A stretch of 64,000 bases of DNA, taken from NCBI RefSeq assembly GCF_022968135.1, contig NZ_JALJRA010000016.1:1-64000 (forward strand), read 5' to 3'. The stretch's first letter is position 1. Every line of letters begins with the position of its first letter. The stretch is from Pseudorhizobium tarimense. Lineage in GTDB: Bacteria; Pseudomonadota; Alphaproteobacteria; Rhizobiales; Rhizobiaceae. This document shows, one piece after another, positions 1-64,000 of this stretch. The position numbers and the translations under genes were made by a program. The notes beneath the pieces were generated by a model. That model was not told where the DNA came from. It ran no database searches and saw only the letters and a list, made by a program, of their open reading frames with translations.

Positions 1-2
1 TC

Positions 3-614
3 GTTTATCTCGAACGACTGGACCGACAGCGCGAGCGCTTCGACCTGGCGGTCGGTGCAGTCGGCCTCGACGCTGGCTATGCCACGGCAGGCATCGCCAA
101 GGGGCTGGAGGAAAGACAAATCCTCGGCGTCACCGGCTATCGCAATCCTACCCCGCCCAGGGACGGGATGACGCGCAAATCGAAGTTCGTCTACGAGCCC
201 GAGGCAGACGGCTATCGCTGCCCGGAAGGCCAGTTGCTCGCCTACGCCACCACCGACCGTAACGGCTACAAGCACTACCGCTCCGATCCCGCCCTCTGCC
301 GCGACTGCTCGCTTCTGGCCTCCTGCACGACCAACGCCAAGGCAGAGCGAACCATTACCCGTCATGTCTGGCAGGACGCCCGCGAGCGAACCGACAGCCA
401 CCGCAAGACGCCTTGGGGCAAAGCGATCTACAGGCGACGAAAAGAAACGGTCGAACGCTCCTTCGCCGATGCCAAACAGCTCCACGGGCACCGCTACGCC
501 CGCTTTCGCGGCCTTACCAAAGTCAAATGGCAATGCCTGCTCGCCGCCGCCGCGCAGAACATCAAGAAGATCGCAATGATACTGACGAAAACGCCGAAAA
601 CAGCATGGGGATGA
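3..614 (+). CDS. IS1182-family DDE transposase, 5' end outside window
   Basis: This is the C-terminal part of an insertion-sequence transposase. The reading frame is open from base 3, so the gene starts before the window; an internal ATG at 168 is not the true start. Visible features are the AVGLDAGYATAGIAKGLE segment of the DDE core, a Cys pair region (LCRDCSLLASC) typical of the IS1182-type C-terminal domain, and the late ETVERSFADAKQLHGHRYARFRG block that carries the last acidic residue of the catalytic triad. It ends with a normal stop followed by two hairpins. Terminal inverted repeats cannot be delimited because the left end is missing. The family assignment rests on recognised motifs, not on an alignment. 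Confidence 0.85.
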   Translation, partial: VYLERLDRQRERFDLAVGAVGLDAGYATAGIAKGLEERQILGVTGYRNPTPPRDGMTRKSKFVYEPEADGYRCPEGQLLAYATTDRNGYKHYRSDPALCRDCSLLASCTTNAKAERTITRHVWQDARERTDSHRKTPWGKAIYRRRKETVERSFADAKQLHGHRYARFRGLTKVKWQCLLAAAAQNIKKIAMILTKTPKTAWG

Positions 615-688
615 GGTCACCAGGCTCGCTCTGACCACATCGCGCGTCAACAAGACACAGTGCGAAAACCGTACCACCACAGAAAACA

Positions 689-714
689 AAACCCGCCAGA
701 AAAATCGGCGGGTT
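689..714 (+). terminator. Hairpin downstream of the transposase
   Basis: AAACCCGCC (689-697) is followed by an 8-base loop and its exact complement GGCGGGTTT (706-714). It lies 75 bases after the transposase stop, so it may terminate transposase transcription or belong to the right end of the element. Confidence 0.55.
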
Positions 715-727
715 TGTCAGCGGTCTG

Positions 728-753
728 AGCCGGGCTGATGCCCGGCTTTTTTT
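728..753 (+). terminator. Rho-independent terminator
   Basis: AGCCGGGC (728-735), a TGAT loop and GCCCGGCT (740-747) form a perfect 8-bp stem followed by a run of T residues to 753. This is a textbook intrinsic terminator on the plus strand. It is the strongest transcription stop in the first kilobases and lies just after the transposase. Confidence 0.85.
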
Positions 754-759
754 GGCCGA

Positions 760-1353
760 ACAAACGGCCGCGCCCTGAAAGGCAAACCATCACACAAAGT
801 TTCAGTAAGCCCTGTCAGCGGGCAAAAAGACTTTTAGCAAAATACGAAGCCAGTTCTTCTCGAAAGCAGATGCAGCGAGAGAGCAGGACTTCGTGAAACA
901 GGCGCGGGAGGCCGTCCCTTCGACTGCGAGAAATGCGACTGGCAAAAGATACGGATGATCGCGCGAGAGCAACCTCGGCTCAGATCAGTATGCGTGCGAA
1001 GAAGGCCTGAGGCCAGAGACGCCGCTGCAGCCTGCAGCCGCTTCCAAGAAGTCTTAATATTGGACAATGCCCCCATGCAAAGGATACGCTCGAACTTCAA
1101 GCCGGCACGGCCGCAAGGCAGATCGCGATGCCCAATCCTTCGGTGACCGGTACGGCTTCCGTACGCCCACCCGACGTCAACATGATCGTCAATACTCGGT
1201 GGTTAGCTTCCCACTTACATGGAGCGGCTCTTCGACAACCTGAACCTCGAAGTAACCAGGTGGATGAGCCTTTCCACGCCCGGCAACAGGAAATGCTGGC
1301 GAAAGATAACTTCCCTGACGATTGTCTTGGTGTTCATGAACCTCTCCTGCCAG
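760..1353. other. No recognisable gene (about 590 bp)
   Basis: Short open frames exist on both strands here (for example 834-1100 minus and 1128-1367 plus), but none shows a recognisable domain, good codon pattern or ribosome-binding site, and they overlap each other. The stretch between the IS element and the DUF1488 gene probably consists of decayed sequence. Confidence 0.5.
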
Positions 1354-1608
1354 TTACCGCAGATTAGCAGCGCTGAGCGTGTAGGTTCTGCCCCGCTTCG
1401 GGTGATAAAGCTTCGTCGCAACCCGATAGATGCTTGATCGGGCGGCGTCGAAGGCACGTAGATAATCCGAAGCAGACAACCTTACCGCTGAGAGCGCGGC
1501 GGCATCAAGGTGGAACCTGACCTCGAACATGCCGTCATAGCCCGTAAACCGAACAACATTGCGCACGTCGTCAAAGCTCCTGCTTGCGTTTGGGAAAGTC
1601 AGCGTCAT
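1354..1608 (-). CDS. DUF1488 family protein
   Basis: An 84-residue protein recognised as DUF1488 from its opening MTLTFPNASRSFD, the central VRFTGYDGMFEVRFHLDA strand segment, an AFDAARSSIYRVA helix and the ending TYTLSAANLR. The family is small, cytoplasmic and of unknown function, and is common in rhizobia. A GGAG precedes the ATG at 1608 by about eight bases. It is the last of three same-strand small genes (1354-2186). The gap of 66 bases to the next gene upstream is compatible with one transcript. Confidence 0.75.
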   Translation of the reverse strand: MTLTFPNASRSFDDVRNVVRFTGYDGMFEVRFHLDAAALSAVRLSASDYLRAFDAARSSIYRVATKLYHPKRGRTYTLSAANLR

Positions 1609-1674
1609 GTCACGTGCTCCAAGAGCTCGGGGATTGTCTAAGGGGAAGGGGACCGAGACGTTTCAAACCCACGA

Positions 1675-1995
1675 TCATGGAAGCTGATGAGCGGTTGGCA
1701 GACGCGTTAGAGGATAATCATCGGCCTTATAGAGTGTCTGCATCTGGTCGCCGTCGAAACGAGCTTCATCCACCTCCAGAACCGAACCCCGCAGCAAAGC
1801 GGCGGGAAGTACCTCGATCGCAAATCGAAGCGCTTCAGCAGCGGTTTCAAACCGCCTGTACCGATGACGACTCCCCTTTTTCTTGCTCCTGCATGGGTAA
1901 AAGCCTGCACCATTCTGATAGTCAAAGCTGCCGGCCTGCTTGTTCGCTTGCTTGGTGGCTTTCTTGGTAATCTTTTGCTCAAACACCGCCGTCAT
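1675..1995 (-). CDS. Conserved hypothetical protein
   Basis: A 106-residue protein with a lysine-rich N-terminus and a C-terminal block (RYRRFETAAEALRFAIEVLP, then VLEVDEARFDGDQMQTLY) of a type I recognise from uncharacterised rhizobial proteins. No catalytic motif, signal peptide or membrane segment is visible. Its ATG at 1995 overlaps the TGA of the upstream gene as ATGA, so the two are translationally coupled. Function unknown. Confidence 0.65.
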   Translation of the reverse strand: MTAVFEQKITKKATKQANKQAGSFDYQNGAGFYPCRSKKKGSRHRYRRFETAAEALRFAIEVLPAALLRGSVLEVDEARFDGDQMQTLYKADDYPLTRLPTAHQLP

Positions 1996-2186
1996 CGTGC
2001 GAAAATGGCAGAGCCACCCTTACCAGCGCGCTTTTCAAGGCGCAGATGTTTCTCGGCAATTCTCGCTTCCCGCACGCGTTGAGCCTGTCTGATCCGAAAA
2101 TCCTGCAGCTTCGCTGTGTAAGAGCCGTTCTCGGCCGACGTGACTTTGAATAGGCTGACCGCCTCATGAAGGCTTTTGTTGAACAT
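1992..2186 (-). CDS. Small hypothetical protein
   Basis: A 64-residue, strongly basic protein with an Arg/Ala/Glu-rich second half (IRQAQRVREARIAEKHLR) likely to form one helix. I do not recognise the family. GAGGACG lies about eight bases before the ATG at 2186, and the stop codon overlaps the start of the next gene (ATGA at 1992-1995). This makes it the probable first gene of a three-gene unit ending with the DUF1488 gene. Confidence 0.55.
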   Translation of the reverse strand: MFNKSLHEAVSLFKVTSAENGSYTAKLQDFRIRQAQRVREARIAEKHLRLEKRAGKGGSAIFAR

Positions 2187-2604
2187 GTTACGTCCTCGTC
2201 ACTGGCTGGGCAGATACGAAACCTGCCGCCATCTCCAGCCAGGATGGCGGAGTTCGGGCCGTTCGCAAAAATCGAGGTTAGCCAAGGCCGCCGGCTGCGC
2301 CGGGAGGATCAGGTTTCCTAAAAGGCTGAAAACGTATCTCATCATATGGGGGCCGAATGATGAAGATACAAGTCCGCTGGTTACCGCCTCATCAAACGTT
2401 GCACCCTCATCAACGGGAGCACCTGGCTTTGTCCGATATTGCCTCCCCAACCAAGGGGGCCGAGGTTTAGGAGAACGTGAAAATAGAACGCAACGGACCT
2501 CGTCGATCACCAATAGGCGGGCCAGCCAGATGCTCGTGACCGCGTGAACATGTTGGCGATGGAGACCGAAGAGCTTTTGCGCCATCCAGTGGACGGCGCC
2601 GGTC
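2187..2604. other. No recognisable gene (about 420 bp)
   Basis: Two overlapping open frames on opposite strands (2176-2547 plus, 2199-2585 minus) cover this stretch. Neither has recognisable motifs. Together with the truncated fragment next to it, this looks like decayed coding sequence plus the promoter of the small gene at 2186. Confidence 0.45.
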
Positions 2605-2694
2605 TCATGGGCGGATGCGGCAAGGCCACACCTTGAAGGCGGCTTCCTTGCCTTCGTGGATACGACCTTCGAAGAGTGCCTGGCGAATGATCAT
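2605..2694 (-). pseudogene. Remnant of a small protein gene following the dehydrogenase
   Basis: The frame starts MIIRQALFEGRIHEGKEAAF 13 bases after the dehydrogenase stop and ends at a TGA after 29 residues. The N-terminus resembles small dimeric alpha/beta-barrel monooxygenase-like (Dabb/ABM) proteins that can follow 2-hydroxyacid dehydrogenase genes. Only the first strand and helix survive; the sequence downstream is not recognisable. It is inferred to be a truncated gene that once formed an operon with the dehydrogenase. Confidence 0.4.
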
Positions 2695-2706
2695 GGTACG
2701 TCCGAT

Positions 2707-3069
2707 TTAGTTGACCGTGGTTGGCGGCTTTTCGCCGTTGAAGAATGCATGGAGGTTGGCAAGGACAAGCTCACCCATCGCAATCCGCGTCTCGCGCGTC
2801 GCACTCCCTTGATTCGGCATCAACACCGTGTTGGGTGAGGTAAGGAATTCCTCGCGGATGCGTGGTTCCTCGACAAAGAGGTCCAGGCCCGCCCCGGCGA
2901 TCATGCCATCCTTAAGAGCCTGAAGCAGCGCATTCTCGTCCAGAGACTGGGGCATCCCGACGATCATTGCTGGCGATTTCAACGCAGTTCCCTGGGAGCG
3001 GGTAACGCGTCGCGCCATGCGGATCGGAGACCTTCTTGATCCGCGTATTGGCCGGGGGGCTCTATCCAC
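2707..3069 (-). pseudogene. 2-hydroxyacid dehydrogenase, C-terminal remnant
   Basis: The last ~90 codons encode the C-terminal part of a D-isomer-specific 2-hydroxyacid dehydrogenase (glyoxylate/hydroxypyruvate reductase type): DENALLQALKDGMIAGAGLD, FVEEPRIREEFLTSPNTVL and the ending NGEKPPTTVN. The catalytic-domain half and most of the Rossmann fold are absent. The usual G-R-G-S after the last Rossmann strand reads G-M-P-Q, and the catalytic His block reads MPNQGSAT where a His is expected in MPHxGSAT. The upstream 25 codons are unrelated. The gene is a 5'-truncated, substituted remnant that cannot encode an active enzyme. Confidence 0.8.
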
Positions 3070-3309
3070 CTACGACACGAACAGTTGCTGACGTCCTGGC
3101 CACTCGACCAGATCCTGTTCCAGCCGCAGTTTGCGCTAAAGGCTTTCGACACCCTGCCCGACTTCGGTCCCGATCACCGCGCCGTGACTGCGAGCCTTTG
3201 CCATGATCCTGCAGCCGCACAGGACGTGCCGGAGGCGTCGGTAGACGACCTCGTTGAGGCACAGAGATCTCTTGAGGCTGCAAGAAGGTTCAGTGACTTA
3301 AGAGGATGA
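3070..3309. other. Unassigned degenerate sequence
   Basis: Several short overlapping frames on both strands, none recognised. One minus-strand frame (EVVYRRLRHVLCGCR then MAKARSHGAVIGTEVGQG) looks protein-like but is interrupted by a stop and could not be assigned. No trace of the missing dehydrogenase N-terminus was found here. Confidence 0.4.
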
Positions 3310-3897
3310 TCAGCCGCCAAAGCCGAAGTACCACACTGCCACCGGCACCGCCGAGAGGAAGATGAGGGAAAGCACGACCAGCGCGCCGTCACGGGTCAAC
3401 ATGCCTGCCGCAAAGAGTGCAATCACCGCGGAAGCGATGGAGCCTGACGTGGGGATGATCTCCATGAACGGCATGAAGAGGGTCAACGCAAGGATCAGGG
3501 AGAGCGGCAGCCAGAGCCATGGGCGATGGAAGAGGAATGTGAGCCGCGCCTTGAGAAACCGTTCCACGAAGCCGACAGGTTTGCGCAACCATCCGATCCC
3601 CTTGCAGAGCTTGGTCGTGGACATCCGACGGTGGGTGATGAAGCTCGGCAGCCACACGCAATCACGGCCGATGATCATCTGAACGACCAGAATGAAGACA
3701 ATCACCGCCACGGTCGCCGTGATGCCAGGGATGGCGCTTGCGGGCGATGTGGAGATCAACGAGAAAACCAGCATGAGGGACGCAAAGGATTTGTGTCCAA
3801 GCTTTTCGATCACCTCCTGAACCATGATGCTGTCGCCATGCGCCGAGCTTTCAAGCTGGTCCAGCACATCGCTAAGTGCGCGCGTGTTTTCCGTCAT
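3310..3897 (-). CDS. ExoD-family exopolysaccharide synthesis membrane protein
   Basis: A 195-residue inner-membrane protein of the ExoD family, named for the rhizobial exoD gene that affects exopolysaccharide production and alkali tolerance. The N-terminal DVLDQLESSAHGD segment and GHKSFASLMLVFSLIS are characteristic, followed by hydrophobic segments around residues 45-75, 125-150 and 155-195. The frame continues upstream to 3945, but the ATG at 3897 is preceded by AAGAGGG and gives the usual N-terminus. Its exact biochemical role is unknown. It is intact although neighbours on both sides are broken. Confidence 0.8.
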   Translation of the reverse strand: MTENTRALSDVLDQLESSAHGDSIMVQEVIEKLGHKSFASLMLVFSLISTSPASAIPGITATVAVIVFILVVQMIIGRDCVWLPSFITHRRMSTTKLCKGIGWLRKPVGFVERFLKARLTFLFHRPWLWLPLSLILALTLFMPFMEIIPTSGSIASAVIALFAAGMLTRDGALVVLSLIFLSAVPVAVWYFGFGG

Positions 3898-4115
3898 GCT
3901 TACCCTCTTAGAAGCGTTCGTCGATCCGGCCAGCAAGGCGTCCATCGTGATTGGACGTGGAGCGTCAAAGCGGCGACGCTCGCCGCTCCTTTTCGCAACG
4001 GCAAGCAGGAGCGATAGTTCCTGACTTCACGCCTGCTCAAGATTCTGCAGCCGCACAGGATGCTCCAACTGCGCGTCCATGCTTCTGCAGGGCCGGCTCC
4101 GTTTGCGCATTCTTT

Positions 4116-5113
4116 AGTGGTTCCCGGCAGCTTTACGTCTTCGTGCAGCGTCTCCCTGAGATAGAGCTCTTTCACAACCACATAGAGGACGACCGTGAGC
4201 GGCGTGCGAACAGCGTCAGAACCGGCGGCAGGTCTATCGTCCGTCGTTGAACGAGCGGCATGATGATGTTGCCTTCAATCTGCTGAACCAGAATGTAGAG
4301 CACCAGCACCCACAAGCCGTGCTGCCACCTTCCGAGAAGGCGATCAGCAGAGCGGGAACGGCACTAAGGATAGGGCCATGATCGGAACGAACTCGGAGGC
4401 GCCCGCCAGGAACCCCCAGGGCCAACGCCGATGGCATTCGCAAGACATAAAGCCCCAAGATTACGAGGACGCCAACCACCGTCATCGACACAAGCTGGCC
4501 CAGCAGCCATAGCCGCAGGGGCTCGCCGGAGTGGCCGGATGTGGCAGAGGCGCGTTCCCCACACGATGCGGAACGAGCCTGAGGATGCCCCGGCTGTACT
4601 GCTTAGACCGGGCCGCGAGATTGATGCCTGCGGCCATGACAAGCAGCACGTTGGCCAGGACACCGACAAGAGCCGAAGAATATCCCACGACTTCCGCCAC
4701 CAGGTTGCCCCCGCCGGCGAATTCCCCGGCACGGTCCTCGAGTCGCCCGTAGAGGCTATCAACCCCAATTCGTTCGCCGAGGCTGTTGATCATTTCCGGC
4801 AGACGCTGAACTACAGTGGTGGCCTCACTAACGATCTGGCCACCGAGCAGATAGAAGAACCCGGCAACGATCAGAGCGACAGCCAGCACGCAGATCACCA
4901 GCGACGAAGGGGCTTTGATTGGCGTGGATCCTCAATTCCCTTCGCGCCGCTGCGCAGGATGACGGCAGCGACAATCGCGGCGAAGAACAACAGAAGCACG
5001 CTCGAAAGCTGCCACAGGAGGAGCGCCCCCGAAATCACTCCACCCACGATCAGGCTCACTTTCAAGACTTTGAAACCTTCTAGCTTCAAACCCGTCTTGA
5101 ATTTCGCAACCAT
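4116..5113 (-). pseudogene. AI-2E (PerM) family transporter, multiply frameshifted
   Basis: A once-complete AI-2E/PerM-type membrane protein, now spread over several frames. The start (MVAKFKTGLKLEGFKVLKVS) at 5113 has a GGGGAGAAG ribosome site. The frame shifts near 4920 into VICVLAVALIVAGFFYLLGG, again near 4560 before MTVVGVLVILGLYVL, twice around 4400 (the expected ASEFVPIMGP block reads differently), and again near 4310 before the surviving LYLRETLHEDVKLPGTT end. At least five indels are needed to restore the frame. The transported substrate of this family is generally uncertain. Non-functional. Confidence 0.85.
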
Positions 5114-5670
5114 GTCTTCTCCCCATCCTGGTGCATGTAGTCCGCGCTGTTCGCGCGCCATCGGCGTGATAATTGACATCACCGCCAAGGAGGCGGATCA
5201 GCGGCACCGACGATGCCACCGGCTGGTACGCTAGAACCTCTCTAGCGGGCTTTCCGTGCGGCTCAAGGCGACAAGTCTTCGATGAAGAAGCAGCCTCCCT
5301 TCCTGCACCGCACCGACCGGTGTGACAGCCGAAAGATCAATAGTTCCCGAGCATTTGCGGCAAGTTTGGACCCATTAGCCGGAGTGGGGCCATCCTGCCT
5401 TGCTGCTCTCAACGTCTGGAACAGAGACTCTGACAGGCTTTTTCTGCACCGGCGTTCTGCCTCGGCGGCTCCGACGCAAAGAGCTGCGCGATCTAGCCCG
5501 ATAGCGCAGCCGCTCAATCTCTGACCCGACATACCATTGTACCTCGACTAAATCTGCTTCGTCATCTGCACCTGACGCGCATCGGGGCCGGCCCGCCCCC
5601 CAGGCCGTGGAACAGAGGCGATAAGAAGCTGTTCGCGAGCACGTCGAATTCATTTGGGCGGTTTCGTTTA
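5114..5670. other. No recognisable gene (about 560 bp)
   Basis: Overlapping short frames on both strands only (5263-5532 minus, 5282-5524 plus, 5375-5653 minus). None has a recognisable domain or a convincing ribosome-binding site. The stretch lies between two pseudogenes and is probably further decayed sequence. Confidence 0.45.
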
Positions 5671-6336
5671 ATGCACCGTTGGAAAGAGACGATGCTCTGC
5701 AGGCGGGCCACGCGGCTTACCGAGGATGGACATCTGGACCGATCTCTCAACAACGACCCTCGTTCCCGGTTCTTCTTTGGCGCCGCCGCAGTAATCTTCT
5801 TTGCGGGGTTGCGCATCACAGGACTGGCGGATCGGCTGGCAGACCGCATCGGTTTCGGAGAGGCACTCATCTGAGCGGTCCTCCTCGGTGCGGCAACATC
5901 GCTCATCGGCATCATCGTTCCGATCACCTCGACTCTCGATCGCCGCGCCTCTTTCGCGTTCTCCAACAGCGTGGGCGGGATCGCAGCCCGGACGGTCCTT
6001 CTTGCGGTGGCCGACGCGACCTACCGCAAGGCCAATCTCGAGCACGCCGCAGCAGATCTCGGCAATGTCTACCAAGGTTTGGTGCTGATGGGTCTCCTCG
6101 CATTGCCCCTGGTGGCGCTCACGATACCCGCGGTGTCAATATGGCGACACATCCCGTCTCCTTCGCTATTCCTGTTGTCTACGTAGTAGGCTACGGCGAT
6201 GCTCATGACCTCGGTTCTCATCGCCGGGCTTATCCTGCGGCAGCGGCTCGGGCCGGGCCGGATTGGCGGAGAAAGCATCGCGCTACTCCTGCTTTATGGC
6301 GCCGCGGTAGCGGTTCAGGCTATGGTTTCGGGATAA
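5671..6336 (+). pseudogene. Sodium/calcium-antiporter-like membrane protein, broken
   Basis: The product resembles cation antiporters of the CaCA/sodium-proton exchanger type. VIFFAGLRITGLADRLADRI leads into EALI, a TGA at 5872-5874 that replaces an expected Gly, then in the same frame VLLGAATSLIGII and FSNSVGGIAARTVLLAVADA. A second break near 6148 and a third near 6197 shift the frame before the closing block MLMTSVLIAGLILRQRLG and a TAA at 6334-6336. One nonsense and two frameshift changes disable it. Exact start uncertain; homologous sequence is clear from about 5770. Confidence 0.75.
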
Positions 6337-6541
6337 GAGGGACGGCCGCGGCTAGCGCGCCGATGATGCCGGCGAAGAACATCGAGATGAGGTAGTTGCT
6401 CGTGAGGAGGCGCGACGATCCTGACCACCCGCTGCTCCCTCGCTTGTGGCCAAGGCAGAAGCAGACGCCCAGCATGCCAATGCTACGGGATCCCACAGCT
6501 CGCGCTAGTCGACGCGGAACAAGCCGGCAACTACGGGGTTC
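6337..6541. other. Intergenic stretch with a possible membrane-protein remnant
   Basis: On the minus strand the frame 6320-6583 ends with a hydrophobic segment (NYLISMFFAGIIGALAAAV) that resembles a real transmembrane helix, while its N-terminal part is featureless. It may be the tail of a lost small membrane protein. It overlaps the end of the antiporter remnant and the start of the Mfd-like gene, so it is not called as a gene. Confidence 0.3.
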
Positions 6542-9500
6542 TTGCAGGCCGGCAGAGAGCCGAAGCAAGATTGGCAGGTTCATGTGAACGTTATTGACTA
6601 CCGAGGTAAAAAATCCTCTAGGTCCCTTGCCGCCGAGGAACAGGCACAGGCCGGAAAGCTGCCGGCGGGTTTGGTCGCAACCAGACTGGCCGCCTCACTA
6701 CAAGATTCAAGACGATCACAGTGCTATGTGGCCCTGAGCGAGGGGGAGGCGGATGAAATTGCTGGAGCCGTCGGCGCCCTTTTCCCCGACATCCAGATTC
6801 TTGTCTTGCCGCCTTGGGACTGCCTCCCCTACGATCGTGTACGACCCTCGCGCCACTCGATGGGCAGACGAATGGATGCGTTGCGGATCTGGAATGGACG
6901 CAGCGGCGCGCCGAAACTGCTGGTAACCTGTCTGGAAGCGATGCTTCAGCATGTTCCGCCGGCGACCATCATGGAAGGCAGCAAGTTCGATCTGGCGGTG
7001 GGCCAGGTATTCGACCGCGGCGCATTCTCCCGCTTCCTCCAGCAGACCGGCTATGTCGAAGAAGGCGTTGCCGACGATCCCGGCGAGGTGGTGGTTCGCG
7101 AGGGTGTGATCGACATCTACCCCGCGGGTGCGCCGGGACCGATGCGGATCGTTCTGTCGAAGGACGACCACATCCTTGAACTGAGGGGTTTTGACCGTGT
7201 GTCGCAACGCACCGAGAGCTTTCTGCAAGAGGTAACATTGGGACCCGCGTCCGAAGCAATCCAAAGCGAAAATGAAGGTGAAGGCGCGGCTGCAAGACCC
7301 GGTACGATGGAAAGCTTGCTCTGCCGCCTTTACCCTGACATGCCAACCGTCTTCGATATTCTCGGCGATGCCACTGTACATTTCGCTCCCGGCGCCAATG
7401 AACGGGTCAGCCGTTACTTCGACATCATCCAAGATGCCCGGCAGGCTAGGGAAAGTTTCGCCGAGACGGAGCATGCGCCGCCTCGTTCATTCTACCTCAA
7501 CCCCGCGGAATGGGAACGCTACGCCAGCAGCGCACCGAAGGGTGCACTGGACCTCGAAGAAGGCGGTGTCCTGCCGGCGGAAGTGCTTGATACGGGTCCA
7601 CGAAAGGCGTTGATCAGGTTCGTTCAGGACGGCATCGAGCAGGGAAGGAAAATCGTCATCGCTGGGACAGGCAAAGGTCCCGCAGCCCTTTGTCGCCGCT
7701 TGACCAAGGCTACCGCGACAGCAGTCCGCTCCGTCGACACCTGGGAAGCGGTCTTGGCGAACAACGTCGCAAACCTGTTAAAACTCGAATGTGATCTAGA
7801 ACAGGGGTTCGTCGACGCAAAGAGCGATATCGTGGTCGTCGCCGCGGCCGGCGAAGCAAGTGCCGTCGGCGATCCTTCGGTCCATCTGACCGAGCCGGAG
7901 CTGAGAATCGGCGATGTCGTCGTTCACGAGGACCATGGCATCGGCGTTCTCAGAGACTTGGAGCGAATCGAGATCGAGGGTGTGTCTCACGACGCTGCTC
8001 GGCTCGAATATCGTGATGGCGGTTCGATCCTCGTGACGATGGAGGAGTTCGGCAAATTGTGGCGTTATGGCTCCGAAGCCGAGGCCGTAACGCTGGATCG
8101 GCTTCACACGGAGGCGTGGCAGAAGAAGCGCGAGAAGATTGCGAAAGACATTCAATCTACCGCGCGTCATCTCGCGACCATTGCAAAGCAGAGGCAGGCA
8201 TCGCAGGCAGAGAAGTTTGTGCCGCAGCGGGCTGCGTTCTCCGCCTTTACAAGACGCTTCCCCTACGCCGAAACCCGTGATCAGACAGAGGCGATCCGAG
8301 TCGTCCTTTCCGATCTGGCATCCGGGCAACCGATGAACCGCCTCATCTGCGGGGATGTCGGCTTCGGCAAGACGGAAATCGCCTTGCGGGCAGCGGCCGC
8401 CGTGGCGCTTGCCGGCGGACAAGTGGTCGTCATCGTGCCGACCACCGTGCTGGCGCGTCAGCACTTCGCCACGTTCCAGCATCGCTTCGCAGGAACGGGC
8501 GTCGCGGTCGGGATGTTGTCGCGGCTCGTCAAGCAGAGCGAGGCGAAGCAGGTGAAGGCGGCGCTGGCAGAGGGAGAGCTCGGCGTGGTTGTTGCGACCC
8601 AGGCGATCCTCGCGAAGGATGTCCAATTTGCCCATCTCGGGCTGCTGATCGTGGATGAGGAGCACCGGTTTGGACTGAAGGAGAAGCGTGCGATGAGCGC
8701 GTTGGCGCCGGCGCTGCACACGCTTGCAATGTCGGCAACGCCGATCCCCCGGACGCTGCAGTCAGCCATGATCGGTGTTCAGGAGGTCAGCCTTCTGACG
8801 ACGCCCCCCGTCAAACGACGGCCGGTCCGCACCGCGCTTGCCGCGTTTGACAGCGCCTCTCTCCGCACCGCGCTGATGCGCGAAGTGCGCCGCGGCGGAC
8901 AGAGCTTTGTCGTGGTGCCGCGCGTTGAGGACATGGAAGAGGTCGAGGCGGTGCTGCATAAGATCGTGCCGGAGCTTTTGGTCAAGGTCGCCCACGGGAA
9001 GATGCCGGCGGCGGCCATCGATGAAGCAGTGGTTAGCTTTGCAGCAGGCGACGGCGATGTCCTGCTCGCGACGAACATCATCGAAAACGGTCTGGACGTG
9101 CCGCGAGCCAATACCATGTTCGTCTGGCGAGCCGAGCTCTTTGGCCTTGCGCAGCTTCATCAGTTGCGTGGACGGGTGGGGCGCGCAGGAGTGCAGGGCC
9201 TGGCAACTTTCTTTACGCAGGAGGGCGCCGAGCTGACGGAAGAAACATGCTCTCGGCTGTCGACCCTCGTCGAGAACGATCGCCTGGGCTCGGGCCTTGC
9301 CATCAGCCTACGCGATCTTGATCTGCGCGGCGGAGGCGATCTCGCCGGCGAAGACCAAGCCGGTCATATCAAAGCAATCGGGGTTGGCCTGTACCAGAAG
9401 TTGCTTGCAAACGCGGTCGCGAAAACAGGCAAACAAGCCGGACGCGCGTCGCCGCGCGCGACCCTCCATCTGGGTGTGGCGGGCACGATACCGGCTGACT

Positions 9501-9877
9501 ATATCTCGGATCCGGCTGTGAGGCTCAATCTCTATGCCAGACTGTTGCGTGCGTCTGCGCCGAACGAGCTGGACGACCTCCAAGAAGAATTCGAAGACCG
9601 GTTCGGCGAGCCGCCGCAGGAAGTACTACTTTTGTTGCGGACGACCCGGCTGCAGATCGAGGCCGCACGGCTTGGCTTTGCCAAGCTTGAGGCCGGGCCA
9701 AAGGCACTTGCGGTGACGCTGACACAAAAGGCACCGGCGAAGGTTGTCGCTGCATTGACGAGAAAAGAAGGAGCGGCTCGGCGGGAGAACCGGCTGATAT
9801 TTGAGGCGGAGAGCCTGGCTGGCGAGGCCCAGCTTCAATTTTTCGAACGGGTAATATCAACGGCGCAACAGCCTTAA
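6542..9877 (+). CDS. Mfd-like transcription-repair coupling helicase (paralogue type)
   Basis: A 1111-residue superfamily 2 helicase with the full Mfd layout. It has a UvrB-like N-terminal module with PPWDCLPYDRVRPS near residue 95, a CarD-like RNA-polymerase-interacting domain about 456-555 (GDVVVHEDHGIGVLRDLE), Walker A GDVGFGKTE near 603, a DEEH box near 704, SATPIPRTLQ, the TNIIENGLDVP motif, motif VI QLHQLRGRVGRAG near 870, and the C-terminal TRCF domain. Canonical Mfd displaces stalled RNA polymerase and recruits UvrA. The N-terminal sequence differs from the usual housekeeping Mfd opening, so I read this as a second, accessory copy. The frame starts at a TTG; a GTG at 6584 behind GGCAGG is an alternative. 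It is intact among pseudogenes. Confidence 0.85.
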   Translation: MQAGREPKQDWQVHVNVIDYRGKKSSRSLAAEEQAQAGKLPAGLVATRLAASLQDSRRSQCYVALSEGEADEIAGAVGALFPDIQILVLPPWDCLPYDRVRPSRHSMGRRMDALRIWNGRSGAPKLLVTCLEAMLQHVPPATIMEGSKFDLAVGQVFDRGAFSRFLQQTGYVEEGVADDPGEVVVREGVIDIYPAGAPGPMRIVLSKDDHILELRGFDRVSQRTESFLQEVTLGPASEAIQSENEGEGAAARPGTMESLLCRLYPDMPTVFDILGDATVHFAPGANERVSRYFDIIQDARQARESFAETEHAPPRSFYLNPAEWERYASSAPKGALDLEEGGVLPAEVLDTGPRKALIRFVQDGIEQGRKIVIAGTGKGPAALCRRLTKATATAVRSVDTWEAVLANNVANLLKLECDLEQGFVDAKSDIVVVAAAGEASAVGDPSVHLTEPELRIGDVVVHEDHGIGVLRDLERIEIEGVSHDAARLEYRDGGSILVTMEEFGKLWRYGSEAEAVTLDRLHTEAWQKKREKIAKDIQSTARHLATIAKQRQASQAEKFVPQRAAFSAFTRRFPYAETRDQTEAIRVVLSDLASGQPMNRLICGDVGFGKTEIALRAAAAVALAGGQVVVIVPTTVLARQHFATFQHRFAGTGVAVGMLSRLVKQSEAKQVKAALAEGELGVVVATQAILAKDVQFAHLGLLIVDEEHRFGLKEKRAMSALAPALHTLAMSATPIPRTLQSAMIGVQEVSLLTTPPVKRRPVRTALAAFDSASLRTALMREVRRGGQSFVVVPRVEDMEEVEAVLHKIVPELLVKVAHGKMPAAAIDEAVVSFAAGDGDVLLATNIIENGLDVPRANTMFVWRAELFGLAQLHQLRGRVGRAGVQGLATFFTQEGAELTEETCSRLSTLVENDRLGSGLAISLRDLDLRGGGDLAGEDQAGHIKAIGVGLYQKLLANAVAKTGKQAGRASPRATLHLGVAGTIPADYISDPAVRLNLYARLLRASAPNELDDLQEEFEDRFGEPPQEVLLLLRTTRLQIEAARLGFAKLEAGPKALAVTLTQKAPAKVVAALTRKEGAARRENRLIFEAESLAGEAQLQFFERVISTAQQP

Positions 9878-9956
9878 CGACGAACCAGACGCCGCTGCCG
9901 CCGTCATTCCAGGTCAAATGCTCACCTGGCGCCTTTAGCAATCAGCGTCTCCCACA

Positions 9957-10323
9957 ACCTTGGCCGAAGTCGAGGCATGGTGCCGGGAAGCCACGGGGAA
10001 GCGGCCTGTCGACTTCCGGCAGACCAACTGCGAAGAGCGGCTGATCGACTGGGTGCATGAGGCGATCGACGAGGGGCGGGGATCACGATTAATCCGCAGC
10101 CTTCACCTTCACCTTCACCTCGCTGGCGCTTCTGGATGCCCTCAAGATGTTCAAGGGCCCGATCATCGATTTCCACATCAGCAACGTTCACCGCCGCGAA
10201 CCGATCTACCACCGCTCGTACATCTCAATGACGGCGACCACGGTCATGGCCGGTCCGGGAGCGGAGGGGTATCCGCTGGCGGTGCGGGCCTGTGCCGTAG
10301 AATTCCGGCTCGCGCTTGCCTAG
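9957..10323 (+). pseudogene. aroQ: Type II 3-dehydroquinate dehydratase, inverted body fragment
   Basis: This encodes residues from about 26 onward of AroQ: TLAEVEAWCREATGKRPVDF, RQTNCEERLIDWVHEAIDEG, then after single-base losses near 10078 and 10102 AFTFTFTSLALLDALKMF, GPIIDFHISNVHRREPIYH and [17 protein letters not shown] hexamer is present three times, giving one more FT pair than usual. The active-site FHISNVHRRE block is intact. The missing N-terminus (with PNLNRLG) lies directly adjacent at 10291-10365 on the opposite strand, so this piece has been inverted in place. The codons after AVRA are antisense to the N-terminal piece. Non-functional. Confidence 0.9.
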
Positions 10324-10365
10324 ACGGTTCAGGTTCGGGCCGTTGAGGACGTAGATCGGTTTCAT
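10291..10365 (-). pseudogene. aroQ: Type II 3-dehydroquinate dehydratase, first 25 codons
   Basis: Read on the minus strand from the ATG at 10365, these 25 codons give [20 protein letters not shown] followed by EFYGT, the unmistakable AroQ N-terminus with the catalytic-loop residues. The next codon should begin TLAEVEAW, but that sequence lies inverted at 9957. The start is four bases below the end of the upstream TRAP permease remnant (10369), which suggests an original dctM-aroQ operon. On the minus strand, 9956 to 9922 reads WETLIAKGAR-stop, possibly the original C-terminal tail left in its native orientation (inference). Confidence 0.85.
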
Positions 10366-10368
10366 GCG

Positions 10369-11370
10369 TTATCCCTGGTATCCAAACAGTCGCGGCAGCC
10401 ACAGGACGGCGTCCGGCACAAAGGTGATGAAGGCGAGGCAGACCACCATCCAGAACAGGAAGGGTGCAGCATCGACGATGATGTTCTTGATCGGAGCACC
10501 GGAGATCTTAGCAACGATGAACAGCAGCAGGCCGTAGGGCGGGGTCACCAGACCCAGCATGATGTTGACCACGACGACGACGCCGAAGTGCACGAGATCG
10601 ATGCCGAGCGCCTGGGCCGTCGGAATGAAGACCGGCACGATGATGAGCAGGATTGCCGTGCCTTCAAGCAGGCAGCCAAGCACGAGGAGGATCACGTTGA
10701 CCAGTATCAGGAAGCCCGTAGGGCTGAGGTCCCACCCGGTCAGCATCACCCGAAGGCTGTCGGGGATATTCTCGATCGTCACGACCTAGTTGAAGACTAA
10801 GGCGGCGGCGATGGCGGCCGCTCGGTTGGTGTGGTGATGCCGGAATAGATGCAGCCGAGCAGGACGACGGGCATCATCAGCGCCGGGAAGGCGCAAACCG
10901 TGATGCGCGGGATGTCGCGCAACGGAACAGGTTCCTCCACCGAGTAATTCCGGCGCCGCGCAGTGATCACCACCTGCACCATCTGCAGGCCCGCCATCAG
11001 CAGGCCGGACACCATTCCGGCGAGGAACAGGTAGCCGTCCGAAGCGTCGGAGACGAGGGAATCATCGGGATCGACGGCGGAATGATCCGGCCAACCACCG
11101 CCGTCAGAGCGGCGGCGAAGCTTGGCGTGTATCGCCCTTCAAGCGTCATCATGGTCTGCATCATCTTGCCACTGCCGGCGGCATCGGCGATCGCCGAGCC
11201 GGACATGCCGGCAAAGATGATGCTCTGAACGATGTCGACCTGCGCCAGCCGCCGCGGAACCGCCCCACCAGTCCGTTGCAAAAGCTCAGGAGCCGTTCGG
11301 TCATGGAGCCGACGTTCATGAATTCAGCCGCCAAGATGATGAGCGGCACGGCTAGAATGACGACGCGCAT
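10369..11370 (-). pseudogene. TRAP transporter large permease (DctM type), truncated and frameshifted
   Basis: The large membrane subunit of a TRAP-type dicarboxylate-like importer survives in four frames. They are [20 protein letters not shown] near 11340, then [20 protein letters not shown], then ALMMPVVLLGCIYSGITTPTE, then the intact last 137 codons with GLVTPPYGLLLFI. Frameshifts lie near 11250, 11010-11060 and 10790. About 65 N-terminal residues are missing because the gene is cut at about 11370, where an unrelated ABC-transporter fragment begins. No DctP or DctQ gene is present. The position directly upstream of the aroQ N-terminus suggests transport of a shikimate/quinate-type substrate, which is inference only. 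Confidence 0.85.
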
Positions 11371-11371
11371 T

Positions 11372-11665
11372 TACAATCGCCATCCTAATTTGTTCTCCTG
11401 CCGCCAGCGCATCGGCACCGCCCGGACGCTCGCCCTCAAGCCGAAGCTGATCGTGTGCGATGAGAGCGTCGCAGCGCTGGACCTCTCCATCCAGGCGAAG
11501 GTCCTCGACCTTCGCCTGGATCTGCAGAAAGAGAGCGGCGTCACCTACGTCTTCATCACTCATGGCATGGCGGTGGTGGAAAACATCTCCGACTGCGTGA
11601 CGGTGATGTATCTCGGACAGATCGTCGAGATGGGGACGCGCGCGCCAGCATTCGGCGCCCCGTAG
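11372..11665 (+). pseudogene. Oligopeptide ABC transporter ATPase, C-terminal fragment
   Basis: A fragment of a DppF/OppF-type ATP-binding protein: [37 protein letters not shown] (Walker B and D-loop), [20 protein letters not shown] (switch His) and [10 protein letters not shown]. The Walker A half is missing. The ABC signature that should read SGGQRQRIG is reduced to SCRQRIG, and the Walker B Glu-Pro reads Glu-Ser. The fragment is fused at about 11371 to antisense sequence of the TRAP permease. It ends at a TAG after AFGAP. A non-functional rearrangement product. Confidence 0.8.
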
Positions 11666-11797
11666 CACGCTAATACGAAGCTCCCGCTTCCAGCCGTGCC
11701 GCTACCGGGTCCGCCCCGCGAACGTGGAACCAGCTATTGCACGCCGGAACGATGAGCCCTCGATCCGTGTTCTCCCGAAACAACAGGAGGACCCGTC

Positions 11798-12250
11798 ATG
11801 CCCGATGAACTGAAGAACGCCGCTACAGACGTGAGTGAGAGCAGCGAGAGCCCGACGACCTTCGGAAGCTCGGCGGAAAGCCAAGCACAAATTGCGGATG
11901 CGGAGAAGCTTGCGCGCGGGACGGAGCCGGGCGAACCACTGAATATCTATCGTCTGGTCCCGGTGGCGCCGCCGAACGATGCGCGCTGGCACAATACGCC
12001 GGACGTCCGCGAGGTCCTGGTTGCTGCGCGCACGCCCGGTGACGCGCGCATCGTCGCCGCAGGCGTGGAATTCGATTTCACAGAGGTGGGAGCATTGCCG
12101 GGCGAAGATGTTACGAGTAGGCACGGCAGTATCTACCGCGATGAGAAGGCGTATACGGTCGTGGAAGTGGAGCGAGGGAGGCAGGACCTGCGCCGCGGGC
12201 CGCTCGAACAGCCGCCGCGGAGCGACGTGATCTCACCCGTCCGACGCTGA
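11798..12250 (+). CDS. Conserved hypothetical protein
   Basis: A 150-residue acidic protein. A low-complexity N-terminus rich in Ser, Glu and Ala (about 1-45) is followed by a conserved-looking domain with LNIYRLVPVAPPNDARWHNT, VLVAARTPGDARIVAAGVEF and YRDEKAYTVVEVERGRQDL. I recognise this type as an uncharacterised rhizobial family. No signal peptide or membrane segment. AGGAGG lies about eight bases before the ATG. Intact, single gene, no obvious operon partner. Confidence 0.7.
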   Translation: MPDELKNAATDVSESSESPTTFGSSAESQAQIADAEKLARGTEPGEPLNIYRLVPVAPPNDARWHNTPDVREVLVAARTPGDARIVAAGVEFDFTEVGALPGEDVTSRHGSIYRDEKAYTVVEVERGRQDLRRGPLEQPPRSDVISPVRR

Positions 12251-12519
12251 AGCCGAAGCGAGTTGCCGAAGGGGCCTCGTTCGAGAAGCCCATAGGCGCT
12301 GGTCTGCCCCCATCTTACCTCGCCTGTCGTCTCCTGTGGGAAAGCTGCCATTCTACGGTGACAGCAAACGCCAATGCCGATACCGGAGCTTAATCCTCCT
12401 GAGGCCCAGCTTCACGGCAGCCTTGCGAGATGATCCATAGGTTTGGCAAGAGCAAGCCGGCTTCTCTCCCAAGGCGTGCGCCTCGGGCGCGGGCCCGGCA
12501 GAAATCACATGAGGCGGCG

Positions 12520-13860
12520 ATGGGCGAGACGGGTGGCGGCTATTTTCCAGGTTGGCGGCTGAAGACGGAAGGGCGCATCCTTCCCGACGAGCGACTTCCG
12601 GCTGGGCAGACAATCGTGCTGGGCCTGCAGCATGTCGTGGCGATGTTCGGCTCGACGGTTCTAGCCCCGATCTTGATGGGCTTCGACCCGAACGTCTCGA
12701 TCCTCTTCTCCGGCATTTCGACGCTCATCTTCTTCATTGCCGTTGGCGGTCGGGTGCCGAGCTATCTCGGCTCCTCCTTTGCCTTCATCGGGCCTGTTCT
12801 TGCCGCGACGGCAGCAACGGCCGGATCTGCGAACCCCAACATTGCAGTTGCGCTTGGAGGGATCATTGCCGCCGGCGCTCTCTACGCCCTGATCGGCCTG
12901 ATCGTGATGGCAGCGGGGCACCGCTGGATCGAGCGGCTGATGCCGCCGGTGTTGACGGGCGCCATCGTTGCAGCCATCGGCCTCGTGCTTGCGCCAATCG
13001 CAATTTCCAGCGCCTCCGGCATCAGCGCCGCCAGCCCCGAAGGAGACCAGATCTCGCGTTGGGTAGCGATCCTGACCTTCGTTTCGGTTGGGCTGGTGGC
13101 GGTCTACGCTCCGGGCCTTGCACGCCGCCTGCCAATCCTGATCGGCGGCGCGCTTGCCTATCTTGTTTACCTGGTGCTCGCCAACGGGTTGGAGCTCGCT
13201 GCACCGGTCGACTTCTCCGGCGTCGCATCGGTTCCCTGGTTCGGCTGGCCGAGCTTCACGGCGCCCGTGTTCTCCGCCTCGGCCGTCACCTTTATCGCTC
13301 CCGTCGTCATCATTCTCGTTGCCGAAAACCTCGGGCACATCAAGGCGATCGGCGCTATGACCGGCCGCAATCTGGATCCCTACTTGGGACGGGCCTTCAT
13401 TGGCGATGGCATTGCCACCATGGTTTCGGGCTCATTCGGCGGCACAGGCATGACAACCTATGCGGAGAACATGGGCGTCATGGCCGTGACGCGAATCTTC
13501 TCCACCCTCGTCTTCCTGGTCGCGGCCGTGGTCGCGATCCTGCTCGGATTCTCCCCGAAGTTCGGCGCGCTGATCCAGACCATTCCAGGGCCGGTGATCG
13601 GCGGCCTTTCCATCGTCGTTTTCGGCCTGATCGCCGCGACAGCAGGACGCATCTGGGTCGAGAACAGGGTCGATTTCTCCGAGCCCCGCAACCTGATCAC
13701 GGTGGGTGTGGCACTGGTTCTTGGGGCCGGGAATTTCAACCTCGCCGTGGCCGGATTTACGCTGGATGGGATCGGCACCGCCACCATCGGCGCCATCATC
13801 CTCTATCATGCTCTCGGCTGGGCCGCATACTGGTCGACTTCCGCTGAGCGCATCGGCTGA
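12520..13860 (+). CDS. Uracil/xanthine permease (NCS2 family), RutG/UraA-like
   Basis: A 446-residue inner-membrane nucleobase:cation symporter. The opening GLQHVVAMFGSTVLAPILMG and the GGTGMTTYAENMGVMAVTR block with the preceding AENLGHIKAIGAM are diagnostic for the uracil-permease branch of NCS2, which has 14 membrane spans. It probably imports uracil or a related pyrimidine. The frame is open from 12430, but the ATG at 12520 is preceded by GAGGCGG and gives the family-like N-terminus. No rut genes adjoin it, so a salvage role is more likely than the Rut pathway. Intact. Confidence 0.85.
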   Translation: MGETGGGYFPGWRLKTEGRILPDERLPAGQTIVLGLQHVVAMFGSTVLAPILMGFDPNVSILFSGISTLIFFIAVGGRVPSYLGSSFAFIGPVLAATAATAGSANPNIAVALGGIIAAGALYALIGLIVMAAGHRWIERLMPPVLTGAIVAAIGLVLAPIAISSASGISAASPEGDQISRWVAILTFVSVGLVAVYAPGLARRLPILIGGALAYLVYLVLANGLELAAPVDFSGVASVPWFGWPSFTAPVFSASAVTFIAPVVIILVAENLGHIKAIGAMTGRNLDPYLGRAFIGDGIATMVSGSFGGTGMTTYAENMGVMAVTRIFSTLVFLVAAVVAILLGFSPKFGALIQTIPGPVIGGLSIVVFGLIAATAGRIWVENRVDFSEPRNLITVGVALVLGAGNFNLAVAGFTLDGIGTATIGAIILYHALGWAAYWSTSAERIG

Positions 13861-13989
13861 GGAGAAGCTTGCAGGGCTGGCATTTCGAAAAATGTGAGCA
13901 ACACGGGTCATCGGGAATTAACCGCGTCCTTTAGCGGAATCCTTCTTCTTCTCAGGTACTTACTTGCTCGACAGCAGGTGAGGACGATC

Positions 13990-14139
13990 ATGAGCCCCGA
14001 GGCGATCCGGACTGAAGATACTCGAGTGGCGGAAGGCCAGAAGGCGGCACTTCTCAAGCGCGCGCTGCGGGTCATTTGTGCGGCCGCCATCCTGACAGCC
14101 GGAAGCTGGCTGATCTCGTTCGTCGTGGCCACCGCATAG
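13990..14139 (+). CDS. Small single-span membrane protein
   Basis: 49 residues: a polar, charged N-terminal half followed by one hydrophobic helix (ICAAAILTAGSWLISFVVAT). The ATG at 13990 has GTGAGGA about five bases upstream; the frame extends further to 13894 but without such a site. Family unknown. It resembles several other tiny single-span proteins in this window (27904, 38178, 59285). Confidence 0.5.
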   Translation: MSPEAIRTEDTRVAEGQKAALLKRALRVICAAAILTAGSWLISFVVATA

Positions 14140-14179
14140 AGCGATAGGAGCGGCGATGACCTTCAGGTCGGCTCGCCGC

Positions 14180-14482
14180 TCAAGCCGGGTCATGCTCGGC
14201 GCCTGACTCGAGTCTATATCCGAGAAGGAAAGCATTGACCTTGTCGCTCGACATCTCGCAGGGCTTCAACGTCACCTTCTCCTTGCATGTGCGGTAGAGG
14301 TTGAAGCTCACGATGGCGCCTCCGGCCAGATCTTCTGCAAACAGCCAGACCCGCTTTCCGTCAGAGGAGCGCTTCACCGTCGCACCCCAACGCCTAGCTT
14401 CGAAATGACCCTCGTTGTAGCCGGAGGGGATGGCGGCGAGCGCCTTCTGGAAAAGTTCGGTGTCGTTGTGCGCGTTCGCCAT
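14180..14482 (-). CDS. Conserved hypothetical protein
   Basis: A 100-residue protein starting MANAHNDTELFQKALAAIPS with AGGGACC just upstream. It contains YNEGHFEARRWGATVKRSSD, WLFAEDLAGGAIVSFNLYR and a C-terminal KPCEMSSDKVNAFLLGY. The pattern resembles small rhizobial proteins of unknown function that may bind peptide or nucleic acid. It lies 79 bases downstream of the LigC gene on the same strand and may be co-transcribed. No catalytic motif seen. Confidence 0.6.
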   Translation of the reverse strand: MANAHNDTELFQKALAAIPSGYNEGHFEARRWGATVKRSSDGKRVWLFAEDLAGGAIVSFNLYRTCKEKVTLKPCEMSSDKVNAFLLGYRLESGAEHDPA

Positions 14483-14561
14483 TCCGGTCCCTGCGGTCCA
14501 GCGGCTGCGACTGAACCTCGCTCGGTTGTTGTGGAGCATTTTCTCTACGGCCAATCGCACT

Positions 14562-15560
14562 CTATCTTATCTGCTCGAAAGTGCACTGCGACGGGCGCTT
14601 GTCCGGACGCCAGCGCACCAATTTTGTTCCGTGGCGGAAGCGGTGGCCGGTGACTTGGTCGTAACGGACCTCGACGACCAGTTCCGGTTTAAGCGGCTGC
14701 CACTCACTGGTTCGGCCCGTGCTCCAGCGGCTGGGTCCGCCGGGCGCCTTGCCCGTGAATCCCGGAGGCTCGCCAAGTGCCCCTAGCCGCTTCGTCAATT
14801 CCGGCCGTTCCTCCTCGGTGATCGTCGAGGTGAAGCCGACGTGATCCAGCTTGCCGTCCTCGGTATAAAGACCGAGCAGCAGCGAACCCACGAGGTCGGA
14901 CTTGCTCTGGTAACGGAAACCGCCCACCACGCAGTCCGCGGTGCGCACGCGCTTGACCTTGATCATTGCCCGCTCACCGGGGACATAGGCGCCGTCGCGC
15001 CGCTTGCAGACCACACCGTCCAGATCGCCGGCGCCGGAGGTTAAGAGCCACTCCTGGGCGGTCTCCATGTCGCTGGTGGCGGGCGAAAGTGACGGACGCT
15101 GATTGACAGGCAGGGAAACAGCGAACGTCTCCAGCGACCGGCGTCTCTCTTCCAACGGTGCGTCCAGAAGTGCTTGTCCATCCGGCGCAACGAGCAGGTC
15201 GAAGAGGATGATTTTCGCCGGGGTTTCCTTAGCGAGCTTCTTGATCCTGCTCTCCGCGGGATGGAGGCGCATCTGCAGAGCCTCGAAGGACAGACGTCCG
15301 CCGATCTCGATCACCAGTTCCCCATCGACGACGAATCGGTCGACGGAAAGTTCGCGCAGGTACTCGACCACCTCCGGGAAATAGCGCGTGAGAGGTTTGC
15401 CGGACTTGGCCCGCAGATCGATGGAAGAAGAGCCTCGCTTGAAGGCCAGGCACCGAAAACCATCCCACTTCGGCTCGTATTGCCACCCCTCCCCCTCCGG
15501 CAGGGTATCGGCCAGGCGCGCTTCCATTGGCTCAAGTTCGACGGACAGGCCGAAATCCAC
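14562..15560 (-). CDS. ligC: ATP-dependent DNA ligase, LigC type
   Basis: A 332-residue stand-alone ATP-dependent DNA ligase. The adenylation motif EPKWDGFR places the catalytic lysine at residue 31. Further nucleotidyltransferase motifs are VVDGELVI, ILFDLLV, LDGVVCKRRDGAYVPG and MIKVKR, followed by an OB-fold domain ending in VEVRYDQVTGHRFRHGTKLV. Enzymes of this type seal nicks in bacterial repair, often in nonhomologous end joining or base-excision-like processes. No Ku or primase gene is present here. The length is normal for LigC, without the polymerase and nuclease domains of LigD. Confidence 0.85.
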   Translation of the reverse strand: MDFGLSVELEPMEARLADTLPEGEGWQYEPKWDGFRCLAFKRGSSSIDLRAKSGKPLTRYFPEVVEYLRELSVDRFVVDGELVIEIGGRLSFEALQMRLHPAESRIKKLAKETPAKIILFDLLVAPDGQALLDAPLEERRRSLETFAVSLPVNQRPSLSPATSDMETAQEWLLTSGAGDLDGVVCKRRDGAYVPGERAMIKVKRVRTADCVVGGFRYQSKSDLVGSLLLGLYTEDGKLDHVGFTSTITEEERPELTKRLGALGEPPGFTGKAPGGPSRWSTGRTSEWQPLKPELVVEVRYDQVTGHRFRHGTKLVRWRPDKRPSQCTFEQIR

Positions 15561-15686
15561 CAGTCTCTCCCTATCCCCGCGGGTAATGCCTCCGCCTGAT
15601 CGGTCGATTGCATGTGGAAATCGGAAACAATGTGGCGAGTGCCAAGGTTCCAGCCGCCGGGGAGGAGAGCCTGGTGCGACGTGACG

Positions 15687-16600
15687 TTATTCGGCAGCCA
15701 TTGAGGAATTGCAACCGTTCAGCTCGATCACTTTGCGCGCGCGCTGCAGACTGGAGGGCTGCTCAGCACGATAACGGGAGCAAATCTCCATCATCAGCAC
15801 AGTGTCCGGCAGGAAAGTCAGCTCGGAAAAGATGTCGTCCCAGTCGATGTCGCCCTAGCCGAGCGGCATGTGCAGATCGCCGATGCCGAGGGCGGTATTT
15901 TCTTGGGGGTGATAGCCCTGGAAGAAGCCTTGCGGACGCCCGAAGGAATCATGGACGTGAAGGTGGCCGGCCACCGGTGCCATGGTACGAAGCTGCTGAC
16001 GGAAATCGAGGCCAAGATACGTCGACTCGATATAGGCGTGGCTGAAGTCGATCAGGGCAACGATGTTCGGATGATCAAGCGTTCTGACCGTATCGGCAAC
16101 CTCCGCCGGCGTCTGCCGATATTGCCCCGGCTCGGTGGTGAAGATGTTTTCAAGAGCGATGCGAACGCCATAGGGCCTGGCGAACTAGGCAAGCTCCAGC
16201 AGCGCCTCACGCTCGCGCATGTCGGCCGCCGCTCGTTGATGAACCTGGTCAGGGCGCAAGCATCCGCCGTGCTGAACCAGAACCCGCGCACCAATCCGAT
16301 CGCAGATTCCCACCAGTGCCTTGGCCGCGCCAAGCTGATAGCTGCAGGTGGCTGTGTCCATCAAATTGGAAGAGACGAGACCGTGGACGGTATAGCGGAA
16401 GTCGAACTGCCCCGTCAGCGCGACGAGCCGCTGCAGGCGATCCTCGATTACCCTGCCGCCAGCGATGAGGTCGAGACTGGTGAGCCCAGCTCCACCGTGT
16501 CGACGCCAATCTTGGCCAGATGGCGCAGCTCTTCTTCAAGCGAAGCAATCTCTCCGTCAGGCGAGCCTGCGATAAAGCCGGTTGCGACGATGTTGACCAT
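15687..16600 (-). pseudogene. Sugar phosphate isomerase/epimerase (TIM barrel), disabled
   Basis: The start MVNIVATGFIAGSPDGEIAS at 16600 has an AGGAGG site. The frame breaks near 16470 after VDTVELG, continues as FRYTVHGLVSSNLMD and CDRIGARVLVQHGGCLRPDQ, meets an in-frame TAG within LELA-stop-FARPYGV near 16185, continues through VRIALENIFTT and VALIDFSHAYIEST, and meets a second TAG near 15858 in MPLG-stop-GDIDWDD before the natural end SSMAAE at 15687. The metal-binding residues of the xylose-isomerase-like fold are still present. One frameshift and two amber stops make it inactive. The sugar substrate cannot be told. Confidence 0.85.
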
Positions 16601-16703
16601 TATCTTGCCTCCTGAAGCGAACAGCCCTGTTGCTCCGCGTGCGGCAGCGTCTTGTTCAGTAGGCACGGACTGTAACGCGGCTATGACGACAAGCTAAGTC
16701 GGT

Positions 16704-16976
16704 CTAATGCAACGGCCGGTCCGGCCGTGAGAGGCTGGCTGCAACGAGACTCATTCCTTGCTGCAACAGGAGCTCCGCCGCCCGCAGATCGCGGGTCGCG
16801 AGCTCGGTTGCATAGCCCCGGATGGCAAGCGCCAGGTTGTGGGAGTTCGACGCCGAAAGCCGGTCGCCCTGCTCTTCTGCTTCCTCGGCGGTTCCTTCGA
16901 GTGCCGACACCACGAAGTCGATCAACTCCCGCCGTTCGTTCACCGTCATCTCTGCAAGCGTCTTCGGTGCATCCAT
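16704..16976 (-). CDS. Conserved hypothetical protein
   Basis: A 90-residue, largely helical and acidic protein: MTVNERRELIDFVVSALEG, then EEAEEQGDRLSASNSHNLAL and LATRDLRAAELLLQQGMS. It looks like an uncharacterised rhizobial family without catalytic motifs or a signal peptide. An AAGGAGA site precedes the ATG. It stands alone, with about 270 bp of non-coding sequence before the UDP-glucose dehydrogenase gene. Confidence 0.6.
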   Translation of the reverse strand: MDAPKTLAEMTVNERRELIDFVVSALEGTAEEAEEQGDRLSASNSHNLALAIRGYATELATRDLRAAELLLQQGMSLVAASLSRPDRPLH

Positions 16977-17244
16977 AGCAATATCTCCTTGCCGGCTTGC
17001 AAAAACTTGCGCGCCAGGTGCGGTCAGTTGTCTTCCGGGTGATTGTTTCGAAGGTCACTGCCTTCATGTTTGCGTCATGTAAGACTCAGGTCCGCCGCCG
17101 GCAAGGCTTGAGCTCGAGTGATTACCTGGGAGGCGCTATCTTCCCCCGGCCAAAGGGTGGGTGCACACGGCCGTAATATTGCGCTACTAAGAGCTTCAGA
17201 AGCTCCGGCAGCTCCGGACGTCAACGTGAACAAAGAGATCTTCC

Positions 17245-18615
17245 ATGCGCCTCACGTTTTTTGGCATTGGCTATGTCGGCCTGGTGCAGGCGGCCGTGTT
17301 CGCAGAAGCAGGCTATCAGGTGATGTGCGTCGACATAGACCCACAGAAGATAGAGAACTTGAAGGCCGGCAAGATCCCAATTTACGAGCCGGGACTGGAA
17401 AGCCTCGTGCGAGAGAACGTGGCATCCGACAATCTGCTCTTCACCACGGACGCACAAGAAGGCGTCAGGTTCTCGCCGCTGCAGTTCATCGCAGTGGGCA
17501 CTCCTCCCGACGAAGACGGGTCCGCAGACCTTCGCCATGTGCTAACGGTCGCACGGACCATCGCGAGATACATGGAGCAGCCGAAGACGATCGTAATCAA
17601 GTCCACGGTGCCGGTCGGTACAGCTGACAAGGTGCGCGCTGCCGTCGATGAGGGGCTGAAGGAGCGGGATCGCATAGATCTCGCCTTTGATGTCGCCTCC
17701 AATCCGGAATTCCTCAAGGAAGGCTCCGCGGTTGCCGACTGCATGAAGCCAGACAGGATCATTATCGGCACCGACAATCCAGGCACAGAGCAGCAGCTAC
17801 GGGAGCTTTACGCGCCGTTCAACAGGAACCACGAGAAGATCATCGCAATGGATATCCGCAGCTCGGAGCTTACCAAGTATGCGGCGAACTGCATGCTTGC
17901 GACCAAGATCAGCTTCATGAACGAGATGGCCAATCTTGCCGACCGCTTCGGTGCGGACATCGAGAGGGTGCGCGTCGGGATCGGCGCTGATCCGCGGATC
18001 GGCTACCACTTCATCTACCCCGGCGTCGGTTACGGCGGCTCCTGCTTTCCGAAGGACGTGCGGGCCACCATCCGGACGGCCGAGGCGGATGGCTTCGATC
18101 CTGTGCTTCTGAAGGCGGTTGAAGCGCGCAACGAACTGCAGAAGGGCTTTCTCGTCAACAAGGTCCTCAGCCATTTCGGTGGCGATGTTCGCGGACGCCG
18201 CTTTGCGCTATGGGGACTGGCCTTCAAGCCGAAGACGGACGACATGCGCGACGCGCCGTCACGGGTGGTGATGGAGGCGCTCTGGCAGGCCGGCGCTACG
18301 GTGCAGGCTTATGACCCAGCCGCCATGACCGAGTGCCGCCGGATCTACGGCGATCGCTCCGATCTCGCCCTCTGCGACACGAAGGAAGCAACTCTCACCG
18401 GGGCAGACGCACTCATCGTGGTCACCGAGTGGAAGCAGTTCCACGCGCCGGATTTCCAGGCAATCAAGCTGGCACTGCGTGAACCGGTCATCTTCGACGG
18501 GCGAAACCTCTACGATCCGATGATCGCTCAGCGCCACGGCCTCGAAGTTCGTTCCGTTGGCCGCAAGCGGCTGGCACCGCCAGCACCGCTCACGCAACGA
18601 TCTGCAGCGGAATAG
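17245..18615 (+). CDS. ugd: UDP-glucose 6-dehydrogenase
   Basis: A 456-residue NAD-dependent enzyme that oxidises UDP-glucose twice to UDP-glucuronate for surface polysaccharides. The N-terminal Rossmann fold has [17 protein letters not shown] at about 7-23 and [16 protein letters not shown] and [16 protein letters not shown] are conserved substrate-domain blocks, and the catalytic Cys is C267 in [10 protein letters not shown]. The C-terminal UDP-binding domain has [18 protein letters not shown]. Length is normal. In rhizobia this enzyme is also called RkpK. The neighbours are unrelated small genes, so it is probably transcribed alone. Confidence 0.95.
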
Positions 18616-18667
18616 GAGGGGCGAGGCTGGAGACTACCTAGCGCCTCCTCCAGCCATCGCGACTCTG

Positions 18668-18892
18668 CTAGCGCGGGTCTTCCTCTTCTTCCACCTCAAG
18701 TAGAGCCGCAAGCTCCGCGACGCGGCCGCCGGGCAGCGGGCGGCCATCGTTGATCAAGGCCTCGTCGCTGTTGACCCAGGCCCAGGCTTCGGAAAGTTCG
18801 CGTGCGTTTGCGCCCGTCGCCGCAATCTCTGCCGCGAGCGTGTTTCCGACAGGGCCCAGCACGTGTCTGATCTCGTCTCTCGTGATCGTCAT
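18668..18892 (-). CDS. Small hypothetical protein
   Basis: A 74-residue acidic protein. The ATG at 18892 follows a strong AAAGGAGG site, which favours it over the upstream in-frame ATG at 18931. The body reads TRDEIRHVLGPVGNTLAAEI, ATGANARELSEAWAWVNSDE and ends in an Asp/Glu-rich tail. The family is not recognised; a helical regulatory or adaptor role is only a guess. Confidence 0.6.
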   Translation of the reverse strand: MTITRDEIRHVLGPVGNTLAAEIAATGANARELSEAWAWVNSDEALINDGRPLPGGRVAELAALLEVEEEEDPR

Positions 18893-19016
18893 GGCTGCCT
18901 CCTTTATCCGTTTTGGAAGACAGACGATCATATAAGAATTGCCCGGTGCGGTTCCACCCTCGGATGTCCACCTGAACGCTTTGTTGGCGATCGGGAGGGA
19001 GGCAAATCCTGATGCC

Positions 19017-19520
19017 TTAACGCTTGGCTACATCTCCCGCCGGAACTGCCTCGCCAGCGGCCGACATCAATTCGCCTAGTCGGGCAATCGCATCTGCCAG
19101 CGTCTGCCGCTCCTCAGGAGAGAGACGTGCGAAACGGTCAAGGAACATCTCTCCCAGCGGCTCTGGCGCCTGGGTCATTAGGGCACGGCCCTCGTCTGTC
19201 AGCCGCGTATGAACGATCCGGCGATCACTTCCTGAGCGGTAACGTTGGATCAGCCCCCGCTCTTCCAAGTTGTCCAGGATGGTGACGACAGTCGCCGCAC
19301 TGATATCTGCATAAACGGATAGCGCGCCGGAGGTCACCTCCCCGAGCTCAGTGACACCCTTCATCACGACCAGTTGCGCAGCCGTCAGTCCACAGCGCTT
19401 TGCCAGCGCACGCGACTGGAGATCATGGGCCCGAACGATACGGCGTACGGCCTTTTCGATGCTCCGCGCCTGCGGCATCTGCAACTTTTCGCCCCCGTTT
19501 CCGTTCTCAATGATGCTCAT
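19017..19520 (-). CDS. MarR family transcriptional regulator
   Basis: A 167-residue winged-helix regulator. The DNA-binding core covers about residues 50-115, with GLTAAQLVVMKGVTELGEVT, SVYADISAATVVTILDNLEE and the wing RGLIQRYRSGSDRRIVHTRL, ending in LTDEGRALM, the usual MarR pattern. It is transcribed divergently from the NAGGN synthesis trio, with 85 bp between the two starts. This suggests control of that operon and of itself. The effector is unknown. TIGR-described NAGGN clusters often carry a MarR-type gene nearby, which fits. Confidence 0.85.
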   Translation of the reverse strand: MSIIENGNGGEKLQMPQARSIEKAVRRIVRAHDLQSRALAKRCGLTAAQLVVMKGVTELGEVTSGALSVYADISAATVVTILDNLEERGLIQRYRSGSDRRIVHTRLTDEGRALMTQAPEPLGEMFLDRFARLSPEERQTLADAIARLGELMSAAGEAVPAGDVAKR

Positions 19521-19605
19521 GACCTTGACCTAGATGATTTGAACTCTAATTATCATATCTATAACAGTTTAGCGGACAATCAATAGAAAAGGATCAAGCG
19601 GAACC
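19521..19605. promoter_or_regulatory. Divergent promoter/operator between marR and asnO
   Basis: This 85-bp gap is much more AT-rich than its surroundings. It contains an imperfect inverted repeat: TAGATGAT near 19531 and ATCATATCTA ending at 19561. A TTGAAC and a TATAAC lie 15 bases apart on the plus strand (about 19540 and 19560). It must hold both promoters and is the natural operator site for the MarR protein. The precise boxes are inferred. Confidence 0.45.
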
Positions 19606-21381
19606 GTGTGCGGGATTTGTGGTGAGATACGTTTCGATGGGGCGCAGCCTTCTCCTCTGGTGCAGGCTCGGATGATGGAGGCCATCGCGCCTCGTGGACC
19701 GGATGGATCAGGTCTTGTGATCCACGGTAACGCGGCGCTAGGGCATCGGCGCCTTTCTATCATCGATCTGTCGGAAAAAGCGCGGCAGCCCATGGTCGAC
19801 GCGGAACTCGGCCTGACGATCGCGTTCAACGGCTGCATCTACAACTATCCGGAACTGCGTAAGGATCTCGAGGCGAAAGGCTATCGCTTCTTTTCTCACG
19901 GCGACACGGAAGTCATCCTGAAGGCCTGGCATGCCTGGGGCACGGAATGCGTAAAGCGTTTCCATGGCATGTTCGCCTTCGTCATCCATGAGCGCGACAG
20001 CGGCCGCGTGGTAATGGCGCGCGACCGCTTCGGCATCAAACCGCTCTACTTCAGCAGCAACGGCTCATCCATGCGGTTTGCGTCCTTCCTGCCGGCGCTC
20101 CTCAAGAGCGGCGACATCGACACGTCGATCAACAAGACGGCGCTGCATCACTACATGACGTTCCATGCCGTCGTGCCACCGCCGCACACGATCATCAACG
20201 GCATCAAGAAACTGCCGCCGGCGACCATCCGGGTGATCGAGCGCGATGGGCGCGAACAAGACACGCTCTACTGGAGCCCTCCTTACCAGCGTGATCCGGC
20301 CATGGCGAAGCTGTCATCGACCGATATGCGCGACATGGTGCTGGAGGCGCTGCGCACCGCCGTGCGTCGCCGCATGGTGGCGGATGTGCCGGTCGGCGTG
20401 CTGCTTTCCGGTGGCGTGGATTCCAGCCTCATCGTTGGACTGCTGGCGGAGATGGGCCAGAAGGACCTGATGACCTTCTCCGTCGGCTTCGAAGCAGCCA
20501 ACGGAGAGAAAGGCGACGAATTCATGTACTCGGACATCGTGGCGAAGCGTTTCGAGACGGACCATCACCAGATCTTCGTGCCGTCGGAACGCCTGATGGA
20601 GGCGCTTCCTGGCGTATTCGCGGCCATGTCCGAACCGATGGTCTCCTATGACAATGCCGGCTTCTACCTTCTGTCGCAGGAGGTATCCAAACACATCCGC
20701 GTCGTCCAATCCGGACAGGGTGCGGATGAGGTCTTCGGCGGCTATCATTGGTATCCGCCGCTCGCCAATTCGAACGATGTCGCCACCGATTATGCGAAGG
20801 TGTTTTTCGACCGGTCTCACGAGAAGCTGAAGAGCCACCTCAACCCTGAGTGGATTACGGAATACGACGTGAGCTTCAACTTCGTGGCCGATCATCTGCG
20901 TGCTCCCCGTGCCGACACACCGGTGGATGCAGCCCTGCGGCTGGACAGCCAAGTTATGCTCGTCGATGATCCGGTCAAGCGCGTCGACAACATGACGATG
21001 GCATGGGGGCTGGAAGCTCGCGTGCCCTTCCTCGACCACGAGCTGGTTGAGCTTGCGGCGAAGATCCCGCCGGAGGAAAAGCTGCGCGAAGGCGGCAAGG
21101 GTGTTCTGAAGGATGCGGCGCGGCTTGTCGTGCCGCCGGAGGTGATCGACCGGAAGAAGGGGTATTTCCCCGTACCGCAGTTGAAGTATGTGGGCGGCCC
21201 CTATCTGGAGATGGTGAGGGACGCACTTCAGTCACAGGCGGCGCGCGAGCGAGGGCTTTTCCGCCAGGATTACCTCGAACAGCTCTTCGAGAGCCCCTCC
21301 GACCACATCACGCCGCTCAGAGGCTCCGAGCTCTGGCAAGTCGGCCTCTTGGAAATGTGGATGCAGACCCACGGGGTATAA
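19606..21381 (+). CDS. asnO: N-acetylglutaminylglutamine amidotransferase
   Basis: A 591-residue asparagine-synthase-like enzyme that converts N-acetylglutaminylglutamine to its amide, NAGGN, an osmoprotectant dipeptide. The N-terminal class II glutaminase domain begins MCGICGEI; the GTG start at 19606 is fixed because Cys2 must be exposed as the nucleophile. PRGPDGSG is conserved. The synthetase domain has the pyrophosphate loop SGGVDSS at 268-274 and GQGADEVFGGYHWYPP. It is first of three tightly spaced genes, four bases from ngg. This trio arrangement distinguishes it from AsnB. Probably controlled by osmolarity and the divergent MarR gene. Confidence 0.9.
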   Translation: MCGICGEIRFDGAQPSPLVQARMMEAIAPRGPDGSGLVIHGNAALGHRRLSIIDLSEKARQPMVDAELGLTIAFNGCIYNYPELRKDLEAKGYRFFSHGDTEVILKAWHAWGTECVKRFHGMFAFVIHERDSGRVVMARDRFGIKPLYFSSNGSSMRFASFLPALLKSGDIDTSINKTALHHYMTFHAVVPPPHTIINGIKKLPPATIRVIERDGREQDTLYWSPPYQRDPAMAKLSSTDMRDMVLEALRTAVRRRMVADVPVGVLLSGGVDSSLIVGLLAEMGQKDLMTFSVGFEAANGEKGDEFMYSDIVAKRFETDHHQIFVPSERLMEALPGVFAAMSEPMVSYDNAGFYLLSQEVSKHIRVVQSGQGADEVFGGYHWYPPLANSNDVATDYAKVFFDRSHEKLKSHLNPEWITEYDVSFNFVADHLRAPRADTPVDAALRLDSQVMLVDDPVKRVDNMTMAWGLEARVPFLDHELVELAAKIPPEEKLREGGKGVLKDAARLVVPPEVIDRKKGYFPVPQLKYVGGPYLEMVRDALQSQAARERGLFRQDYLEQLFESPSDHITPLRGSELWQVGLLEMWMQTHGV

Positions 21382-21385
21382 GCAG

Positions 21386-23185
21386 ATGGCCAAGACGATC
21401 ACCGAGGACAAGGGGCGTTTTCGCTCAGCCAAATCGGTTGCGCATCGGCTGAAGCAACGGGTGGACTACTCTAGCCATAGCCACCACGGAGCACCCGACC
21501 AGGGCGTTCCCGAGGAGGCGGCGCAGGTGGACTGCGGTTGGGGCCGGCTGCTGTTTGCTCAGACGTTCAAGGACCCTGCGCAACTAATTTCGGCTCTTCG
21601 CGAGGAAGCGCCGGAACATCGGGACATCGCGATCTATGTCGGTGACCCGCATGTGGTGCTTGCAATAGCCCCTCAGGAGCTGTTTCTCGATCCGTCCCAC
21701 ACTTTCCGCCTGGATCTCGCGACTTATCGCAGTAGCCGCAAGCAGCCGCGCGGCTTCTTCGTGCGCCGCCTCTCGTCCGAAGCCGATGCCGACGCCGTCA
21801 ATCGGATCTATGCCGCACGCAACATGGTGCCGGTGCGTCCCGACTTCTTTTGGTCCAACAGGGATAACCGGTCGATCACCTATCTCGTCGCAGAAGACGA
21901 AAGCACCGGCGAGATCATCGGCACGGTGACCGGGATCGACCATCGCCGGGCCTTCAACGACCCGGAGCGAGGCTCGTCCCTCTGGTGCCTGGCCGTCGAC
22001 CCGCAGGCGCGCCATCCGGGGATCGGGGAAGCACTGGTGCGGCGGCTGGCGGAACATTTCAAGGCGCGCGGGGCTGCCTGCATGGATCTCTCCGTGCTGC
22101 ACGACAATGAGCAGGCCATCCGCCTCTACGAAAAGCTGCATTTCCGACGTATTCCCGCCTTTGCGGTCAAGCGAAAGAACTCTATCAACGAGCGCCTCTA
22201 TGCGCGGCCGCTTGAAGCCTACGACGTGCTCAATCCTTACGCTCGGCTGATCGTCGACGAGGCGCGCCGTCGAGGTGTGCATGTGGAGATCACCGATGCC
22301 GAAGGTGGTTTCTTCCGGCTGTCGCAGGGCGGACGATCGGTCCATTGCCGCGAAAGCCTCTCGGAGCTCACGTCGGGGGTGGCGATGTCCATCTGCGACG
22401 ACAAGGCGGTGACGCGGCGCGTCGTGGAGCGCGCTGGTCTCATTGTCCCGGAACAGATAACCGCGACGGATGACGAAACAAAACTTGCAGAGTTTCTGGA
22501 ACGGCACGGACGCGTGGTGGTAAAACCCGCGCGCGGTGAACAGGGCCGTGCGGTGGCCGTCGGACTGGACGATCTGGAGGCCGTGAAGCGTGCGATCAAG
22601 GACGCGCGAGAGGTCTGCGACCGGGTTCTTGTCGAAGCATGCTTCGACGGGGAGGACCTGCGGCTTGTGGTGATCGACTTCAAGCTCGTGGCCGCCGCGG
22701 TTCGTCGACCGCCTTACGTCATTGGTGATGGCCAGCAGACCATTCGGAGCCTGATCGAAGCTCAGTCACGGCGCCGTGCGGCGGCAACGGGTGGCGAAAG
22801 CCGCATTCCGACTGACGGAGAGACGGAACGCTGCCTCAAGCTGAATGACCTCAATCTTGACAGTGTGCTCGAACAAGGCCGGGAAGTGGTGGTGCGCAAG
22901 GCCGCCAATTTGCATACCGGCGGCTCAATCCATGATGTAACGGAGATTGTCCATCCGAGGCTGGTCGAGGGGGCAATCAAAGCCGCCCGCGCGATCAACA
23001 TTCCCGTGGTCGGCATCGACTTCATGGTTCGAAACCCCACCGAGCCGGACTACGTCTTCATCGAGGCGAACGAGCGCCCCGGCCTTGCCAATCACGAGCC
23101 GCAGCCGACGGCTGAGCGTTTTCTCGATCTTCTCTTTCCGTTATCCGGTCACCGAGCTGCCAGCGTGGCCCTGGGAAAAATGTGA
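21386..23185 (+). CDS. ngg: N-acetylglutaminylglutamine synthetase (GNAT plus ATP-grasp)
   Basis: A 599-residue two-domain enzyme that acetylates glutamine and ligates a second glutamine to make N-acetylglutaminylglutamine. The GNAT acetyltransferase domain lies about 110-265 with AVDPQARHPGIGEALVRRL for acetyl-CoA binding. The ATP-grasp domain, about 330-590, has VVVKPARGEQGRAVAVGLDD, VEACFDGEDLRLVVID, GVDF-like GIDFMVRNPTEPDYVFIEAN and ERPGLANHEPQP. Fusion of both activities in one chain is characteristic of this family. It sits between asnO and the M42 peptidase, overlapping the latter. Confidence 0.9.
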   Translation: MAKTITEDKGRFRSAKSVAHRLKQRVDYSSHSHHGAPDQGVPEEAAQVDCGWGRLLFAQTFKDPAQLISALREEAPEHRDIAIYVGDPHVVLAIAPQELFLDPSHTFRLDLATYRSSRKQPRGFFVRRLSSEADADAVNRIYAARNMVPVRPDFFWSNRDNRSITYLVAEDESTGEIIGTVTGIDHRRAFNDPERGSSLWCLAVDPQARHPGIGEALVRRLAEHFKARGAACMDLSVLHDNEQAIRLYEKLHFRRIPAFAVKRKNSINERLYARPLEAYDVLNPYARLIVDEARRRGVHVEITDAEGGFFRLSQGGRSVHCRESLSELTSGVAMSICDDKAVTRRVVERAGLIVPEQITATDDETKLAEFLERHGRVVVKPARGEQGRAVAVGLDDLEAVKRAIKDAREVCDRVLVEACFDGEDLRLVVIDFKLVAAAVRRPPYVIGDGQQTIRSLIEAQSRRRAAATGGESRIPTDGETERCLKLNDLNLDSVLEQGREVVVRKAANLHTGGSIHDVTEIVHPRLVEGAIKAARAINIPVVGIDFMVRNPTEPDYVFIEANERPGLANHEPQPTAERFLDLLFPLSGHRAASVALGKM

Positions 23186-24363
23186 CCTCCATGACAATTA
23201 GCATCGACGTGACATATCTCCGCGAGCAGTTGAAGGCTCTGCTCGCGATCGCCAGTCCGACCGGCTATACTGACGAGATCGTCCACTACTGCTCGCGGGA
23301 ACTCGAGCGGCTCGGTCTCCATCCGGAACTCACGCGCCGAGGCGCGATCCGGGCGATCCGCCAGGGCAGCCGCCGCCGTGGTGCGCGCGCGATGGTAACT
23401 CATCTGGACACGCTCGGCGCCCAAGTGAAGTTCATCAAGGACAATGGGCGCCTGGAACTGGTCCCTATCGGGCACTGGTCCGCGCGCTTTGCGGAAGGCG
23501 CTCGGGTGACGATCTTCAGCGGGAAAGGAAGCTTCCGAGGAACAATCCTGCCGCTGAAGGCGTCAGGTCATACGTTCAATGACGAAGTGGACACGCTTCC
23601 GGTCGGCTGGCGCTACGTGGAGCTGCGTATAGACGCAGTGACAAATTCTCGAGACGACACGCTGGCACTCGGCATCGACATCGGCGACACCGTCGCAATC
23701 GATCCGACACCGGAGTTCATGGACAACGGCTTTATCAATTCCCGCCACCTCGATGACAAAGCGGGCGTCGCCATTGCGCTTGCCGCCATCGAAGCGTTGG
23801 AACGAACTGGAGCGACAACGCCGGTCGACACTCACTGGCTATTCACGATTGCCGAGGAAGTCGGAGTCGGTGCCTCGTCAGTCATCACGGCAGATGTGGC
23901 TTCCATGCTCACCATCGACAACGGAACGACTGCGCCGGGTCAAAACTCCTCAGAGTTCGGGGTGACGATCGCCATGGCCGATCAGTCGGGACCCTTCGAC
24001 TACCACCTGACGAAAAAGCTGGTTGACCTCTGCAGATCCGAACAAATTGCCTTCCAGAAGGACGTCTTCCGCTACTATCGCTCCGATTCCGCATCGGCCA
24101 TCGAAGCAGGGCATGATGTGCGTACATCATTGGTAACGTTTGGGGTCGACGCATCTCATGGATACGAACGTATCCACACCGACGCGCTCGTCTCTGTCGC
24201 TAAATTGGTGGGCGCCTTCGCGGTCAGTCCAGTGGAGATCAAGCGAGATCTTCGGGCGATCTCCGGCGTGGAAGGGTTCACCCACCAGCCCACCGAGCAG
24301 GCGGACCAGCCGGCACCGGGCCCGGCGGCGCAAACAGTTGTTTCACACACGGTTCGAGATTAG
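23182..24363 (+). CDS. Osmoprotectant NAGGN system M42 family peptidase
   Basis: A 393-residue metallopeptidase of family M42, of the subfamily found as third member of the NAGGN trio. Two-metal-site blocks are visible: AMVTHLDTLGAQVKFIKDNG, NSRHLDDKAGVAIAL, the catalytic IAEEVGVGASSV, MLTIDNGTTAPGQN and GVDASHGYERIHTDAL. It probably degrades or processes the dipeptide, but its physiological role is less clear than that of its two partners. The GTG at 23182 overlaps the ngg stop (GTGA); an ATG at 23191 is an alternative. A Pro/Ala-rich C-terminal tail follows the catalytic domain. Confidence 0.85.
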   Translation: MTSMTISIDVTYLREQLKALLAIASPTGYTDEIVHYCSRELERLGLHPELTRRGAIRAIRQGSRRRGARAMVTHLDTLGAQVKFIKDNGRLELVPIGHWSARFAEGARVTIFSGKGSFRGTILPLKASGHTFNDEVDTLPVGWRYVELRIDAVTNSRDDTLALGIDIGDTVAIDPTPEFMDNGFINSRHLDDKAGVAIALAAIEALERTGATTPVDTHWLFTIAEEVGVGASSVITADVASMLTIDNGTTAPGQNSSEFGVTIAMADQSGPFDYHLTKKLVDLCRSEQIAFQKDVFRYYRSDSASAIEAGHDVRTSLVTFGVDASHGYERIHTDALVSVAKLVGAFAVSPVEIKRDLRAISGVEGFTHQPTEQADQPAPGPAAQTVVSHTVRD

Positions 24364-24399
24364 GTTTCTTCGCGGCGCCAATGCACCTTCATCGAGGCG

Positions 24400-26262
24400 T
24401 CAAAGGCTTGTCTTCGGCCTTACGGCTGCGACAGCCTCGACGATGCGGCGAAAGAGCCGACTTCCCGCCAGTTCCTCCACAGGCACGGACAGCTTGCGGC
24501 GCCAGTTGGGATAGGCATCCGACGTCCCGGGCACATTAGTTGGCTGATCCTCGCCAACGAGGTCTGCAAGCCGGAGCGCCACCATCACGCTCGGTGACCT
24601 GGCAAGCAGCCGGTGAATGGCAATCACTGCCTCCTCCGAAATCTTCTCGTCGGCGTCGTTCTGCTCCAGAAGACCCGCGCCAGCGAGCCCGGTGACGAAG
24701 CTCTGGCGCCGCTGCGCACGTTCCTCCCGCGCTTTCTCCGCAGCTACCGGCTCCGTCAGGCCAACTTTTAGCGCAAGATCGATATCATCGCCGCGCCACC
24801 AGCCGATCAGCGGCGGCAGATCATGCGTGGACAAGCAGGCCAGTGAGAGGCGGATGATGTTGCTGACATCGAAGCCTTCCGGATCGGCCTCCTCGAAATA
24901 GAGGACCCGGTAGCCGAGGATCTGCGCCTCTTCCATGACATCACGAAAGCCGTCTGGGACATTGCCCAGATCTTCGCCGATCACGACACTGCGCCGCGCA
25001 TGGCTCACTTCGGCCAGGACCGAGACCATGTCCTGGAACGGATATCGCAGGTAGCCGCCGACGGCGGGCGTCTCCCCCTCCGGCAGCAGAAAGAGTTGCC
25101 AGATGCCCATGGCGTGGTCGATCCGCAAGGCGCCGGCGTAGCGCATGGAGGCATCGATCAGCTCTCGGTACGGCTTCATTCCCTGTTCCTGGAGTGCTTG
25201 CGGAGACAGGGCGATCAATCCCCAATCCTGGCCGCTGGTGCTGAAGACGTCAGGCGGCGCTCCGACACGCAGGCCCTGCAATCCGAGCTCGGGCGTACAC
25301 CAAGTCGATGAGCCGTCCGGCGCCTCTCCGACGGCAAGGTCGAAATAGAGGCCGATCTTCATCCCGACTTCTCGAGTATGATCCGTCACCTCGGCGAGCT
25401 GCTTTGCTGCTAGCCACTGCAGCCATTGATGGAACTCGACCTCGTCCGCATGTTCTTCGGCAAACTGGCGCACCCCATCGCTGCTCCAGCCCTGAAACTC
25501 TCCCGGCCAATGGTGCCAGCCGCTTTGATGACCGCTGTCTTTCAAATGCAGTGAGAGCGTTTCGAAGACGGCATGGCGATGCAGTACTTGCCCGTGTTCG
25601 CTCTTGAACCGGTCGAATTCCTCGGCTCCTTTCTCTATTGAAGATCTTCGATTCCAGATCGCCTTCAGTGCGCGGAGCTTCAGGTCGGTCACGGCAGGAT
25701 AGTCCACCAGCTCAGCCGCCCGCAGCCGTTCGAGTTCAGCACCGCTTATTCCATCTGGCTCGAAACCATTGACTTGGTCGACCGCAATGTAGAGCGGATT
25801 GAGAAAGACGCGGCTGGAGGGGGAATAGGGGCTGCAGCGTTCCGGCTCGGCAAGAAAGAGCGCGTGGAGCGGGTTCAGCCCGATGAAATCGGCTCCGGCG
25901 GCGGCCGCGATGGTGCAGATCTGCCTGAGATCGGCGAAGTCGCCAATCCCCCAGTTTCGGCTGGACTTCAGCTCGTACAACTGGAGCGAGATTCCCCAGA
26001 CCGGTGCGTTCTGCAGCGATTCCGGCAGATAGCATACTGTTGGCTCCTTCAGTTCGAGCCGCGGTGGCTCGCGCTCACTTGCTGCTTGCCGCAGAGCATT
26101 GAGATTGTCGGGAGCACCCAGAGCCTTCAGAATACGGCGCCGTGTCTCTTCCGGCACCGGACGAACCTCGCTCTGGAGATCCTCGTAATCCGGAGGAACG
26201 CCGTAAAGCGCTGCGAGATCATCGAAGCCGAAGCGTGCTGCCGTCGCGTCGTTCTTGCCCAT
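24400..26262 (-). CDS. malQ: 4-alpha-glucanotransferase (amylomaltase)
   Basis: A 620-residue glycoside hydrolase family 77 enzyme that transfers alpha-1,4-glucan segments between maltodextrins or glycogen chains. Visible blocks are WGISLQLYELKSSRNWGIGD, the nucleophile Asp in LRIDHAMGIWQLF near residue 381, the acid/base Glu in VIGEDLGNVPDGF near 430 and the stabilising Asp in LSTHDLPPLIGWWRG near 481. The frame is open to 26523, but the upstream 87 codons look non-coding and the ATG at 26262 gives the standard start. It is divergent from a small gene at 26387. Likely role in storage-glucan turnover. Confidence 0.9.
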   Translation of the reverse strand: MGKNDATAARFGFDDLAALYGVPPDYEDLQSEVRPVPEETRRRILKALGAPDNLNALRQAASEREPPRLELKEPTVCYLPESLQNAPVWGISLQLYELKSSRNWGIGDFADLRQICTIAAAAGADFIGLNPLHALFLAEPERCSPYSPSSRVFLNPLYIAVDQVNGFEPDGISGAELERLRAAELVDYPAVTDLKLRALKAIWNRRSSIEKGAEEFDRFKSEHGQVLHRHAVFETLSLHLKDSGHQSGWHHWPGEFQGWSSDGVRQFAEEHADEVEFHQWLQWLAAKQLAEVTDHTREVGMKIGLYFDLAVGEAPDGSSTWCTPELGLQGLRVGAPPDVFSTSGQDWGLIALSPQALQEQGMKPYRELIDASMRYAGALRIDHAMGIWQLFLLPEGETPAVGGYLRYPFQDMVSVLAEVSHARRSVVIGEDLGNVPDGFRDVMEEAQILGYRVLYFEEADPEGFDVSNIIRLSLACLSTHDLPPLIGWWRGDDIDLALKVGLTEPVAAEKAREERAQRRQSFVTGLAGAGLLEQNDADEKISEEAVIAIHRLLARSPSVMVALRLADLVGEDQPTNVPGTSDAYPNWRRKLSVPVEELAGSRLFRRIVEAVAAVRPKTSL

Positions 26263-26386
26263 GTGTGGAGGCCCCAGTTTTTCTGTTGAACCACAGATGG
26301 CAGATGAAGGTTCCGTCGACGTTGGACCGACGTTCAAAAGGAACAATCCCCCATTTGGGTGGTTGGCAGGCGACAAGGAGAGACCC

Positions 26387-26533
26387 ATGGCCAAAGACAC
26401 GACATCAGAAAAGACAACCGGAGGCGCCCTCAATGTCCGCGAGGTCCAGCCGCCGCACCTGACGGACAGGGAACTCAAACAAGACCAGTCCGAGAAGCGC
26501 GAAAGCGAGCGCAAGGAAGGCAAACCTTCCTGA
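26387..26533 (+). CDS. Small hydrophilic hypothetical protein
   Basis: 48 residues, almost entirely polar: MAKDTTSEKTTGGALNVREV then a Lys/Glu/Arg-rich C-terminus. AAGGAGAG lies about seven bases before the ATG. The composition suggests a disordered, stress-type protein. The family is not recognised. It is the first of several tiny genes up to 28044. Confidence 0.5.
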   Translation: MAKDTTSEKTTGGALNVREVQPPHLTDRELKQDQSEKRESERKEGKPS

Positions 26534-26636
26534 CCACCAGAGCCTATTACCTTGTCCCTGCCCTCCTCGCAGGGAGCAAGGGAACAATCTCACGCGCGTC
26601 GTGGTTGCTGGTGGGCCAGCCTCAGAGGAGATCATA

Positions 26637-27518
26637 ATGACGAACCAGCTTGCGCTTTTGGATGCTGATTTGGCCCCACTTACAGACACGGGCGACGGGA
26701 CGAAGGCTTTTGCGGCCGACCTCGCTTATCGCAAGCTTTCCATAGTCAACGTCATCTTCTACGGCGATCCAGGGCGGGATGGATGGGTACTTATCGACAC
26801 CGGCCTGCCCACCTCCCGCAGCACCATCATCGAATGCGCCGAGCGGCGGTTCGGTGAGAATACGCGGCCAGCGGCCATTCTCATGACCCACGCTCATTTC
26901 GATCATGCGGGCTCCCTGGAAGAGCTTGCGCAGCATTGGGACGTACCCGTTTACGCCCATTCCCTCGAGGCTCCGTTTCTCAACGGGGAAACATCCTATC
27001 CCCCGGCCGATCCCTGGGTCGGCGGTGGCGCGATGTCACTTCTCTCTCCGCTTTACCCGCGCTCTCCGGTCGATGTTCGGCTTCGCATGCGGATGCTGCC
27101 GGAGGATGGCAGCGTGCCGTTCATGCCGGGCTGGCGCTGGCTGCATACGCCCGGCCACACACCCGGTCACATCTCGCTATGGCGCGAGCGCGACCGCACC
27201 CTGATTGCCGGTGACGCGGTCATCACCACGGGGCAGGAGTCGGCCTATGAGGTTCTGACGCAAAAGCCGGAGATCCATGGCCCTCCCCGCTATCTGACAC
27301 CAGACTGGGAGCTTTCGGAGCAGTCCGCCAGATTGCTGGCGAGACTTGCCCCCGATCTTATCATCTCCGGACATGGGCGACCGGTGAAGGGTCCGAACGT
27401 GACTGCAAAGCTCCGCGAGCTGGCAGAGAAGTTCCGTCAGATCGCAGTGCCGGATGATGCCCGCTACGATCACGAGTCCGCAACACCCGCCGGCGGCCAC
27501 AAGGACGCCCATCACTAG
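26637..27518 (+). CDS. Metallo-beta-lactamase fold hydrolase
   Basis: A 293-residue soluble protein with the metal-binding motif THAHFDHAG (H85, H87, D89, H90 from the chosen start), a later His in TPGHTPGHISLW, the Asp of LIAGDAVITT and the final His in ISGHGRPVKG. This is the complete binuclear zinc set of the glyoxalase II-like hydrolases. The substrate is unknown. The ATG at 26637 follows GAGGAGA; the frame is open 12 codons further upstream. Downstream are tiny genes on the same strand that may be co-transcribed. Confidence 0.85.
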   Translation: MTNQLALLDADLAPLTDTGDGTKAFAADLAYRKLSIVNVIFYGDPGRDGWVLIDTGLPTSRSTIIECAERRFGENTRPAAILMTHAHFDHAGSLEELAQHWDVPVYAHSLEAPFLNGETSYPPADPWVGGGAMSLLSPLYPRSPVDVRLRMRMLPEDGSVPFMPGWRWLHTPGHTPGHISLWRERDRTLIAGDAVITTGQESAYEVLTQKPEIHGPPRYLTPDWELSEQSARLLARLAPDLIISGHGRPVKGPNVTAKLRELAEKFRQIAVPDDARYDHESATPAGGHKDAHH

Positions 27519-27551
27519 GCACATCGACACGGTCGAGAAGGGAGGATCAAC

Positions 27552-27719
27552 ATGCTGGAAGAGAAGATAGAGGAAGCAATCCGTGTCGAGCTCAAGCGGC
27601 AGGCTCAGGAGCGTAAGGAATTGCAGGTGGATGAGGGTGACGGCCTGGAGGTGAAGGGCAAGATCGATCTCGCGGCACTTGCAACTGCCATCGCCGGCGC
27701 GATTGCGGGAGGCCCGTGA
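27552..27719 (+). CDS. Small hypothetical protein
   Basis: 55 residues: a charged N-terminal helix (LEEKIEEAIRVELKRQAQER) and an Ala/Gly-rich end (LAALATAIAGAIAGGP). GGAGG lies seven bases before the ATG. The stop overlaps the next start as ATGA, so the pair is translationally coupled. Not recognised. Confidence 0.5.
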   Translation: MLEEKIEEAIRVELKRQAQERKELQVDEGDGLEVKGKIDLAALATAIAGAIAGGP

Positions 27720-27877
27720 TGAGCAAAGAGGAGGCCAGCAAGACAGAGCGCCAAAGGGAAGTGGAACGCGCGGCCGCACTCGGTTCGGGCAAGCCGGAAG
27801 GGAGCCTCGCCAAGGAGAAGGACAGCTTGGCCAACGCCTCGCGCGAAACCAGCGTCAACGGACGCAAGGAGAGCTGA
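27719..27877 (+). CDS. Small hydrophilic hypothetical protein
   Basis: 52 residues, highly charged: SKEEASKTERQREVERAAAL, then a Gly/Ser/Lys-rich tail ending NGRKES. It begins inside the stop codon of the preceding gene, which argues that both are really translated. It resembles short, disordered stress-type proteins in composition, like the one at 26387. Function unknown. Confidence 0.5.
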   Translation: MSKEEASKTERQREVERAAALGSGKPEGSLAKEKDSLANASRETSVNGRKES

Positions 27878-27903
27878 CTGCCGCCTTGCTCTCCCGGGTG
27901 CCG

Positions 27904-28044
27904 CTACTGATCGATCGCATGGGGAGGGGCCTGTCCAGGGTCTTCCTCTACCACCGTCTGCTGAAACGGCCGGGACAAGAAGGCGACGATGGCGATGGCG
28001 ATGATTGCAACGATAACGACAATCGCCATGGTGCGGCTTTTCAT
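27904..28044 (-). CDS. Small single-span membrane protein
   Basis: 46 residues: a short basic N-terminus (MKSRT), a 19-residue Ile/Ala/Val-rich membrane helix (AIVVIVAIIAIAIVAFLSR) and an acidic, Pro-rich tail. GGAGAG lies five bases before the ATG. It is convergent with the preceding tiny genes and 57 bases downstream of the phosphohexomutase start-to-stop direction. Family unknown. Confidence 0.5.
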   Translation of the reverse strand: MKSRTMAIVVIVAIIAIAIVAFLSRPFQQTVVEEDPGQAPPHAIDQ

Positions 28045-28101
28045 GAAGGCTCTCCTGTTTGCGACCTGCAAACATTGAGGTCGTTCGAAAGTTCCTGACC
28101 T

Positions 28102-29529
28102 TCAGCCGGCTGCGGCCGCTCTTGCCCAGCCTCGGATCCGCTCCAGACCGGCACGCAGCAGCGCGGCGGCTGCCGTCTCATCCTTAGCCTCTACATAGCA
28201 CCGCATTTCCGGCGCATTTCCCGACGGCCTGAAGTGGATAATCCGCCCGTCCTCCAGAGTGACGCGCAGACCGTCGATATCGCTTGTCATTGCAACTGCC
28301 CCGATCGTCTCAAGAAACTGCGACAGCTCCGCCCGGCCGCGCCGGAGGTAAGCCATGAGAGCAGTGCTCGTTTCAATCGGGAAGTTCTCCAGCCGATCGG
28401 CCGCTGCGACCGGCAGATTGAAGAATGCCACGACCTGCGACAACGGCTTTTGGTGGCGGCGTGCCAGCGACAGTATTGCGAGGATCGGAAGGAAGCAGTC
28501 GCGGGTCGGTAGAGCCCTCACCTGATGGCCGTTGATGGTAAAGTCGCTACAGGTCAGAAGTCCGCCATTTGCTTCGAAGCCCATAACGCAATCTCGTCCT
28601 CCGGCGACGGCCTCTTCCATCCCGGCAATGACATAAGGGGAGCCGACGCGGGTTCGCACAACATCATAGTTCCCGGCAGCCTCGACTCCCGAATTGGACG
28701 TGACAGGCGTGACAACCACTGCCGCATCGAGAAACTGCGCGGCGACGAGCCCTAGAACATCACCGCGGATGACGGTGCCGGTTTCATCCGCAACGAGAGG
28801 CCTGTCACCGTCGCCGTCTGCAGACACGACCGCATCCAGGCGATGCTCCGCCGCCCACCTTCCGAGCTTCTCGAGCGTTTCTTCGGAAACGGCCTCGGTG
28901 TCGACTGGGATGAAGGTTTCTGAGCGCCCAAGCGGCACCACGTCGGCGCCGTAGGACGTCAGCACATCGACCATCATGTCGCGCGCGACGGTGCTGTGCA
29001 GGTAGACCCCGATCCTCAGTCCATTCAAAGCACCCTCCGCCAAAAGTGCACGGTTGCGCTTGAGGAATAGGGTTCTGCATGCCTCTTCTTCGTTCGTGAC
29101 GGCAGACGCTTGTGCATCCATGTTCTCATTGCCGAGGGACGAGGCGATCCGCGTGATCGCCGTTTCATCCTCCTTGCCTATTTCGCCATCCGGCCGATAG
29201 AACTTGATGCCGTTGCGGTCCGCAGGGATGTGCGACCCTGTGATCATGAGCGAAGCAGAGTTCGTCTCCAGCCCATAGAGTGCCAAGGCAGGCGTTGGCA
29301 CCGTGCCGCAATCGACGACCGCAAAGCCGAGGTCGATCAGCGCTGCCGTGCAATTTGCAGCGATCTTGGGACTTGAGTCGCGAAAGTCACGCGCGATGAG
29401 GATCCTTGCCCCCTTTCGGGCTTTGCCGCTTTCAAGGAGATAAAGTCCGAAGGCCTTGGCGTATCTATAGGATGGGGGCCCCTTGAGATCGGAGGACAAT
29501 CCTCTCAGCCCGCTCGTTCCGAACTTCAT
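28102..29529 (-). CDS. Phosphomannomutase/phosphoglucomutase family protein
   Basis: A 475-residue alpha-D-phosphohexomutase. It starts MKFGTSGLRGLSSDLKG, the phospho-site loop is TGSHIPADRNGIKFY with catalytic Ser99, the metal loop is SADGDGDRPLVADE near 240, the sugar-binding loop contains CVMGFEANGGLL, and the C-terminal phosphate loop reads RPSGNAPEMRCYVEA. It interconverts hexose 1- and 6-phosphates, supplying mannose-1-P or glucose-1-P for polysaccharides. The active-site loop is TGSHIP instead of the commoner TASHNP, so the preferred sugar is uncertain. Intact, probably monocistronic. Confidence 0.85.
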   Translation of the reverse strand: MKFGTSGLRGLSSDLKGPPSYRYAKAFGLYLLESGKARKGARILIARDFRDSSPKIAANCTAALIDLGFAVVDCGTVPTPALALYGLETNSASLMITGSHIPADRNGIKFYRPDGEIGKEDETAITRIASSLGNENMDAQASAVTNEEEACRTLFLKRNRALLAEGALNGLRIGVYLHSTVARDMMVDVLTSYGADVVPLGRSETFIPVDTEAVSEETLEKLGRWAAEHRLDAVVSADGDGDRPLVADETGTVIRGDVLGLVAAQFLDAAVVVTPVTSNSGVEAAGNYDVVRTRVGSPYVIAGMEEAVAGGRDCVMGFEANGGLLTCSDFTINGHQVRALPTRDCFLPILAILSLARRHQKPLSQVVAFFNLPVAAADRLENFPIETSTALMAYLRRGRAELSQFLETIGAVAMTSDIDGLRVTLEDGRIIHFRPSGNAPEMRCYVEAKDETAAAALLRAGLERIRGWARAAAAG

Positions 29530-29710
29530 GTAACCCCATCTCCCGCTTGTTGCGTTTGTCGGAAGCTGTAGCTTTGTCTCTTCTCCCGTTCAAGCCGCGC
29601 TACCATTCTCAAGCCCGCCAGACACGCCCCGGGGCAATTTTCCGATTGCGCCGCAGCATCGTCCCCGGCATGTTTGCGCCAGACAATAACAGGACTGGAA
29701 ACAAGCAGAT

Positions 29711-30958
29711 ATGACAGCTGATGCGATCGTTCTGGGCGCCGGCATCATTGGCGTCTCAACGGCACTTCAACTTGCCCGGCGGGGGAAGTCGGTCGTGCTG
29801 GTCGATCGCCGAGGTGCGGGCGAGGAAACGTCCTACGGCAATGCCGGGCTGATCCAGAGGGAGGGCGTGGTCCCCTACGGCTTTCCGCAGCAGTTCGGGA
29901 TGATCTTCCGCTATGCGCTCAACAACCGGATCGATGCCCATTATCACTGGCGCGCCATTCCGTCCGTCACGTCGTTCCTGGCGAAGTACTGGTGGCATTC
30001 GAACCTCAGCCGGCACCAGCTGATCGCGCGCGCCTATGCACCCCTGATCGAGCATTCCATCTCCACCCACAACGAGTTGATCGAGGAAGCGGGCGCTCAG
30101 GACCTGATCGTCAAGCAGGGCTGGACGGAAGTATTCCGGACATCTTCCAAACGCGACGGCGAACTGAAGGAGGCGGCACGCCTGAGGGAAGAATACGGCG
30201 TCACCTTCAAGGAACTGACGCCTGCCGATATCGCCGAGCAGGAACCCGCCTTGAGCCGCGATTTCGTCGGCGGGTTGAAGTGGCAGGATCCGTGGTCGGT
30301 GCGCGATCCGAAGGCGCTGACGCTCGCGTATCTTCGCCTGTTCGAGAAGCTTGGAGGGCGCTTCCTCAAGGGCGACGCAAAGAGCCTTTCGCAGACGGCC
30401 AACGGCTGGCGCATGGTTGCGGGCGATGGACTTGTCGAGGCGAAGGACGTTGTCGTGGCGCTCGGCCCCTGGTCGGACACGGTTACGAAGCCGCTCGGCT
30501 ACCATTTCCTAGTCGGCGTCAAGCGTGGATACCACATGCACTATGCGGCAGACGGTGACGCGAAGCTTAACGGCTGGACGATGGATGCAGAGCGCGGGTA
30601 TTTCCTGGCACCGATGAACCAGGGCATCCGCCTGACAACGGGTGCCGAGTTTGCCCTGCGAGACGCGCCGAAGACGCCGGTTCAACTTGACCGTGCGGAG
30701 GCGGTTGCCCGCACGATCTTCCCGCTCGGAAAGCGGCTTGACGACGAGCCGTGGATGGGTGCCCGGCCCTGCACGCCCGACATGATGCCGGTGATTGGCA
30801 AGGCACCGCGGCACGACGGCCTGTGGTTTGCCTTTGGCCATGCCCATCATGGCCTGACGCTCGGCTCTGTCACGGGACGAGTCATCGCCGAAGCGATCGT
30901 GGGCGAGACACCGCTGATCGACATTTCCGCCTATCGCCCGGAGCGTTTCCGCGCCTGA
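29711..30958 (+). CDS. FAD-dependent D-amino acid dehydrogenase-like protein
   Basis: A 415-residue flavoprotein of the DadA/DAO family. The dinucleotide-binding motif is IVLGAGIIGVSTALQLARRG at about 6-25, followed by VVLVDRRGAGEETSYGNAG. The FAD-domain end has MGARPCTPDMMPVIG and FAFGHAHHGLTLGSVTGRV. Such enzymes oxidise D-amino acids or secondary amines to keto acids with transfer of electrons to the respiratory chain. The substrate is not told by the sequence. It precedes the PuuA/PuuB-like pair, but 178 bp separate them, so co-transcription is uncertain. Confidence 0.8.
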   Translation: MTADAIVLGAGIIGVSTALQLARRGKSVVLVDRRGAGEETSYGNAGLIQREGVVPYGFPQQFGMIFRYALNNRIDAHYHWRAIPSVTSFLAKYWWHSNLSRHQLIARAYAPLIEHSISTHNELIEEAGAQDLIVKQGWTEVFRTSSKRDGELKEAARLREEYGVTFKELTPADIAEQEPALSRDFVGGLKWQDPWSVRDPKALTLAYLRLFEKLGGRFLKGDAKSLSQTANGWRMVAGDGLVEAKDVVVALGPWSDTVTKPLGYHFLVGVKRGYHMHYAADGDAKLNGWTMDAERGYFLAPMNQGIRLTTGAEFALRDAPKTPVQLDRAEAVARTIFPLGKRLDDEPWMGARPCTPDMMPVIGKAPRHDGLWFAFGHAHHGLTLGSVTGRVIAEAIVGETPLIDISAYRPERFRA

Positions 30959-31136
30959 CTGGCATTGGCTGGCGAATGCCGCTAGAATTTGCGAATAGGG
31001 GACGATGCGGCCGATGCGGCTGCGGCACAACATGGTTCGATACCTGATCTATAACGCCAGAACCGTTCATCGCTAGCAGAGCCTCTGACGGCTCGGGCGC
31101 CTCAAGGCGCCGATCGATAACAGCTTCTGGTGTTTC

Positions 31137-32495
31137 ATGGAAGATATAAGCTCCGCACAAGTTTTCTTCGAAAATAATCCCGACATCGAGGTCCTCGAGG
31201 CCTTCGTGATTGACGTCAATGGGGTGCCGCGCGGGAAATGGATCCCCCGCGAACGGGCGCTCGACGTGCTGTCCAAGGGCATGGCGATGCCGCGCTCCGT
31301 CTATGCCCTCGACGTCTGGGGACGCGACGTCAACGCCGCCGGACTAGCCGAGGGCACCGGCGATCCCGACGGATTGTGCTTTCCCGTCCCCGGAACGCTT
31401 TCACGGGTGACGTGGCTGAACCGGCCGACGGCGCAGGTGCTGCTTGGCATGCGTGACCCCGACGGCAGCGGGTTCTATGGCGATCCGCGGCAGGTACTGG
31501 CGAATGTGCTGAGAGGCTTTTTCCGACTGAAGCTGACGCCGGTGGTAGCGACGGAGCTGGAGTTCTACCTGATCGACCCGGTCCGCTCGGCGCTCGATCC
31601 CGTCCGCCCACCGAACTCTCGCGATGGCCGCTGGCACACCGGACAGACGCAGGTCCTGTCGATCTCTGAACTGCAAGACTTCGAGGACGTCTTCCACGGA
31701 ATTGCGTCCGCCGCACGCGCACAAGGCATTCCGGCCGACACCACGCTTCGGGAGAATGGCCCGGGGCAGTATGAGATCAACCTCAACCATGTTCCGGATG
31801 CGCTGAAGGCTGCCGATTATGCCGTGCTTTTGAAGCGCATCGTGAAAGGCGTGGCGCGGGCGAACGACCTCGATGCCACATTCATGGCCAAGCCTTACGG
31901 ACGCCAGGCCGGCAGCGGCATGCATGTGCATTTCTCGCTGATCGACGACACGGGCACGAATGTGTATGCCGGTGAGGACGGCCCGTCAGAGAAGCTCTTC
32001 CATTCGGTGGGCGGGCTCCTGGAGAACATGGGGGAGAGCATGGCCGTGTTCGCCCCGCATGCCAATTCCTACCGGCGGCTGAGACCAAGCGAGCATGCGC
32101 CGACCTACGCCTCCTGGGGTTTCGACAACCGTTCCGCAGCCGTTCGCGTTATCACCGCCAGCAAGCCTGCAACACGGATTGAGCACCGCGTCGCCGGTGC
32201 GGATACCAACCCCTACCTCGTTCTTGCGATGATCCTGAGCGCCGCACTCGCCGGCATCCGGGAGAAGCGGATCCCGGGCGGCGCCATCACCGGCGATGAA
32301 CATGCCGTCAGCCACGAGCCGCTTCCCACAAACTGGGACTACGCGCTGCAGCAGTTCGGCAAGTCCACTTTCGCCTATGCGACACTCGGGCCGAAGTATC
32401 GCGCGCTTTACACGGCCTGCAAGCAGCAGGAAGTTCAGGAGTTTTCACTTCGCGTCACCGACGTCGAATACGACGCCTACATACGGACGGTGTGA
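31137..32495 (+). CDS. Glutamine synthetase family protein, gamma-glutamylputrescine synthetase-like
   Basis: A 452-residue glutamine-synthetase-fold enzyme of the PuuA type, which joins glutamate to an amine with ATP. Conserved sites are ATELEFYLIDP, RENGPGQYEINLNH, AGSGMHVHFSL, the HANSYRRLRPSEHAPTYASW block and EHRVAGADTNPYLVL. The Tyr adenylylation site of GlnA is absent. It is followed one base later by an FAD amine oxidase, the order of the Puu pathway, so gamma-glutamylation of putrescine or a related amine is the likely job. A second, diverged copy of the pair lies at 60866-63613. Confidence 0.8.
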   Translation: MEDISSAQVFFENNPDIEVLEAFVIDVNGVPRGKWIPRERALDVLSKGMAMPRSVYALDVWGRDVNAAGLAEGTGDPDGLCFPVPGTLSRVTWLNRPTAQVLLGMRDPDGSGFYGDPRQVLANVLRGFFRLKLTPVVATELEFYLIDPVRSALDPVRPPNSRDGRWHTGQTQVLSISELQDFEDVFHGIASAARAQGIPADTTLRENGPGQYEINLNHVPDALKAADYAVLLKRIVKGVARANDLDATFMAKPYGRQAGSGMHVHFSLIDDTGTNVYAGEDGPSEKLFHSVGGLLENMGESMAVFAPHANSYRRLRPSEHAPTYASWGFDNRSAAVRVITASKPATRIEHRVAGADTNPYLVLAMILSAALAGIREKRIPGGAITGDEHAVSHEPLPTNWDYALQQFGKSTFAYATLGPKYRALYTACKQQEVQEFSLRVTDVEYDAYIRTV

Positions 32496-32496
32496 C

Positions 32497-33795
32497 ATGA
32501 CCTACAAGACCAGCGACAACCCGCGACACACGAACTCCTGGTACGCCGCATCGGCCAATGACAAGCGCGTCCGGTCGCGACTGCAAGAGGAGCTCGAAGC
32601 CGATGTCTGCGTCATCGGCGCCGGCTTCAGCGGCATTTCGGCTGCCCTGGAGCTGTGCGAGCGGGGCTTCTCCGTCGTCGTTGTGGAGGCCGAGCGGGTC
32701 GGTTTCGGTGCCTCGGGCCGCAATGGCGGCCAGATCGTCAACGGCTACAGCCGAGACCTGGAGACGATTGCTAGGCGCTACGGCCAGGAGAAGGCGAATA
32801 GATTAGGAGAGATGTCGCTCGAGGGCGGCCAGATCATCCGAGACCGTGTCGCCAAATATGGTATCGACTGCGACCTTGTGAGCGGTGGCTTCTTCGCTGC
32901 CTTCACCGACAAGCAGATCCGCGAGATGGAGGCACAGAAGAACCACTGGGAGAAGCACGGACATACTGGGCTGGAGATGGTCAGTAAGGCGGATGTCGGC
33001 AAATACGTCAGGAGTGCTCGCTATGCAGGCGGGATGATCGACCGGCTTGGTGGGCACATTCATCCGCTGAACCTGGTGTTGGGAGAGGCTACCGCCGTTG
33101 AAAGCCTCGGCGGACGTATCTTCGAGCAATCGAGAGTGACGAGCATCGAGCCTGGGGAACGACCGAGGGTGCGAACACAGGAAGGCTCAGTAAAAGCGGA
33201 TTACGTCCTCGTCTGCGGTAATGCCTACCTCTCCCCGCTCCTGCCGGAGATCCATGGCCGCATGATGCCGGTTTCAAGCCAGGTCATGGCAACAGAGCCG
33301 CTGGACCGGCAACTGATCGAGAGCCTGCTGCCGGCAAACTACTGCGTGGAGGACGCCAACTACGTGCTCGACTATTACCGGCGCACCTCGGACAATCGGC
33401 TGCTCTACGGCGGTGGCATCGGCTACGGGGGAAACAATCCGAAGGACCTGACGAGCGTCATCCGCCCCAACATGCTCAAGACCTTCCCGCAACTGAAGGA
33501 CGTTCAGATCGACTATGCCTGGAGCGGCAACTTTGCGCTGACGCTGACACGGATCCCGCATGTGGGCCGCCTGTCGGACAAGATCTACTTCTCCCATGGC
33601 GACAGCGGCCATGGGGTGACGACGACACACCTTCTGGGCAAGATCCTGGGCGAGGCCGTCGCAGGCCATGCCGATCGGTTTGATCTCTGGGCGTCTCTGC
33701 CGAACCTTCCCTTCCCGGGCGGCCGGAGGTTCCGTGTACCGCTGACGGTACTGGGCGCCTGGTGGTACGGCATCAGGGACCGGCTCGGCCTATGA
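32497..33795 (+). CDS. FAD-dependent gamma-glutamylputrescine oxidoreductase-like protein
   Basis: A 432-residue flavoprotein of the PuuB/OrdL family. It has VCVIGAGFSGISAALELCER for FAD binding, VVVVEAERVGFGASGRNGGQ (the Arg-Asn-Gly-Gly-Gln hallmark), RTSDNRLLYGGGIGYGG and a C-terminal SHGDSGHGVTTTHLLG. It is predicted to oxidise the gamma-glutamylated amine made by the preceding synthetase, releasing ammonia. The ATG at 32497 is one base after the synthetase stop; the longer frame upstream is antisense-like read-through. It is convergent with the TetR gene, overlapping by six bases. Confidence 0.8.
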   Translation: MTYKTSDNPRHTNSWYAASANDKRVRSRLQEELEADVCVIGAGFSGISAALELCERGFSVVVVEAERVGFGASGRNGGQIVNGYSRDLETIARRYGQEKANRLGEMSLEGGQIIRDRVAKYGIDCDLVSGGFFAAFTDKQIREMEAQKNHWEKHGHTGLEMVSKADVGKYVRSARYAGGMIDRLGGHIHPLNLVLGEATAVESLGGRIFEQSRVTSIEPGERPRVRTQEGSVKADYVLVCGNAYLSPLLPEIHGRMMPVSSQVMATEPLDRQLIESLLPANYCVEDANYVLDYYRRTSDNRLLYGGGIGYGGNNPKDLTSVIRPNMLKTFPQLKDVQIDYAWSGNFALTLTRIPHVGRLSDKIYFSHGDSGHGVTTTHLLGKILGEAVAGHADRFDLWASLPNLPFPGGRRFRVPLTVLGAWWYGIRDRLGL

Positions 33796-34461
33796 GGCCT
33801 GGGCCGATCGCCTCCTGCCCTCATCAACGGTGATGAAGCGCTGGAACTGGACGTTCGCCGCCTTTTTGAAGTTCTGGATCATGCATTGCTCCTCCTTCTC
33901 GCCGACGAGAAGCGCAAGTCGGATGGCGCCTGCCGCAAGATGAAACATCATCAGCACCATGCGGTCGTATTCCTCCCTTAGATCTTGCGGAACGAGCTCA
34001 CGCGTCGCCTCAGCAAATATGCGGCTGTGCACCCGCGACTGTTCCAGATCCAGCGCTGCCAATCCTTTATCCGCTTGCGCCGCATTCAGGAGGTCCTGGA
34101 TTGCTGGCTCACTTTTCACCTTCTGGAAATATCCATCGACCAGGAAATCGATCGCGGCGAAAGCGTCCTCCGGTCTGGAGATGGCAGCGATCCCGGTCTC
34201 GATCATAGTCTTCACTTCATCTGCATAGCGCTCGTAAAGCATCGCCACGATCGCCGTCTTGTTTGGAAAGTATTGATAAACGGAGGCGATGGGGCCGCCA
34301 GATAGAGAGGCTATCTCCTTCATCGTCACCGCATCGATACCCTTGCGGCCGATAAGATCCATCGAGACCTTGAGGATCTCATCGATACGCTCGCGACTGC
34401 GTTCCTGCTTGGGAACCCGCCGAAGCTGACCCCGCGTTGCAGATTCATTCATGTCGGGCAT
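33790..34461 (-). CDS. TetR/AcrR family transcriptional regulator
   Basis: A 223-residue TetR-family repressor. The N-terminal helix-turn-helix covers about residues 20-65: RERIDEILKVSMDLIGRKG, VTMKEIASLSGGPIASVYQY and FPNKTAIVAMLYERY. The ligand domain follows, with conserved helices but no recognisable ligand signature. The ATG at 34461 follows GAGGAAG; the upstream frame is not supported. It converges on the PuuA/PuuB-like pair and may regulate it or the adjacent gluconokinase. A perfect palindrome sits at 34607-34616 in its upstream region. Confidence 0.85.
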   Translation of the reverse strand: MPDMNESATRGQLRRVPKQERSRERIDEILKVSMDLIGRKGIDAVTMKEIASLSGGPIASVYQYFPNKTAIVAMLYERYADEVKTMIETGIAAISRPEDAFAAIDFLVDGYFQKVKSEPAIQDLLNAAQADKGLAALDLEQSRVHSRIFAEATRELVPQDLREEYDRMVLMMFHLAAGAIRLALLVGEKEEQCMIQNFKKAANVQFQRFITVDEGRRRSAQAS

Positions 34462-34606
34462 CTGTAGTACTTCCTCACACACATCAACCAAGCGGTCGGT
34501 GCCACCTGCTTCCACGCTGTACCTTAGCACCGGCGTATATGCGTGTACGGAGACAGACGTGACCCAGATCATCTCCGAGAATGTTTCTTCAACATTTTCG
34601 TATGTA

Positions 34607-34616
34607 AGTACGTACT
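34607..34616. promoter_or_regulatory. Candidate TetR operator palindrome
   Basis: AGTACGTACT is a perfect 10-bp palindrome in the AT-rich gap between the gluconokinase stop and the TetR start. It fits the general pattern of TetR-family operators. Assignment to this regulator is by position only. Confidence 0.35.
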
Positions 34617-34642
34617 ATTCAACACGAGAGTTAATTCCCGCT

Positions 34643-35167
34643 TTACACGGGGTGTTTCTTGAGCCCCTGATATGCAGCCTCGACGATTTCATCGAGGGTC
34701 GCGTCGATGTCTACGGTAACGACGCCCTCTTCCCCTTCAGGACTTTCTAGCGTTGCAAGCTGCGTCTGCAGCAGAGACAACGGCATGAAATGTCCCGTTC
34801 GCTCCCCCATCCGGACCTCGAGCAACTCCGGCGTGCCCTTGAGGAAGACGAAACGCAAACGGCCGCCAGCAGCCTTGCGCATCCGGTCGCGATAGACGCG
34901 CTTCAGCGACGAGCAGGAGACCACGATATCCTCACCCTTCTCGATGCACTGGGCCAGTTCCTTGCCGATCAGATCCAGCCACGGCCAGCGATCCTCGTCC
35001 GTGAGGGGAATGCCCTTGGCCATCTTCTCGACGTTGGCAGCAGGGTGGAGCCGGTCGCCTTCCGCGAACTCGCAGCCAAGTCGTGCTGCCAGACGCTCTC
35101 CTATCGAGGACTTGCCGGCGCCGCTGACGCCCATGACGATGACGGCGGCTGGATGTTTTTTCGACAT
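34643..35167 (-). CDS. gntK: Gluconokinase
   Basis: A 174-residue thermoresistant-type gluconokinase that phosphorylates gluconate to 6-phosphogluconate. It has the P-loop GVSGAGKSS at about 13-21, the GDRLHPAANVEKMAKGIPLT substrate loop, TDEDRWPWL, VVSCSSLKRVYRD and GHFMPLSLLQTQLATLE. Length is normal. It is flanked upstream by an AbrB-like membrane protein and downstream by the TetR gene on the same strand. No gluconate transporter is nearby. Confidence 0.93.
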   Translation of the reverse strand: MSKKHPAAVIVMGVSGAGKSSIGERLAARLGCEFAEGDRLHPAANVEKMAKGIPLTDEDRWPWLDLIGKELAQCIEKGEDIVVSCSSLKRVYRDRMRKAAGGRLRFVFLKGTPELLEVRMGERTGHFMPLSLLQTQLATLESPEGEEGVVTVDIDATLDEIVEAAYQGLKKHPV

Positions 35168-35247
35168 GACCTTCTACTCCACGTGAGACGGCCCGGTGCT
35201 AGCCATCTGCGGCAGGTTTCACAAGGGGCTGACCAGCCGATGGCCCC

Positions 35248-36285
35248 TCACCGCTGACTTATCCGCATATCCTTGCGCAGCGCGTACGGCATCAGACCGG
35301 AAAGGATGAGGAGGCGCAGAACATGATGCGCGCCGACATAGGTCGGCTGCGCGTTCAGCATGACTGCCATGGCGGCCATGGTTTCCAGCCCACCCGGTGC
35401 GAAGGCAATCAGCGCGGCATCCACGGGTACAGCCGTCACGGAGGAGACGAGAGCCGCGATCAGTGCGGCAAGCACAACGACCACAACAGTGACGACGCCG
35501 CCTGCAACGAACGCGACCCGCATTGCCTTCAGCGATGCGCCCGAGAAGCGCGAGCCGATCATGCCGCCAAGCAGGATATAGGTCGGCGTCATGATCCAGA
35601 CGGGCATCTGTCCGTCAACGATGCCAGTGAGGTGGGTGCTGCCGGAGGCAACCAGCCCGCCAAGAAGAAGCGCCGCCGGGACACGCCAACGTTGAAACAG
35701 AAGGCCTAGCAAAACAGCGACGCCGAACGAGCAGACCAACGGCGACAGTCCGAGCGGCGGAAGGGCCGCATGCGGGCCGGCGTCCTGAAGCCCGAGGACT
35801 TCGACGATCAGCGGCACCGTGAGTGTCAGAGCCAGAACTCTCACGCTTTGGATGATGCCTACAGCCAGAAGATCACTTCGCGTCTCCGCAGCCAGGCTCA
35901 TCACGAAGCTTAGATGCCCCGGCGAGGCCGCGAGCACGGCGGTCGTGCGGTCATAGCCGAAGAAGCGCTGCAGAACCCATGTCGCAACCCATAGAAGAAG
36001 AACGACAGCGACCGGCACCATGGCAAAGCTCAACGGCCAGGTTTGCGCGGCGACGAAGACCTCCGGTGTCAGGCCGGTCCCCATTGACAGGCCGACGACT
36101 ACGAAGCTGGCATTGCGCACGATCACCGGGATGCGAAGCTGAAGGCCGGCAAGCCCGCCAAAGGTCACCGCAACCGCGGGACCGACAAGGAAGGGCGCAG
36201 GAAAGGCGAGCAGATATGCCATCGCCGCTCCGGCAGCGGCGATGGCCACGGTCAGCAGGAATGTGCGGAATTCAGGAAGCGACAT
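35248..36285 (-). CDS. AbrB family membrane protein (ammonia monooxygenase-like annotation)
   Basis: A 345-residue integral membrane protein with a tandem-duplicated AbrB-type membrane domain. About nine hydrophobic helices are visible. The repeated features are SFVVVGLSMGTGLTPEV in the first half and YILLGGMIGSRFSGASLKAM in the second; AASPGHLSFVMSLAAET and AFAPGGLETMAAMAVML are the characteristic P-G-H/P-G-G segments. The family is often mislabelled ammonia monooxygenase or transcription regulator. Its real function, possibly transport, is not established. Probably co-transcribed with gntK, 80 bases downstream. Confidence 0.8.
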   Translation of the reverse strand: MSLPEFRTFLLTVAIAAAGAAMAYLLAFPAPFLVGPAVAVTFGGLAGLQLRIPVIVRNASFVVVGLSMGTGLTPEVFVAAQTWPLSFAMVPVAVVLLLWVATWVLQRFFGYDRTTAVLAASPGHLSFVMSLAAETRSDLLAVGIIQSVRVLALTLTVPLIVEVLGLQDAGPHAALPPLGLSPLVCSFGVAVLLGLLFQRWRVPAALLLGGLVASGSTHLTGIVDGQMPVWIMTPTYILLGGMIGSRFSGASLKAMRVAFVAGGVVTVVVVVLAALIAALVSSVTAVPVDAALIAFAPGGLETMAAMAVMLNAQPTYVGAHHVLRLLILSGLMPYALRKDMRISQR

Positions 36286-36392
36286 GAACTGCCTGCGGTA
36301 ACGAGGAGCCGACTGGCCTGGCGAGTCGATCTCTTCTAAGTGCTACCCGGCGAAAGGTAAAGCGGACGCCAAAGCATGGCATCCGAAGCACA

Positions 36393-36866
36393 TCAGGCCG
36401 CCGGAACGGCAGCAAGCTTGGGCCTGCGAACATCGTCGAGACCGAGCAGGAAGTTGATCTGCGGACGGGCCTTCACCAGGTCGTCGATGGTGTATTCCGT
36501 CAGCACGTCGAAGAACGCGTTCAGGGCCTTTCGAAGCGCGGAGTTCAGCCCACAGCTGTCGACCAGGGGACATTCCGCCACGCCATCTTCGAAGCACTCC
36601 GCCATGGCAAAATTGTCTTCCGTCACCTTGACGACGTCGAAGAGCGTTATGCGGTCTGCCGCACGCCCGAGACGCACGCCGCCGTTTCGACCACGCACCG
36701 TTTCCACCAGGCCCGCCTTGTTCAGCGGCTGGAGGATCTTGAAGAGGAAAAGCTCCGACACGCCATAGGCCTTGGCGATCTCAGGGATCCGGCTGAGGTG
36801 CCCCTCGTTGGCGGCGCAGTACATCAACATGCGCACCGCATAGTTCGTTTGCTTGGTCAACCGCAT
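36393..36866 (-). CDS. rirA: Iron-responsive Rrf2-family regulator RirA
   Basis: A 157-residue Rrf2-type winged-helix repressor, the main iron regulator of rhizobia, sensing iron through an Fe-S cluster. The N-terminal RLTKQTNYAVRMLMYCAANE and the recognition segment YGVSELFLFKILQPLNKAGL are almost canonical. The three cluster-binding cysteines are C91, C99 and C105 in ECFEDGVAECPLVDSC. The ATG at 36866 gives the standard N-terminus; the 20-codon upstream extension is not supported. It is divergent from fbpA, an iron-uptake gene it is expected to repress. An ICE-like palindrome lies 51 bases upstream of its start. Confidence 0.95.
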   Translation of the reverse strand: MRLTKQTNYAVRMLMYCAANEGHLSRIPEIAKAYGVSELFLFKILQPLNKAGLVETVRGRNGGVRLGRAADRITLFDVVKVTEDNFAMAECFEDGVAECPLVDSCGLNSALRKALNAFFDVLTEYTIDDLVKARPQINFLLGLDDVRRPKLAAVPAA

Positions 36867-36916
36867 GTGGATGTCTCTCCTCGAGTCTTCTGCCCAACAT
36901 ATAGTGGCTCGGGCAG

Positions 36917-36933
36917 TTTTGAACAATTCAAAA
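36917..36933. promoter_or_regulatory. ICE-like palindrome, candidate Irr site, between rirA and fbpA
   Basis: TTTTGAA-CAA-TTCAAAA is a perfect 7-bp inverted repeat with a 3-base centre, 51 bp before rirA and 120 bp before fbpA. The known iron-control-element consensus for Irr is TTTAGAA-N3-TTCTAAA, which differs at one position in each arm. The TGA-N9-TCA pattern of RirA boxes is not seen here. Irr repression of rirA is reported in related bacteria, which fits this position. Confidence 0.55.
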
Positions 36934-37052
36934 ATGAGAAAATCGTGATCAAGTTATGGCACCTGTGGAACATTGGAGCGGCTCGCTCCTATTGACCTGA
37001 CCGGAAAATCGTGACCCTCGTCATAAGGAAATTCATCTGCATGGAGGACCCA

Positions 37053-38099
37053 ATGACCAGTTTCAAATCCACCCTTGCTGCCGCCATTTTAACCGGCACC
37101 TCGGCACTGATTGCACAGCCAGCACTGGCGGACGGTGAGGTGAACGTTTACTCCTATCGCCAGCCGGACCTGATCGAGCCGCTACTCACTCGCTTCACCG
37201 AGGAAACGGGCATCGAGACCAATGTTCTCTTCCTCGACAAGGGCCTGGTCGAGCGCATACAGGCGGAAGGGGCAAACTCGCCGGCAGACGTGATCCTGAC
37301 CGTCGACATCGCCCGCATTATGGAAGCCAAGGAAGGCGGCGTCACGCAGCCCGTCACCAACAACAAGACGATCAACAAGGACATCCCGCCGCAATTCCGT
37401 GACCCTGAAGGAGACTGGTTCGCGCTCACCACGCGCGGCCGCGTCGTTTATGCGTCGAAGGACCGCGTCGACCAGGACAAGATCACGTATGAGGAACTTG
37501 CCGACCCGAAATGGCAGGGCAAGATCTGCATCCGCGATGCCCAGCACTCCTACAATATCGGCCTGATCGCGTCGATGATCGCGGCGCACGGGGAAGATTA
37601 CACCGAAGAATGGCTGAGCGGGCTGAAGAACAACCTTGCCCGCACGCCGAGCGGCGGTGACCGAGACCAGGCGAAGGCCATCTTCGCCGGCGAATGCGAC
37701 ATCGCCCTAGGCAACACCTACTACGTCGGCCTGATGCAGACCAACGAGAAGGAGCCGGAACAGAAGGATTGGGCCGGCGCCATCAAGGTTCTCTTTCCCA
37801 ATACCGATGATCGCGGCACCCACGTCAACATCTCCGGCATGGCGCTTGCGAAGAACGCTCCCAACAAGGACAATGCGCTGAAGCTGATGGAATTCCTTGC
37901 TTCAGGCGAAGCGCAGAAGATCTATGCCGAGCAGGTCTTCGAATATCCGGTCATGCCAGGCTCGGAGCCTTCGGACATCGTCAAGGCCTTTGGCACGATC
38001 AAGCCGGACACGCTGCCGCTTGCCGAGATCGCTGCCAACCGGAAGAAGGCTTCCGAACTGGTCGACAAGGTGGGCGTCAACGAAGGTCCGGAGGGATAA
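37053..38099 (+). CDS. fbpA: Ferric iron ABC transporter substrate-binding protein
   Basis: A 348-residue periplasmic ferric-ion-binding protein of the FbpA/AfuA type. The Sec signal peptide ends PALA before DGEVNVYSYRQPDLIEPL; the cleavage site is around residue 29. LTRFTEETGIETNVLFLDKG, SPADVILTVDIARI, TRGRVVYASKDRVD, and the Tyr pair in LGNTYYVGLMQ, likely ferric ligands, are family features. The ATG at 37053 follows GGAGG; the extension to 37011 is not supported. It is divergent from rirA and followed by an intrinsic terminator. Its permease partner is 7.7 kb away at 45831. Confidence 0.92.
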   Translation: MTSFKSTLAAAILTGTSALIAQPALADGEVNVYSYRQPDLIEPLLTRFTEETGIETNVLFLDKGLVERIQAEGANSPADVILTVDIARIMEAKEGGVTQPVTNNKTINKDIPPQFRDPEGDWFALTTRGRVVYASKDRVDQDKITYEELADPKWQGKICIRDAQHSYNIGLIASMIAAHGEDYTEEWLSGLKNNLARTPSGGDRDQAKAIFAGECDIALGNTYYVGLMQTNEKEPEQKDWAGAIKVLFPNTDDRGTHVNISGMALAKNAPNKDNALKLMEFLASGEAQKIYAEQVFEYPVMPGSEPSDIVKAFGTIKPDTLPLAEIAANRKKASELVDKVGVNEGPEG

Positions 38100-38123
38100 C
38101 TCTAGGACATAGAGCGGTTGAGG

Positions 38124-38148
38124 GGGCCGGCAAACGCCGGCCCTTTTT
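38124..38148 (+). terminator. Rho-independent terminator of fbpA
   Basis: GGGCCGGC (38124-38131), AAAC loop, GCCGGCCC (38136-38143) then five T. A perfect 8-bp GC stem 25 bases after the fbpA stop. It makes fbpA a single-gene transcript. Confidence 0.9.
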
Positions 38149-38177
38149 CGTTCGCCATTCATAGGCGACAGGATCAA

Positions 38178-38309
38178 TCAGAAGCCAAACCCAAGCGCCG
38201 ACGCAATCCAGGCCGATGCACCGATGGCGACCATCACGATGGCTGCCGTGAGACCCACCCGGGTCCAGTAGGCGCGCCGGGCACGCTTCTCATCCCATTC
38301 GTAGACCAT
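38178..38309 (-). CDS. Small single-span membrane protein
   Basis: 43 residues: MVYEWDEKRARRAYWTRVG, charged and aromatic, then one membrane helix (LTAAIVMVAIGASAWIASAL) and GFGF. GAGGAG and GGGG lie upstream of the ATG at 38309. The start MVYEWDEKRA is protein-like and the helix is clear. Family not recognised. Confidence 0.55.
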   Translation of the reverse strand: MVYEWDEKRARRAYWTRVGLTAAIVMVAIGASAWIASALGFGF

Positions 38310-38405
38310 CTTCCCCACTCCTCAAGCGGATGGGAGAGTTAGCGCTTGGTTAATTAAGATCAAGTACAGATAGCCGACCCAACCGGGCCGGCCACACGCA
38401 ATCGC

Positions 38406-39902
38406 CTATTTCATCGTCGGCATGATGTATTCGGCACCGTCCTTGATGCCGGACGGCCAGCGGGAGGTGACCGTCTTGGTGCGGGTCCAGAACTTGATAG
38501 AGTCCGTGCCGTGCTGGTTAAGGTCGCCGAAGGAGGATGATTTCCATCCACCGAAGGAGTGGTAGGCCAACGGCACCGGGATCGGCACGTTCACGCCAAC
38601 CATGCCGATGTTGATGCGGGAGGCAAAATCGCGGGCGGCGTCACCGTCGCGGGTATAGATCGCAACGCCGTTTCCGTATTCGTGCTTCATCGGCAGTTCG
38701 AGCGCTTCCTCGTAGTTCTTCGCCCGCACCACAGAAAGAACCGGGCCGAAGATCTCCGTCTTATAGATATCCATGTCCGGCGTGACGTTGTCGAAGAGAC
38801 AACCGCCAACGAAGTAGCCGTCTTCATAGCCTTGGAGCTTGAAGTCGCGACCATCGACAGCCAGGTTGGCGCCTTGCTCGACGCCTTTCTCGATCAAGCC
38901 GAGGATGCGTTCGCGCGCTTCCTTGGTGACCACTGGTCCCATGTCGGCCTTGTCATCCGTGTAGGGACCGATTCGCAAGCTCTCGACCATCGGCGTCAAC
39001 TTGTCGATCAGCCGGTTCGCTGTTTCCTCGCCGATCGGCACCGCGACAGAAATCGCCATGCAGCGCTCGCCGGCGGAGCCATAGCCTGCGCCCATGAGGG
39101 CATTGGCCGCCTGATCGAGATCGGCATCCGGCATGATGATCATGTGGTTCTTGGCGCCGCCGAAGCACTGGGCGCGTTTGCCGTTGGTTGCGGCCGTGCC
39201 GTAGACATAGCGGGCGATCGGGGTGGAGCCGACGAATGAAACGGCACCGATATCGGGATCGGCCAGGATCGCGTCGACCGCCGACTTGTCGCCGTTGACG
39301 ACGTTCAGGATTCCAGCGGGCAGTCCCGCTTCGATCATCAGTTCCGCAAGACGGATCGGCACAGACGGATCGCGCTCGGATGGCTTAAGGATGAAGGCGT
39401 TGCCGCAGGCGATTGCAGGGGCGAACATCCACATCGGGATCATTGCCGGGAAGTTGAAGGGCGTGATGCCGGCGCCGATGCCGACCGGCTGGCGGATCGA
39501 GTACATGTCGATACCCGGGCCGGCACCCTCGGTAAACTCGCTCTTCGACAGGTGCGGAATGCCGATGACGAATTCGCAGACCTCGAGGCCACGTACGATG
39601 TCGCCCTTGGAGTCCTCGACGGTCTTGCCGTGCTCCCTGGAGAGCATCTCGGCCAGTTCCTGCATGTTCTGGTTCAACAGATCGACGAACTTCATGAAGA
39701 CGCGGGCGCGGCGCTGCGGATTGGTCGCCGCCCAGGCGGGCTGGATCGCTTTCGCATTTTCCACCGCCGCATGGATTTCTGCGTCACTCGCAAGCGCCAC
39801 TTTGGCCTGCACTTCGCCCGTCGCCGGGTTGAAGACGTTGGCGGTGCGGCCGCTCGAACCTGCTACGCGCTTGCCGCCGATGAAATGACCGATCTCGTAC
39901 AT
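38406..39902 (-). CDS. mmsA: Methylmalonate-semialdehyde dehydrogenase (CoA-acylating)
   Basis: A 498-residue aldehyde dehydrogenase that oxidises methylmalonate or malonate semialdehyde to propionyl- or acetyl-CoA, used in valine and inositol catabolism (also called IolA). The start MYEIGHFIGGKRV, GITPFNFPAMIPMWMFAPAI, KPSERDPSVP, FVGSTPIARYVYGTAATNGK and the catalytic Cys near 281 in GSAGERCMAIS are typical of the CoA-dependent subfamily. The ATG at 39902 follows GGAGGAGC; the frame to 40454 upstream is antisense to the LysR gene. Divergent from that regulator, which may control it. Confidence 0.95.
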   Translation of the reverse strand: MYEIGHFIGGKRVAGSSGRTANVFNPATGEVQAKVALASDAEIHAAVENAKAIQPAWAATNPQRRARVFMKFVDLLNQNMQELAEMLSREHGKTVEDSKGDIVRGLEVCEFVIGIPHLSKSEFTEGAGPGIDMYSIRQPVGIGAGITPFNFPAMIPMWMFAPAIACGNAFILKPSERDPSVPIRLAELMIEAGLPAGILNVVNGDKSAVDAILADPDIGAVSFVGSTPIARYVYGTAATNGKRAQCFGGAKNHMIIMPDADLDQAANALMGAGYGSAGERCMAISVAVPIGEETANRLIDKLTPMVESLRIGPYTDDKADMGPVVTKEARERILGLIEKGVEQGANLAVDGRDFKLQGYEDGYFVGGCLFDNVTPDMDIYKTEIFGPVLSVVRAKNYEEALELPMKHEYGNGVAIYTRDGDAARDFASRINIGMVGVNVPIPVPLAYHSFGGWKSSSFGDLNQHGTDSIKFWTRTKTVTSRWPSGIKDGAEYIMPTMK

Positions 39903-40007
39903 AGATGCTCCTCCATTCTTGCTTGAACAGAGACTGACATTCATACTTGCACAAGGCAACTTCGTTATCTCCGTAGCGGTTGTGCAGAAAAGTGCATTGG
40001 AGCAGTC

Positions 40008-40889
40008 ATGGACTGGGATGACGTGAGGATGTTTCTGGCCGTTGCCAGAGCGGGGCAGTTGCTCGAAGCCTCTCGTCGCCTTTCTGTCAATCATGCAACG
40101 CTCAGCCGACGGATGACCAATCTGGAAGCGGCGCTCGGAACCCGCCTTCTCGTCCGCCGCACCAATGGCTGCGAGCTGACGCCGGAGGGTAACGTGTTCT
40201 TCGCAGCGGCAGAGCGCATGGAAACGGAAATGGTCAGGGCACAGGCGGCAACCGGGCGGATCGACACGACGATCGGCGGCACGGTTCGCATCGGCGCTCC
40301 GGACGGCTTTGGCGTATCGTTTCTGGCGCCCCGCCTGGGACGGCTCACCGAACGGCATCCGCAACTGAAGCTGCAACTGGTACCGGTGCCGCGATCCTTC
40401 TCGCTTTCCCAAAGAGAGGCGGATATCGCCATCACCATCGAGCGGCCCGAGCATGGACGGCTGATCTCATCGAAGCTGACGGACTACACACTCGGCCTTT
40501 ATGCGGCGCGAAGCTACCTGGAAGCCAGAGGCGCCCCGCATGACGTGGAGGCCCTGAAAGCCCATCTGCGGATCGGCTATGTCGAAGATCTGATCTTCTC
40601 TCCATCGCTCAACTTCACCGGAGAAGTGCTGCGCGACTGGGATGCCCGCTTCGAGATCTCGAGCGCGATCGGGCAGACTGAGGCGGTGAGATCAGGAGCG
40701 GGCGTCGGCATCCTGCACGACTACATCGCTCGCCAGCATGTCGAGCTTGAACGGGTCCTGCCGCAGGTGGCGATCCGCCGATCCTACTGGACGACCTATC
40801 ACGAAAGCAGCCGCGATCTGGCGCGCCTGCGAGTGGTTGTGGATTTCCTGAACGAACTTGTTGAAGGGGAGCGGCAGATCTTTCTGTGA
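40008..40889 (+). CDS. LysR family transcriptional regulator
   Basis: A 293-residue LysR-type regulator. The N-terminal helix-turn-helix, residues about 1-60, reads MDWDDVRMFLAVARAGQLLE, ASRRLSVNHATLSRRMTNLE and LGTRLLVRRTNGCELTPEG. The effector domain follows with GTVRIGAPDGFGVSFLAPRL and SGAGVGILHDYIAR. It is divergent from mmsA with 105 bp between starts, the usual layout for a regulator and its target. The gap contains TTGCAC and GTGCA repeats that could be its binding half-sites. Effector unknown. Confidence 0.88.
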   Translation: MDWDDVRMFLAVARAGQLLEASRRLSVNHATLSRRMTNLEAALGTRLLVRRTNGCELTPEGNVFFAAAERMETEMVRAQAATGRIDTTIGGTVRIGAPDGFGVSFLAPRLGRLTERHPQLKLQLVPVPRSFSLSQREADIAITIERPEHGRLISSKLTDYTLGLYAARSYLEARGAPHDVEALKAHLRIGYVEDLIFSPSLNFTGEVLRDWDARFEISSAIGQTEAVRSGAGVGILHDYIARQHVELERVLPQVAIRRSYWTTYHESSRDLARLRVVVDFLNELVEGERQIFL

Positions 40890-40907
40890 GCCTGCCACCA
40901 ACCTCAT

Positions 40908-41153
40908 TCAGGCTGTGAGGAATGCGGCAGCCGGCAGGCCGAGACCGGTCGCGATCCGCTGCAAGAGCGCCGGTTCGGCGGCGGCGCCGCTCTCCACGGC
41001 GTTCAGTTCGTCAACCGTCAGGCCGGTCGTAACGGCCAGCTGCTCCATCGAGTAGCCGACGGCCTGGCGGGCTTCGGCAACGGCTGCTGCGAGCTGCTCC
41101 GCGGACACTTGCTTGTCGGTGGCAGCTTCAAAGTTGTTGATGCAAATCGACAT
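40908..41153 (-). CDS. XRE-type helix-turn-helix protein
   Basis: An 81-residue protein with a Cro/C1-like helix-turn-helix: QLAAAVAEARQAVGYSMEQL, AVTTGLTVDELNAVESGAAA and LQRIATGLGLPAAAF. The spacing matches the five-helix XRE fold, and there is no effector domain. The ATG at 41153 has AAGGAG upstream; the longer frame runs into the tRNA. Its target is unknown. Confidence 0.75.
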   Translation of the reverse strand: MSICINNFEAATDKQVSAEQLAAAVAEARQAVGYSMEQLAVTTGLTVDELNAVESGAAAEPALLQRIATGLGLPAAAFLTA

Positions 41154-41327
41154 GGGGGCAACTCCTTCGACAGGGTTTCGCCAAAGCGATGTCTTTTGAA
41201 GATAAAGAAAGCAACAAGCGCGACTGACGCGCTGCACAAAAGTAGGTACTTCTGGTTCAATGACAAGTGGAAACAAGCAGACCGCGATTATGTGATGCGA
41301 GCTTGAGCTGTTTCCTGCGAGTGGAAG

Positions 41328-41404
41328 TGGTACGGTTGGCTGGAGTTGAACCAGCGACCTCAGGTGCCACAAACCTGCGCTCTAACCAACTGAGCTACAA
41401 CCGC
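41328..41404 (-). tRNA. tRNA-His (anticodon GTG), CCA encoded
   Basis: Read on the minus strand from 41404: acceptor GCGGTTG pairing with CAACCGT (one G-U pair), D-arm AGCTCAGTTGGTTAGAGC, anticodon stem CAGGT/ACCTG around the loop TTGTGGC giving GTG, T-arm with GGTTCAACTCC, discriminator A73 and an encoded CCA. The base before position 1 is U, so the usual G-1 of tRNA-His is not encoded, and residue 73 is A instead of C. That is the known alphaproteobacterial exception, matched by a divergent HisRS. Confidence 0.97.
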
Positions 41405-41474
41405 ACGATCAGCGCTAGGGCGCTGTTGCGGCTCCAATACGAGCATCGGCTCGAATTTGCAAGCCCCAAGGCCT

Positions 41475-41507
41475 AAAGAGGCCAGCGTTTTTCCCGCCAG
41501 CCTCTTT
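41475..41507 (-). terminator. Hairpin downstream of the phasin gene
   Basis: On the minus strand AAAGAGGC and GCCTCTTT enclose an interrupted inner stem and a run of A residues, beginning 19 bases after the phasin stop. It probably ends the phasin transcript before the tRNA gene. The T-tract is short. Confidence 0.55.
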
Positions 41508-41525
41508 GGTGTGTTCATCAGTGCA

Positions 41526-41972
41526 TTAGACCGGTTTGAAAGCAGACATGGCTTTTTCAGCCGCTTCCCGGCTAGGCTGGCTTACGGCATCGGCCATCTT
41601 GCGCGTGGCGTCCTGGATGGACTTCGCCTGCTCCACCGTCAGCTCGGCCTGCTTGCGGATGTAGGTGGTCTGTAGCTCCAGGAATTCGGCAACGGACTTG
41701 AGGCCCAGCAGCGATTCTACGTGGGACAGGGACAGGTCGGCATTGGTGCGGAGTGCCTCAATGGCCTTCAGACCGATTTCTACGGAGCCAGCCTGAGCGG
41801 ACTGCATGGTGGTCTCGGCGGTCTTGGTTGCATCTTCGGCAGCGGCCTTCATGCGGGCGTAGGCTTCACGCGACTGGGCCGCGCCCTTTTCTGCAAATTC
41901 ACGGAAGCTGTCGGTCATCTTTGCCGGGTCGAAAGCGGCGAAAGAGAACACGTCATCAGTGCGGTATGCCAT
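41526..41972 (-). CDS. phaP: Phasin family protein
   Basis: A 148-residue granule-associated protein that coats polyhydroxyalkanoate granules. Helical throughout: FREFAEKGAAQSREAYARMK, AAEDATKTAETTMQSAQAGS, KSVAEFLELQTTYIRKQAEL and MADAVSQPSREAAEKAMSAF. It fits the phasin_2 pattern. It lies next to cbrA, the arrangement I recall for Sinorhizobium phaP1. Two TGC-N3-GCA elements upstream (42043-42075) are likely sites for the polymer-sensing repressor PhaR. Confidence 0.88.
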   Translation of the reverse strand: MAYRTDDVFSFAAFDPAKMTDSFREFAEKGAAQSREAYARMKAAAEDATKTAETTMQSAQAGSVEIGLKAIEALRTNADLSLSHVESLLGLKSVAEFLELQTTYIRKQAELTVEQAKSIQDATRKMADAVSQPSREAAEKAMSAFKPV

Positions 41973-42042
41973 GATATTGTTCCTTTTCTAGCTGGTGCCG
42001 GGCCAGTGCCCGAGCTTCATGACCATTACATAATACATCCGA

Positions 42043-42075
42043 TTGTGCATTGCAACATTTTTGTGCACCGCACAA
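42043..42075. promoter_or_regulatory. Paired TGC-N3-GCA sites, candidate PhaR operator
   Basis: TGC-ATT-GCA at 42046-42054 and TGC-ACC-GCA at 42064-42072, 18 bp apart centre to centre. The second lies in a perfect inverted repeat TTGTGC-ACC-GCACAA (42061-42075). PhaR of related bacteria binds CTGC-N3/4-GCAG or similar TGC-rich sites in front of phasin genes. The position 71-103 bases before the phasin start fits an operator. Confidence 0.55.
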
Positions 42076-42192
42076 TTCGCGTTCGTTAACCTTGTGTCGC
42101 CATTCCGACGTCCTTTGGTGGACCTAAACACCCGCTCCGGGTATTAACTCTCTGTTAACAAGTGATCGCCGCCAACCCAGCGACTTCGGGCC

Positions 42193-45100
42193 TTGTCCAT
42201 GTCAGTCACCCACTATCCATTCATCGATATTGCCGTGCACGAAGAGGTCAGCCGCTATTTCGCAGCAGGCGAAGCGGTGGTCCTGTTTTCGTCAGAGATG
42301 ACTGAGGTCGTCTGGGCGAATGGACGGGGTGCTCGCCTTTTCGGCTATGATTCCGTTTACGACTTCCTCGACCGCGGCCCGTTCCAGCAGGACCTGTCGT
42401 TCCGGCAGATGGCAACTGCCGGCCGCCGTCTTCGCGAAATCGGGGAGAGCGCTCCGCTGACGATCCGCACGACCGCCGGCTTTCGGCGGATCACCGTCAC
42501 GGGCGCCTGCAGGCTCATCGACGTCTGCGGCCAGGCGGTGGTGCTTTACCATGCGGCAACCGAGGCCGATGCTGCTTCCATGGGCGGCCGTGCATCCAGC
42601 ATGATCGAAGGTTTGGACGATCCGGGGATGCATCTGGCAGTGATCGATGACGAAGGCGTCGCGCTTGCGAATTCCGCCGGTTTTCCTGATCTCGCGCTGA
42701 CCCCGCAGACCGCCCGGATGCTCGTCACCATGGCAGGAAGTGAGGCGAGCGGTCTCGTTAAGCGACCGGTTCCGACGGCGAAGGGTTATCTTCCCGCCGC
42801 AATGGCCAAGGTCGCGAGCGATCCCGGGCTCCATCTTCTTTTCGTTGTCGAGGCGGCCGCACCGGGCGTTGACCAGCCACCGGCGGACGACACCCTTCCT
42901 CTCGAAGACCGCGAGGACCTCGAACACAACCATATCGGCGAAGAGCCACCAGCGTCCACCGATTTTGAGGAAGCGATCGATGCGGTTTCGCATCTGGAAG
43001 ACCTGCCGGAGCCCGATGAGTTCGTTACGCTTGATCTTCCGGCGAAGGATCCTGACGATGAGGAAGCAGCCCTTTCCTCGCCCTCCCTCCCGCCGGAGGC
43101 ACAGTCAAGCCAGCAGTCCGACGAAGTAAACACCGCCGATCTGGCGCCGCCGAGGGGGGCTGGCGCTGCCAGCAATGACTTCGTGTTCCGGCGCGATGCT
43201 CGCGCCACCCGGTTCGTGTGGAAGATCGACGCAGAGGGTCGCTTCTGCGAGATTTCGGAGGAGTTAGCTAAGACCGTCGGGCCTCATGCCGCAGATATCA
43301 GCGGCATGGCTTTCAGCGATGTTGCAGCGCTCTTTTACCTTGATCCTGACGGCAAGATCGGCGAACTCTTGCTCAGGCGGGACACTTGGTCGGGGAAAAC
43401 CATCTGGTGGCCGGTGGAAGGAACTTCCCTTTCCGTCCCCATCGACCTCGCGGCACTGCCCACTTATACTCGCGACCGCACCTTTGATGGCTTCCGCGGC
43501 TTCGGGATCATTCGTGTCAGCGACGCCATCGAAGATCCGAATGCTGTAGGCCTGACCCTGGCGCGTTCGCTTCCCGCGGCCGCGTCTTCAGAAACGCCCC
43601 CTGCGGAGGAAAGCGCAAAGCTTGTTGAGCGTGCGGTGGAGGACGACGCACTGGCGGGAGAGCTGACGGCGACCGACGCTGAAGCCCCCGCGGCAGAAGC
43701 AGAGGAGCATTCACCTCAGGCGGACGAGCGGTCGGCGGACCAGGCGAGCAATCACGAGCCGGAGGCGGCCGAAGAGCAATTCGATTGGCCGAAGGGAGAA
43801 AGGCCAGCATTGCGGTTGGTCGAAAACCGTCTCGAGGCGTCCGACAAGGTGATCCCCCTCAGCGATCGCCGCACACGCCGCGAGAGCCTTTCCCCGGTTG
43901 AGCAGGCTGCATTCCGCGAGATCGCGCGCCAGTTGGACAGCTTTATCGGCAAGCGTGACGAAGAGGACGGCATTAAGGCGCCGCAGACGACGGAAGCGGC
44001 GAACGCTCTGTCCGACGACGCTGCCGCGGACAATCTCGAGCCGACGCAGACCGTTGGAGAAACACCTGCTGACCCGGTCACCTCGATGCCGGAGCCCGAT
44101 GACGACCGGACTGGCGCAGTCGACGTCGAATTTGAAAGCGCGGTCTCCGTGCAAGGCGAGGTCGACTCAGAAGCCGACGAGGAAGCCCACGCCCCTGCGC
44201 CGGAAGAACCCATTGAGGAGCAATCGGCGCCGGCAGATGACCAGGATAGTTACGGCTCTCTCTACCGGAAACGGGAAGGGCTGACGGGTGAGGTCCTTGA
44301 CCAGATGCCGGTGGCGCTGCTCGTCCACTCGGGCGACCGCCTCATCCATGGAAACCCTGAGTTCCTGCGGCTGACCGGGTATGCATCGATCGAGGCGCTG
44401 GCCGAGGTCGGCGGTCTGGATGCGCTGCTTCAGCGGCAGGACCTGGAGGGAAAAACAGAGGAGTCCGGCGGGATGATCGTCGTCAGACGCGATGACACCA
44501 TCGTCCCGGTAACGGCACGTCTGCAGTCGGTGTATTTCGAGCAGGCCAGCGCCCTGATGCTCGCCTTGATGCCTGTTGCTGAGCCCCACGGGGCGCAGAC
44601 GGAGGCACCTTACGAGGCCGACGTCATTCCCCTGCCCACGTCTCAGCTTCCGGAGCAGAATGCACGCCTTCAGGTTGAAGTGGACGAGCTGCGTGCGATC
44701 CTCGAAACGGCGACCGACGGCGTCGTCGTGATCGACGCAGAGGGTCAGATCCGCTCGATGAACGGTGCTGCAAGCGCCCTCTTCAACTATGACAGCGAAG
44801 AAGCTTCCGGAAAGCCTTTCGTCATGCTGTTCGCGCACGAGAGCCAGCGGGCTATTGTCGACTATCTCTCCGGCCTTTCCGGCCATGGCGTTGCAAGCGT
44901 CCTGAACGATGGACGCGAGGTCATCGGGCGCGAAGCGTCCGGCGGCTTCATCCCGCTCTTCATGACGATCGGTCGGCTCAGCTCCTCGAACGGCTACTGT
45001 GCGGTCATCCGCGACATCACGCAGTGGAAGCGGACGGAGGAGGAGCTCAGAACAGCAAAGCGCTCGGCCGAGACCGCGAACGCACACAAGAGCGAGTTCC

Positions 45101-45786
45101 TCGCACACGTCAGCCACGAGATTCGCACGCCGCTGAACGCCATCATCGGCTTTGCGGATTTGATGGCGACGGAGCGCTTCGGGCCGATCGGCCATCATCG
45201 CTATGTCGAATACGCCAACGACATCGTCCGGTCCGGCCGCCACGTGCTCGATATCGTCAACGATCTTCTCGACATCTCGAAGATCGAGGCTGGCGAGATG
45301 GAACTCGACTTCGTGTCGGTGGACCTCAACGAAACGGTCTCCGAAGCGGTCTCTCTGGTGCAGCCGCAGGCAAACAGCCAGCGAGTCATCATTCGCACCG
45401 CGCTCTCGCCTGCGGTGCCCCCGGTGGTGGCCGATCAGCGCTCGGTGAAGCAGATTGCCCTCAACATCCTGTCCAACGCCATCCGCTTCACGCCCTCAGG
45501 CGGTCAGATCGTCGTGTCCACCGTCTACGAACCGAACGGCAGCGTCGTCCTGCGGATCAGGGACACCGGCATCGGCATGACGCGCCAGGAACTGGAGACG
45601 GCCATGAAGCCCTTCCAGCAGGTGGCGCCGAGCACGCGCAAGCGCGGCGACGGGACGGGGCTCGGACTGCCGCTGACAAAGGCGATGGTCGATGCCAATC
45701 GTGCGGACTTCACCATTCAGTCCACACCGCGGGAAGGAACGCTCGTGGAGATCGCCTTTCCGCCGCAGAGGGTGCTTGCGAACTGA
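42193..45786 (+). CDS. cbrA: PAS-domain sensor histidine kinase CbrA (PdhS family)
   Basis: A 1197-residue sensor kinase. Order: an N-terminal PAS-like region about 20-130, an acidic linker about 230-320, a PAS-like region about 335-440, a long acidic linker about 455-690, PAS about 695-800, PAS about 830-945 (ETATDGVVVIDAEGQIRSMN), then HisKA with His975 in AHVSHEIRTPLNAIIGFADL, and the ATPase domain with N-box NILSNAIRFTPSGG, DTGIGM and GDGTGLGLPLTKAM. No membrane span is visible. The kinase core matches PdhS-type kinases acting on DivK in the alphaproteobacterial cell cycle; CbrA of S. meliloti also affects exopolysaccharide and motility. The neighbouring phasin gene supports the name. Confidence 0.88.
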   Translation: MSMSVTHYPFIDIAVHEEVSRYFAAGEAVVLFSSEMTEVVWANGRGARLFGYDSVYDFLDRGPFQQDLSFRQMATAGRRLREIGESAPLTIRTTAGFRRITVTGACRLIDVCGQAVVLYHAATEADAASMGGRASSMIEGLDDPGMHLAVIDDEGVALANSAGFPDLALTPQTARMLVTMAGSEASGLVKRPVPTAKGYLPAAMAKVASDPGLHLLFVVEAAAPGVDQPPADDTLPLEDREDLEHNHIGEEPPASTDFEEAIDAVSHLEDLPEPDEFVTLDLPAKDPDDEEAALSSPSLPPEAQSSQQSDEVNTADLAPPRGAGAASNDFVFRRDARATRFVWKIDAEGRFCEISEELAKTVGPHAADISGMAFSDVAALFYLDPDGKIGELLLRRDTWSGKTIWWPVEGTSLSVPIDLAALPTYTRDRTFDGFRGFGIIRVSDAIEDPNAVGLTLARSLPAAASSETPPAEESAKLVERAVEDDALAGELTATDAEAPAAEAEEHSPQADERSADQASNHEPEAAEEQFDWPKGERPALRLVENRLEASDKVIPLSDRRTRRESLSPVEQAAFREIARQLDSFIGKRDEEDGIKAPQTTEAANALSDDAAADNLEPTQTVGETPADPVTSMPEPDDDRTGAVDVEFESAVSVQGEVDSEADEEAHAPAPEEPIEEQSAPADDQDSYGSLYRKREGLTGEVLDQMPVALLVHSGDRLIHGNPEFLRLTGYASIEALAEVGGLDALLQRQDLEGKTEESGGMIVVRRDDTIVPVTARLQSVYFEQASALMLALMPVAEPHGAQTEAPYEADVIPLPTSQLPEQNARLQVEVDELRAILETATDGVVVIDAEGQIRSMNGAASALFNYDSEEASGKPFVMLFAHESQRAIVDYLSGLSGHGVASVLNDGREVIGREASGGFIPLFMTIGRLSSSNGYCAVIRDITQWKRTEEELRTAKRSAETANAHKSEFLAHVSHEIRTPLNAIIGFADLMATERFGPIGHHRYVEYANDIVRSGRHVLDIVNDLLDISKIEAGEMELDFVSVDLNETVSEAVSLVQPQANSQRVIIRTALSPAVPPVVADQRSVKQIALNILSNAIRFTPSGGQIVVSTVYEPNGSVVLRIRDTGIGMTRQELETAMKPFQQVAPSTRKRGDGTGLGLPLTKAMVDANRADFTIQSTPREGTLVEIAFPPQRVLAN

Positions 45787-45830
45787 GACCGGCGCGATTA
45801 GCAATCCTCTGTTCTAAGGAGGATTAAAAG

Positions 45831-47498
45831 TTGCAGGTTTTGCAGCAGCCCCTGCCTTCTGTAACGCGTCCACCCGCGCGATCGCTCTCCTGGGCAGCCA
45901 TGCTGGCAGCGGCCGTCGTTGCAATGCCGATCCTGGCCGTGGTCTGGATTGCGCTTGTCGATGGTGACGACAGTTGGCGCCACGTCTTGACGACGGTCGT
46001 GCCCCGCGCGACGGGGCGTACCCTCCAACTGCTTTTCCTGACGGGGCTGGTAACTGGCGTGGTCGGTATCATGACGGCCTGGCTGGTGAGCGCCTTCGAC
46101 TTCCCCTTCAGGCGGACACTTTCCGCCGTCCTCGTTCTGCCGCTGGCGATCCCCTCCTATCTTGCCGCCTATGCCTTCGGCGAATTCTTCGATTTCACCG
46201 GACCGCTGCAAAGCGCCTATCGCGCCCTCTTCGGATTTCAGACTTCTCGCGACTATTGGTTTCCCGACATCCGCTCCATGGGCGGCGCGGTTCTGGTGCT
46301 GAGCTCGGTTCTTTACCCTTACGTCTATCTCGCCTGCCGCTCAATGTTTCTGATGCAGGGACGGACGGCGGCCGACGTGGCGCGAACTCTCGGCGCGAAC
46401 CCGGTGAGGGTGTTCTGGCGTATTCAGGTGCCGATGGCGCGCCCGGCCATCATGATCGGTCTTACTCTGGTGATGATGGAGACGATGAACGACATCGGCG
46501 CCGTCGAATTCCTTGGCGTGAACACCCTGACCTTCTCCGTCTATTCCACCTGGCTCAACCGCGGCAGCCTGGCCGGTGCTGCCCAGATTGCCTCGGTCAT
46601 GTTCATCGTCGTAGCGCTCCTGATCCTTCTGGAGCGCAAGGCCCGCCGGAGCCAGAGGTTCTCGACAAACAAGACGACGACAGTCGTCCATGATGGGGTG
46701 AGAGCTCGCCTGACGGGCGGCACTGCAGCGGCGGCCATTTTTGTCTGCGCAGCTCCTGTGGCGTCCGGCTTCCTTATTCCGGCACTGGTCATGGGCGGGT
46801 TCGCCGTTCGCCGCCTGGACGATTACGCCGACCCTCGGCTGCTGGATGCTCTCTTCAACAGCGTGATGGTTTCGTCCGCCGCAGCCCTCGCGGCCGTGAC
46901 GCTGGGCTTCGTTCTCTCCTATGCCGCACGCTGCGACCGCTCTTACGGTACGACCTTCGCCGGCCGCATTGCTTCGCTTGGCTACGGCGTCCCAGGAACA
47001 GTGCTGGCGATCGGCGTCCTTATTCCGCTTGCCGGCTTCGACAACGTGCTGGACGGCTTCCTCCGATCCCACCTTGGCGTTTCCACAGGACTGCTTCTTT
47101 CTGGCAGCGGTTTCGCGATTGTCTATGCCTGCACCGTGCGCTTCATGACCATGGCGGAGGGAACGCTGGACGCGGGATTCCAGAAGCTCTCTCCACACCT
47201 CGACATGGCTGCCCGCACACTAGGGCGCAACCAGAGCCAGACGCTCCGCACCATCCTGCTTCCCAACATGCAGCCGGCGATGATGACTGCAGCGCTGCTG
47301 GTATTCATCGAAACGATGAAAGAACTCTCGGCCACAATCCTGCTGCGGCCCTTCAATCTCAACACGCTGGCGACGCTCGTCTACGAGGACGCATCGCGCG
47401 CGAAGATCGAGGATTCCTCGGTCGCCGCGATGATCATCATAGCAGTCGGCCTCATCCCGGTGCTGCTGGTGTCGCGCGGCATGGACCGGCGCAGCTGA
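45831..47498 (+). CDS. fbpB: Ferric iron ABC transporter permease (fused pair)
   Basis: A 555-residue inner-membrane protein made of two fused permease modules, as in FbpB-type ferric importers. Two EAA-like loops are visible: ADVARTLGANPVRVFWRIQV in the first half and MAARTLGRNQSQTLRTILLP in the second, each followed by a hydrophobic segment. About twelve membrane spans are present. The TTG start at 45831 is behind a strong AAGGAGG. It follows cbrA by 44 bases and may be partly co-transcribed. The ATPase subunit is absent and the binding protein FbpA lies 7.7 kb upstream. Confidence 0.85.
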   Translation: MQVLQQPLPSVTRPPARSLSWAAMLAAAVVAMPILAVVWIALVDGDDSWRHVLTTVVPRATGRTLQLLFLTGLVTGVVGIMTAWLVSAFDFPFRRTLSAVLVLPLAIPSYLAAYAFGEFFDFTGPLQSAYRALFGFQTSRDYWFPDIRSMGGAVLVLSSVLYPYVYLACRSMFLMQGRTAADVARTLGANPVRVFWRIQVPMARPAIMIGLTLVMMETMNDIGAVEFLGVNTLTFSVYSTWLNRGSLAGAAQIASVMFIVVALLILLERKARRSQRFSTNKTTTVVHDGVRARLTGGTAAAAIFVCAAPVASGFLIPALVMGGFAVRRLDDYADPRLLDALFNSVMVSSAAALAAVTLGFVLSYAARCDRSYGTTFAGRIASLGYGVPGTVLAIGVLIPLAGFDNVLDGFLRSHLGVSTGLLLSGSGFAIVYACTVRFMTMAEGTLDAGFQKLSPHLDMAARTLGRNQSQTLRTILLPNMQPAMMTAALLVFIETMKELSATILLRPFNLNTLATLVYEDASRAKIEDSSVAAMIIIAVGLIPVLLVSRGMDRRS

Positions 47499-47516
47499 GG
47501 CCTGCCTGCCATACGA

Positions 47517-49469
47517 TCAGTGCTGCAGTTCGGCTAGCCCTTCGAAAAGGTCAAGCGCCTCGGGATTTGCAAGCGCCTCCTTGTTCTTCACCGGACGCCC
47601 GTGAACCACGTCCCTGACCGCCAGCTCGACGATCTTGCCGGACTTCGTCCTGGGGATGTCCGGAACGGCGATGACCTTTGTCGGTACGTGCCGCGGCGAG
47701 GCGCCGGTGCGAATGCGGGTCTTGATCTTCTTGATCAGGTCCTCGTCCAGGGCATGTCCCGGAGTGAGACGAACAAACAGAACGACCCGGACATCGTCAT
47801 CCCAGTCCTGACCAATACACAGAGCCTCGGCAATCTCCGGCAGCTGTTCGACCTGGTTGTAGATCTCCGCGGTGCCGATGCGCACGCCGCCGGGATTGAG
47901 CGTCGCGTCCGACCGTCCGTGGATGATGATTCCGCCGTGCACGGTCCATTCGGCAAGATCACCGTGGCACCACACGTTCTCAAACCGCTCGAAATAGGCC
48001 GCCTTGTACTTCCGCCCGTCGGGATCATTCCAGAACTTGATCGGCATGGACGGAAATGGCTTCTTGCACACCAGTTCGCCCTTTTCGCAGCGCACGGACT
48101 TGCCTTCATCGCCCCATACGTCCATTGCGAGACCGAGGCCGGGCCCCTGAATTTCGCCGCGCCAGACCGGCTTCAGCGGGTTCCCCAGCACGAAACAGGA
48201 AACTATATCCGTGCCGCCGGAGATCGATGCGAGCTGGACGTCGCTCTTGATCCCCTCGTAGACAAAGGAAAAGCCTTCCGGTGACAATGGAGACCCGGTG
48301 GACGTCATCAGCCGCAGGCTAGAAAGATCATGGCGTTCTTTCGGGACGAAGCCGCTCTTGCGCACGGCGTCGATGTACTTGGCGGAAGTGCCGAAGATCG
48401 CGAACTTCTCTTGCTCGGCGTAGTCGAAGAGGACCTTTTCATCGGGTGCAAAAGGAGCGCCGTCGAACAGGCAGAGGGTGGCGTTCACCGCAAGGCCTGA
48501 GACCAGCCAGTTCCACATCATCCAGCCACAGGTGGTGAAATAGAAGAGCCGATCGCCTTCTCCGATGCCGCAATGGAGCCGATGCTCCTTCAGGTGCTGC
48601 AGAAGCGTCCCGCCGGCGGAGTGGACGATGCACTTTGGCACGCCGGTGGTGCCGGACGAAAAGAGGATATAGAGCGGATGCGCGAACGGCAGCCGCAAGT
48701 ATTCAACTTCCTTTTCCGCAAGGCCTGAAACGAAAGCCTGGTAAGTCCGTCCGTCGGGGAGAGACGTCGCAAGAGCATCGGCATCACCGGCATAAGGCAC
48801 CACCAGGACCGGAACAGCGAGAGCAGCCGAAACCTTCCGCACCTTCTCCGCAACGTCCTGCAGCTTGCCGTTGTACCAGTACCCGTCGCAGGCGATGAAG
48901 AGCTTTGGTTCGATCTGCCCAAATCGGTCCAATACACCCTGCTCGCCGAAGTCGGGGGAGCAAGAGGACCAGACGGCGCCGATGGACGCCGTCGCCAGCA
49001 TCAGCGCCACCGTTTCCGGAATGTTTGGCATCATCGCCGCGACGCGATCACCTTCCTGGATTCCGAGGTTCCGCAGTGCCTGCTGGAGTTTGGAGACATT
49101 CTCGGCCAGACGATCCCAGGACCACCGGTCCCGCACCTTGTCCTCGCCACGGAAGATGATGGCGTCCTCCGGGCCCCGCCGCGACAGCAGGTTTTCTGCG
49201 AAGTTCAGTTTAGCCTGAGGGAAGAAGCGGGCCGCCAGCATGTGATCGCCGTTGACCAGGACCTGCCCTTCGGCTTCCCCGCGCACATCGCAGAAGGACC
49301 AAAGTGCCGACCAGAATTGTTCAGGATGAGCAACGCTCCAGGCATGAAATTCGTCATAGCCATTTATCGGGCTGCCATGCTGCTCGGCGCAGCGCTTCAT
49401 GAAGGCATAAAGCGGGGTCTTCTGCTGCTCGGCCTCAGACAGGCTCCACAGCGGCTGTGCATTTTCCAT
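47517..49469 (-). CDS. acsA2: Acetoacetyl-CoA synthetase (acetoacetate--CoA ligase)
   Basis: A 650-residue acyl-adenylate-forming ligase that activates acetoacetate, needed in rhizobia to use hydroxybutyrate stores. The start is [20 protein letters not shown]. The AMP-binding core has [51 protein letters not shown] and [10 protein letters not shown]; the C-terminal catalytic Lys lies in [16 protein letters not shown]. The ATG at 49469 follows GGAGGAG; the extension to 49556 is not supported. Convergent with the fbpB gene, divergent from the AsmA gene. Confidence 0.92.
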
Positions 49470-49627
49470 TGGATCTCCTCCACCCAGTCCTCTTTCTATA
49501 GCATGCTGCACCGCAAGATAAAGAGAGGCGGCCGAGCCTCCCAGCCGGATTTGCACCGTCTCGGGATTTCCTATAATCGCGGGTTCCTGTGCTATTCCTT
49601 CCGCACAACAAGGCTAGCTTTGACATC

Positions 49628-51451
49628 ATGAGCGCCGCACGTAGACGCATCGCCGGCCTGTTTCGTCCGACCTCGCCACGCGCGCAGGGGATTACACGCG
49701 CATTGATGTGGGCCATCGCGATCCTTGTCCTGCTGTCGGTTCTGTTCCGCCTTGCTGCTCCCTTTCTGATCCAGACCGCGATCGTGCGCGGTGGAATAGA
49801 GCGTGCTATCGCGCAGTGGACCGGCCACGACGTGACGATCGAAGGCAACACCACCATCTCATTCTGGCCGCAACCGCGAATTCAGGTCGAGGGCATCACC
49901 GTCAGCAAACCATCGGAGGACGGCGTCAGGCTCCTGTCACGCACAGCGAGGCTATCGGCAGAGTTCAGCCTCTACCAAGCACTCCGGGGCCGGGCCAGGT
50001 TTGAGGATTTCCGCCTTATCAATCCGGAGATCTTCGTCATCAGGGACAGGGACGGACGGCTGGAATGGACCAATGACGGTCAGCTGAGTGCCGCGATCCG
50101 CAGCGTCGCCGCCTCGGGCGGACCTCCGGATCCCAACCTGGACGTTCGGGTAGGCGACATCGCGATTGAAAACGGGCGGATTGAGGTCGAGGATCTTTCG
50201 ACCGGGAAAACCTGGCGAGTGACACGGATCAACGGGAACATCCGATGGCCGCGTCTTTCGGATCCCGCGAGGGCGCAACTGACGGCACAAGTAGCGGGAC
50301 AGGCGGTGGAGCTCGGGTTTTCGTCGCCTGAACCGCTGCTATTGCTGGCGGGCAGCACGGCACCCTTGGAAGGAAGCGTTACATCCGCTTTAGTCAGCGC
50401 CCGCTTTTCCGGATCGGCGAACTCGGCGGAATTCGGCTTCGTCTCAGGGAGGCTTGAACTTTCCGCGCCGGATGTTCCAACACTTGGCGAATGGGCAGGC
50501 CTCTCCACGTCCGGACTGTCAGCCATCCATCAGGTTGATCTGACTGCCGATCTGCTGACGGCAGAAGGAACGGTGCGCTTCAATCAGATGCAGTTGTCGC
50601 TGAACGGTTCTTCAGGAAGCGGCGTTGTGGACCTTTCCATACCGGACACAGGGTCCCCTCGCCTCACGGGAACCGTTGCCTTGCAGCGGTTCGATCTCCT
50701 GCCGGCTGCCGAAACCGTTGCCGCAGATCCGCCAGGAGATGTTGGTGATGCTATTGCCCCTCTTCTCGATCTCGATCTGCGTGTCTCGGGAGAGGAGGTT
50801 ACGGCTGGGCCGCTGAACCTGAGCGACGTCGCGATCAGCATCATGAGCCGCACCGACGAGGCGCGTATCGATATCCTTGACGGCACCGTTGCCGGCGGCC
50901 GGTTGACCGGTCAACTCGTAGGATCTGACGGAAATCTCAGCACTGGAGGCACCGCTCGCCTCAGCATCCGCAACGCTGAGCTCGGCGAGATCTGGCGAAG
51001 CCTGAACCTTCAGGGACCGCTGCCACAAGCAACGGGATCCGTCGAAGCGACTGTGAACTTCGATGGTCGCCCCTCTTGGGAATCTCTCGTGTTCGGCCGC
51101 GGCGATCTTCGCGTCATCAGTGGTCCCGGTGTCCTGCAGGATGTGAGCCCTCAGGTCATCCTAGATCGGATCGGCACCAGGAATTATTCGCCCTTGAGGA
51201 ACCCCGGCGGCGAAGACTTCGACTATTCGACGCTGGAATTGGATACGCTCTTGGAACGGGGGCTCGCAAAGATACAGAGCGCGAGTGTGCTCAGTGACGG
51301 CATCAGCGTCGAGCTTTCCGGCATCGTCTCCTATCGTGACGGAGGCCTTGCCTTGTCCGCCCGTCTTCTTCAACCTGAACTCAACGCAACTCCGGAGGAG
51401 ATCTTTATCGGAGGGATCTGGCCCGACCCGATAGCCATCAAGGTCCCCTAA
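49628..51451 (+). CDS. AsmA family protein
   Basis: A 607-residue envelope protein. A membrane span near residues 25-50 (ALMWAIAILVLLSVLFRLAA) is followed by the AsmA start FLIQTAIVRGGIERAIAQWT, GHDVTIEGNTTISFWPQPRI and IQVEGITVSKP, and a long beta-rich periplasmic region to the C-terminal AsmA_2-type repeat (GGRLTGQLVGSDGNLSTGG and ISGPGVLQDVSPQVILD). AsmA-like proteins are thought to help lipid transport to the outer membrane. The ATG at 49628 is preferred, although no strong ribosome site is seen; a GTG at 49589 is in frame. Divergent from acsA2. Confidence 0.8.
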   Translation: MSAARRRIAGLFRPTSPRAQGITRALMWAIAILVLLSVLFRLAAPFLIQTAIVRGGIERAIAQWTGHDVTIEGNTTISFWPQPRIQVEGITVSKPSEDGVRLLSRTARLSAEFSLYQALRGRARFEDFRLINPEIFVIRDRDGRLEWTNDGQLSAAIRSVAASGGPPDPNLDVRVGDIAIENGRIEVEDLSTGKTWRVTRINGNIRWPRLSDPARAQLTAQVAGQAVELGFSSPEPLLLLAGSTAPLEGSVTSALVSARFSGSANSAEFGFVSGRLELSAPDVPTLGEWAGLSTSGLSAIHQVDLTADLLTAEGTVRFNQMQLSLNGSSGSGVVDLSIPDTGSPRLTGTVALQRFDLLPAAETVAADPPGDVGDAIAPLLDLDLRVSGEEVTAGPLNLSDVAISIMSRTDEARIDILDGTVAGGRLTGQLVGSDGNLSTGGTARLSIRNAELGEIWRSLNLQGPLPQATGSVEATVNFDGRPSWESLVFGRGDLRVISGPGVLQDVSPQVILDRIGTRNYSPLRNPGGEDFDYSTLELDTLLERGLAKIQSASVLSDGISVELSGIVSYRDGGLALSARLLQPELNATPEEIFIGGIWPDPIAIKVP

Positions 51452-51510
51452 AGCCAAGCGTAAGGGCGGTGAACCAATCCTTCCTATCAAGGAGAAGCCT
51501 GTCCCTCATC

Positions 51511-52329
51511 CTACACAGTTCCGCGAAGTGCAACATGCTCATCGCGTATCCTGCGAAGCTCTGCTCGCTTAGACGCAATCGAGGCGACTACGACGCTTAC
51601 CGTCACAAGCCCGATCAAGATCGTGCAGATCGCGTTGATCTCCGGCGTCACGCCGAGGCGGACCTGCGAATAGATCTTGATTGGCAGGGTTGTCGCGCCA
51701 GGACCGGTGGTGAAGCTCGCGATGACGAGATCATCGAGCGACAGGGTAAATGCCAGCATCCAGCCCGCCAGAACAGCCGGCAAGATCAACGGCAACGTGA
51801 TCTTGAAGAATGTCTTCACCGGCGGGCATCCAAGGTCGAGGGCCGCCTCCTCCAGACTGCGATCGAACGTCAGCAATCTCGACTGCACAACGATCGCCAC
51901 ATAGCACATGGTGAAGGTGGTGTGGGCGATCGTTACGGTCCAGAAGCCCCGATCGACGTTGACGGCCACGAAGAGGAGGAGCAGCGAAAGCCCGGTGATC
52001 ACTTCGGGCATGACGAGCGGTGCGTAGATCATGCCCGAGAAAATCGTCCGGCCGGGGAAGCGGCTATAACGCACCAGCGCAAGCGCAGCCATGGTGCCAA
52101 AGACGGTTCCGATGCTGGCACTCAGGACACCGACGCGGGCCGTGACCCAAGCGGCGTCCATCAGCCCCTCGTTCGACCACATGGCCGCATACCACTGGAG
52201 GGAAAAGCCGCCCCAGACAGTGACCAGCCGGGAGGCATTGAAGGAGTAGATCACCAAAATGATGATCGGGATGTAGAGAAAGGCAAAGCCCAAGGTGAGG
52301 ACGATCGGATCGAAGCGTGCCGATTTCAT
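51511..52329 (-). CDS. potI: Polyamine ABC transporter permease PotI
   Basis: A 272-residue permease of a spermidine/putrescine-type importer. Six hydrophobic spans and the EAA loop EEAALDLGCPPVKTFFKITL identify it; the N-terminal FDPIVLTLGFAFLYIPIIIL is typical of PotI/PotC. It is last of the potFGHI operon, with its ATG two bases after the stop of potH. It pairs with PotH in the membrane and is driven by PotG. Confidence 0.9.
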   Translation of the reverse strand: MKSARFDPIVLTLGFAFLYIPIIILVIYSFNASRLVTVWGGFSLQWYAAMWSNEGLMDAAWVTARVGVLSASIGTVFGTMAALALVRYSRFPGRTIFSGMIYAPLVMPEVITGLSLLLLFVAVNVDRGFWTVTIAHTTFTMCYVAIVVQSRLLTFDRSLEEAALDLGCPPVKTFFKITLPLILPAVLAGWMLAFTLSLDDLVIASFTTGPGATTLPIKIYSQVRLGVTPEINAICTILIGLVTVSVVVASIASKRAELRRIRDEHVALRGTV

Positions 52330-52332
52330 CGC

Positions 52333-53241
52333 TTACCCTGCCTTCTGCTGCTGGTTCTGAAAGATCATGATTGGGACGACAAGCACCAGGAGGAGCAGTA
52401 CGGCCACGGCTGAGGCGAGTGGCCAGTCCCGGTTGCCGAAGAACTCCGTCCAGAGCGTTTTGCCGATCATGAGCGTATCCGGGCCACCCAAGAGATCCGG
52501 TATGACGAATTCGCCGGTGATGGGGATGAAGCAGATCAGCGAGCCCGCGATCACTCCCGGCGTGGACAGCGGGAAGGTGATCTTCCAGAAGGCCTTCATC
52601 GGAGGGCAACCGAGATCATTTGCCGCCTCCAGCAGGGTCGCGTCCATCTTCTCGAGGGCCGAATACAGCGGCAGCACCATGAACGGCAGGTAGGAATAGA
52701 CGATGCCGATGAAGACGGCGATGTCGGTGCGGTAGATCTGCACCTGCTCGTCGGGGCCCATCAGACCGATCGTCTGTAGGAAGACTGTCAGCAGTCCTTC
52801 CGGCTTCAGGATGCCGATCCAGGCATAGACGCGGATCAGGAACGACGTCCAGAACGGCAGGATGACGAGCATCACCAGCGTCGGCCGCCACCGTGAGGGC
52901 GCACGTGCCATCGCAAGCGCCATCGGGTACCCGATCAGCAGCAGGAGAAGGGTGGAGATAAAGGCCATCTGCAGCGAAGACAGGTAGGACTGGATATAGA
53001 GCGGGTCTTCGGCCAGGAAGAGGTAGTTCTCCAGGTCGAGTTGAGACACGAAGTCACCAACCGACCCGAGTCCGTCTAAGACCGGCGTATAAGGGGGCAT
53101 GGCGATTGCCGTGTCCGACAGCGAGATCTTCAGGATGATCAGGAAAGGTGCAGCGAAGAACAGCAGGAGCCAGATGTAGGGCACTGCCACAACCAGCCAG
53201 CGCGCAGGCCCGGAATTGGACGTCGTCGATATCTCTGCCAT
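52333..53241 (-). CDS. potH: Polyamine ABC transporter permease PotH
   Basis: A 302-residue permease with six spans. It has WLLLFFAAPFLIILKISLSD, the gating-side region LVMLVILPFWTSFLIRVYAW typical of PotH/PotB, and the EAA loop LEAANDLGCPPMKAFWKITF. The order potF, potG, potH, potI on the minus strand and gaps of 13 and 3 bases show one operon. The N-terminal 15 residues are short and polar, then the first span begins. Confidence 0.9.
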   Translation of the reverse strand: MAEISTTSNSGPARWLVVAVPYIWLLLFFAAPFLIILKISLSDTAIAMPPYTPVLDGLGSVGDFVSQLDLENYLFLAEDPLYIQSYLSSLQMAFISTLLLLLIGYPMALAMARAPSRWRPTLVMLVILPFWTSFLIRVYAWIGILKPEGLLTVFLQTIGLMGPDEQVQIYRTDIAVFIGIVYSYLPFMVLPLYSALEKMDATLLEAANDLGCPPMKAFWKITFPLSTPGVIAGSLICFIPITGEFVIPDLLGGPDTLMIGKTLWTEFFGNRDWPLASAVAVLLLLVLVVPIMIFQNQQQKAG

Positions 53242-53254
53242 TGCCGCCTCTCCT

Positions 53255-54412
53255 TTACCGGGTCAGCACCAGACCGGCATCCTTCGGCCAGGTCAGCCAA
53301 ACCATGTCGCCGAAGGTGATCGGCCGATCGACCAGGCGTGACACGTTCGCCTGCGCCGCGCGAACGATCCTGCCGTCGGAAAGGCTGACGAGGAAAATGG
53401 AGAAGTCGCCAAGATAGCCGATGTCCCAGACTTCGCCCTGGGCTGCGTTCGCAGACGCATCGGCCGGCTGATCCGGGCTGATACGTACCTTTTCCGGGCG
53501 GATGGCGAATGCTACGCGGTCGCCAGGGATGGCTGCGCACTCCTGCTCGACCGCCACGGCCAACCCGTTGCAATCCAACGTTACGACAGCTTGAGATCCC
53601 TGGTCGACTGCGGGCGAGACGACGGTTCCCTCCATGATGTTGATGTCACCGATGAAATCCGCGACGTAGCGGCTGTTCGGTGCCTCATAGATCTCGGCGG
53701 GTGTGTCGACCTGGACAATGACGCCCTTGTCCATCACGGCAATGCGATCGGAAACCGTCATCGCCTCCTCCTGGTCGTGGGTAACGATCAGGAAAGTGAG
53801 GCCGAGCGTGTGCTGGATATCCATCAACTCGAATTGCGTCTCCTCACGTAGTTTCCGGTCGAGAGCGCCGAGCGGCTCGTCGAGAAGAAGGACCTTCGGG
53901 CGCTTGGCCAGCGAACGCGCAAGCGCCACACGCTGACGCTGGCCGCCGGAGAGCTGTCCGGGCTTGCGCTTGGCGAACTCTTCGAGTTTCACCAGCTTCA
54001 GCATTTCCTGGACGCGCGCCTCTATCTCCCCCTTTGAAAGCCTGTCCTGTTCAAGGCCGAAGGCGATGTTCTTCTCCACCGTCATGTGCGGAAAGAGCGC
54101 ATAGCTCTGGAACATCATGTTCGTCGGCCGCCGATAGGGAGGCACTCCGGAGATATCGTTTCCCTGGAGCAATATCCGGCCCTTGGTCGGATCCTCGAAG
54201 CCTGCCAGCATGCGCATCAAGGTCGTTTTGCCACAGCCGGAGGGGCCGAGCAGGGAAAAGAACTCGCGTTCGTAAATGTCGAGGCTGAGATTGCTGACGG
54301 CGGTAAAGTCGCCGTACTTCTTGGTGATGTTTTCAAAGCGGATGAAGGGTTGTGCGTTGGGATCGTTCCAAGGTTCGAACTTGCGCTTTACGGGTCCCAG
54401 AGATTTGGCCAT
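53255..54412 (-). CDS. potG: Polyamine ABC transporter ATP-binding protein PotG
   Basis: A 385-residue ATPase. Walker A GPSGCGKTT at 56-64, Q-loop MMFQSYALFPHM, signature LSGGQRQRVALARSL, Walker B KVLLLDEPLGALD and switch His in IVTHDQEEAMTVSD. The C-terminal TOBE-type domain (AFAIRPEKVRIS, AAQANVSRLVDRPITFGDMV) is a regulatory fold of the PotA/MalK subfamily. The length matches PotG. It follows potF with a 75-bp gap that contains a strong hairpin. It energises the PotH-PotI channel. Confidence 0.93.
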   Translation of the reverse strand: MAKSLGPVKRKFEPWNDPNAQPFIRFENITKKYGDFTAVSNLSLDIYEREFFSLLGPSGCGKTTLMRMLAGFEDPTKGRILLQGNDISGVPPYRRPTNMMFQSYALFPHMTVEKNIAFGLEQDRLSKGEIEARVQEMLKLVKLEEFAKRKPGQLSGGQRQRVALARSLAKRPKVLLLDEPLGALDRKLREETQFELMDIQHTLGLTFLIVTHDQEEAMTVSDRIAVMDKGVIVQVDTPAEIYEAPNSRYVADFIGDINIMEGTVVSPAVDQGSQAVVTLDCNGLAVAVEQECAAIPGDRVAFAIRPEKVRISPDQPADASANAAQGEVWDIGYLGDFSIFLVSLSDGRIVRAAQANVSRLVDRPITFGDMVWLTWPKDAGLVLTR

Positions 54413-54454
54413 GCCGCCCCCAAATTGAGCTTTCTATCACCGCGACAAGAACAA

Positions 54455-54477
54455 AGGGGCAGGATCACCCTGCCCCT
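54455..54477 (-). terminator. Intercistronic hairpin between potF and potG
   Basis: AGGGGCAGG and CCTGCCCCT (9-bp perfect stem, 5-base loop) start 11 bases after the potF stop and are followed on the minus strand by TTGTTCTTG, not by a clean T-run. It could partly terminate or protect the potF part of the mRNA, so the binding protein is made in excess over the membrane and ATPase subunits. Confidence 0.6.
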
Positions 54478-54487
54478 CCTAGACTGC

Positions 54488-55585
54488 TCAGGTACCGGTC
54501 TTGATCTGCGTCCAGAGGCGGTTCAGCACACGCTGCTCGCGCGGCCCATAGGGAGAGATGGTGAAGAGCTTGGAGACGGTTTCCTTCGGAGGATATACGG
54601 CTGGATTTTCCAGCACTTCCTTATCCAGGAACTCCTGAGAAGCGAGATTGCCGTTGGCGTACTGGACGTAGTTCGACGCCTTGGCGATCACCTCCGGCTT
54701 CATCAGGTAGTTGATGAATTCATGCGCCTCGTCGACATTCTTGGCGTCAGCCGGGATTGCCAGGTTGTCGAACCACATGTACGTGCCTTCCTTCGGGATG
54801 ACGTACTCGACGTTCACCCCATTGCCCGCCTCTTCCGCGCGCGCCTTCGCTTGCAGCACATCGCCGGACCAGCCCATGGAAATGCAGGTGTCGCCATTGG
54901 CAAGTTCGTCGATGTAGGCGGACGAATTGAAGCTCTTCACGTGCGGCCGAATGTTCATGTAGACCTCGGCGCCGGCTTCCAGATCCGCGGTTTCCTTGCT
55001 GTCCGGATCCTTACCCATATAGTTCATCCCGATGGCAAAGGTCTCGTCAGAAGCGTCGAGGATGTTGATGCCGCAGGATGCGAGCTTCTCGGCGTTCTCC
55101 GGCTTGAACAGGACGTCCCAGCTGTCGACAGGCACGTCGCCAAGCGCTGCCTTCACCTTGTCCACGTTGTAGCCGAGGCCGGTGGTGCCCCACATGTAGT
55201 TGACGGCATATTCGTTGCCGAGATCGTACTTCGCGAGCCGCTCGGTAATCTCCGGCCACATGTTGGAAAGGTTCGGCAGCTTTGACTTGTCGAGCTTCTG
55301 GAACACTCCCGCCTGGATCTGGCGCGCTAGGAAGGGCGCGGTTGGAACCACGACATCATAGCCGGAACCACCGGCAAGCAGCTTTGTTTCGACGATTTCG
55401 TTGGAATCGAAGACGTCGTAGACGACCTTGATGCCGGTTTCCTTGGTGAAGTCTTCCAGGATGGATTCGTCGATATAGTCCGACCAGTTGTAAACATGGA
55501 CCACACGTTCCTGGGCCGTGGCGGCGGTCGCAGCGAGCAGGACGCCGACAGCGAGTGCGGGTAGGCGGAGCAAATGGTTCTTCAT
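54488..55585 (-). CDS. potF: Polyamine ABC transporter substrate-binding protein PotF
   Basis: A 365-residue periplasmic binding protein. The signal peptide MKNHLLRLPALAVGVLLAAT is cleaved near the ATA-QER junction. VHVYNWSDYIDESILEDFTK (the NWSDYI polyamine signature), YDVFDSNEIVETKLLAGGSG, YDVVVPTAPFLARQIQAGVF, NYMWGTTGLGYNVDKVK and MGWSGDVLQA match PotF/SpuD. Putrescine is more likely than spermidine. The ATG at 55585 follows GGAGAG; the upstream 29 codons are not supported. First gene of potFGHI. Confidence 0.92.
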   Translation of the reverse strand: MKNHLLRLPALAVGVLLAATAATAQERVVHVYNWSDYIDESILEDFTKETGIKVVYDVFDSNEIVETKLLAGGSGYDVVVPTAPFLARQIQAGVFQKLDKSKLPNLSNMWPEITERLAKYDLGNEYAVNYMWGTTGLGYNVDKVKAALGDVPVDSWDVLFKPENAEKLASCGINILDASDETFAIGMNYMGKDPDSKETADLEAGAEVYMNIRPHVKSFNSSAYIDELANGDTCISMGWSGDVLQAKARAEEAGNGVNVEYVIPKEGTYMWFDNLAIPADAKNVDEAHEFINYLMKPEVIAKASNYVQYANGNLASQEFLDKEVLENPAVYPPKETVSKLFTISPYGPREQRVLNRLWTQIKTGT

Positions 55586-55699
55586 GGTCTCTCCTGTTCC
55601 AGTTCCTTTCGGCACGATGCGGTGCCTCTGTTCCCTGGACGAGAGACTAAGAAGGAAAAGCGGGCACCACAAGCAAAAATCTGGGGCGTATCAAGCCCT

Positions 55700-56563
55700 T
55701 CACTGGAAGTCGAACGCGCTCAGGCCTGCCACCATCTTGTCAAGCCCGAGGGGGCGGGTCAGCGGCGGTTCCGCGCGTGCCAGACATCCCTGCCGCTCGC
55801 AGAGACGACAGGCCGGCCCCGCCAGCACGCGTGCCGAGGCCGCCGCGGCAGCCGGGCTGTAAACCGTGTCCGCCGCCACCGTCACCTCTCAGCCGAGAAG
55901 GATGGCGATCCGCCTCAGCCTCTCCTCGAAGGCTGCCTGCGGCGCCTCGACAGTCCGCGAAACCGTGAGGAACGTGTTTCCATCCGGCATCTCCACCGCT
56001 TCTGCCAGAACCTGGCCCGGCTGGGCGAAAGCGGAATGGATGCCGAGCTTCGGACACTGCCCTCCGAAGGCGCCTTCGGATATCCTTGCGCGCCCGCCCT
56101 GCGAATGGCGTTGCCTGCATGGTCGAGCTCGAACATGAACGAACCAGGGCAGGCCGGCAGCTCCTGGCCGGGCCAGGGTAGTCAATCGACTGGTTGCCTG
56201 TTCGAAGGACACGTTGAAACGCGACCTCAGGACATCGATGTCGTAGCGCACCAGTTGCGCGGCTGCCAGGAAGTCGCCGTAAGGCATCATCAGCGCGTGC
56301 GTAGCGTAACGCGCAAGCTCAAGGCGCACTATCCGCCGGGACTCGCCCGTCGAAAGTGAAAGCGCGTCAAGCTCCGCAGAGATTTCTTTTCCCAGCGCGA
56401 GGAGCGCAACTTCCATCGGAAGCTCCCGCGTCCGGTCGAAGGGAGACATCCGCTCCGACAGGAAGAGCCGCATCGTGTGCCGGTCATAGCGTCTGTCAGA
56501 TTGGGCATCGCGTGCACCGGCAGCGTGCGCACGGAAATCCCATGTTTGCTCCCCGATGTGCAT
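55700..56563 (-). pseudogene. Short-chain fatty acyl regulator (ScfR-like), C-terminal remnant
   Basis: The C-terminal half of a short-chain fatty acyl (ImmA/IrrE-associated) regulator. Recognisable blocks are ELPMEVALLALGKEISAELD, GESRRIVRLELARYATHALM, LRSRFNVSFEQATSRLTTLA, GGQCPKLGIHSAFAQPGQVL and CRLCERQGCLARAEPPLTRP with GLDKMVAGLSAFDFQ at the end. The Cys-rich segment that may bind metal is kept. The frame is shifted out near 56140 and back near 56060. A TGA at 55889, where Cys is expected, cuts it. The N-terminal helix-turn-helix is missing and replaced by a LysR fragment. Non-functional. Confidence 0.75.
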
Positions 56564-56933
56564 CTCAATGCGAAAAGGGTCGTGCTCTGTTCCTCAGGAC
56601 CGAGAAGTTCCTCGTGACCCACCATGCTAGCCAGGTCCCACAGGAGATCTTCACCCGTGTGGCGCCTGCAGCCTCGTTCTGCCACCCATCAATCCGCCGT
56701 GCCGCTCCCTCCATTTCGTGAACCTGACTCAGCAGATCCCTTCCGTCGGCTGTCAGACGCTATCCGGTGCGGCTTCGCAGGAAGAGCGAGCGGCCGACGA
56801 GCGCCTCGAGCTCCACCATCCGGCGGCCAATCGTTGCGGGGCTGAGCTCCGTGACTGCGGCGGCACCAGACAGCCCGCCGCAACGTGCGACCTGAAGAAA
56901 CAGTTGGTACGTGTCCCACGGGATGTTCTTCAT
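56564..56933 (-). pseudogene. LysR-type regulator, N-terminal remnant
   Basis: Starting at the ATG at 56933: KNIPWDTYQLFLQVARCGGL, SGAAAVTELSPATIGRRMVE and LEALVGRSLFLRSRTG, a typical LysR helix-turn-helix. A TAG at 56760-56762 follows RTG where Tyr is expected. The frame then continues RLTADGRDLLSQVHEMEGAA and loses similarity near 56530, where it runs without break into ScfR-type sequence. Only the DNA-binding domain and linker helix remain. Confidence 0.75.
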
Positions 56934-57255
56934 TCCTGAAAAACAATATTGCGTTCCAGGTTCTAAAGGAAGTCCGTGGCTGAGGCTTATTATGAGGATC
57001 TGTTTTCACAGATGGAGATCATCATGTACGAGTTGGTTGCAGCCGTCGTGGCGACGGCAGGCAGGAAGAACTGCGCCTTGGGAGGCGTCTCCAAGGGCCG
57101 ACGATCGCTTCTATCAGAAGTTCGCCAGTCCGATGCCGCGGATCTGGACGATGTTGTGTCACTGCTTGTCAGGCGGATGCGTGTGGCGCTTCCGGTGAGT
57201 AGGAGGAAGGGCGGCAGCGCCTCAGCGACCGCCGTCCCCCTCGCCTGCTCCGATA
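56934..57255. other. Gap of about 320 bp, no assigned gene
   Basis: A plus-strand frame (56976-57425) begins MAEAYYEDLFSQMEIIMYEL and has two protein-like helices, but it has no recognised domain and its second half overlaps the chemoreceptor antisense. It may be a remnant. Nothing else is seen. Confidence 0.35.
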
Positions 57256-59100
57256 CTAGGCGGCTTTGTAGGAAAGCCGCCTCGATGGTTGAGTTGTCGT
57301 ATCCGTGCGGAACTGCTCGACCAGTTGCATCAGCCCTTGCGCTTCGCTTGCCAGCCGGCGACTGGACTCGCTGGTTTCGCCGACCATTGCACCGTTCTGC
57401 TGCGTCATCTGATCCATGCGGTTAACGGCACCGTTGATTTCCTGGAGGGCGGCGGACTGATCCTGGCTCGCGGTCGCGATCGTTTCGACATTCTGGCTGA
57501 TCGCGGTGATCTGCTCGCTGATGGCGGCGAGAACCCGTCCGGCCTCCTGGACGAGGCCCGACCCGGTGCTGACTTCATGCGTCGACTGGTGAATCAGTGC
57601 CTTGATCTGCTGGGCGGCATCGGCAGAGCGTTGCGCAAGCTCACGCACCTCCTGTGCCACAACCGCGAAGCCCTTACCAGCTTCGCCGGCGCGGGCTGCC
57701 TCGATCCCGGCATTGAGAGCGAGGAGGTTCGTCTGGAAGGCGATGTCGTCGATGACCTCGATGATCAGCTCGATCTTCTTGGACGCATCCTCGATGCGTC
57801 CCATCGCGTCGACGGCATTGTTGACTACGGTGCCGGAATCGTCGGCGCTTCGCTTGGTGGCGGCGACTGCGGCATTGGCTTCCTTGGCACGTGCGGCGGA
57901 AGACTTCACGGTTGCGGTGATCTCCTCGACGGCCGCAGCCGTTTCTTCCAGCGAGGCGGCCTGGCTTTCGGTCCGCTTCGACAGGTCGGCGGATGCCTCG
58001 CTCAACTCGGCGCTGCTGTGCTGGATCGCCAGCGTACCGTTACGGATCTGCGTGAGTGTGTCGCTCAACCGTTGGATCGACCCGTTGAAGTCCACCCGCA
58101 GCTGCTCGAGCCGGCCGGAAAAGCTCCGTTCGATGGTGACCGAAAGGTCGCCCTGTGACAGCCTAGCGAGTGCGGCTCCAAGCGCACTTACAGCGTGCTC
58201 GATCTGATCGTCCATCTGCTGCTTTTCGACATCGCTGCGCTGCCGCTCTGCTTCAGCTTCGGCCCGTTCCTTGGCGCCGCGGTCTTCGATCGCCTGTTTC
58301 TCCCGGTCGTTGTCGCGGAAACGTTCCAGCGCACGGGCGATGTTACCGAACTCGTTCTTGTGGTTGCGATAAGGGACATCCGAGGCAGTATCGCCGCCGG
58401 CGATTGCTTCGACCGTCGTGGTCAGCACCTTGAGCGGCCGGATCTGGCTGCGGATTGCGACGAAGCCGATGACGCCGACAAAGAGGAGAGCCAGCAGCGA
58501 GCTGCTTATGATGACGTTTCCGGAGGATGCGATGTGGTCGAAGTAGACCGCCATCGGAATGCCGATGAAGAGGATGCCGTCCACGGCGCCGCTTCCATTC
58601 TTCGTCGGAAAGTAGCCGGTCATGAAGTCCTTGCCGAAGAGAACGGCTGGACCGAAATAGGCTTCTCCGCGTGCCAGCAGTGGCTGGGCCGGGTGATCGG
58701 GGGCAAGCTTGGTGCCGGTGGCCCGGTCGCCATTCTCCTTCTTCACGTTGGTGGAGATGCGCACGAGTTCCGCACCTTGCTTCTGGAAGACCGTCGCGAC
58801 CCCGCCAATGGAAGCTGCGGTGCGGTCGACAAGAGCGTGATCCTCGGTGCCGCCCTCGCCCGAGCGGATTGCGGTCACCATCTCGTCGGTCAGCGTCACC
58901 TTCGATCCAGGGGACTGAACCTCGTAAAGCAGCCCCATCACCCTCAGCGCCTTCTGCGCATCGATGACTGCTGTCTGCATGACGTCATTGTGGATGTGGC
59001 GGTACGCCAGCCCTCCCACTGCGACGACAGAGGCGCCAATCAGCCCGAGACAAAGAAGAAGGATGCGTGTGACAACAGAGGAAGGAAGCAAACGCGACAT
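57256..59100 (-). CDS. Methyl-accepting chemotaxis protein
   Basis: A 614-residue chemoreceptor. Membrane spans near 11-32 and 194-214 enclose a periplasmic Cache-type sensor (MGLLYEVQSPGSKVTLTDEM and SIGGVATVFQKQGAELVRIS). HAMP follows at about 215-268 and a second HAMP-like segment near 300-350. The cytoplasmic signalling hairpin has IIEVIDDIAFQTNLLALNAG, IEAARAGEAGKGFAVVAQEV and RELAQRSADAAQQIKALI. No C-terminal CheR-binding pentapeptide is seen (ends RRLSYKAA). The ligand is unknown. Transcribed alone. Confidence 0.92.
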   Translation of the reverse strand: MSRLLPSSVVTRILLLCLGLIGASVVAVGGLAYRHIHNDVMQTAVIDAQKALRVMGLLYEVQSPGSKVTLTDEMVTAIRSGEGGTEDHALVDRTAASIGGVATVFQKQGAELVRISTNVKKENGDRATGTKLAPDHPAQPLLARGEAYFGPAVLFGKDFMTGYFPTKNGSGAVDGILFIGIPMAVYFDHIASSGNVIISSSLLALLFVGVIGFVAIRSQIRPLKVLTTTVEAIAGGDTASDVPYRNHKNEFGNIARALERFRDNDREKQAIEDRGAKERAEAEAERQRSDVEKQQMDDQIEHAVSALGAALARLSQGDLSVTIERSFSGRLEQLRVDFNGSIQRLSDTLTQIRNGTLAIQHSSAELSEASADLSKRTESQAASLEETAAAVEEITATVKSSAARAKEANAAVAATKRSADDSGTVVNNAVDAMGRIEDASKKIELIIEVIDDIAFQTNLLALNAGIEAARAGEAGKGFAVVAQEVRELAQRSADAAQQIKALIHQSTHEVSTGSGLVQEAGRVLAAISEQITAISQNVETIATASQDQSAALQEINGAVNRMDQMTQQNGAMVGETSESSRRLASEAQGLMQLVEQFRTDTTTQPSRRLSYKAA

Positions 59101-59284
59101 GATCTAAATAGCCCCCAAGTAGAATCGCGGCAGTGTCGCGCAGACACGTAAAATTTTACTGAACCGGACGTCGGTCTATTTTGCAGATTGCTGCAATCGG
59201 CAAGGAGAGCTCGAAGCTCGCTTCACAGCGCCACCCTTACCGCGGACGCAGGAAACGCCTGAAAATCTAAATGACAGGAGGAGC

Positions 59285-59419
59285 TTAGAATACGGCGGGG
59301 AGTGAGAGAAGAGCCGCGATTGCACAAACGCTAACGACAAAGAGGCGGACGCGCACCGTCTGCGCCCTTTCCTGGGCCTGAGCGATGGCAACGGCTTGAG
59401 CACGGCGGGTCTTCTGCAT
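59285..59419 (-). CDS. Small single-span membrane protein
   Basis: 44 residues: basic N-terminal helix (MQKTRRAQAVAIAQAQERAQ) then a membrane span (VRLFVVSVCAIAALLSLPAV). GGGGATA precedes the ATG at 59419. Not recognised. The frame is open upstream to 59488, but that start is less likely. Confidence 0.45.
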   Translation of the reverse strand: MQKTRRAQAVAIAQAQERAQTVRVRLFVVSVCAIAALLSLPAVF

Positions 59420-59553
59420 GAGTATCCCCAAGGTCAGTCGGTTCGCTCCCGACGACATCGCGGCGGGCGCATGCCAGCCACTCAACATAAGACTTGGCTG
59501 GCAATAAGGCAGGATCGCTCATCCTCCCTTAACAACAGCTGAATCGGCCGCTA

Positions 59554-60738
59554 TCACAAAGCATCCCCGCAAACATGTCCGGACGCCCAGGCCCATTGGA
59601 AATTGTATCCCCCCAGCCACCCGGTGACGTCGACACATTCGCCGATGAAATGGAGGCCGGGAACTCGTTTTACTGCCATCGTCCGCGAGTCAAGTTCTTT
59701 GGTATCGACCCCACCGATCGTCACTTCCGCCGTCCGATATCCTTCGGAGCCTGCTGGCGTGAGCGACCAAGACTGGATGGCGTGGCGAAGCTTGTCGAGC
59801 GTCTTGTCCGACAGGTCCGCAAGCTGGGCGGTGACGCCTGCGGTCTCTGCTAAAAACTGCGCCAGCCGTTTCGGAAGCACCTCTGCCAGTACGGTCTGCG
59901 GCGCCTGTCTTCCGTTATGGTTCCGGGCAGCCTTCAACAGCGGAAGAACATCGAGACTCGGCTCAATCTTCACCTCGACCGCATCACCCTCCCGCCAATA
60001 GGAGGAAATCTGGAGAATTGCAGGCCCGCTCAGCCCGCGGTGCGTGAAGAGAAGTGCTTCCCGGAAGCTCGTCTTTCCGTGCCGCACCTCGGCCGGAACA
60101 CTGATGCCGGACAAAGGCGCAAGCCGCTCCAGCAGAAGCGGATCCAAGGTCAGCGGGACAAGGCCCGGGCGCGTCTCCACGAGCCCTACGCAAAACTGCT
60201 CCGCGATACGATAAGCGAAACCGGTGGCGCCCATCTTGGGGATCGACTTGCCCCCCGTCGCCACCACCAATGCCGGCGCCTGGACCAGCCCGCCGGCACC
60301 CATCCGAAGACGATAGGTGCCGTCTCCATGCTCAATGCTGGCAATCTCCTGCTGCAACTCCATGACAACTCCGGCTGCCTGCATCTCGAGGAGCAGCATG
60401 CGGATGATGTCCTTGGCGCTGTTGTCGCAGAAGAGCTGTCCCAGGGTCTTCTCGTGCCACGTGATGCCATGTCGCTCGACGAGATCAAGGAAATGCTGTG
60501 GCGTGTAACGCGCCAGTGCCGACTTGGCGAAGTGCGGGTTCGACGACAGGTAGTTTGAGGGAGACGTATGGAGGTTGGTGAAGTTGCACCGCCCACCGCC
60601 GGAAATGCGAATCTTCTCTCCCGGCGCCGTTGCATGGTCGAGCAACAGGACCTTCTTGCCGCGATTTCCCGCGCGAATGGCGCACATCATGCCAGCAGCG
60701 CCCGCACCCAGAATTATCGCATCGAATGTCCTTACCAA
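59554..60738 (-). CDS. NAD(P)/FAD-dependent oxidoreductase, HI0933/YhiN family
   Basis: A 394-residue flavoprotein. It has AIILGAGAAGMMCAIRAGNR for FAD binding, APGEKIRISGGGRCNFTNLH (the SGGGRCNFTN hallmark), ALVVATGGKSIPKMGATGFA, FTHRGLSGPAILQISSYW, and the ending FIGECVDVTGWLGGYNFQWA. The family has no established physiological reaction. Length is normal. It is divergent from the second PuuA-like gene, 127 bp away. Confidence 0.88.
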   Translation of the reverse strand: MVRTFDAIILGAGAAGMMCAIRAGNRGKKVLLLDHATAPGEKIRISGGGRCNFTNLHTSPSNYLSSNPHFAKSALARYTPQHFLDLVERHGITWHEKTLGQLFCDNSAKDIIRMLLLEMQAAGVVMELQQEIASIEHGDGTYRLRMGAGGLVQAPALVVATGGKSIPKMGATGFAYRIAEQFCVGLVETRPGLVPLTLDPLLLERLAPLSGISVPAEVRHGKTSFREALLFTHRGLSGPAILQISSYWREGDAVEVKIEPSLDVLPLLKAARNHNGRQAPQTVLAEVLPKRLAQFLAETAGVTAQLADLSDKTLDKLRHAIQSWSLTPAGSEGYRTAEVTIGGVDTKELDSRTMAVKRVPGLHFIGECVDVTGWLGGYNFQWAWASGHVCGDAL

Positions 60739-60865
60739 GCCTAGGCTCCATCATCTCGCGGTGGCTGCTGTTTTCGATCTTCATGCCAAAGTCAATGGCC
60801 CGCCCCTCTCGCCAATCGTCGATCTCTGGTTATGATGGCGCTCGGATCAACGCTCACGGTGAATC

Positions 60866-62314
60866 ATGCCCCGTAAAGAAACCGCCTCCACTTCGACCCA
60901 GAGCAGCGTGCTGAAGTCGACCGGCACTGCGCCTGTCCAGCCACCGCTGACCTCGCTGAGAGGCGTGTCGGACTGGCGGGAAGCAGCGCTTTGGCTGCGC
61001 ACACGGGGCATCGAGGACATCGAATGCATCACGCCGGATCTGGCCGGAGTGCCACGTGGCAAGATGATGCCATCCTCCAAGTTTACCTCGAATACCTCGC
61101 TTGCTCTTCCCTCGGCGCTTTATCGGCACACGATCTCTGGTGAATATCCGGACGAGACGGCAAGTTTCCGCTACGAGCCCCGCGATAGTGACCTCAAGCT
61201 GGTCCCTGACCTCTCCACCATTTCGGTGGTGCCGTGGGAGACGGACCCCACGGCACAGGTGATCTGCGACGTCGTCGGCACCAGCGGCGAGCGCGTGCCT
61301 TACACGCCACGGGCCGTTCTCAAGAACGTCGTCGAGCTCTACCGCGATCGCGGCTGGCGACCGGTGGTCGCGCCGGAAATTGAGTTCTACCTCGTCGCCA
61401 AGAATGACGACCCGGACTACCCGCTGCACCCGCCAAAAGGGCGCTCCGGTCGCGCAATCCTCGGCGGCCAGGGCTACTCGATTGCCGGGATCAACGAGTT
61501 CGACGAACTGATCGACGACATCTACCACTTCTCCGAGAAGCAGGGCTTGGAGATCGATACCCTCATTCACGAGGAAGGACCGGCGCAGCTCGAGATCAAC
61601 CTGCGCCACGGCGATCCGGTGGAGCTTGCGGACCAGGTCTTCATGTTCAAGCGGACGATCCGCGAGGCGGCACTGAAGCATGGAATCTACGCGACCTTCA
61701 TGGCAAAGCCGATGCAGGGACAGGCTGGCTCCGCCATGCACATCCACCAGTCCGTCGTCGATATCGAGACGGGGCGCAACATCTTTTCCGATGAGGACGG
61801 CAGCCCCTCCAAGGAGTTCTTCCAGTTCATCGGCGGGATGCAGCACTATGTGCCGCGAGCGCTCGTGATGATGGCGCCCTACGTCAATTCCTATCGCCGC
61901 CTCACCCCGGACATGGCAGCTCCTGTCAACAACGCCTGGGGCTATGACAATCGCACGACCGCGTTCCGGGTGCCTGTTTCAGATGCCGCAGCGCGCCGGG
62001 TGGAAAACCGGCTGCCAAGCTCCGACGCCAACCCTTACCTCGCGCTTGCGGCCTCCCTTGGGTGCGGATTGCTGGGGATCATGAAGGGGATCGAGCCGGA
62101 ACCGCCGACCGAGCATACGGCAAATGAAGGGACGATCGATTTGCCGCGCGGCCTCCTCGAAGCCGTTTCCGAGCTGGAAGGCGAGCCGGCTCTGGCGGAG
62201 GTGTTCGGTGAAGAGTTCATTGGCCTCTATGCCGGCGTAAAGCGCGGCGAATTCGAGACCTTCATGCAGGTCATCAGCCCCTGGGAGCGCGAGTTCCTGC
62301 TTCTCAATGTATGA
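60866..62314 (+). CDS. Glutamine synthetase family protein, gamma-glutamylputrescine synthetase-like (second copy)
   Basis: A 482-residue glutamine-synthetase-fold amine ligase with a 45-residue Ser/Thr/Pro-rich N-terminal extension. Sites: PEIEFYLVAKN, HEEGPAQLEINLRHGDP, AGSAMHIHQSV, NSYRRLTPDMAAPVNNAWGY, and ENRLPSSDANPYLALAASLG. It differs from the copy at 31137 at ligand positions (Gly-Ser-Ala-Met-His against Gly-Ser-Gly-Met-His). An FAD oxidase follows nine bases later, so a Puu-like pathway for a different amine is likely. Upstream are the potFGHI genes. Confidence 0.8.
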   Translation: MPRKETASTSTQSSVLKSTGTAPVQPPLTSLRGVSDWREAALWLRTRGIEDIECITPDLAGVPRGKMMPSSKFTSNTSLALPSALYRHTISGEYPDETASFRYEPRDSDLKLVPDLSTISVVPWETDPTAQVICDVVGTSGERVPYTPRAVLKNVVELYRDRGWRPVVAPEIEFYLVAKNDDPDYPLHPPKGRSGRAILGGQGYSIAGINEFDELIDDIYHFSEKQGLEIDTLIHEEGPAQLEINLRHGDPVELADQVFMFKRTIREAALKHGIYATFMAKPMQGQAGSAMHIHQSVVDIETGRNIFSDEDGSPSKEFFQFIGGMQHYVPRALVMMAPYVNSYRRLTPDMAAPVNNAWGYDNRTTAFRVPVSDAAARRVENRLPSSDANPYLALAASLGCGLLGIMKGIEPEPPTEHTANEGTIDLPRGLLEAVSELEGEPALAEVFGEEFIGLYAGVKRGEFETFMQVISPWEREFLLLNV

Positions 62315-62323
62315 GGTGGCGGC

Positions 62324-63613
62324 ATGACCCTGTGGCAGAGCCCAATTGCGCCGGGCGTATCCTGGTATCAAGCAAGTGTTGAAGACCGGCCGACCTATCC
62401 GGCCCTTGATGGCTCCCGCTCCGTCGACGTTGCGATTGTCGGCGGCGGGTTTACCGGGCTGCAGGCGGCGGTCAACCTGGCGCAGCGCGGGGTGTCGGTG
62501 GCTCTACTTGAGGCGCATCGCCTTGGCGATGGGGCCTCGGGACGCAACGGTGGTCAGTTCGGCACCGGCCAGCGCGCCTGGCCTGAGGATCTCGAAACGC
62601 AGATCGGCTTTGAACGGTCGAAGGTGCTATTCGACATGGCCGAGGGTGCAAAACGCTACCTGCTGAAATTCGCGGCCGAGCACGGCATCGACATGGATTA
62701 CATGCCGGGTCAGATGAACGTTGCCCACAAGCCCGGGCACGAAAGGGAGTACCGGGCGAATGCAGAGATCGCTGCCGAACGTTACGGTTACCCGCACCTC
62801 TCCTACATGGATCGGAAGGAAACGGCCGAACGCCTGGGGTCCGACCACTACCATTGCGGCGTTCGCGATACCGGCACGGGTCATATTCACCCGCTGAAGC
62901 TGCTCATTGGGCTCGCACGGGCCGCCGCTGTCGCCGGTGCAGACATTTACGAGATGACCAAGGTAACGCGGATGCAGCGGGAGGGTGGCAAAACGCTGCT
63001 GACCACGCCACAAGGCAGCGTATCTGCCGAGCGCGTGCTGCTCGCTACAAACGCCTATATCGAGAACCTAGAACCGATAACGGCGGCGCATGTGATGCCG
63101 ATTGGATCCTTCATCGCCGCCACCGAGCCGTTAGACGATCACCCTGCAGTGCTGCCCGGTGGGGAAGCGGTTGCGGATTCCCGCTTCGTCGTTCGCTATT
63201 TCCGCAAGACGAAGGACAACCGCCTGCTCTTTGGCGGCCGCGAGGTCTACTCGTCGAAGAACCCGCAAGATACGGCAGAATTCATTCGCAAGCAGATTGT
63301 GGAAACCTATCCTGCGCTGAAGAACATCCGCATCACCCATGCCTGGGGCGGCAATGTCGGGATCACGATGCCCCGGCAACCGTTCGTCCGCGAGGTGATG
63401 CCGAGCGTGACAGCAATCGGCGGTTACTCCGGACACGGCGTTATGCTGTCGAATTTCTGCGGCAAGCTTTACGCAGACAGGATCACCGGTGGCGCGAACT
63501 GGCTCGACGCTGTTGAAGAGCTGGACGTCCCCAGCTTCCCCGGTGGACGCCGTTTTCGCAACCCTCTGCTGTTTCTCGCGCTCACCTGGTTCGCATTGCG
63601 AGATAGGCTGTAA
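62324..63613 (+). CDS. FAD-dependent gamma-glutamylputrescine oxidoreductase-like protein (second copy)
   Basis: A 429-residue PuuB/OrdL-type flavoprotein: VAIVGGGFTGLQAAVNLAQR for FAD, LLEAHRLGDGASGRNGGQFG, FIAATEPLDDHPAVLPGGEA, KTKDNRLLFGGREVYSSKN and GGYSGHGVMLSNFCGKLYAD. It shares the layout of the copy at 32497, including the RNGGQ motif and the late SGHG motif. Nine bases separate it from the synthetase gene. It probably oxidises the gamma-glutamylated amine. Confidence 0.8.
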   Translation: MTLWQSPIAPGVSWYQASVEDRPTYPALDGSRSVDVAIVGGGFTGLQAAVNLAQRGVSVALLEAHRLGDGASGRNGGQFGTGQRAWPEDLETQIGFERSKVLFDMAEGAKRYLLKFAAEHGIDMDYMPGQMNVAHKPGHEREYRANAEIAAERYGYPHLSYMDRKETAERLGSDHYHCGVRDTGTGHIHPLKLLIGLARAAAVAGADIYEMTKVTRMQREGGKTLLTTPQGSVSAERVLLATNAYIENLEPITAAHVMPIGSFIAATEPLDDHPAVLPGGEAVADSRFVVRYFRKTKDNRLLFGGREVYSSKNPQDTAEFIRKQIVETYPALKNIRITHAWGGNVGITMPRQPFVREVMPSVTAIGGYSGHGVMLSNFCGKLYADRITGGANWLDAVEELDVPSFPGGRRFRNPLLFLALTWFALRDRL

Positions 63614-63702
63614 TGCCGCATCAAAAAGCCCGCGCAGGGATGGAAATTTTAAATCGATTAGATTATCACAGCCAGATTCCAGACGAAGGAAAGAGCAGTC
63701 CT

Positions 63703-64000
63703 ATGAGCAGCCAGATCATCCCGGTCGATCCCTTTGATTGCGTCGTCTTTGGCGGCTCAGGCGACCTTGCCGAACGCAAGCTGCTTCCGGCCCTCTACCA
63801 CCGGCAGATCGAGGGTCAATTCATCGAGCCCACCCGTATCATCGGTGCCTCGCGCAGCCCGCTTTCTAACGAAGAATACTGCACCTTTGCGCGCGAAGCG
63901 CTGAAGAAGCATCTGAAGCCCGGCGAGTACGACGAGGCGGAAGTCGACAAGTTCAGCAAGCGGCTCTTCTACGTTCCGGTCGATGCAAAGAGCGATCAGG
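63703..64000 (+). CDS. zwf: Glucose-6-phosphate 1-dehydrogenase, 3' end outside window
   Basis: The first 99 codons of glucose-6-phosphate dehydrogenase, entry to the pentose-phosphate and Entner-Doudoroff routes. It starts MSSQIIPVDPFDCVVFGGSG; the coenzyme motif FGGSGDLAERKLLPALYH and TRIIGASRSPLSNEEYCTFA are diagnostic. AAGGAAAG lies upstream of the ATG. The gene continues beyond base 64000. Confidence 0.95.
   Translation, partial: MSSQIIPVDPFDCVVFGGSGDLAERKLLPALYHRQIEGQFIEPTRIIGASRSPLSNEEYCTFAREALKKHLKPGEYDEAEVDKFSKRLFYVPVDAKSDQ

Follow-up and report, generated by a model that had tools for sequence, protein, structure and literature searches.

The type II dehydroquinase gene (aroQ) of the window, i.e., the whole 64,000-nt stretch of the Pseudorhizobium tarimense genome analyzed here, lies in three pieces on two strands, and it is confirmed that, in the assembly, ~339 bp of its interior are inverted in place. 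The best explanation, to which we give a fair measure of confidence, is that the locus is a pseudogene of a probably catabolic aroQ, the interior of which was flipped, with non-homologous end joining by Ku/LigD as the most likely cause. The reading that one gene body was turned round in place is supported, because the pieces do not overlap, their order is minus–plus–minus, and the gene is collinear in relatives.

The head of aroQ (minus strand, 10292–10365; codons 1–24 and part of codon 25) retains its original orientation and is collinear with dctM, as in relatives. The sequence-only reading had placed codons 1–25 on the minus strand from 10365 to 10291, and this is borne out: translation of that stretch gives a type II dehydroquinase N-terminus of 25 residues, and a family profile search aligns the head with positions 2–23 of DHquinase_II (PF01220; E 5.5e-8). 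The body (plus strand, 9953–10291; approximately codons 26–136) is inverted in place; it has lost single nucleotides at two sites and gained 6 nt, and it matches the same profile at positions 25–64 (nucleotides 9957–10085; E 0.0011, under the curated cut-off) and 75–137 (nucleotides 10093–10320; E 1.1e-18). The three matches do not overlap, and they place the pieces in the family over most of the 138 profile positions. The tail (minus strand, 9922–9952) reads ETLIAKGAR-stop in the original orientation; it is assigned by its likeness to the C-terminus of an intact relative, the profile search having covered the head and body pieces. Thus, the minus-strand stretch 9954–9922 encodes WETLIAKGAR-stop and the intact relative (L043, of genome G009) ends in LETLIAKKAR-stop, a likeness that upholds the earlier suggestion of an original C-terminal tail.

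The plus-strand location of the body had been read correctly at the outset, but its proposed boundaries (9957 and about 10290) had not, as the joints resolve to about 9952/9953 (tail to flipped body) and 10291/10292 (flipped body to head). Both positions were set by eye against relatives, to within a few nucleotides, and have a 1-nt ambiguity in common; the C run adjoining the second joint is one C shorter than that of most relatives. No single open frame could make the dehydroquinase, given that the pieces lie on two strands and contain further frame-changing indels. A plus-strand ORF (9960–10346) starts as the aroQ body and then leaves the aroQ frame. A minus-strand ORF (9922–10212) was considered as a new protein and rejected, having no Pfam match.

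A search of 57 genomes of the genus, the window's own included, gave matches at E 1e-20 or better in 15, i.e., in 14 others. In 13 of these 14, aroQ is collinear beside dctM, and the matches to the head and body of the window gene, opposite in strand when set against the window, adjoin, with 0 to about 25 nt between them. The 14th genome (G032) has a 73% match to the body only, which reads as a different, intact paralog (L023). Against G009, the body matches at 81% over 9952–10290 (E 2e-86), on the strand opposite to that of the head and dctM, which match at 84% over 10292–10797 (E 4e-158). Eighteen aroQ loci of relatives were read: all 17 full-length genes are uninterrupted, and the 18th (L055) is truncated. 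The 17 include two from plasmid records (L010 and L011, the latter encoding a protein identical to that of L048), one from outside the genus (L017), and the paralog L023. Of 250 plasmid records that match, not one has 80% of the query at a single site. Because the sampled relatives are collinear and no plasmid record reaches that coverage, the inversion is, as judged from these comparisons, derived, and it has so far been found only in this genome. The exact 20-base junction has no match in the searched genome contigs, a set that may omit records near the window's genome, such that this result says little.

Alignment to intact aroQ–dctM loci of other Rhizobiaceae had been proposed as a check, and it finds the relatives collinear and the window body inverted. 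Two aroQ copies at this place had been named as the counter-case; the 13 same-genus relatives with the aroQ–dctM pair hold one collinear gene there. Two separate copies are rejected, given the absence of overlap among the pieces and the one gene that relatives have beside dctM. Elsewhere, contig C40 of the relative G064 (L055/L084) carries a second, truncated aroQ, the flanks of which do not match the window.

The inversion stands within a more extensive decay that also takes in dctM. Compared with G064, single bases are missing from the aroQ body at two sites and 6 nt are added, in agreement with the two single-base losses and the extra hexamer unit of the earlier reading; a (CCTTCA)3.5 array lies at 10100–10120. 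Of the invariant columns, the window pieces cover 101 and have private replacements at six (P76S, which adjoins a frameshift, was left uncounted), vs. 0–3 private changes in 13 of 14 intact aroQ proteins; each intact protein was compared with the 13 others and the window with all 14, leaving out the paralogs L017 and L023, the truncated L055, and L011 (identical to L048). The count suggests relaxed selection on aroQ but alone is no proof of it, because L054 is intact and has 8 private changes, three of which are insertion columns.

The neighboring gene, dctM, encoding a TRAP large permease, survives as a remnant (minus strand, 10369–11362) that is missing its N-terminal part, with homology ending at 11362; a full-length dctM is present in L010. 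The remnant has a Pfam DctM match on 10372–10782, lacks 117 nt at about 10797–10800 (from match coordinates against G009 and G064), and has further losses of 1, 7, 9, and 1 nt vs. G064. Joined to the cut dctM is a remnant of a dipeptide-type ABC-transporter ATP-binding gene (plus strand, 11364–11725), which has a 76% match to L082 (14584–14214), where the matching gene is ABC-type, and a 78% match to L085 over 11372–11643. There is no Pfam match at E 0.01 for 11375–11662.

In G009, the corresponding run of genes encodes shikimate dehydrogenase, a QuiC-like dehydratase, DctP, DctQ, DctM, and, last, AroQ; DctQ was assigned by the gene order of the annotated S. medicae locus, and the QuiC match is under the NCBI cut-off (677 vs. 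1200 bits). At E 1e-5, a search of the window's genome, which is a draft of 50 contigs, finds nothing for the QuiC-like protein; as a control, this protein has matches in 4/4 relatives. The DctP query finds only proteins of 24–33% identity in the window's genome, and another, complete dehydroquinase gene is present on contig C47 of the same genome. From the broken dctM, the QuiC-like protein without a match, the low-identity DctP matches, and the surviving dehydroquinase on C47, the locus is therefore most likely what remains of a lost quinate/shikimate operon, with the substrate read from the neighboring genes in relatives. The window aroQ is a pseudogene of an accessory, probably catabolic gene that probably once served quinate breakdown. 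It resembles the Rhizobiaceae aroQ genes beside TRAP transporter genes in sequence family and in its dctM neighbor, but differs in being broken.

Other features border the fragment. A second Mfd-like protein of 1111 aa is encoded at 6542–9877; its helicase part shares 46% identity with an Mfd-like gene on contig C33, and it is under the NCBI mfd cut-off (751 vs. 800 bits). The blocks flanking the aroQ–dctM fragment (9899–11372) lie on separate contigs in the draft of G064, with the Mfd-like gene on C11, and the ABC gene and an NCS2 permease on C37. Larger joins may bound the aroQ–dctM fragment too.

At the joints of the flipped segment, the net loss is at most one nucleotide, namely the C missing from the C run, which may be a later, separate event. 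The longest inverted match at the joints, within ±10 nt, is CACA (4 nt), a length reached by 67% of 1000 random pairs at the same spacing, and so not above chance. With 2 nt of slack, the longest in-register match is also 4 nt; of 2000 random pairs, 22% do at least as well. A search for inverted repeats found no pair that flanks the segment: in each pair, one or both arms lie apart from the joints, as is the case for a 17-nt inverted pair (9892–9908/10227–10243). Nothing at the joints points to homologous or site-specific recombination, although a route driven by 4-nt microhomology may have operated.

Bacterial inversions typically have their breakpoints in oppositely oriented repeats, according to PMC2483231, and the aroQ inversion differs from these in having no such repeats. 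To this extent, the sequence-only reading was right to call a clean inversion without a mobile element or long inverted repeat unusual. However, the surprise is smaller than it had claimed, because the gene lies in a broken operon fragment, and because joints that lose ~1 nt resemble rhizobial end joining at single breaks.

For the preferred explanation by end joining, the aroQ interior would have been cut at two places and the ~339 bp rejoined in reverse; rejoining by Ku/LigD would need no homology and would have cost about one nucleotide. Selection on the operon would by then have ceased, so that the inversion was retained, as were the small indels nearby, the loss of 117 nt, and the dctM cut. 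The genome has the requisite proteins, in that the host encodes Ku and ATP-dependent ligase: there are two Ku matches on contig C2, and seven ATP-dependent ligase-domain matches in the genome, one of which lies between the Ku genes (C2:198949–199458). The remaining six ligase matches include one with an internal stop and one in the window (14562–15560). The latter gene, on the minus strand, encodes a stand-alone ATP-dependent DNA ligase (NCBIfam PRK08224.1, over the cut-off).

The joints, with few nucleotides lost and homology not above chance, have the form of end-joining scars. According to PMC10932983, end joining gives deletions of 1–6 nt in 32 of 34 events in R. etli and of 1–4 nt in 37 of 40 events in S. 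meliloti, and one R. etli set has no microhomology. The aroQ joints are alike in the loss of ~1 nt, in the absence of homology above chance, and in a host with Ku and ligase. The published scars differ in being deletions or insertions at single breaks, whereas in aroQ the piece between two breaks appears to have been reversed; the word "inversion" is absent from that paper, which offers no precedent for a flipped fragment. From the scars alone we infer end joining as the maker of the inversion, and the order of events is likewise inferred. Against end joining, two breaks 339 bp apart combined with recapture of the fragment would be an unlikely coincidence, and CACA is common to both joints in register, although 22% of random pairs match as far.

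The main rival is replication-linked strand switching or microhomology-mediated break-induced replication, by which a copying strand would have jumped to the opposite strand and back, leaving ~339 bp reversed; we regard this as possible but doubtful. The relevant comparison is with human–chimpanzee microinversions, all of which are flanked by inverted repeats of 3–75 nt and are under 33 bp in size, as given in PMC8755829. These are similar to the aroQ case in the clean replacement of a segment by its reverse complement, and the 4-nt CACA is within range of the 3-nt inverted repeats at some of them. Yet the aroQ segment is ~339 bp, and its 4-nt match does not exceed chance in either the ±10-nt or the in-register comparison; furthermore, judging by eye against relatives, an event mediated by CACA would need extra indels at both joints. 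The same source discusses template switching, favors microhomology-mediated break-induced replication for microinversions, and, where the breaks are about 20 nt apart, rejects end joining of two breaks; this objection would be weaker at 339 bp. In our judgement, two breaks with reversed rejoining fit the joints best.

The remaining explanations fare worse. An assembly or sequencing artefact is improbable: the assembly is a draft of 50 contigs and frameshifts can be sequencing errors, but there is no repeat at the joints to mislead an assembler, the genome has no further close copy (the C47 aroQ matches only short stretches, at 77–79%), and the replacements at invariant positions together with the broken dctM argue for real decay. 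Equally improbable is a two-step rearrangement, via a lost mobile element or recombination between operon copies. The position of the fragment between blocks that are on other contigs in the G064 draft would allow that larger joins also happened, but the pieces fit end to end without foreign bases, and no mobile element was found among ten ORFs tested.

Invertons have inverted repeats at both ends and a recombinase, are reversible, and occur in both orientations in a population; intragenic invertons are reportedly the subject of work by Chanin and colleagues in 2024. A reversible, recombinase-driven switch of this type shares with aroQ the outward form of a clean inversion inside a reading frame, but is rejected as highly improbable, since the repeats at the two ends are 4 nt and at chance level, the frameshifted body would give no working gene on flipping back, the ten neighboring ORFs tested contain no recombinase domain (one match, ExoD), and the inversion is not seen in relatives.

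The locus is a clean case of a familiar type of lesion in a gene already dead, and it looks like a scar of DNA repair and not a new system. A partial literature search found no described repeat-free inversion inside a bacterial gene, and such cases may exist elsewhere. For annotation, gene finders can misread genes of this kind, because no one strand carries all the pieces. The aroQ locus is a well-resolved in-place inversion in a bacterial gene, with no repeats above chance, in a Ku-bearing genome. We tentatively propose that Ku-bearing bacteria may gain repeat-free in-gene inversions by reverse recapture of a fragment of a few hundred bp, of which the aroQ locus would be a natural example, and that these are possibly an overlooked class of lesion in rhizobial pseudogenes. 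Taken alone, the locus is a fragment of a dead gene; if an excess of such cases were found in Ku-bearing genomes over other genomes, inversions of this kind would be a mutational outcome of bacterial end joining.
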